A DNA stretch of 23,569 nucleotides from positions 1 to 23,569 of IMG/VR virus record IMGVR_UViG_3300025437_000063, one strand, 5' to 3'. The translations under genes and the position numbers were made by a program. Under the pieces are notes generated by a model. It did no database searches, was not told the DNA's origin, and saw only the letters and a program-made list of their open reading frames with translations. Below are positions 1 through 23,569 of this stretch, piece by piece (position 1 is the stretch's first letter; every line of letters begins with the position of its first letter). This DNA comes from a virus.

Positions 1-1
1 A

Positions 2-865
2 GCCAGCAGTCGAGAATTTATTGAAGAACAAAAGAAATTATTAAGCCCTCTTAAATTTGAACAAGATTATATGTGCTCGTTCGAAAGCGTGGCAGATCAA
101 TTCTACTATAGTTGGCGACGAACCATGGCTGTGGAAGAACCCATTAGAGATCGTAATAGAGAACTTTATAGTCTACATGACTTTAATAAAAAATTGATGT
201 CGGCTGTAATCATACAAATAGTAGGAGACATTAGATCACCAGATGGTCGTATTGAAGTCTTAAAAACTTATACCATACCTGATTGTTCAACAGAAGATAT
301 GGCTCGTGCTATTAGATTTGATTTTCCCACAAGAACTATTCAAAGCGTAATGGATATGTCAGGTAGTCAAATCAATAGAGATACCACAAGTCCCTTTGGT
401 GTTACTGATAAAACTATCCTTGAAAAATATGGATTCCGTATCATTAATAGTCGCAATAGTAATCCCATGGTGTCAGATACTGATAATAGTAGTAATGCCT
501 TTATTAATCAAGGTCGTTTGACAATATGGCAAGGAGAAACTAAACTATTAGATGCCCTAGAAACTTATCATTATGAAGATGCCAATCGCAAAAAATTAGT
601 AAAATATGCTGATGCCAAATATGCTCATATTGACTCCTTGGGAGATTGTATTAGATATGGCATTCATCATTTCTTTCCCATGGTCCATGATCATTCGGGC
701 GGAGCAGAATACATTGATGGTATGGAAAGATTTGATCTTGAACCTGGTTTCCAATATCTAACTGAGACTAACATACCTAAGAGTCGAGATGGTGTGCCAG
801 AAGTAAGTTGGATGATTAAGAAGTTTGAAGATGAATTACACGGAAATAGTGAAAATATATGGTAA
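2..865 (+). CDS. Terminase large subunit, C-terminal part (partial, runs off the left edge)
   Basis: This is the nuclease end of the packaging motor that cuts concatemeric DNA at the portal. The reading frame is open from base 2, so the first ATG (71) is internal and the true start lies outside the window. The conserved junction FEQDYMCSFE, typical of the ATPase-to-nuclease linker of TerL, comes first. An RNase H-like nuclease domain follows. Numbered from the ATG at 71, candidate catalytic acids are D37 (HDFN followed by the strand MSAVIIQIVGD), D95 (DMSGSQ) and D188/D192 (HIDSLGDCIRYG). The spacing and the motif order D...D-x-SG...HxDxLGD match the family. The Walker ATPase half is not in the window. 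The gene is directly upstream of the portal gene, as expected. I am confident of the family; the exact catalytic residues are inferred. Confidence 0.88.
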   Translation, partial: ASSREFIEEQKKLLSPLKFEQDYMCSFESVADQFYYSWRRTMAVEEPIRDRNRELYSLHDFNKKLMSAVIIQIVGDIRSPDGRIEVLKTYTIPDCSTEDMARAIRFDFPTRTIQSVMDMSGSQINRDTTSPFGVTDKTILEKYGFRIINSRNSNPMVSDTDNSSNAFINQGRLTIWQGETKLLDALETYHYEDANRKKLVKYADAKYAHIDSLGDCIRYGIHHFFPMVHDHSGGAEYIDGMERFDLEPGFQYLTETNIPKSRDGVPEVSWMIKKFEDELHGNSENIW

Positions 866-1006
866 CGCAGGCCTTTGTTTATAGATGGATTCACATACCT
901 ACATTAAGATGGTATATTGGACCTTTTAACATAAATCAACCTGATATTAGCCCATTTCTTGCCTGATAACTAAATACTTGGTTATAACAATTCCTAGGAA
1001 AAACGC
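866..1006 (+). other. Intergenic gap before the portal gene
   Basis: The gap is 141 bp. It holds a T4-late-like motif ACTAAATAC at 969-977, about 30 bp before the portal ATG, and a ribosome binding site AGGAA at 996-1000. I see no convincing terminator hairpin or ORF in the remainder. Confidence 0.5.
969..977 (+). promoter_or_regulatory. T4-late-like promoter motif upstream of portal
   Basis: ACTAAATAC matches the TAAATA core of the T4 late promoter (TATAAATA at -13 to -6) at 6 of 8 positions. With that spacing the transcript would start near 982, giving a leader of about 25 nt that contains the portal ribosome binding site. The same TAAATAC core recurs at three other intergenic places in the window, which is the main support. 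Confidence 0.45.
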
Positions 1007-2533
1007 ATGGCTTTATCAGTTAGACAGTTAACTGCACCTTCTCATTTAATGCAGACCATTCAACCACAAATGACTGCCTATCGTAGCAGTTATGAAGGTG
1101 GTCCCGCATTTAAGAATCTAGTCTTGGTCAAAAGACCCAGTGAAGATGCGGCATTATTCCGTGACAAATTATTAAACGTAGCAGTAATGCCTGTGTGTAA
1201 GGCCATTGTCGACGAGATCGTAGACGTAGTTTATGAAGAAGAACCAGTTCGCCATCCAGCTTTCCTAAGCCGTGCCAACAATGCCGACATTGGCATTCCT
1301 GATTGGTATCGTGACTTTGTCAACAATGCTAATCTAAATGGTGACAGTCTAAGCGCAGTAATGGAACAGGCCGCCTCAATGGCCGGCATTGAAGGTTGGA
1401 GTTGGGCATTTGTTGATTTACCTGAAGACCCTAGTCCTTCTAATCGACCCTATGTCAGTGTGTGTTCAGCAGAGCACGTTATAGATTGGCGTATATGGAC
1501 ACAATATGGTAAGGACTATTTTGAATATATCAAAGTCATTGAATATCAAGATGCTGACTGCACCATATATAAACTTTGGTATGCTGGTGATGCCAAGAAT
1601 CCTACATACTGTGAAAGATACATCGTCAAGCAAGAGCAGATGATGAATCAGGAAAACCAGATTGATCCCATAGAAACATATACACTACCCTTGGGGCTTC
1701 CAATACCTGCGATCCAGGTGTTGGCACGACAAGATCAGCGGCGATCGGATATGGGCGTCAGTGACCTAAGCGAGGCCGCAGATGCTCAAAGAGAATTATT
1801 CAAACTAGAGTGTGAAGCATACGACAGTGTTAGATTTAGCAAACCGATCATCCGTGCTGCCGCTGGTATTCGTATTCCTGCAGGTGGAGGTGGTATTGTT
1901 CGTGCTGACAAAGAACAAATGGAAGTATTCAATATTCCCACACAGGATATTCAACAAATTCGTGAACAACAACAAAGCATCATAGATCGCTTGGATGGGT
2001 TTCTAGGCAGAGGTAGCATAAGAAGTCAACGTATGCAGGTTCAAAGTGGAATATCTATCATTGAAGAACGCCGTGCTTTACATCGCAAGGCCAGTCAACG
2101 TGCTCGCCGTATGGAATCAGTAGAACAAGAAATATTAAAGTTGGCCGCGGCTTTTATGGATCAACGCTGGGTCGGAGACATAGAATACAACACAGACTAT
2201 GAAGACAAGGACCTACAATTCAAAATGGCATTGTTGCAAACAGCACAGGGTCTAAGTGGAACTAATCCTGTGATTCAAGGTATCATAGATCGTGAAGTTA
2301 TCAAGTTGATTACTCCACCGGATGAAACTTCAGCCTATCTAGCACAAATAGGACAACAGGTCGCTGAACCTCAGACCAATGCCTATGATTGGAGTCATAG
2401 TGACGTAGCTCAGAAACAATTGGTCAAGGAGAAAGAGTCGGATGATATCTTTGATTCAGAGATACAAGACCGCGGAACTACAACCAATGACCCTCTTGCC
2501 AGACAGCTTATTATGTTGGGCGTAGGTAGATAA
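1007..2533 (+). CDS. Portal protein
   Basis: The portal is the dodecameric ring at the unique capsid vertex through which DNA is packaged and to which the tail attaches. The length (508 aa) suits the family. The middle and C-terminal part is rich in long amphipathic helices (about residues 255-420, including SDLSEAADAQRELFKLECEA and repeated RRALHRKASQRARRME-type stretches), as in the portal stem and crown. Segments such as PIPAIQVL and the glycine loop AAGIRIPAGGGG are portal-like. The ATG at 1007 has AGGAA 6 bases upstream. Position between terminase and scaffold supports the call strongly. A late-type promoter motif precedes it. Confidence 0.85.
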   Translation: MALSVRQLTAPSHLMQTIQPQMTAYRSSYEGGPAFKNLVLVKRPSEDAALFRDKLLNVAVMPVCKAIVDEIVDVVYEEEPVRHPAFLSRANNADIGIPDWYRDFVNNANLNGDSLSAVMEQAASMAGIEGWSWAFVDLPEDPSPSNRPYVSVCSAEHVIDWRIWTQYGKDYFEYIKVIEYQDADCTIYKLWYAGDAKNPTYCERYIVKQEQMMNQENQIDPIETYTLPLGLPIPAIQVLARQDQRRSDMGVSDLSEAADAQRELFKLECEAYDSVRFSKPIIRAAAGIRIPAGGGGIVRADKEQMEVFNIPTQDIQQIREQQQSIIDRLDGFLGRGSIRSQRMQVQSGISIIEERRALHRKASQRARRMESVEQEILKLAAAFMDQRWVGDIEYNTDYEDKDLQFKMALLQTAQGLSGTNPVIQGIIDREVIKLITPPDETSAYLAQIGQQVAEPQTNAYDWSHSDVAQKQLVKEKESDDIFDSEIQDRGTTTNDPLARQLIMLGVGR

Positions 2534-2608
2534 ACAATTTTCGTCTTTGATCTTGTGACGTAAAAATTAGATCATCAGGTGGTAACTGAAATAACCAAAG
2601 GAAAATAA
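2534..2608 (+). other. Portal-scaffold intergenic gap with weak hairpin
   Basis: The gap is 75 bp. TGATCT (2548-2553) can pair with AGATCA (2569-2574) around a 15-nt loop; there is no U tract after it. The downstream AAAGG serves the scaffold gene. Confidence 0.3.
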
Positions 2609-3379
2609 ATGGATACTAAAAATTCAAATGCGGTGACCCCGAATAGTCAACAAGGTGGTTCTAATATCTATGATACACAACCACAAACTCCAGCTAACAC
2701 TGATACTCCAATAGGACCTAATCTAGGTGCTATTAGAAAATCAGGACAGATGGAAGTATTACAAGCACTTAGCAAAGTTGCTGGCGTGGACTTTTCGAAG
2801 CCCAAAGACGCTGTCAAATTCGTAGAGAGCTTAGTAGGACAAAACTCCGGTGGTTCCGATAAACCAAACAAAGAAGTAAAATCCAGTAAAGTAGGTGGAG
2901 AGCTTGCTGAATTGCGTAATATGATTCAAGGACTGCAAAGTCAATTGGAACAAAAAGATCTTGCAGTTCGTCAAACTAGCCTACAAAGTCAAATCAAAGA
3001 AACTGCTATACGCAATGGATTTGATCCCAATATGTTAGATATTGCCACAAATTTATTTGAGTCCAATATTGACTATGATGAATCTGGAAATTATTTTGTA
3101 AAAGGCGCGAATGGTTCTGTGAAATTGGACAGCAAAGGCAATCCATATACATTAGAACAATTAGCAAGTGATATATTAAGATCAAGGCCTAAATTGGCCG
3201 CCGATGAAGGACGTACTGGAACAGGTAGCCGTTTTGGCACAGGTGTTCAGCGTAGTCCTGATGAAATTCCAGATGCTTCCACTGACCTAGAAGGTTGGAA
3301 GAAGTGGAAAGAAAATCAAGGCATTGGTGGACGTAGCCTCAAAGGTCTTAGTGTATCGATGAATAAACCAATCGTTTAA
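2609..3379 (+). CDS. Putative capsid scaffold protein
   Basis: This 256-aa protein has a low-complexity hydrophilic N-terminus rich in Asn, Gln, Thr and Pro, then a probable coiled coil (about residues 92-135, GGELAELRNMIQGLQSQLEQ onward). A basic C-terminus follows with GTGSRFGTGVQRSP and GRSLKGLSVSMNKP. This architecture is usual for scaffold proteins that guide procapsid assembly and bind capsid through their charged C-terminus. I see no protease catalytic motif, so a separate or cellular maturation protease, or none, would be needed. The start has AAAGGAAAA upstream. The call rests on position between portal and major capsid plus composition, not on a specific motif. Confidence 0.7.
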   Translation: MDTKNSNAVTPNSQQGGSNIYDTQPQTPANTDTPIGPNLGAIRKSGQMEVLQALSKVAGVDFSKPKDAVKFVESLVGQNSGGSDKPNKEVKSSKVGGELAELRNMIQGLQSQLEQKDLAVRQTSLQSQIKETAIRNGFDPNMLDIATNLFESNIDYDESGNYFVKGANGSVKLDSKGNPYTLEQLASDILRSRPKLAADEGRTGTGSRFGTGVQRSPDEIPDASTDLEGWKKWKENQGIGGRSLKGLSVSMNKPIV

Positions 3380-3403
3380 AAGACAAATTAAAAGGAAACT
3401 ATT

Positions 3404-4480
3404 ATGTCATATTTTATCGGTGGAAGTTCTGGCGAATCAAACGCATTTGAAAAAACAATCCAGAATTCCGCAATTCAGGTTCTTCACGAATCACAAGGTT
3501 TGGTCAATATGACCAATGTAGTAATGCCTAATCAAGGTAATACCTATAAAGTTCCACATATGGCACCTATCTCTTATGGTGACTATGTTGATCAAAATAC
3601 AAACCCAACTTACAATGTTGGTGGAAGTAATATTGAACAAACAGCACAGATCACAGCCAAGGAAGTTGTTGCTACTCCAGCAGTTGCAATGACAGCTTTT
3701 TCAAAGTTCTTGGGATGGACTACTGCATTCGACCTAGCTTCAAACCTAGGAACAGAATTAGGTATGAGCTTTGCTGAAAAAGTAGATCAACGTATTACTG
3801 CCGCTTTTGTTGGTAACCCAAGTGTTGTTAGCTCCGGCGACACATCATTGGCTGGTTTTGCTAACACACAAACAGCAGTTTATTACAGTGTTGGTAATGC
3901 TCCTCAAACTGATGGATTCACACGTATTCAGGCCAATGCCGCTCAAGGTCTAATCGCCGAAGGTAGCACAGCCACTATTACCTACGCTGACTACACTGCT
4001 AACACAGTTGCTGGTCTAGTTCGTAATGTTATCAAAGCATGGCGTAAATCACGTAACCCTGGACGTCCAACAATTATTCTTGGACCTAACGAAGAACAAC
4101 GCCTATTGAGCGAATTGACTGGTGGTGCTGTTTATGCTCCAGGTAGCCAAGGTGGAACAAGCATCAATGCTGGTTTAACCGCTCTTGGTGATGAGTTATT
4201 GGCCACAGGTATGTTGCGTAATCTTTATGGTTGCACAGTTGTTTTTTCTACATTCCTACAATCTAGTGTTACTGGTCGTTGGATTGATGGAGCTAGCGCA
4301 ACTGCTACTTCCGTTGGTGCCGCTATCGGTCCTCAGGCTATTACTACTGTAATGGTCAAAGGTCTTGACATCTCTATGGGTGACAAGGATGGTGGATTAC
4401 AAACTTGGATCACTGGCTTAGGCTATTTTGGTTCAGGTGTTGTAGACCAAGCACGTGGTATCGCAATTAACATCGCTTAA
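3404..4480 (+). CDS. Major capsid protein (probable HK97 fold)
   Basis: This 358-aa protein would form the icosahedral shell. Its position directly after the scaffold gene, its length and its composition (Ala, Gly, Thr and Val rich, balanced charge, few cysteines) fit an HK97-fold capsid protein. The N-terminal part (residues 15-60, IQNSAIQVLHESQGLVNMTN then PNQGNTYKVPHM) looks like the N-arm and E-loop region. A long helix around residues 105-140 (TAFDLASNLGTELGMSFAEKVDQRITAAFVG) looks like the spine helix, and the C-terminal half contains RNPGRPTIILGPNEEQRLLSELTG-type P/A-domain sequence. The ribosome binding site is AAAAGGAAAC. The assignment is from gene order and general fold features; I cannot name the subfamily. 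Confidence 0.82.
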   Translation: MSYFIGGSSGESNAFEKTIQNSAIQVLHESQGLVNMTNVVMPNQGNTYKVPHMAPISYGDYVDQNTNPTYNVGGSNIEQTAQITAKEVVATPAVAMTAFSKFLGWTTAFDLASNLGTELGMSFAEKVDQRITAAFVGNPSVVSSGDTSLAGFANTQTAVYYSVGNAPQTDGFTRIQANAAQGLIAEGSTATITYADYTANTVAGLVRNVIKAWRKSRNPGRPTIILGPNEEQRLLSELTGGAVYAPGSQGGTSINAGLTALGDELLATGMLRNLYGCTVVFSTFLQSSVTGRWIDGASATATSVGAAIGPQAITTVMVKGLDISMGDKDGGLQTWITGLGYFGSGVVDQARGIAINIA

Positions 4481-4488
4481 TTGTAGTA

Positions 4489-4505
4489 GGGCTCATTTAG
4501 AGCCC
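4489..4505 (+). terminator. Hairpin after the major capsid gene (possible partial terminator or mRNA end stabiliser)
   Basis: GGGCTC (4489-4494) and GAGCCC (4500-4505) form a perfect 6-bp stem around the 5-nt loop ATTTA, followed by GTTTCGG, which is only weakly U-rich. It lies 9 bases after the capsid stop codon and before the next ribosome binding site (CGGAGAAC). A leaky terminator or 3'-end protection would raise capsid mRNA relative to downstream genes; that role is inferred. Confidence 0.5.
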
Positions 4506-4521
4506 GTTTCGGAGAACTAAT

Positions 4522-5145
4522 ATGGCAATAGCAAGTTTTTTAGCATACACTGATTCAACGCTTCAACCAGGCGGAGTAAATCGCATTTCAGCGGCTACTC
4601 CGGCTGATGTTGCGTTTTATGATCGTGCGGCTTATAAACGACTACAACAGGTATATCCCACAGGAGATACCGCTAACAATAATGGTCCTGATCAGGATTA
4701 TCAATTGTCGTATACATATTTCCCCAAAGCCAGTATTGAAATGCTGATTATGTTAGAAATGGGTTGGTGGCCCTTGTATGTAGAACGTACCCTAGGTGCT
4801 TTTTATTACAAGCAGGATTCCAACACAGGAGTAACAGTAACGGCATTTACACCTGCTCAATTGGTCAAGCAAAATCAAACATTGATTAGATTAGAAGTGT
4901 TCAAAGCCATAGAAATTTTCTATTCGACTTTGGTCACTGACAATTCCAACATCAATGAAAAAGATGCTGCCAATTACCAATTTGCAAGACGTCGCTTTGA
5001 GGAGGAATGGGAAAAGGCTATTCAAGAAAGTTATTTCTATGACTTATTGAACACGCAAAATACTCCCAATCCTATTATTGGAACTTATCAACAAAGTTGG
5101 TTGGCTGATGTCAACTTCTTTGAGGGTGATCGTCGCTACTTCTAA
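4522..5145 (+). CDS. Putative head-tail connector / head completion protein
   Basis: This 207-aa protein has no motif I can assign firmly. It begins MAIASFLAYTDSTLQPGGVN, has an aromatic-rich segment (residues 72-95, with EMGWWPLYVERTLGAFYY) and a helical C-terminal third (RRRFEEEWEKAIQESYFYDLL). The gene lies between the major capsid and tail genes, where adaptor and stopper proteins that join the portal to the tail are normally encoded. The start has GGAGAAC 8 bases upstream. The connector role is inferred from position alone. Confidence 0.45.
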   Translation: MAIASFLAYTDSTLQPGGVNRISAATPADVAFYDRAAYKRLQQVYPTGDTANNNGPDQDYQLSYTYFPKASIEMLIMLEMGWWPLYVERTLGAFYYKQDSNTGVTVTAFTPAQLVKQNQTLIRLEVFKAIEIFYSTLVTDNSNINEKDAANYQFARRRFEEEWEKAIQESYFYDLLNTQNTPNPIIGTYQQSWLADVNFFEGDRRYF

Positions 5146-5158
5146 TAACTATAATATT

Positions 5159-5287
5159 ATGACAGCATTCGTATATAAATGGACACACAAACCCTCCCTA
5201 GGATGGTATGTAGGCTCACGAACTGCGAAAAGGTGTCATCAAGAAGATGGTTATATTTGTAGTAGCAAAATCATAAAAAGGAAATAA
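5159..5287 (+). pseudogene. Truncated GIY-YIG homing endonuclease remnant
   Basis: The 42-codon frame encodes the N-terminus of a GIY-YIG nuclease: VYK at residues 5-7 stands for the GIY strand, WYVGSR at 16-21 for the YIG strand with its following Arg, then the phage-typical TAK-x-CH-x-x-DGYICSSK. The frame stops at residue 42. Full domains run about 90 residues and carry the metal-binding Glu near the end, so the catalytic site is lost. The ATG has no visible Shine-Dalgarno sequence. The 3' end of the remnant merges into AAAAAGGAAATAA, which serves as the ribosome binding site of the next gene. This looks like a homing gene between head and tail genes that decayed by a 3' deletion. The same frame is open upstream to 5078, overlapping the connector gene, but that part has no homology I can see. 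Confidence 0.75.
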
Positions 5288-5291
5288 TCTA

Positions 5292-5705
5292 ATGCCCTTA
5301 TTCACTCTAGCAGAAGTGCAGTCCACATTGACCAATTATGTGTTGGCCAATGAACAGACTAATCTAATAGAAGTCTTCCACAATTTTCCCAGCAATGAGA
5401 ATGTTGTCACAGAAGGCATTTATATTGCTCAGGTTTATCAGGCAGATAGAATGAAAAACTCCAATGGTATTACACCAGGTGGTCATGTTTATAATATAGT
5501 AGATCGCATTGAAATGTATATTGTGAGTCAACAAGACAATCCCTTCATAGAAGCAGAATTGGCCTTGTTTCCACAATTCATTGATGATCCTCTGTTTGTA
5601 AATCAAGGATATTACCTACGTGAACATACCATACAACAACAATATGTAAAAAATAGTCAACGCTATAGAATTATATTTGATCTTACGAGATTACAAGTTA
5701 TATAA
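5292..5705 (+). CDS. Putative tail completion / tail terminator protein
   Basis: This 137-aa protein lies directly before the putative tail tube gene, the usual place of the tail terminator (lambda gpU-like) or completion protein. The predicted alternation of a first helix (residues 5-25), strands (NVVTEGIYIAQVYQ and HVYNIVDRIEMYIVSQQ) and a helix (FIEAELALFPQFI) is compatible with the small alpha/beta fold of that group, but I see no diagnostic motif. The ribosome binding site AAAGGAA (5277-5283) lies inside the end of the endonuclease remnant. The role is inferred from context. Confidence 0.5.
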   Translation: MPLFTLAEVQSTLTNYVLANEQTNLIEVFHNFPSNENVVTEGIYIAQVYQADRMKNSNGITPGGHVYNIVDRIEMYIVSQQDNPFIEAELALFPQFIDDPLFVNQGYYLREHTIQQQYVKNSQRYRIIFDLTRLQVI

Positions 5706-5716
5706 AGGAAAAACAA

Positions 5717-6196
5717 ATGGCAAACATTAATGTAAGCTCACCAAGTCAATTTTTGACATTGGAAATCTCTACATCTTCTGCGTTTACGACAGCAACAACT
5801 TTGGTGCTACCAGCACTACAAGATGTTACTATCACAAACAACAATGGAGTGTTTAGATGGAAACAGTTGGACCAAATTGGTCAATTGGTAGCGGTAACAC
5901 CTGCAACCAACAGCATCAACCTAACTTTGGTTGTTGACGATTCAGCATTCTATGGAACAGCATATGGCACAGCCCCAGCGGCTACTGACAGTGCAACCAA
6001 ACAAGGATTGTTCAATCTCAGCAATTATAAGAGTCGTGTTTATTTCAAATACTACTGGGGTGGATCAACAACTAATTCCGTTGCAGGCTCAGGATTCCTA
6101 TCAGGTCTAGCACCTAAGGTTACTCCTGATCAACCAGTGTATATCACACCATTGATCATTGAAGTCGATGGCACATATACTCCATCAGCTACCTAA
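5717..6196 (+). CDS. Putative major tail (tube) protein
   Basis: This 159-aa protein is rich in Thr, Ser, Ala and Val with predominantly beta-strand character. It begins MANINVSSPSQFLTLEISTS and contains DVTITNNNGVFRWKQLDQIG and YITPLIIEVDGTY. It lies upstream of the tail chaperone pair and the tape measure, where the tube protein is normally found, and has a good ribosome binding site (AAAGGAAAAA). A hairpin terminator directly follows it, as suits a highly expressed structural gene. No domain signature is certain; a virion decoration role cannot be excluded. Confidence 0.6.
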   Translation: MANINVSSPSQFLTLEISTSSAFTTATTLVLPALQDVTITNNNGVFRWKQLDQIGQLVAVTPATNSINLTLVVDDSAFYGTAYGTAPAATDSATKQGLFNLSNYKSRVYFKYYWGGSTTNSVAGSGFLSGLAPKVTPDQPVYITPLIIEVDGTYTPSAT

Positions 6197-6219
6197 TCCA
6201 CAAGATTAGATAGTAAAGT

Positions 6220-6244
6220 AAGGGTGTTTAATACACCCTTTTCT
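6220..6244 (+). terminator. Rho-independent-type terminator after the tail tube gene
   Basis: AAGGGTGT (6220-6227) pairs perfectly with ACACCCTT (6233-6240), 8 bp around the loop TTAAT, followed by TTCTCTTG. The tract is only moderately U-rich, so termination may be partial. A promoter-like motif starts 9 bases later, so this point divides two transcription units. Confidence 0.7.
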
Positions 6245-6252
6245 CTTGATTA

Positions 6253-6261
6253 AGTAAATAC
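6253..6261 (+). promoter_or_regulatory. T4-late-like promoter motif before the tail-assembly genes
   Basis: AGTAAATAC carries the TAAATA core of T4 late promoters. A start about six bases past the core (near 6266) gives a 15-nt leader containing GAAGGG before the ATG at 6281. It lies just downstream of a terminator hairpin, as expected for a new transcription unit. Confidence 0.5.
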
Positions 6262-6280
6262 ATCGAAGGGATTTATAGAT

Positions 6281-6442
6281 ATGCGATTTGAAGAATATGA
6301 AGTCAGCGAACTTCTCCAAAGTCTGGAGGCAGAACTCGCTAAAGGATTAAATGAGATCCGCCACGCACAGGCAGACCTGGACAAAGCTGAAAGTCGTTAC
6401 AACTTTGCATTGGCCCTCCTACATTACTTAAAAAGGATTTAA
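6281..6442 (+). CDS. Small coiled-coil protein of unknown function (53 aa)
   Basis: The frame reads MRFEEYEVSELLQSLEAELA and continues almost entirely as charged amphipathic helix (heptad-like Leu/Ala spacing, residues 8-50), ending HYLKRI. There are no cysteines and no membrane segment. The start has GAAGGG 10 bases upstream and is the first gene after the promoter motif at 6253. The stop is 4 bases before the gpG start, whose ribosome binding site (AAAAGG) lies in the end of this frame, so the two are probably translationally coupled. A tail-assembly accessory role is suggested only by location. Confidence 0.6.
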   Translation: MRFEEYEVSELLQSLEAELAKGLNEIRHAQADLDKAESRYNFALALLHYLKRI

Positions 6443-6446
6443 AGAT

Positions 6447-6743
6447 ATGAAACTAAGTGCACTCGCAAAAACACCAGAACTGATTAAAATCACCATTGAA
6501 GATGAAGACACCGTGGCCCAATATGGGGAACCACTTGAGTTTTACACAATGGATCGTCAACCTATGGAAACTTTCTTGAAGTTTGCCGCAGGTGACCGTC
6601 AGGATTTTAGTCAGATGGCAGAGTTATTGAAAGAAATGGTTTTAGATGAAGATGCCAATCCAGTTATCAAAGATGGATTGATTCTTCCCAGTAAGGTTAT
6701 GATCTCAGCGTTCAGCAAATTGGCAGAACAGTTGGGAAAGTAA
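6447..6743 (+). CDS. Tail assembly chaperone gpG-like protein
   Basis: This 98-aa acidic protein is expected to coat the tape measure protein and recruit tail tube subunits before tube polymerisation. It starts MKLSALAKTPELIKITIEDE and ends in AEQLGK, directly on a slippery heptamer. Position upstream of the tape measure, small size, acidity and the frameshift arrangement identify it as the lambda gpG equivalent rather than sequence similarity. Most ribosomes would terminate at TAA 6741-6743; a fraction shifts to make gpGT. Confidence 0.8.
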   Translation: MKLSALAKTPELIKITIEDEDTVAQYGEPLEFYTMDRQPMETFLKFAAGDRQDFSQMAELLKEMVLDEDANPVIKDGLILPSKVMISAFSKLAEQLGK

Positions 6744-6988
6744 CCGGAGATGAATATGATACTGATAGTCCAGAGATATATGTAGCAGTCACACTGGATC
6801 GCATTGGGGAGAGGTATGGTTTACTCCCCAGTGAAGTCCTTGAGCGTGCCACTACACTGGATATCAAAATTATGGACATCTCTCTAAGTTATGAAAAAAT
6901 GAAAGATGACAAGCGGGCTGGTATCACACCCAAAGTTGATCCCCGGAAACTTGAAGAAGCTTTTGCAAAGTTTAAGGAGCAGAAATGA
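6447..6988 (+). CDS. Tail assembly chaperone gpGT-like -1 frameshift product, join(6447..6740,6740..6988)
   Basis: A -1 slip on GGGAAAG at 6734-6740 joins the 98 gpG-like residues to an 82-residue T-like extension beginning VTGDEYDTDSPEIYVAVTLD and ending in KLEEAFAKFKEQK, for 180 aa. The extension has no usable start codon of its own, yet its frame stays open and protein-like to TGA 6986-6988. That stop overlaps the ATG of the next gene (ATGA). In lambda the GT product links the chaperone-coated tape measure to tail tube subunits and is made at a low, fixed ratio to gpG. The match in site, gene order and termini makes this a strong call. Confidence 0.85.
6734..6740 (+). promoter_or_regulatory. 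Programmed -1 ribosomal frameshift site G GGA AAG
   Basis: In the zero frame the codons are TTG GGA AAG TAA. The heptamer G GGA AAG fits X XXY YYZ and is the same slippery site used by phage lambda G-T. The zero-frame stop follows immediately. A stem TGGGGAG / CTCCCCA (6805-6811 with 6824-6830) lies about 65 bases downstream, which is farther than a usual stimulator, so its role is uncertain. Confidence 0.85.
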
Positions 6989-7329
6989 GCACTGTTGATG
7001 TAAAGTTTGATAAGTCTATACTCTTAGGTAAAATCAACAACCTTAAAAAAGTCACACAACAGGCTATGCCTTTGATCTATGCTGAATATGTCAAGAATAC
7101 CCCTGTGGCACCAGTCAATGGTGGCAATGCCAGAAACAATACCAAATATCACAGTAATATTATTACTGCTGATTATGAGTATGCATCAGTGTTAGATGCC
7201 GGCAGGGGATTCAGAGATGGACAGATGCGAGGCAGTGAACAAGCACCACACGGTATGAGCGATCCTACTAAGATCTTCGCACAAAAACTCATACCACAAT
7301 TGGCTAAGAAAATAGGGAGCAAAAGATAA
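6985..7329 (+). CDS. HK97-gp10-like tail/neck protein
   Basis: This 114-aa protein shows the pattern of the HK97 gp10-like family: an N-terminal helix, TPVAPVNGGNARNN (residues 39-52), then YEYASVLDAGRGFRDG and a C-terminal GMSDPTKIFAQKLIPQLAKK. Such proteins act in neck or tail completion. In HK97-type genomes this gene usually precedes the tail tube gene; here it lies between the chaperone pair and the tape measure, so its job may differ. The start overlaps the gpGT stop (ATGA) and the stop overlaps the tape measure start (TAATG), which implies tight translational coupling. Confidence 0.6.
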   Translation: MSTVDVKFDKSILLGKINNLKKVTQQAMPLIYAEYVKNTPVAPVNGGNARNNTKYHSNIITADYEYASVLDAGRGFRDGQMRGSEQAPHGMSDPTKIFAQKLIPQLAKKIGSKR

Positions 7330-10300
7330 TGGCAGATATAGCAATCACGCTGACGCTGGATGACAGCCAGTTTCAAACAATACTTAAAAAGGTAGATACC
7401 AACACCACTGCCTTTGGTGCCAACCTTAAAAAGACAATGGCTGACAGCACTGCCGCTGTGAATGATCTAACCAAGGTTATAGGTGATTTAAGTGGCAAGA
7501 TCACGGATTTAACTGCACAAATCAGCAATAATAATCAGGCTTTGTCATCACAAGTAGAGAAATTAGATCAGGCCACTAGCAGAGCCGCTTCTATGTCCTC
7601 AGGAGTGGATAAGCTAGTTGGATCATTTACTAAATTGGCTTCTGCAATAGTTGGTGCCAGCTTAACCAGCTTTGTTTCTAATGCCATTAGAACTGCCAGT
7701 GAAACCGCTAGGATGGCAGAGGCAGTTGGCGTTAGCACTGCTAAATTCTTAGAGCTATCAGCAGGTGCACAGGCTGCTGGTAAAGATCAAGATGCAATGG
7801 CTCGTGCGATGTTGCGTATGGAAGCCACTGCACAACAGGCCAATGATGGTAATGTTAGATTGCAAAATGCTTATCAGGCACTGGGTATATCTATGCAAGA
7901 ATTGCATAACCTCAGTCCGGATCAGGCATTCTTAAAAATAGCCAAAGCCTTGGCATCTATGGAAGACCCGGGTAAGAAGGCTGAACTAACAATGATGTTG
8001 TTGGGTCGTGATGCTAAAACAGTTGATTGGCCATCCTTTGTTGCGGGTGCTGAACGCTCTGCAGGATCAATGGGCAAACACGCACAGAGTATTGAAGATG
8101 CTAGCCGTGCTTATCGCGAGTTTCAAAAGGGAATATCTGAACTAGGTAGAAATGTTTTAGATATTATAGATCCATTCTTAAAACTCATAGGCAGTGAAAG
8201 TTCAGGTATATTAGGCAGTGAAGCCGCCGCTAAATTGTTAGCCGGCACATTGGCAGTAATGGCCGGTGCGGCAGTTATTGCTTCTATTCAATCATTGGTA
8301 GGTGCAGTGTCTAAACTTATACCTAGTTTTGGAGGGACAACTGTTGCAATTGATGCGGCCACCGCGGCAAGTATAAAATTCGCAGAATCACAGGCTTTGG
8401 TGGCGGCCGAAGCAGAAGTTATGGCATTAAAAGCCACCGGAGCTTGGAAAAGAACAGAAGCCGCGGTAGTTGAATTAGAAGCGGCATATGCTAGATTAGA
8501 ATTGATGCAAACAAGGATAGGTGAATCAGCCCTAGTAATGGGTGCGGCCACCACAGGAGTATTCACTAGAATGGCCACTGCACTAGGAGCATTTACCGCA
8601 GTTCTCAGCAGTGGAGGTATAGCAGTTGCATTTGCTGGTATAAGAACAGCCGCATTGGCCGCAGGTGCGGCAATAGCACTAGCCGTTGGAGAATTTTTGT
8701 TAGGTGCCGCGGTAGTAACTGCCATAGGTGTTACACTCAATGCCGCAATCAAATGGGCATTCAATGTAGATCCTGTTATGGCCATAGGCGAAAGTATTAA
8801 AACACTAGCATATAGCATAATGCCAGAGTTCAGTAAATCCATAGAAGACATATTGGTTAAAATGGGATTAATGAATGATCAATCACAAGAAGCCGCTCAT
8901 AATTTAATGGATTTAGAAAAAGGTATGAGCCGAGGCACTAGGGATTATAAACCAGTTTTAACCACAGAAACTTATAATCCAGACATTGCCAAAGGTATGG
9001 CATTGATGAATCGTATTGAATTGATGAAGGAGGAAAATAAACTAGCAGTTGATAAGTTAAATTTAGAAACTCAACTAGTTGGTAAGAGCGAAGAAGAACG
9101 CAGATCAACATTGGCAGGATTTGATGCACAGACTAAAACTACTTTAGAAAGAATAAGATTACTTGGACAATTGAAAGTTCTTCAACAAGAAAACAAAGAT
9201 CCTAATGTCAATAAGAGTTCTGAAATTGCCGCATTGGGAATGGAGTTGGCAATGTTAAATGGCAATGCCAATGCCATTGCTTCAGCCACTGCTAATCTAA
9301 CACGCCAACAGAATACTCAGGCATTGTTATTACAAGGCACAGATGAATACAATAAGATTCTTGGTAAGGTAGCCGCTGTGCAAGAAGAAACAGCAGTTGC
9401 AGGTCAAACCAATTCACAAAAAGCCGTAGCTGGCATAATGAAAGAAGAGGAAGCCGCAATCAATGCCGCTCGTGCCAAAGCGTTGGCTTTAGGTATTGGT
9501 GACAATGATAAACGATTAATTGAGGAAATAGAAATTATTCGTCAAGGCTTTGATCAACTTCGTGATGTCACATTAAAGTTTGCAGAAGACAAACAAGCCG
9601 CGGCTGACAAAAAAATATTCCACGATGAAGATCTCAAAGTTGCCAAACAAATAGCAGACATACAGGTTCAAATCAGTGAACTGACAATGAGTGCCTATGA
9701 AAAACAAATAGCCGCAATTGAAAAATTAAAGAACGCTGACATAGAGCGTGTAACCAAAGAACTTGAAAATGCCAAAGGTATGGCATTGAATGATGCTGAA
9801 AAACTTGATGCTATAAACAAGATAACCAAAGCCTATGAAGAACAGATCAATATGACCAAACGCTTGCAAGAAGCCGCTAATTCTTTTGACACAGGATTCA
9901 CACAGGCCTGGCATAGTTTTGCTGACAAAGCAGGAACTGCCGCAGACGCCGGCAAGGCCGCATTTGATGGATTTGCCAATGCAGTCAATGGCAGTATTGA
10001 TGCATTGACCAGTCATAGCAAGGTAAGTTTCAAGAGTATGATTGATAACTTTATCCTAAGTATGTTAAACTCACAACTTAAATCAGCCTTTGGTCAAATG
10101 ATGGGTGCAATGGGATCAGCTAGTGGATTTAGCTTAGGCGGATTGATGAGTATGGCTGGTATGGGTGGCTTTGGGGCAGCCGCAGGTATCGGCGATCTAA
10201 ATAAAAATGAATACGGAGAGACCATAGCAGGTGGAGGGATAGGTTCCTGGTTCAGTAATTTATTTCACGCTAGCGGTGGTAACATACCATCAGGGGGTAT

Positions 10301-10529
10301 AGGTATTGTAGGTGAAAATGGTCCTGAAATTGTCAGTGGTCCAGCATCGGTGACAGGTGCTTCGGCCACACAAAATCTATTAAGTGGCCAAAATGGTACT
10401 ACCAATCATTACTATAATATTCAGGCCGTTGATGCCAAATCAGTGGCTCAATTATTCTATGAAAACCGTATGACTATGTTTGGTATGACAGAACAGGCTC
10501 GCCGCGAACTGCCTATGAGAACAAGATAA
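7329..10529 (+). CDS. Tape measure protein
   Basis: At 1066 aa this is the largest gene of the window and would set tail length and travel into the host envelope at ejection. By the rule of about 1.5 angstrom per residue the tail would be near 160 nm (an estimate). An N-terminal coiled coil (residues 30-85) is followed by hydrophobic, Ala/Gly-rich helices that could span a membrane (about 95-120, 297-335 and 417-477). Long charged coiled coils follow (about 560-870), then a Gly/Met-rich stretch and the family-typical ending around residues 980-1010, GGNIPSGGIGIVGENGPEIV. The last codons (MRTR) are duplicated at the end of the endonuclease gene that follows. There is no lytic or peptidase motif that I can see. 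Confidence 0.92.
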   Translation: MADIAITLTLDDSQFQTILKKVDTNTTAFGANLKKTMADSTAAVNDLTKVIGDLSGKITDLTAQISNNNQALSSQVEKLDQATSRAASMSSGVDKLVGSFTKLASAIVGASLTSFVSNAIRTASETARMAEAVGVSTAKFLELSAGAQAAGKDQDAMARAMLRMEATAQQANDGNVRLQNAYQALGISMQELHNLSPDQAFLKIAKALASMEDPGKKAELTMMLLGRDAKTVDWPSFVAGAERSAGSMGKHAQSIEDASRAYREFQKGISELGRNVLDIIDPFLKLIGSESSGILGSEAAAKLLAGTLAVMAGAAVIASIQSLVGAVSKLIPSFGGTTVAIDAATAASIKFAESQALVAAEAEVMALKATGAWKRTEAAVVELEAAYARLELMQTRIGESALVMGAATTGVFTRMATALGAFTAVLSSGGIAVAFAGIRTAALAAGAAIALAVGEFLLGAAVVTAIGVTLNAAIKWAFNVDPVMAIGESIKTLAYSIMPEFSKSIEDILVKMGLMNDQSQEAAHNLMDLEKGMSRGTRDYKPVLTTETYNPDIAKGMALMNRIELMKEENKLAVDKLNLETQLVGKSEEERRSTLAGFDAQTKTTLERIRLLGQLKVLQQENKDPNVNKSSEIAALGMELAMLNGNANAIASATANLTRQQNTQALLLQGTDEYNKILGKVAAVQEETAVAGQTNSQKAVAGIMKEEEAAINAARAKALALGIGDNDKRLIEEIEIIRQGFDQLRDVTLKFAEDKQAAADKKIFHDEDLKVAKQIADIQVQISELTMSAYEKQIAAIEKLKNADIERVTKELENAKGMALNDAEKLDAINKITKAYEEQINMTKRLQEAANSFDTGFTQAWHSFADKAGTAADAGKAAFDGFANAVNGSIDALTSHSKVSFKSMIDNFILSMLNSQLKSAFGQMMGAMGSASGFSLGGLMSMAGMGGFGAAAGIGDLNKNEYGETIAGGGIGSWFSNLFHASGGNIPSGGIGIVGENGPEIVSGPASVTGASATQNLLSGQNGTTNHYYNIQAVDAKSVAQLFYENRMTMFGMTEQARRELPMRTR

Positions 10530-10531
10530 GG
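10515..10531 (+). repeat. Left copy of 17-bp near-duplication flanking the homing gene
   Basis: ATGAGAACAAGATAAGG covers the last four tape measure codons, the stop and AAGG. It recurs with one mismatch at 10990-11006. Confidence 0.85.
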
Positions 10532-10533
10532 TA

Positions 10534-10542
10534 TGCTATAAT
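10534..10542 (+). promoter_or_regulatory. Extended -10 promoter-like sequence at the homing gene
   Basis: TGCTATAAT is a perfect TGnTATAAT extended -10 element. It abuts the ATG at 10543, so a transcript starting about 7 bases downstream would begin near the second in-frame ATG (10549). No -35 element is visible. It may be a chance AT-rich match or the homing gene's own promoter. Confidence 0.3.
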
Positions 10543-11004
10543 ATGATTATGACTATAGATATTAAAACAGCAAAAAGACAATTTGGAACTCAAAAATGGT
10601 GTGCTGGTCGAAGAGGAATTGATTGGAAGATGTCTTTTGAGGAATGGATTAAAATTTGGAAAGATAGTGGACACTATGAACAAAGAGGTCCTTATAAAGG
10701 TCAATTTGTTATGAGTAGAGTTGGTGATCAAGGACCTTATGAAATAGGTAATGTTTATATCAATACTTGTGAAGGAAATCACATAGAAGCCAATAAGGGA
10801 AAAACCTTAACTGAAGAACATAAAGAAAAAATAAGACAAGTCAATTTAGGTAAAACACGATCAATAGAATCTAGACAAAAACAAAGTCAAAATTCTATAG
10901 GAAGAATACTTCCTAAAATAGAATGCCTACATTGTAAAAAACACATTGATACAGCCAATTTTAAAAGATGGCACGGCGATCAATGTAAAATGAGGACAAG
11001 ATAA
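10543..11004 (+). CDS. Homing endonuclease-like protein with NUMOD3 motif and zinc finger
   Basis: This 153-aa protein is a selfish DNA-binding nuclease-like protein inserted between tape measure and tail-tip genes. Residues 25-73 (WKMSFEEWIKIWKDSG, then MSRVGDQGPYEIGNVYI) match a compact domain seen in phage free-standing endonuclease families. Residues 85-120 (NKGKTLTEEHKEKIRQVNLG plus a second half-repeat) match the NUMOD3 DNA-binding motif. The C-terminus has C128-x2-C131...H144-x3-C148, a treble-clef-like zinc finger (WHGDQCK). I do not see a full HNH catalytic set, so activity is uncertain. It is more Lys- and AT-rich than its neighbours. Initiation could be at 10543 or 10549; the AAGG at 10528-10531, left by the duplicated tape measure end, is the only visible ribosome binding site. 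The flanking repeat supports recent insertion. Confidence 0.8.
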   Translation: MIMTIDIKTAKRQFGTQKWCAGRRGIDWKMSFEEWIKIWKDSGHYEQRGPYKGQFVMSRVGDQGPYEIGNVYINTCEGNHIEANKGKTLTEEHKEKIRQVNLGKTRSIESRQKQSQNSIGRILPKIECLHCKKHIDTANFKRWHGDQCKMRTR

Positions 11005-11006
11005 GG
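10990..11006 (+). repeat. Right copy of 17-bp near-duplication flanking the homing gene
   Basis: ATGAGGACAAGATAAGG is 16/17 identical to 10515-10531, 475 bp apart. This copy encodes the C-terminal MRTR of the endonuclease and restores the AAGGAAATTAAT ribosome binding site of the next tail gene. Confidence 0.85.
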
Positions 11007-11014
11007 AAATTAAT

Positions 11015-11725
11015 ATGACAGTAGGTGCATTACAAACAATTATTAATATGGCAGAAACCATAGAAATAGATCGTAGGCGTGTTATGGGAGTGCAATACAC
11101 TCGCAGTGAAGTTGCCAAGATCAATGAAACAGTGACTCGCAATCCTTGGAGATTCAATATTACTGTTCCTGCTATGATGTCCTATGAAACAGGTAGAGCA
11201 TTGATAGAAACTTTGGATTACTTAGATCGCAGATATCCTGAACAGGTAAGTTTTAGTTCTTCACAAGGAGCCAGCTCTGGATTAAGTTGGATGTTTGCTT
11301 ATCAGGGACAATTAACTCCACAACAATTAAGTGGAATAACCATAGAAAGTTGGACAGGTACCAATATGGTATTAGGAAATTTGCCCAGTGTGGATCCCTC
11401 TACTATTATGTTTAAGGTAGGTGATCTTATTTGTCCTGCTGAAGGTGCCATACCTACTACCATTGTAAATTACGAAATAGGAGTTGGTAGTCAGGGATCA
11501 ATTCGTAGAGGAACAGGTTCTACAGTCACGGTTCAGGTTCATCGTCCTAATTTTTCTAGTTTTTCAAATGATTATTTGGGAACTATTTTAGTAGGCAATG
11601 ACTGCACTTTTTATATGTTTTGTAATAATATGCCTACCTATAAAATTAATCCTGGTGGATCTACAGGATTAATTACTTGGTCAGGACAATTTCAATTCTA
11701 TGAATATACACAACAAATATTATGA
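11015..11725 (+). CDS. Putative tail tip / distal tail protein
   Basis: This 236-aa protein is the first tail-tip gene after the tape measure. It starts MTVGALQTIINMAETIEIDR and contains RNPWRFNITVPAMMSYETGR and an MLD-like pattern ALIETLDYLDRRYPE, then beta-rich sequence ending TWSGQFQFYEYTQQIL. The position corresponds to lambda gpM or to the distal tail proteins that connect the tube to the tip, and the RNPWRF...ALIETLD phrase recalls minor tail proteins, but I cannot assign a family. Its stop overlaps the start of the next gene (ATGA). Confidence 0.5.
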   Translation: MTVGALQTIINMAETIEIDRRRVMGVQYTRSEVAKINETVTRNPWRFNITVPAMMSYETGRALIETLDYLDRRYPEQVSFSSSQGASSGLSWMFAYQGQLTPQQLSGITIESWTGTNMVLGNLPSVDPSTIMFKVGDLICPAEGAIPTTIVNYEIGVGSQGSIRRGTGSTVTVQVHRPNFSSFSNDYLGTILVGNDCTFYMFCNNMPTYKINPGGSTGLITWSGQFQFYEYTQQIL

Positions 11726-12414
11726 GCTCCACATTTACCTATAATATAGATCGAGAACTTAATTCTAATACCATTAGAGATGCTGAATTTGTTAGATTAA
11801 CAATTACCGATCCTCAAAATATATCAACTTCTACTTATAGTTTTTCTACAAGTTTTCAAAATGAAACCATCACAGATCAAAATGGTGTAAGTAGTGTGGC
11901 CACAGGTACCTATACTGCCCTAGGTGGATTGGTCAGCATCAGTGGACATCAAAGAGATCTAAGTGCCACAAGTTATGACACACAGATTACATTGGTAGGT
12001 ATAGATCCTAATAAAATAAGATTGGTCCTAGAAGTAGGGAGTAATCCCGATGGTAGTTATCACTCAGGTATCAAAGGTGCCAAGATACAGATATGGCGAG
12101 GATTCTATGATTCCTCATATCGATTGATTGATACTCCACAACTGCGATACACAGGTATTGTCACAAGTTATCACATCACCGAAGATAGAGTTAATAGAGA
12201 TGATACCTTTGCTCTTACTCTGCAATGTAGCAGTTATAAAACAGTATTGGAAAATCGTTTTGCTGGACGACACACTAATGGAACAAGTTGGAATAAAAAC
12301 ATTAATCCACAATATGATGAAAATGGTGTTCCACAAAATCCACTTTATGACACAGGTATGGATCGTGTTCAGGCCATACACGATACAACATTTAATTTTG
12401 GATTACCATTATGA
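11722..12414 (+). CDS. Putative tail tip hub protein
   Basis: This 230-aa beta-rich protein begins MSSTFTYNIDRELNSNTIRD. It has RLVLEVGSNPD and KIQIWRGFYDSSYRLIDTPQ in the centre, reading like the nested beta-barrel of hub proteins. Its C-terminus ENRFAGRHTNGTSWNKN followed by DTGMDRVQAIHDTTFNFG resembles the hub-associated motif (RxTN...D.GMDRV) found at the end of hub-like tail proteins of many phages. It would sit at the tail tip, joining tube and J-like protein. Both ends overlap neighbours by 4 bases (ATGA), so the tip genes form one translation cassette. The family match is from memory of the motif, hence moderate confidence. Confidence 0.55.
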   Translation: MSSTFTYNIDRELNSNTIRDAEFVRLTITDPQNISTSTYSFSTSFQNETITDQNGVSSVATGTYTALGGLVSISGHQRDLSATSYDTQITLVGIDPNKIRLVLEVGSNPDGSYHSGIKGAKIQIWRGFYDSSYRLIDTPQLRYTGIVTSYHITEDRVNRDDTFALTLQCSSYKTVLENRFAGRHTNGTSWNKNINPQYDENGVPQNPLYDTGMDRVQAIHDTTFNFGLPL

Positions 12415-12869
12415 AAATAAGACAAGCCACGTTAGATGACAGAGAAATAATATGGACAATGTTACGTGATTATAAATCAGCAAGTCCGCTTAATGCACAT
12501 ACCAATGTAGATGAAACAACTGCCAAATCTATGGTTGAATTAATTCTTGCACACAATCGTGGTATTATATTATTAAGCGAAGAAAATAATCTAATTACAG
12601 GAATGCTAATAGCCCTTTACACTTTTAATCTTTGGGATCAAAAAATACGTTATATGGCTGAATTGGCTTATTGGGTAGATCCCCAATACCGAGGATCATC
12701 AGCAGGTTATAGATTATTAGATGAATATAGAAAGATCGGCAATTTATTAATTGAACAAAAAGAAATACAATATTATACCATTAGCAAAATGATTAATAGT
12801 CCAGATCTAAAATATGATCGTTTTGGATTTGAAAAACTTGAGGAGACCTGGTTATGCCAAGTAGTTTAA
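12411..12869 (+). CDS. GNAT-family N-acetyltransferase
   Basis: This 152-aa protein has the GNAT layout: MKIRQATLDDREIIWTMLRD (strand 1, helix 1), GIILLSEENNLITGMLIALY (strands 2-3), then AELAYWVDPQYRGSSAGYRL at residues 83-102. That last stretch is motif A, the acetyl-CoA pyrophosphate loop with Q92-x-x-G95-x-S97. A following amphipathic helix and an ending with YDRFGFEKLEE (the usual GF-K-x-E near the C-terminus) complete it. It starts on the stop of the hub gene and overlaps the J-like gene by 16 bases, so it is expressed as part of the tail-tip cassette. The substrate is unknown; modification of a tail or host protein, or of a small molecule, is possible. Confidence 0.85.
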   Translation: MKIRQATLDDREIIWTMLRDYKSASPLNAHTNVDETTAKSMVELILAHNRGIILLSEENNLITGMLIALYTFNLWDQKIRYMAELAYWVDPQYRGSSAGYRLLDEYRKIGNLLIEQKEIQYYTISKMINSPDLKYDRFGFEKLEETWLCQVV

Positions 12870-15535
12870 TAGCGTTAGGATTGATGGCCGGTGAAAATTG
12901 GTTAGAAGGAGAATTAGCATTAGGATTTATGGGTTCGTTTGCTCTTAGATTAGTAACCACCTATGCCATTGCCAGTTTATTATTTAAGAATCAACAATCC
13001 TCACCACAAGGCACAGAAATACAATTAGGTCCAGCCACTGACAATAAAATACCTGTGGTCTATGGGCGTAGATATGCCAAACCTATTATCACAGATGCTA
13101 TTATAAGCACAGATCAAAAATGGATGTGGTATGTATTAAGTTTCGGTGAAACAACTAATACCGATCTCAGTGACATCAATTTTGGTAATATTTACTATGA
13201 TGGTAAATTGTTGATATTTGACAAAAACAATCCCAGTGAAATCACAGGATGGTATACACAGCCCAAAAAGCACAGTCGTATTGGTGGACAATACACCACC
13301 AAAGCCGCAGGTAAGTTATCGATGTGGTTTTATAAAAATGGCAGTATGGTCACAGGAACCACACACAATTGTTATGATATGATTGATAATGGCAACAATA
13401 ATTTTGATATTGGAACATTGTATACTGGAACTACCTCCATAGATGCAATTAGTTTATTACAAGATAATGTTACTGGGGGTGGTATCCCCAGTGCAACACA
13501 ATGGACTACTGCTACTACAATGAATAATACTGTATTTGCAGTTATTAGATTAAATTATGACAGCAATTCTGGTATATATGGTCTAGGTGGTATGGATGCC
13601 GAAATTATTAATACTATGAATGAACCAGGAACTGTGATCTATGATTATCTAACAAATACAAGTTACGGCTGTGGTGTAGATCCTGCTAACATCAATGTTC
13701 CTAGTTTATTGGCGTTAAATGATACCAGTAACACACCATTGACCATAGTAGACACACAAGGCACCACAGTAACCAATACAACAACATATCAAATAAATGG
13801 TATTTTAGATACCACACAAGATTGTTTGACCAATTTGAACAATCTAACAGATGCCTGCGACAGTTGGTTGCAATGGGATGAACGTCTAGGTCAATGGGGC
13901 GTAATAGCCAATATATCTCTCTCACAAAAATTACAAACAAATCAAATATCTATAGCATCTACGACAACCACAGTTTTAATAGGTCAAGGAGTAATTCAAG
14001 GAAATAATCAATTAGGATTATGGAATACTTCTCCTATTCCTCCATTAGGTTCAAAATTAGACCCAGCCCTAAGTTCTTATTTTCCTGATGGAACTTATGT
14101 AGTAGATGTAACTCAAGGTATCAATGGAATTAATTATCTTGTTCTTAATAATTCCGCATTACAAACCTATGAAACTGGACAACCTTTAAATCCTCCTGTG
14201 CCTGTGAATTTTTATTATGATGCTCCCTTAAGCACTGATATTGCTAGAATAGTATCAACTATGACAATGCGAGTAATAACCAGTGATCATATCATAGGTG
14301 GTATTAATTTAACTCCCACAGATTTAAAAGCCAGTGCCAATCAAATTACTGTGGCATTCCCTAACTCCGATATTATCAATCAGGTTGATTATCGTTATTA
14401 TTGGTTAGAGGATCAATTTAAGAGTCCCAATGAACCAGTTAATAATGTAGATGTTAATATGCCTTTTGTCACAGATAGTATTCAAGCAACTTATCTAGGT
14501 TATCGTAAATTATGGATGAGTCGTGAAGATATTATCATTAATTTTAGTATGGATTACAGTGGCATAGGTATCAATGCCGGAGATGTAATTGCTATTCAAC
14601 ACGAATGGTATGGATGGGAACCTGGTAACTACAATGGTTTATATTGTCCTGGACGACCTTTCCGTGTAGTGCAGATCAAAGAAAGCAAAGACAACAATGG
14701 ATTTTTAAGTGTTCAAATTACTGCTGGTTCTTACAATGACAGTATCTATTACACAATGAATCCACATTTTTATACTCCAGATACATTTGGTATGGCCATA
14801 GATGCTGGATATGCCACAGCTCCTGGGCAACCAACTACACCAGCAAGTTTGGTTAATCCTACACCACAATATCCCAATGAAAGTGTTCCCTATTTTGTTG
14901 TCAGCAGTTCTACACCACAATCAGGTATTGTGCTTGCAATGGAATTATGGTATGGGTTGACACCTGAATTTGGAAATACCTGGCAATTATTACAAACAAT
15001 AACTGGTAATGAACAGGGATTCGGAGGAACTATACCCAATAGCACTCCAGCAGATACAACCTATGTAAACTTTGTTGTCAGCACAATTGCCGCAGGTAGT
15101 TATTATTTTGGAACTAGGGCATTGAGTGTAAACAATCAATATGGTCCTCCCAGTGTGTTTAGCAGTCCTGTGTTTGTTTGGACACCTACAGTCCAGGCAG
15201 GTACGGCAGTTCAGGCCACCAATTCAACAAATGCCACCAATGTCAATATGAATAATGGCAATGGAACATTTTATATCACACACTCTGCGGCCACTTCAGG
15301 TAATAGTGCTCAATATGCCAGCACTAACCTAACCTATAATAGCACCAATCAAACCTTGACCACTCCCAACATCAACATTGGATCTGTGGCCAGTTTGACT
15401 CCAATAAGTTCAGCACCCTCCTCACCCACCACAGGTATGATAGCAATGGCCACTGGCACTTGGGGAGGCTTGACCACTTCCACCAGTTATCCCACCTATT
15501 ACAATGGATCTGTTTGGAAACCTATGGTTTCCTAA
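12854..15535 (+). CDS. Tail tip attachment protein, lambda gpJ-like
   Basis: This 893-aa protein would form the tail tip that contacts the host. The N-terminus has a hydrophobic segment (residues 22-45, LALGFMGSFALRLVTTYAIA), then the typical J-like phrase GTEIQLGPATDNKIPVVYGR. Central regions read as phage tip hub (ATYLGYRKLWMSREDIIINF, DVIAIQHEWYGWEPGNYNG). Fibronectin-like beta sequence follows around residues 670-790, and the C-terminal end PTTGMIAMATGTWGGLTTST then YYNGSVWKPMVS resembles short fibre tips. The start is supported by GAGGAG about 10 bases upstream, inside the acetyltransferase gene. J in lambda is larger (about 1130 aa); the shorter length here may reflect separate fibre genes downstream. 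Confidence 0.75.
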   Translation: MPSSLIALGLMAGENWLEGELALGFMGSFALRLVTTYAIASLLFKNQQSSPQGTEIQLGPATDNKIPVVYGRRYAKPIITDAIISTDQKWMWYVLSFGETTNTDLSDINFGNIYYDGKLLIFDKNNPSEITGWYTQPKKHSRIGGQYTTKAAGKLSMWFYKNGSMVTGTTHNCYDMIDNGNNNFDIGTLYTGTTSIDAISLLQDNVTGGGIPSATQWTTATTMNNTVFAVIRLNYDSNSGIYGLGGMDAEIINTMNEPGTVIYDYLTNTSYGCGVDPANINVPSLLALNDTSNTPLTIVDTQGTTVTNTTTYQINGILDTTQDCLTNLNNLTDACDSWLQWDERLGQWGVIANISLSQKLQTNQISIASTTTTVLIGQGVIQGNNQLGLWNTSPIPPLGSKLDPALSSYFPDGTYVVDVTQGINGINYLVLNNSALQTYETGQPLNPPVPVNFYYDAPLSTDIARIVSTMTMRVITSDHIIGGINLTPTDLKASANQITVAFPNSDIINQVDYRYYWLEDQFKSPNEPVNNVDVNMPFVTDSIQATYLGYRKLWMSREDIIINFSMDYSGIGINAGDVIAIQHEWYGWEPGNYNGLYCPGRPFRVVQIKESKDNNGFLSVQITAGSYNDSIYYTMNPHFYTPDTFGMAIDAGYATAPGQPTTPASLVNPTPQYPNESVPYFVVSSSTPQSGIVLAMELWYGLTPEFGNTWQLLQTITGNEQGFGGTIPNSTPADTTYVNFVVSTIAAGSYYFGTRALSVNNQYGPPSVFSSPVFVWTPTVQAGTAVQATNSTNATNVNMNNGNGTFYITHSAATSGNSAQYASTNLTYNSTNQTLTTPNINIGSVASLTPISSAPSSPTTGMIAMATGTWGGLTTSTSYPTYYNGSVWKPMVS
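15516..15532 (+). terminator. Hairpin at the end of the J-like gene (weak terminator candidate)
   Basis: GGAAACC (15516-15522) and GGTTTCC (15526-15532) form a perfect 7-bp stem with loop TAT, ending exactly before the TAA stop. It is followed by TAAATATGTTTCC, not a clean U tract, so termination is doubtful. Confidence 0.35.
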
Positions 15536-15732
15536 ATATGTTTCCAAGTTATTCTAGCTCTAATCTCAACAAGTATTAGTTTTATCAACTTTGGACCAAA
15601 ATCTCTCAATTCCTGCGATATCCATAATGTATTTCTAACAAATGAGTAAATACATATAATAACATAAAACTGCTTTTATGTCAATATCCAGAAGGCCTCA
15701 GTCTCTGGACTTAACCCTTAGGAGAAACAAAA
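15536..15732 (+). other. Fibre-cassette upstream region with promoter motif and structured leader
   Basis: This 197-bp gap is the second largest of the window. Its first 105 bases hold no + strand gene. AGTAAATAC at 15645-15653 is the promoter-like motif. The leader then carries two hairpins: ACATAAAA (15662-15669) with TTTTATGT (15674-15681), loop CTGC; and TCCAGA (15687-15692) with TCTGGA (15704-15709). The ribosome binding site AGGAG (15720-15724) follows. The minus strand of the first part contains an open frame without ATG (see findings). Confidence 0.6.
15645..15653 (+). promoter_or_regulatory. T4-late-like promoter motif before the fibre genes
   Basis: AGTAAATAC is identical to the motifs at 6253 and 22592. 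The predicted start near 15658 lies four bases before a perfect 8-bp hairpin and gives a leader of about 75 nt for the first fibre-cassette gene. Confidence 0.5.
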
Positions 15733-16266
15733 ATGGCAGGAGTATTAACCGTAGAGGCTTGGCTCGGGGGCCCCGACCAAGTAAAAGTAGAATCTACTTT
15801 TCCTTCAAGTAGCAAAACTTATGCTTATAATTTTGCACAAAATGTCAGTGGATGGACTTTTGATTTAAAAGCACAAACAGTGATTGTAGATCAAATATCT
15901 TATACCATAGATAGAGCCACTAATTCTTCTGCTCCTAATTTTGCCAATAGTACGATTATTGGATTTTATGCTGAACAACAAATAAGTACCAGCACTTATA
16001 TAAGTGTGGCCAGTGCAAGTCAAGGCCTAGTCAATGTCACACATCCTCCAGGTTTATACACAGGTCCTATTCTTCCTGATGCTAGAGCCAATACACCTAT
16101 AACCATTGTAAGTTTTACTTGGACTATTCCTAATTATGTTATAAACGGTGTCACTGTTCCACAACAAATTAACAGTCATAGAATAGCAAAAATTATGGCC
16201 TGGGAACCTCCAGTTACTCCGGGTAATCCTGCAAATACTGCCACAGGTTATACTGCTATTGTTTAA
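15733..16266 (+). CDS. Unknown structural protein at the head of the fibre cassette
   Basis: This 177-aa beta-rich, Ser/Thr/Asn-rich protein starts MAGVLTVEAWLGGPDQVKVE. It has an excellent ribosome binding site (AGGAG) and follows the promoter motif and leader, so it should be well expressed. The composition and location suggest a virion component such as a fibre base or decoration protein; I recognise no domain. Codons 11-15 form an unusually GC-rich run (TCGGG-GGC-CCCGA, 15764-15776) able to form a tight hairpin. The stop is 9 bases before the next start. Confidence 0.6.
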   Translation: MAGVLTVEAWLGGPDQVKVESTFPSSSKTYAYNFAQNVSGWTFDLKAQTVIVDQISYTIDRATNSSAPNFANSTIIGFYAEQQISTSTYISVASASQGLVNVTHPPGLYTGPILPDARANTPITIVSFTWTIPNYVINGVTVPQQINSHRIAKIMAWEPPVTPGNPANTATGYTAIV

Positions 16267-16275
16267 GGAACTACA

Positions 16276-18756
16276 ATGCCTTACATAGTAACGGTTACAA
16301 ATCATCTAAGCACAGTAACAGTAGTAACAACGCCATCACCGACTATTCAGGTCAATGATCCTACCACTGCATATTTTACAATCACTGAATCAACCAATCT
16401 TGTTTCAATCACTGACATTGTTAATACAACCACTGTTTACTTAGATGCAATTGAACTTAGAGTAGGTGATTTAAATGATTATTGGCGAGGAGAATGGATA
16501 GCCAATACTTCTACCTATATACACGGAGATATTGTAGATTACAAATATAGTTTATATTTGTTGGGTATATACAATCCCGATACCACAATTTATTATCCAG
16601 CATCTAGTGTGCCTCCTGATCAAGATTCTAACTGGCGTAGATTAGTTTGGAATGAAGCACCACGCGATCATTTGACAATTACAAATTATCTTGATGTTGG
16701 TACTACGGCTACAATAGGCACTAATTTAATTGTTGGAAATTCTGCAACAATAAGTGGTAATGTAATAGCCGGTGGTAATTTTACAGTCAATGGAACTTCT
16801 AATTTTAATGGGCAGGTTAATGTAAATTCTTATTCTGATTTTTATAATACTGCTACATTTCACAATGGTATTAATATTCCTACTGGAGAATTATCAGTAT
16901 ATGATCTAACTGTTAACCATCAACTTACAGTAGATGGATTAAACTATCCTTTAGATAAAGGTAAGTATGGTCAGGTATTGGTAACAAATGGTGCTACTAC
17001 TTCTACAGCCGAGTGGCGTAATTTAGGTGATTTGGTCTATTGGTCATTGAGCAATGATCTTTATACCAATGGATTTAATATTATTACAAATTCATTGGAT
17101 CAAAGATTAAAAATAGGAATAGGATTATCTGGACAATTTGCCCAGGGTGGATTTATTGAATTTAATAATGTTCCTACAGGATTTGAACCAGGTACCTGGG
17201 GTCCAGGTTTTTGGCCATTAATAGGAAAAGGAACTAGAATATACGGTCAGGATGAAGTATTATTAGAAAATGATAATTGGGCTTTTCAAGTAAACCCTAC
17301 AGGTATAAATTTTATTACAGATTTTGGTTCTCCTCTTACTTTAAAAACTGATGCTGATCTTATTATAAATGGTGTAAGTGCCGATACTAAATTATTCTTA
17401 GAATCAGGTGCAGCCAAAATAACTGTAGGTGGTAGACACGGAAATGAATACACGGATCAATTTGGTGCTAATAATACTGTCAACATAGACAATGCTGGAT
17501 ATATCAATGGTGTTACTGGATTTTTTACATTAACCAATGTTAATAAAATTATATTCAGTGATGGATCTATTCAAACTACTGCCAATAATAGCACAGGAAG
17601 TTCCTATACATTAACCACTGCTACTGATACAAAATTAGGTGGTATCAAAGTCGGTGATTATCTAATTATAAATTCTAGCACAGGTGTATTAAGTGTTAAT
17701 ACCACAAGTTTTATTTCTGCTATTATCACTGCAACAACTTATACATTAACCACTGCTACTGATACAACATTAGGTGGTATTAAAGTTGGCGAATATTTAA
17801 ACATAAATTCTAGCACAGGTGTATTAAGTGTTAATACTGCAACTTTGGCCAGTGTTACAATTAATACGGCTACTTCTACCTTATTAGGTGGTATTAAAGT
17901 AGCCAATTCATTGACCAGTAATTTAACTATCACTCCTGATGGTTCTCTAAGTGTTCCTATAGCCAGTAAACATAATCTTGGTGTTATCACACCTAATAAT
18001 GGTCTTACAGTTAATACTAATGGAATTGTTGATCTAGCTCCTGCTACTACTACTTCTATTGGTGGTATTATTGTAGGTAATAATTTACATATAGATGAAA
18101 ATGGTAGATTAAGTGTAGGAAGTAGTAGTACGGCCGCTATTGTAGATTTACAAGATGTAATGTATACAAATGGATATCCTATTACTTTTAATAGTGATAG
18201 CACAGCCACAGAATTAATACTAGGATCTAATCAATTTTCTCTAATCAGCAAAACACAATTTTATGATAGTGATTATGCGTTAGAAAAAAGAACATCTACA
18301 ATTTCTCAAGATTATTTTAATAATACTATTTCTTATGCATTAGAAATTTCTCAAGATAATACTCGTCCAGGTCTTAATGGAATTTCAGATAGTTTTATTG
18401 AAGTTGCTGAAGGAATTACAATTCTTTCTACATCTTCAGCCGCTATTAATCGAAGTAATGTTAATATACAAGGAACTAATATTAATGTATTTGCTCTAAG
18501 TGAATTAAATTTTAATTCTACAGTAACTAATTTTTCAACCAATAAATTAACATTTTCAAATCCAGGTGAATTAGATTTACAGGCCAATGTTGTTGTTCTA
18601 GGTTTAGATTTATATCACAGTGAATTACACGTTCAAAAAATTTATAATTATGATGGAAGTTATGCTCCATTCTTTCCTGCAGGTATACAACTTGCAGATC
18701 AAACAGTTCAAATAACAGCTTATCACCCAGATGGAGGTCCCTTACCGGGAGGATAA
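16276..18756 (+). CDS. Tail fibre protein with CBM5/12-like and repeat regions
   Basis: This 826-aa protein is a probable receptor-binding fibre. Residues about 68-130 (DYWRGEWIANTSTYIHGDIV, YKYSLYLLGIYN, then SNWRRLVW) match the W..Y..GD.V.Y...Y......W pattern of carbohydrate-binding modules 5/12. A beta-helix-like stretch of SATISGNV/FTVNGTS-type repeats follows (about 135-230). Residues about 440-620 hold at least four degenerate repeats of the type LGGIKVGxxLxIxxxTGxLSV. Near the C-terminus LADQTVQITAY echoes the QTTAY motif of the 1052-aa fibre. It ends HPDGGPLPGG. The ribosome binding site is AAGGAA. A fibre role is well supported; the receptor cannot be predicted. Confidence 0.75.
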   Translation: MPYIVTVTNHLSTVTVVTTPSPTIQVNDPTTAYFTITESTNLVSITDIVNTTTVYLDAIELRVGDLNDYWRGEWIANTSTYIHGDIVDYKYSLYLLGIYNPDTTIYYPASSVPPDQDSNWRRLVWNEAPRDHLTITNYLDVGTTATIGTNLIVGNSATISGNVIAGGNFTVNGTSNFNGQVNVNSYSDFYNTATFHNGINIPTGELSVYDLTVNHQLTVDGLNYPLDKGKYGQVLVTNGATTSTAEWRNLGDLVYWSLSNDLYTNGFNIITNSLDQRLKIGIGLSGQFAQGGFIEFNNVPTGFEPGTWGPGFWPLIGKGTRIYGQDEVLLENDNWAFQVNPTGINFITDFGSPLTLKTDADLIINGVSADTKLFLESGAAKITVGGRHGNEYTDQFGANNTVNIDNAGYINGVTGFFTLTNVNKIIFSDGSIQTTANNSTGSSYTLTTATDTKLGGIKVGDYLIINSSTGVLSVNTTSFISAIITATTYTLTTATDTTLGGIKVGEYLNINSSTGVLSVNTATLASVTINTATSTLLGGIKVANSLTSNLTITPDGSLSVPIASKHNLGVITPNNGLTVNTNGIVDLAPATTTSIGGIIVGNNLHIDENGRLSVGSSSTAAIVDLQDVMYTNGYPITFNSDSTATELILGSNQFSLISKTQFYDSDYALEKRTSTISQDYFNNTISYALEISQDNTRPGLNGISDSFIEVAEGITILSTSSAAINRSNVNIQGTNINVFALSELNFNSTVTNFSTNKLTFSNPGELDLQANVVVLGLDLYHSELHVQKIYNYDGSYAPFFPAGIQLADQTVQITAYHPDGGPLPGG
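17605..17702 (+). repeat. Fibre gene internal DNA repeat, copy 1
   Basis: This stretch begins TATACATTAACCACTGC and is closely repeated in frame 135 bp (45 codons) downstream at 17740-17837. It encodes the TLTTATDT-x-LGGIKVG unit and the NINSSTGVLSVNT-type end. Confidence 0.8.
17740..17837 (+). repeat. Fibre gene internal DNA repeat, copy 2
   Basis: This is the second copy of the 45-codon unit at 17605-17702. Differences are mostly synonymous or single-residue changes (for example TKLGG to TTLGG, GDYLII to GEYLNI), which implies fairly recent duplication. Confidence 0.8.
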
Positions 18757-18759
18757 AAT

Positions 18760-19023
18760 ATGCCTATATACCCAGATGATCCGTTTTTTGGTGGAATTGC
18801 TCCCAAGCAACTTCGCCGCGGAAATTTAACACAGGTTCAAGATTATGTGCCAGCCTTGGCTGAACTTGTATATTCAACAAATACCAATCAATTATATATA
18901 GGTGATGGAACCACAGTAGGTGGACATTTAATAAGTGGTGGCGGTGGCAATGGAGGCAATCTTGATTTTGGCACCATAACACAACCAGCAGGTTTTACTT
19001 TGGATTTAGGTAGTATATTATGA
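18760..19023 (+). CDS. Small tropism-determinant-N-like protein (87 aa)
   Basis: Residues 18-58 (RRGNLTQVQDYVPALAELVY, then QLYIGDGTTVGGHLISGGG) match the pattern of the N-terminal domain of phage tropism determinants (RRGT...P..GElvYdt.t..LYiGDGtT.GG). That domain normally anchors a receptor-binding protein to the virion. Here almost nothing follows it except a glycine loop and the ending NLDFGTITQPAGFTLDLGSI. The C-terminal motif LDFGxIxQPAGxxLDLG recurs in the next ORF. It may be a fibre-base subunit or a leftover N-terminal module from fibre shuffling. The ribosome binding site GGGAGGA is strong, and the stop overlaps the next start (ATGA). Confidence 0.6.
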   Translation: MPIYPDDPFFGGIAPKQLRRGNLTQVQDYVPALAELVYSTNTNQLYIGDGTTVGGHLISGGGGNGGNLDFGTITQPAGFTLDLGSIL

Positions 19024-19232
19024 GTTCAACATTGACCTTTGTTTTAAGTTATGATTTTCGAAATATTGTAACAGTTTCTTCAGGTCAAAGTCCTCAATGG
19101 CTGACTTCAGCCACACAGTATTGGATAGGTGATGTAACTAGGCCCGAGGGGATACAACCTAGTTATAGTTTAGATTTTGGATACATCGTCCAGCCCGCGG
19201 GTATCAATTTAGATTTGGGTAATTTCGTATAA
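19020..19232 (+). CDS. Small unknown protein (70 aa) sharing a C-terminal motif with its neighbour
   Basis: The frame starts MSSTLTFVLSYDFRNIVTVS on the stop of the preceding gene and ends SLDFGYIVQPAGINLDLGNF. That ending closely parallels the preceding gene's NLDFGTITQPAGFTLDLGSI. The middle contains WLTSATQYWIGDVTRPEGIQ, which faintly echoes the IGDGTT module. It probably depends on translational coupling because no ribosome binding site is obvious. Function is unknown; both small proteins may assemble with the large fibres. Confidence 0.5.
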   Translation: MSSTLTFVLSYDFRNIVTVSSGQSPQWLTSATQYWIGDVTRPEGIQPSYSLDFGYIVQPAGINLDLGNFV

Positions 19233-19244
19233 AAGGATAAAATT

Positions 19245-22200
19245 ATGGCATTAGAATTTAGACGCGGATCAGACGCAGATAGAGCAACAATTACACCACT
19301 AAGTGGTGAACCTATTTGGACCACCGACACACACGTTCTCTACGTAGGTGATGGGGTTACCCAAGGTGGTATACAGGTCGCAGGTGGCGGTGGTGGTGGA
19401 TACATCAATACATCTACATTATACAGTGGTGAAGCAACTGCATTTTTAAATGATCAAGGACATTTCCAAGCCACACAATTATTGGCCAGCGAAGGCACTG
19501 GTGCTACCAATGGTTTTAGTTTCTATCAAGATGGCAGTGAAGATACTGGTATGTTTTCAGCCGGTGATGGAAATCTAAGTTTATACAGCAATTCTCAACA
19601 GGTTGTGAATTTGAATACCACACGTTTCCAATTTTTGAAAACTGTAGATTTCAACAACAATCAAGTCAACAATGTCAATCAAATCCAATTCAATGATGAA
19701 ACTGTTCAAACCACTGCTTATACTGGTTCATCAAATCCTTTTAATCAAAGTTTAAACACCACAGACAGTCCTACATTTGCTGGTGTTGTTGTCGGAGAAG
19801 GATTCCCAGGTAGTGGTGGTGGATTAAGTTTCAATGAATCAGGCACCGACACAGGAATCTACAGTGGTGAAGATGGACAATTGGATATCTATGCCAATGA
19901 TACCAATATTCTTCAAATAGATGAAAGTGGTTTAGAAGTTAAAAAATCAGATGGCTATATAAAATTCAATGATGGTAGTTATATCACCGATGGTGGTTGG
20001 ACTGCGGCATCTAGTAGTGCAGTTTATATGGAAGATTCTGCAAGTCAACAGGCTGTGGTGGTAACTCCCAGTAATGTAGAATTTTATGCTGGATCTTATA
20101 GTTGGAGTATGAACAATCAGGGAGCATTGACATTTCCAGACAGCACAGTTCAAACCACTGCTTATACTGGTCCAGTAAATCTATTTAATCAAAGTTTAAA
20201 CACCACAGACAGTCCTATATTTGTTAATATAACTGCTAAAAACAGTATATCTGCAGAAAGTGATTATCTACCTTATAATAATTGGATATATTACAGTGAT
20301 TTTGAAACATTCACTGATGGTAATTTTGTTGATCTAAGTGGTAATTTCCAACACGCAGAAATACAAGGTGGTGGCGAAGAATCACAAACCACAGAACAAT
20401 ATAAATTTGGATCATACAGTTTAAAATCAGGCACGCCGGGACAAAGTATAGAAGTTTATACCAATAGTGGTAGTATTCCAGGAAATCTGGATAATCCATT
20501 TCAAGCATTTACAATTGATCTTTGGATATATCCTAATAGTGATGATCCTCATTGGAATACCAATGATCAAAATATTATCAGTTTAGGTTCTACTAATTCT
20601 GGAGAAAATGGAACTGGTCAATTTGGTATGAGTTATCAAAATGGAAATTGGGTATTGGCCTATACCGGAGCAGGTGGTACTACATTTGATACATTTGCTT
20701 CTACATCTATAACTATAAATCAATGGAATCACATTGGTTATGTGTCTAAACCAAACAATTTATCAGTTACTTTCTTAACCAATGGCGTAGAAGAAACTCC
20801 TGGTTTGAATAGTTCAATTCCAATATTTGGTTCAAATGGTCGATTCAGTATTGGTAACAACAATCCTACTCACAAGACTTTTGTAGGTTATATTGATTCA
20901 TTGCGTATAAAAAATAATTCATTTCATTATACTAATTCAGGAAGTTATTCTATTCCCAGTGATGGTGCAACAATTATATTAAAAGATGGAACTTCTATAA
21001 CCGGAGCCAGTCAATTGGTTGGTCCAACAGGTCCTGAAGGTTCAACTGGTCCAACAGGTCCTGGAGGTTCAACTGGTCCAACCGGAGCCATAGGACCCAC
21101 TGGTCCAGCAGGTGGCGTAAATCCAGTAACTTATTTTACTGTGACCAATGCGTTGACCATCAATGAAATGATGTTGAATTCTACCAGCACAGGTATTTTA
21201 AATGTTAACTATGAATATACAGTTAGTTCTTATCCCAGTAGTTGGACATTCTTTACAGATTTTGAAACAAATCCAATCACTGATCTAACAGGTGTTAACA
21301 GTGGAAATTGGACTAATCAGGCCAGTACCACACAGGTTAAATTTGGAACTTACAGTTATTATAGTCCAAATAACAATAATACAGGATTCCTAGCCGGCAG
21401 TGGATTAGGTTCTGTGGGCACTGTAGGGGATTACACAGTTGATATGTGGATTTGGATTGACAGTGGTAACACAAATAACAATGATCAAAATCTTATTAAT
21501 TTAAATCACTTTGGTGAAGGTCCCAACAATGGAGCTTTAGGTATCACAGGTAATAGTGGAAGTAAAACATTAGCTTATTGGAATTCACACCCTGATTCTG
21601 CCAGTAATGGAAATATAACTATTCCACAAGATCAATGGGTACACGTTGCCTTTATGAGACAAAGTGGCAATTATTATCATGCTGTTAATGGATCTGTTGA
21701 ATCTTTGACTTATAGCAATGGTGATCTTGATTTTATAGATCATTTTGAATTAGTCAGCAACAGAGATCGAGATTCATTTATAGGTTATGTTGATAATTTC
21801 AAACTTGCCAATGCCGCAATATTCTCTACCAGTGGATTCTCAGTACCAGTGGCCAATGATTATATTCCACAGACCGTACTTGATGTAGTTCCTGGAGGTA
21901 TTAACATTGACAGTGCTACCGCCAATAATGTAAAAATTAATAATACATTGGTATTCCCTGATAATTCTACACAAACTACAGCCTGGACGAACAGTTATAC
22001 TCCACAATCTATTGGAAATAATAATTTATATGTAAGTGTAGCACCTGATGGTAGTTTACAGGTTCCACTTGTTAATGTTCACCATTATAATATTGATGCC
22101 TATCAAAACAATTATAGTCTTAATCAAAATGATACATTAGCATTTAGTAATTTCAGTGGACACATCATAATCAATGATTGGTACGATGGATTTATGTATG

Positions 22201-22403
22201 ATTTTCTAGTAGGTAGTGGCAATGTTTGGTTAAGTGGATCAACTAATCCCAATTGGACACCAGCTACCACTAGTCCTGGTACTAGTGTAACTGTTACCGA
22301 TTATATAAGTATGGTCTATGATGGTGGTTATACATTTACCAATCTTGCTTCAAATAATAGAACTTTTTGTATATTTGCAGTAAGAACTAGACAAGGAGCC
22401 TAA
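19245..22403 (+). CDS. Large tail fibre: tropism-determinant-N-like, repeat, LamG-like, collagen-like, LamG-like
   Basis: This 1052-aa protein is a probable main receptor-binding fibre. Domains in order are as follows. Residues 1-50 form a virion-anchor domain (FRRGSDADRATITPLSGEPI, then LYVGDGVTQGG). About 85-320 hold paired fibre repeats (SEDTGMFSAGDGNLSLYSN / GTDTGIYSGEDGQLDIYAN, and two QTTAYTG...FNQSLNTTDSP units). About 345-578 form a LamG/concanavalin-like domain (YYSDFET, FTIDLWIYP, WNHIGYVS, FVGYIDSLRI). About 592-624 form a collagen-like Gly-x-y segment rich in GPTGP. About 664-875 form a second LamG-like domain (FFTDFET, TVDMWIWID, WVHVAFMR, FIGYVDNFKL). A third QTTAW motif comes near 908, then a beta-rich C-terminal domain. 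LamG domains usually bind sugars; the collagen-like rod would separate two binding heads in a trimer. The ribosome binding site is AAAAGGA. Confidence 0.8.
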   Translation: MALEFRRGSDADRATITPLSGEPIWTTDTHVLYVGDGVTQGGIQVAGGGGGGYINTSTLYSGEATAFLNDQGHFQATQLLASEGTGATNGFSFYQDGSEDTGMFSAGDGNLSLYSNSQQVVNLNTTRFQFLKTVDFNNNQVNNVNQIQFNDETVQTTAYTGSSNPFNQSLNTTDSPTFAGVVVGEGFPGSGGGLSFNESGTDTGIYSGEDGQLDIYANDTNILQIDESGLEVKKSDGYIKFNDGSYITDGGWTAASSSAVYMEDSASQQAVVVTPSNVEFYAGSYSWSMNNQGALTFPDSTVQTTAYTGPVNLFNQSLNTTDSPIFVNITAKNSISAESDYLPYNNWIYYSDFETFTDGNFVDLSGNFQHAEIQGGGEESQTTEQYKFGSYSLKSGTPGQSIEVYTNSGSIPGNLDNPFQAFTIDLWIYPNSDDPHWNTNDQNIISLGSTNSGENGTGQFGMSYQNGNWVLAYTGAGGTTFDTFASTSITINQWNHIGYVSKPNNLSVTFLTNGVEETPGLNSSIPIFGSNGRFSIGNNNPTHKTFVGYIDSLRIKNNSFHYTNSGSYSIPSDGATIILKDGTSITGASQLVGPTGPEGSTGPTGPGGSTGPTGAIGPTGPAGGVNPVTYFTVTNALTINEMMLNSTSTGILNVNYEYTVSSYPSSWTFFTDFETNPITDLTGVNSGNWTNQASTTQVKFGTYSYYSPNNNNTGFLAGSGLGSVGTVGDYTVDMWIWIDSGNTNNNDQNLINLNHFGEGPNNGALGITGNSGSKTLAYWNSHPDSASNGNITIPQDQWVHVAFMRQSGNYYHAVNGSVESLTYSNGDLDFIDHFELVSNRDRDSFIGYVDNFKLANAAIFSTSGFSVPVANDYIPQTVLDVVPGGINIDSATANNVKINNTLVFPDNSTQTTAWTNSYTPQSIGNNNLYVSVAPDGSLQVPLVNVHHYNIDAYQNNYSLNQNDTLAFSNFSGHIIINDWYDGFMYDFLVGSGNVWLSGSTNPNWTPATTSPGTSVTVTDYISMVYDGGYTFTNLASNNRTFCIFAVRTRQGA
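19701..19779 (+). repeat. QTTAYTG/NQSLNTTDSP fibre repeat, copy 1
   Basis: GTTCAAACCACTGCTTATAC and the following segment to about 19779 recur 444 bp (148 codons) downstream with few changes. Confidence 0.8.
20145..20223 (+). repeat. QTTAYTG/NQSLNTTDSP fibre repeat, copy 2
   Basis: This is the second copy of the unit at 19701-19779, in the same reading frame. It encodes VQTTAYTGPVNLFNQSLNTT. Together with the related motif at the end of the 826-aa fibre, it offers homology for fibre recombination. Confidence 0.8.
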
Positions 22404-22414
22404 GGAAATATTTT

Positions 22415-22564
22415 ATGACATTAGATCAATTACGAACACAGGTAACGGAAATTAAAAATTCCACTATAAATCAGGGATTAAAAAATATCAAGATTGGCAA
22501 TTTAATTGCACAATACAATCGTGAACATCCCACTGATACTATCACAGCCAGTCAGGTAGAATAA
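22415..22564 (+). CDS. Small unknown protein (49 aa)
   Basis: The frame reads MTLDQLRTQVTEIKNSTINQ and ends DTITASQVE. It is polar, with a probable helix at residues 3-18 and another at 22-35. TAAGGAAATATTTT precedes the ATG, so a ribosome binding site is present. It begins 11 bases after the large fibre stop and may be co-translated with it. No family is recognised; a fibre chaperone or assembly factor would suit the place, but nothing in the sequence shows that. Confidence 0.5.
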   Translation: MTLDQLRTQVTEIKNSTINQGLKNIKIGNLIAQYNREHPTDTITASQVE

Positions 22565-22578
22565 CTTATTTTTTCTGG

Positions 22579-22606
22579 GTAAGGGTATCGCAGTAAATAC
22601 CCTTAC
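22579..22606 (+). promoter_or_regulatory. 10-bp hairpin carrying a late-promoter-like motif just before an ATG
   Basis: GTAAGGGTAT (22579-22588) pairs perfectly with ATACCCTTAC (22597-22606) around the loop CGCAGTAA. The AGTAAATAC motif (22592-22600) spans the loop and 3' arm, and AAGGG, the only candidate ribosome binding site, lies in the 5' arm. The start codon at 22608 is 1 base past the stem. Confidence 0.6.
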
Positions 22607-22607
22607 T

Positions 22608-22919
22608 ATGGACAAAAATAAATTCAACGCCTTAGTGGATCAATATTTGACTCCACAACTAAAATCACACCTGCTAAAACCTTTTTTGGTAAGAGCCCGA
22701 GCAGGTCGTGTTCCACGAAGAAAAATCAGTGAGGAAAATACAAGACTGGCCATTCGACCTATCTGTGAAAAATGTCCAGACTGCGATCTTATGGTTGAAA
22801 ATCGTGTTCAGGAATTTTGGTTAGAACGAATTGGTCGACCCAGTCAGCGTTGGGTTAAAAAATGTAGTGGATGTGGTCAAAAAACAACCTTAAATTGCCC
22901 CTATAAAAAGTCAAAATAA
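22608..22919 (+). CDS. Small zinc-ribbon-like protein (103 aa)
   Basis: The N-terminal half is basic and helical (LDKNKF-like start, then LLKPFLVRARAGRVPRRK at residues 22-39). The C-terminal half has C53-x2-C56-x2-C59 and C86-x2-C89 with C97 (CEKCPDC...CSGCG...C), a likely zinc-ribbon or zinc-knuckle with two CxxC knuckles. The WLERIGRPSQRWVKK linker between them is basic, which suggests nucleic-acid binding. I recognise no named family. Its ATG lacks an accessible ribosome binding site and sits against a strong hairpin (22579-22606), so translation is probably controlled or leaderless. A candidate structured RNA lies directly downstream; an RNA-binding partner role is only a guess. Confidence 0.6.
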   Translation: MDKNKFNALVDQYLTPQLKSHLLKPFLVRARAGRVPRRKISEENTRLAIRPICEKCPDCDLMVENRVQEFWLERIGRPSQRWVKKCSGCGQKTTLNCPYKKSK

Positions 22920-22925
22920 TAAATA
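22918..22925 (+). promoter_or_regulatory. T4-late-like promoter (7/8 match) before the structured RNA
   Basis: AATAAATA matches TATAAATA at 7 of 8 bases, the best in the window. Using the T4 spacing (-13 to -6), the transcript would start at G22931, which is exactly the first paired base of the first stem of the RNA candidate. Confidence 0.5.
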
Positions 22926-22930
22926 TACTT

Positions 22931-23204
22931 GTAGGACGGATTAGTTGTCATATGCAAGATCTCCTTAATCCTTAAATAAACCTTCCATTCGTCCTACATT
23001 TGTGTGCAGAATTATTCTGCACACCCTTTAATTATTAGTGTTATACGGAAGGCAAGACTGTATAACTAACAAAAACTAATCATTAAAGTTAATTAATTTT
23101 CAAAAGTTTGGAGTGCAATGCTCCGCTCTAAGGCCCCTTTATTGGGGCTTTCGGGTGAATAAATGGTCATCTTGCCTATACCACGTATTCACAACTTTTG
23201 AAAG
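22931..23204 (+). ncRNA. Candidate structured RNA (noncoding RNA or cis-regulatory leader)
   Basis: There is no plausible ORF in this 291-bp gap, but perfect stems are dense. P1: GTAGGACGGA (22931-22940) with TTCGTCCTAC (22988-22997), one GU. P2: GTGTGCAGAA (23002-23011) with TTCTGCACAC (23015-23024), 3-nt loop. P3: GTTATAC (23040-23046) with GTATAAC (23060-23066). P4, closing a four-way junction: TTTCAAAAGTT (23098-23108) with AACTTTTGAAA (23193-23203). Inside P4 are hairpins 23110-23124 (GGAG/CTCC), 23130-23151 (AAGGCCCC/GGGGCTTT, one GU) and 23155-23161 with 23186-23192 (GTGAATA/TATTCAC). The P3 loop (AGGCAAGA, 23050-23057) and the last hairpin's loop (TCTTGCCT, 23170-23177) are complementary over 8 bp, a possible kissing interaction. 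I recognise no known RNA family (not tRNA, tmRNA, RNase P, or an obvious group I intron). The 3' stem overlaps GAAAG upstream of the next start codon, so cis-regulation is an alternative. Confidence 0.6.
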
Positions 23205-23210
23205 ATTTGA

Positions 23211-23569
23211 ATGACATATCAACCTAATTTTACGGATCCACGAGTAATATCTAGAATCAAACAAGCCATTGGCTTTGCTTGTGGAGTAATGAGTGAAACT
23301 AAACCCCATGAGTGGTCTACTAGATACATAGACAAATACTTTGGTTCACAAAGAAATGATCTATCTAAGTATTTGAGAAAAACCTTGTTGATTTGCACAG
23401 ATCATTATGTGAGATTTAATATTCCAGGTGAACGAGGAATATGTAAGAAATATATACTGAATAAAGAGGGTGTGAGATTCCTCAATGAGGCATTGAAAAA
23501 TAACAATATACAATTATACCCTATTGTAGTGGAAGTCGCAAAACAAGACCATACGCTTGAACTTGATAA
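23211..23569 (+). CDS. Unrecognised protein, partial (runs off the right edge)
   Basis: The frame starts MTYQPNFTDPRVISRIKQAI at the ATG seven bases after the last stem of the RNA candidate and stays open to the window end (119 complete codons). It has HEWSTRYIDKYFGSQRNDLS and YLRKTLLICTDHYVRFNIPG, then GICKKYILNKEGVRFLNEAL. Several helices with basic faces and a beta hairpin give the look of a DNA-binding (winged-helix-like) replication or regulatory protein. That is an impression and no family is identified. There is no clear Shine-Dalgarno sequence; only GAAAG inside the RNA stem (23200-23204) is available. The sequence resembles a coding gene in composition and codon use, so I am confident it is real. 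Confidence 0.65.
   Translation, partial: MTYQPNFTDPRVISRIKQAIGFACGVMSETKPHEWSTRYIDKYFGSQRNDLSKYLRKTLLICTDHYVRFNIPGERGICKKYILNKEGVRFLNEALKNNNIQLYPIVVEVAKQDHTLELD

Follow-up and report, generated by a model that had tools for sequence, protein, structure and literature searches.

A candidate family of late phage RNAs with a 5'-terminal stem enclosing an anti-Shine-Dalgarno-like loop

A gap between two genes at the end of the structural module of a virus genome, unusually rich in stems, raises the question of whether it encodes an RNA and, if so, of what kind. The DNA is an IMG/VR virus record of 23,569 bases, the whole of which constitutes the window analyzed here, and its genes include terminase, portal, scaffold, capsid and tail genes. 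Based on its predicted fold, its promoter element and a comparison with related phages, we propose that it very probably belongs to a conserved RNA family uncatalogued in Rfam, and tentatively that members of this family act on translation initiation.

Fold and promoter element of the gap

The minimum free energy of 22931-23204 is -86 kcal/mol as against -52.0 +- 4.2 for shuffles (z -8.1; 0 of 200 shuffles as good), and the plus strand of the entire gap (22920-23210) also has a z of -8.1. The seven stems recognized by a sequence-only reading are present in the predicted fold, and their density is, as that reading held, unlikely to be a product of chance. The minus strand of the gap also folds well (z -6.2), since any set of stems folds on both strands; we assign the RNA to the plus strand based on the promoter element and the terminator U-tracts of relatives. 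The main features are as follows.

22608-22919, plus strand: gene for a small zinc-ribbon protein of 103 aa, directly upstream of the RNA
22920-22925, plus strand: TAAATA, a promoter element of the T4 late type immediately following the stop codon of the zinc-ribbon gene; predicted +1 at 22931
22930-22941/22987-22998, plus strand: P1, a 12-bp stem enclosing the anti-SD-like loop, its 5' strand beginning one base before the predicted +1
22959-22968, plus strand: AUCUCCUUAA, an anti-Shine-Dalgarno (anti-SD)-like motif predicted to be mostly unpaired (0.83-0.92)
23002-23011/23015-23024, plus strand: P2, a perfect 10-bp hairpin in the predicted fold, missing in the relatives L070 and L092
23026-23088, plus strand: P3, a long interrupted stem (23026-23032/23082-23088 and two inner helices) with apical GCAAGACU
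23098-23203, plus strand: four-way junction in which P4 (23098-23108/23193-23203) encloses three hairpins
23110-23124, plus strand: P5, hairpin GGAGU-GCAAU-GCUCC with the GCAAY pentaloop signature, from the fold and a motif count
23131-23150, plus strand: P6, hairpin AGGCCCC/GGGGCUU, terminator-like and without a U-tract
23155-23192, plus strand: P7, the last junction hairpin, with loop UCUUGCCU, whose complementarity to the P3 loop is confined to the window
23211-23567, plus strand: gene P, cut by the window end, with the fold of an exonuclease-less mini family-A DNA polymerase

Searches of the window and ten relatives against 4227 families of Rfam 15, phi29 packaging RNA included, gave no match at gathering scores and only chance-level matches in the region (E 7.5-9.7), in agreement with the earlier statement that the structure fits no known family. 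The gap holds no tRNA and no ORF of at least 60 aa. A decayed gene was rejected as an explanation because the gap is devoid of ORFs and its stems are maintained by compensatory change.

In T4-type late promoters a TATAAATA-like element precedes the start by about 10 bases. The TAAATA of the window lies about 5 nt before the predicted +1, so that the predicted start falls, to within a base, at the beginning of the first stem, as had been noted from the single sequence; together with the fold, this makes a structured RNA, probably late, the appropriate reading. The late promoters of cyanophages are of the form NATAAATA (PMC2984593). In the DNA of the phages compared here TAAATA is nine times denser in intergenic than in genic sequence, and the main coding strand carries 97 of the 107 intergenic copies; at the loci it often overlaps the upstream gene's stop codon or lies directly next to it. 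Furthermore, in almost every RNA the 5' strand of P1 starts no more than one or two bases from the predicted +1. The median 5'-terminal stem score is 22.5 for the 19 RNAs of the family versus 11.0 for 185 other TAAATA sites in the same phages (p 1e-11), and scores of at least 20 are reached by 13/19 RNAs versus 3/185 control sites. This positioning of P1 at +1 relative to controls is the evidence, whereas the score of 126/126 for P1 pairs is not, as those pairs were selected because they pair.

Relatives and their shared layout

The gene at 23211 (gene P) served as bait for relatives, yielding three loci at first and then more by alignment, and a pattern search for the two GC-rich hairpins led to L092. 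The family now stands at 19 loci from little-known, mostly uncultured phages, 17 of them collected via a neighbouring gene or DNA pattern and two (L022 and L048) via the hairpin signature alone. One gene P relative is a genome contig from a MAG labelled Legionella; isolate phages contained no gene P relative and no DNA match of note. The 19 members are 88 to 280 nt long and all fold better than shuffles (z -2.1 to -7.6). They share a layout of TAAATA, about 5 nt, P1 at +1, a U(C)UCCUUUAA loop, often a GCAAY hairpin, and usually an intrinsic terminator and a second promoter, and in many relatives the RNA lies in the gap that precedes gene P or in another close by. We regard a new ncRNA family as well supported; to our knowledge few conserved structured ncRNAs have been described from phages using T4-late-type promoters. 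The family also offers explicit testable parts, namely the start site, the P1 loop, the GCAAY hairpin and a candidate protein partner.

The GCAAY hairpin, in which a GCAAU or GCAAC pentaloop is closed by U-G, C-G or A-U and which is either separate or the terminator hairpin itself, occurs in 11/17 RNAs as against 0.1 on average in shuffles. This signature has already yielded further members: L022 and L048 both have TAAATA, P1 at +1 (strands GTAGTGAGAC/GTCTCACTAC and GCAGGGC/GCCCTGC, respectively) and a terminator, and L022 additionally carries the UUCCUUUAA loop, while other matches of the scan that lay within genes or lacked the layout were left uncounted. A second motif, GCAAGGCU, is identical in the second long stem of L070, L092, L016 and L036, with the window having GCAAGACU in its place. 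Two sequence-conserved loop motifs amid otherwise variable stems would suit an RNA scaffold or ribonucleoprotein part, for instance in packaging or virion assembly in the manner of the phi29 packaging RNA, in which these motifs are protein sites and the anti-SD-like loop is incidental. The late-type promoter and a location where the structural module ends, close to the terminase in L005, are consistent with such a role, but no unpaired sequence is as widespread as the anti-SD-like motif, the length varies from 88 to 280 nt, and Rfam gave no match even with the phi29 family included. We therefore consider a scaffold quite unlikely, and found no evidence for the packaging or counter-defence roles that the sequence-only reading had suggested. 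The likeness to the phi29 RNA, a phage-encoded structured RNA of similar length, does not extend to layout or genome position.

An unbiased scan with the pattern TAAATA-N4-TGTAG...CTCCTTAA recovered the L017 locus a second time (as L094), along with matches mostly due to chance and a possible small relative in L099. This candidate (L099 4710-4948), on a phage fragment that is different in other respects, is a short TAAATA-started hairpin RNA that carries CUCCUUAAUC and a terminator; it is flanked on one side by a lipoprotein-like gene and on the other by a further TAAATA promoter, and is possibly a distant or convergent member. In a distant gene P relative (L034 6440-6578) a leader stem of about 20 bp or more surrounds a GAGU-GCAAU-GCUC hairpin without TAAATA.

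Junction subtype, termination and neighbouring genes

The four-way junction previously read at 23098-23203 is closed in the predicted fold and defines, along with the lack of a terminator U-tract, a subtype made up of the window, L070 and L092. As MAFFT misaligns P1 in the three-way alignment, the helices were compared by hand. Six of 11 P4 pairs differ on both sides between the window and L070 and all remain paired, so that the proposed comparison with related phages does reveal compensatory changes. The sequence of P1 differs among the three and pairs in each; hairpins GGAGUGCAAUGCUCC and AGGCCCC/GGGGCUU are unchanged across them; in L092, P4 contains a bulge and P3 a single mismatch. The contact proposed between the P3 and P7 loops fared differently: AGGCAAGA (23050-23057) and TCTTGCCT (23170-23177) are complementary and situated in loops, but the complementarity is absent from L070 and L092, whose P7 loop GTGATGT complements a linker ACATCAC instead. 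Given also that about 0.9 complementary 8-nt pairs are expected by chance at this size and composition, a tertiary contact is unsupported, though the window alone may have one, and was rejected as a conserved feature since the closest relatives lack it.

An intrinsic terminator ends the RNA in 16/19 members, the exceptions being the window, L070 and L092, and both promoter and terminator are present by sequence in 16/19. P6 appears to be the counterpart of the terminator hairpin of other members minus its U-tract; RNAs of the window's subtype thus probably continue into the next gene or get trimmed. A second late-type promoter often precedes the next gene, and in most relatives the terminator and this promoter separate the RNA from it. 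L092 retains the RNA together with an upstream gene of the same kind, its downstream gene is different and unrelated, and its 26-kb record, which may be incomplete, has no gene P. The terminators in 16/19 members and the changed downstream gene of L092 suggest that the RNA is mainly free-standing, and the earlier suggestion that it is the leader of the gene at 23211 is not supported as a general role. A cis-acting 5' leader nonetheless has some points in its favour. In this reading the RNA would be the untranslated leader of whichever gene follows (gene P in the window), and P4, whose end lies 7 nt upstream of the start codon, would mask the initiation region until opened; the window and L070 lack a terminator, P4 ends a few nt before the ATG, and related phages have apparent true cis leaders in which UCCU pairs to the leader's own SD (L010 before gene P, L018, L022, L029). 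Against this stand the terminator and separate promoter of most relatives and the situation in L092, and we judge such a leader unlikely. The same terminators might instead mean that the hairpins merely end the tail-module transcript and stabilize 3' ends, with the promoter-to-P1 part a by-product. Such a transcription-boundary element would not explain the dedicated promoter element with P1 at +1, the conserved loop motifs or the terminator-less subtype, and appears very unlikely to us.

Gene P itself, roughly 365 aa in L004 (6001-7101), lacks a convincing Pfam or PHROGs family. Its model is a polymerase palm (pLDDT 86.5), which among solved structures matches T7 DNA polymerase best (Z 12.7 over 216 residues, rmsd 3.5); virophage replication proteins (viral models) also rank high. 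A family-A polymerase fold adjoining the RNA in most loci brings to mind a primer or replication-control RNA comparable to ColE1 RNA II; this adjacency is, however, biased because loci were collected through gene P, the L048 RNA is 2.2 kb from gene P, and the L092 record is without it, making this role highly improbable. Gene P is a neighbour of the RNA and not an obligatory partner. About 30 nt of gene P (ATACAATTATACCCTATTGTA..., window 23497-23528) recur near the end of or just after gene P in relatives (L005 5499-5530; L003 1067-1099 and 1148-1180).

On the upstream side, 10 of the first 17 RNAs are directly preceded by a gene for a small protein containing one CxxC motif or two, and the GCAAY hairpin is found in 9/10 RNAs with this zinc-ribbon gene versus 2/7 others (Fisher p 0.03). 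The gene gave no match as a search query, and its model, which resembles RPB9/TFIIS-type zinc ribbons only at E > 0.1 and has a pLDDT of 69, is too weak for a claim on its fold. Elsewhere in the window, genes at 18760-19023 and 19245-22403 contain the Mtd N-terminal domain (PF18454), the latter adding laminin-G and collagen-like parts; they possibly code for receptor-binding tail fibre proteins.

The P1 loop and a proposed role in translation initiation

The pyrimidine-rich U(C)UCCUUUAA inside P1 of the family RNAs is complementary to the ribosome-binding-site sequences found most often in these phages (UUAAGGA, AAAGGA, AAGGAGA), whose commonest 6-mers before start codons include AAGGAA, AAAGGA, TAAGGA, AGGAGA, AAGGAG and TTAAGG. 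Complements of such 6-mers occur inside P1 in 13/17 RNAs as against 4.8 +- 1.8 in shuffles (maximum 11 in 2000), although these statistics are partly post hoc, as the motif was first noticed in some loci later counted, having been recorded after the first relatives and before most loci were fetched. These complements are about seven times denser inside P1 than in the rest of the RNA (35 vs 5 per kb) and mostly unpaired there, as in the anti-SD sRNA class. The motif is altered or missing in L016, L019, L021, L033 and L048, and a resemblance to an anti-SD holds for any UCCU-rich loop. From one sequence the earlier reading could not have brought out this shared loop, the GCAAY hairpin or the upstream zinc-ribbon gene.

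Predicted RNA duplexes are on average stronger at ribosome-binding sites than with intragenic sequence in 15/16 phages, which follows from the motif and is no proof of function. Duplex prediction found no recurrent single mRNA target across the phages, and a single specific target was rejected since the best duplexes vary by phage. The top-ranked site falls among the next four genes in 6/15 phages versus an estimated expectation of roughly 4, and no pattern emerges from the 11 nt matched in the second gene downstream in L070 or the 9 nt matched in the next gene in L031.

The combination of a late-type promoter, a protected 5' end, an exposed anti-SD-like loop and a terminator suggests a trans-acting regulator of translation initiation. 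We posit that an RNA polymerase with phage late specificity would start at the first base of P1 or about one base from it, that the 5' end locked in this stem should be shielded from decay, and that P1 would expose the U(C)UCCUUUAA loop for pairing with ribosome-binding sites on phage or host mRNAs, thereby blocking or retuning translation initiation late in infection. Probable recognition sites for a protein would be the GCAAY hairpin and the GCAAGGCU motif, with the zinc-ribbon protein encoded just upstream, a putative RNA-binding protein, as the best candidate partner. On the strength of the layout and loop complementarity we offer as a tentative reading, held at somewhat less than even confidence, a late, mostly free-standing regulatory RNA whose P1 loop occludes ribosome-binding sites in trans; the same degree of confidence applies to the anti-SD mechanism as such. 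That the zinc-ribbon protein and the GCAAY-hairpin RNA form a dedicated late ribonucleoprotein, acting as a global translation switch that occludes a class of ribosome-binding sites, strikes us as rather improbable, and we know of no phage with such a switch. If the anti-SD reading is true, these phages would own a general RNA tool for retuning late-infection translation.

Among the systems compared from the literature the closest functional analogue would be the alpha-r14 or 'cuckoo' sRNAs, to which we claim no homology. They too are variable-stem hairpins presenting a conserved unpaired anti-SD motif, and one of them, NfeR1, silences its target mRNAs through pairing where translation is initiated (PMC10746234). 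The alphaproteobacterial RNAs are stress-induced and have CCUCCUCCC in three hairpins, whereas the phage RNA has U(C)UCCUUUAA in one 5'-terminal hairpin, a late-type promoter and a GCAAY hairpin; as CCUCCUCCC is absent from the window RNA, which has a single anti-SD-like loop, we do not place it in that class. The c4 RNA of phages P1 and P7 similarly has loop sequences complementary to the region around a ribosome-binding site, but controls one antirepressor mRNA in temperate phages, while the present RNA has no apparent single target, and again no homology is claimed (PMC12197685). CfrI of cyanophage S-PM2 is an RNA of about 225 nt in a phage with NATAAATA late promoters; it runs antisense to psbA and to a homing endonuclease gene, unlike the present RNA, which is intergenic and sense (PMC2984593). 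Finally, in other TAAATA-type transcripts of the related phages a UCCU-containing leader sequence can pair with the transcript's own SD, apparently as cis-acting SD-sequestering leaders, at about 4740-4866 in L010, 6165-6330 in L018, 6190-6320 in L022 and 6110-6280 in L029.
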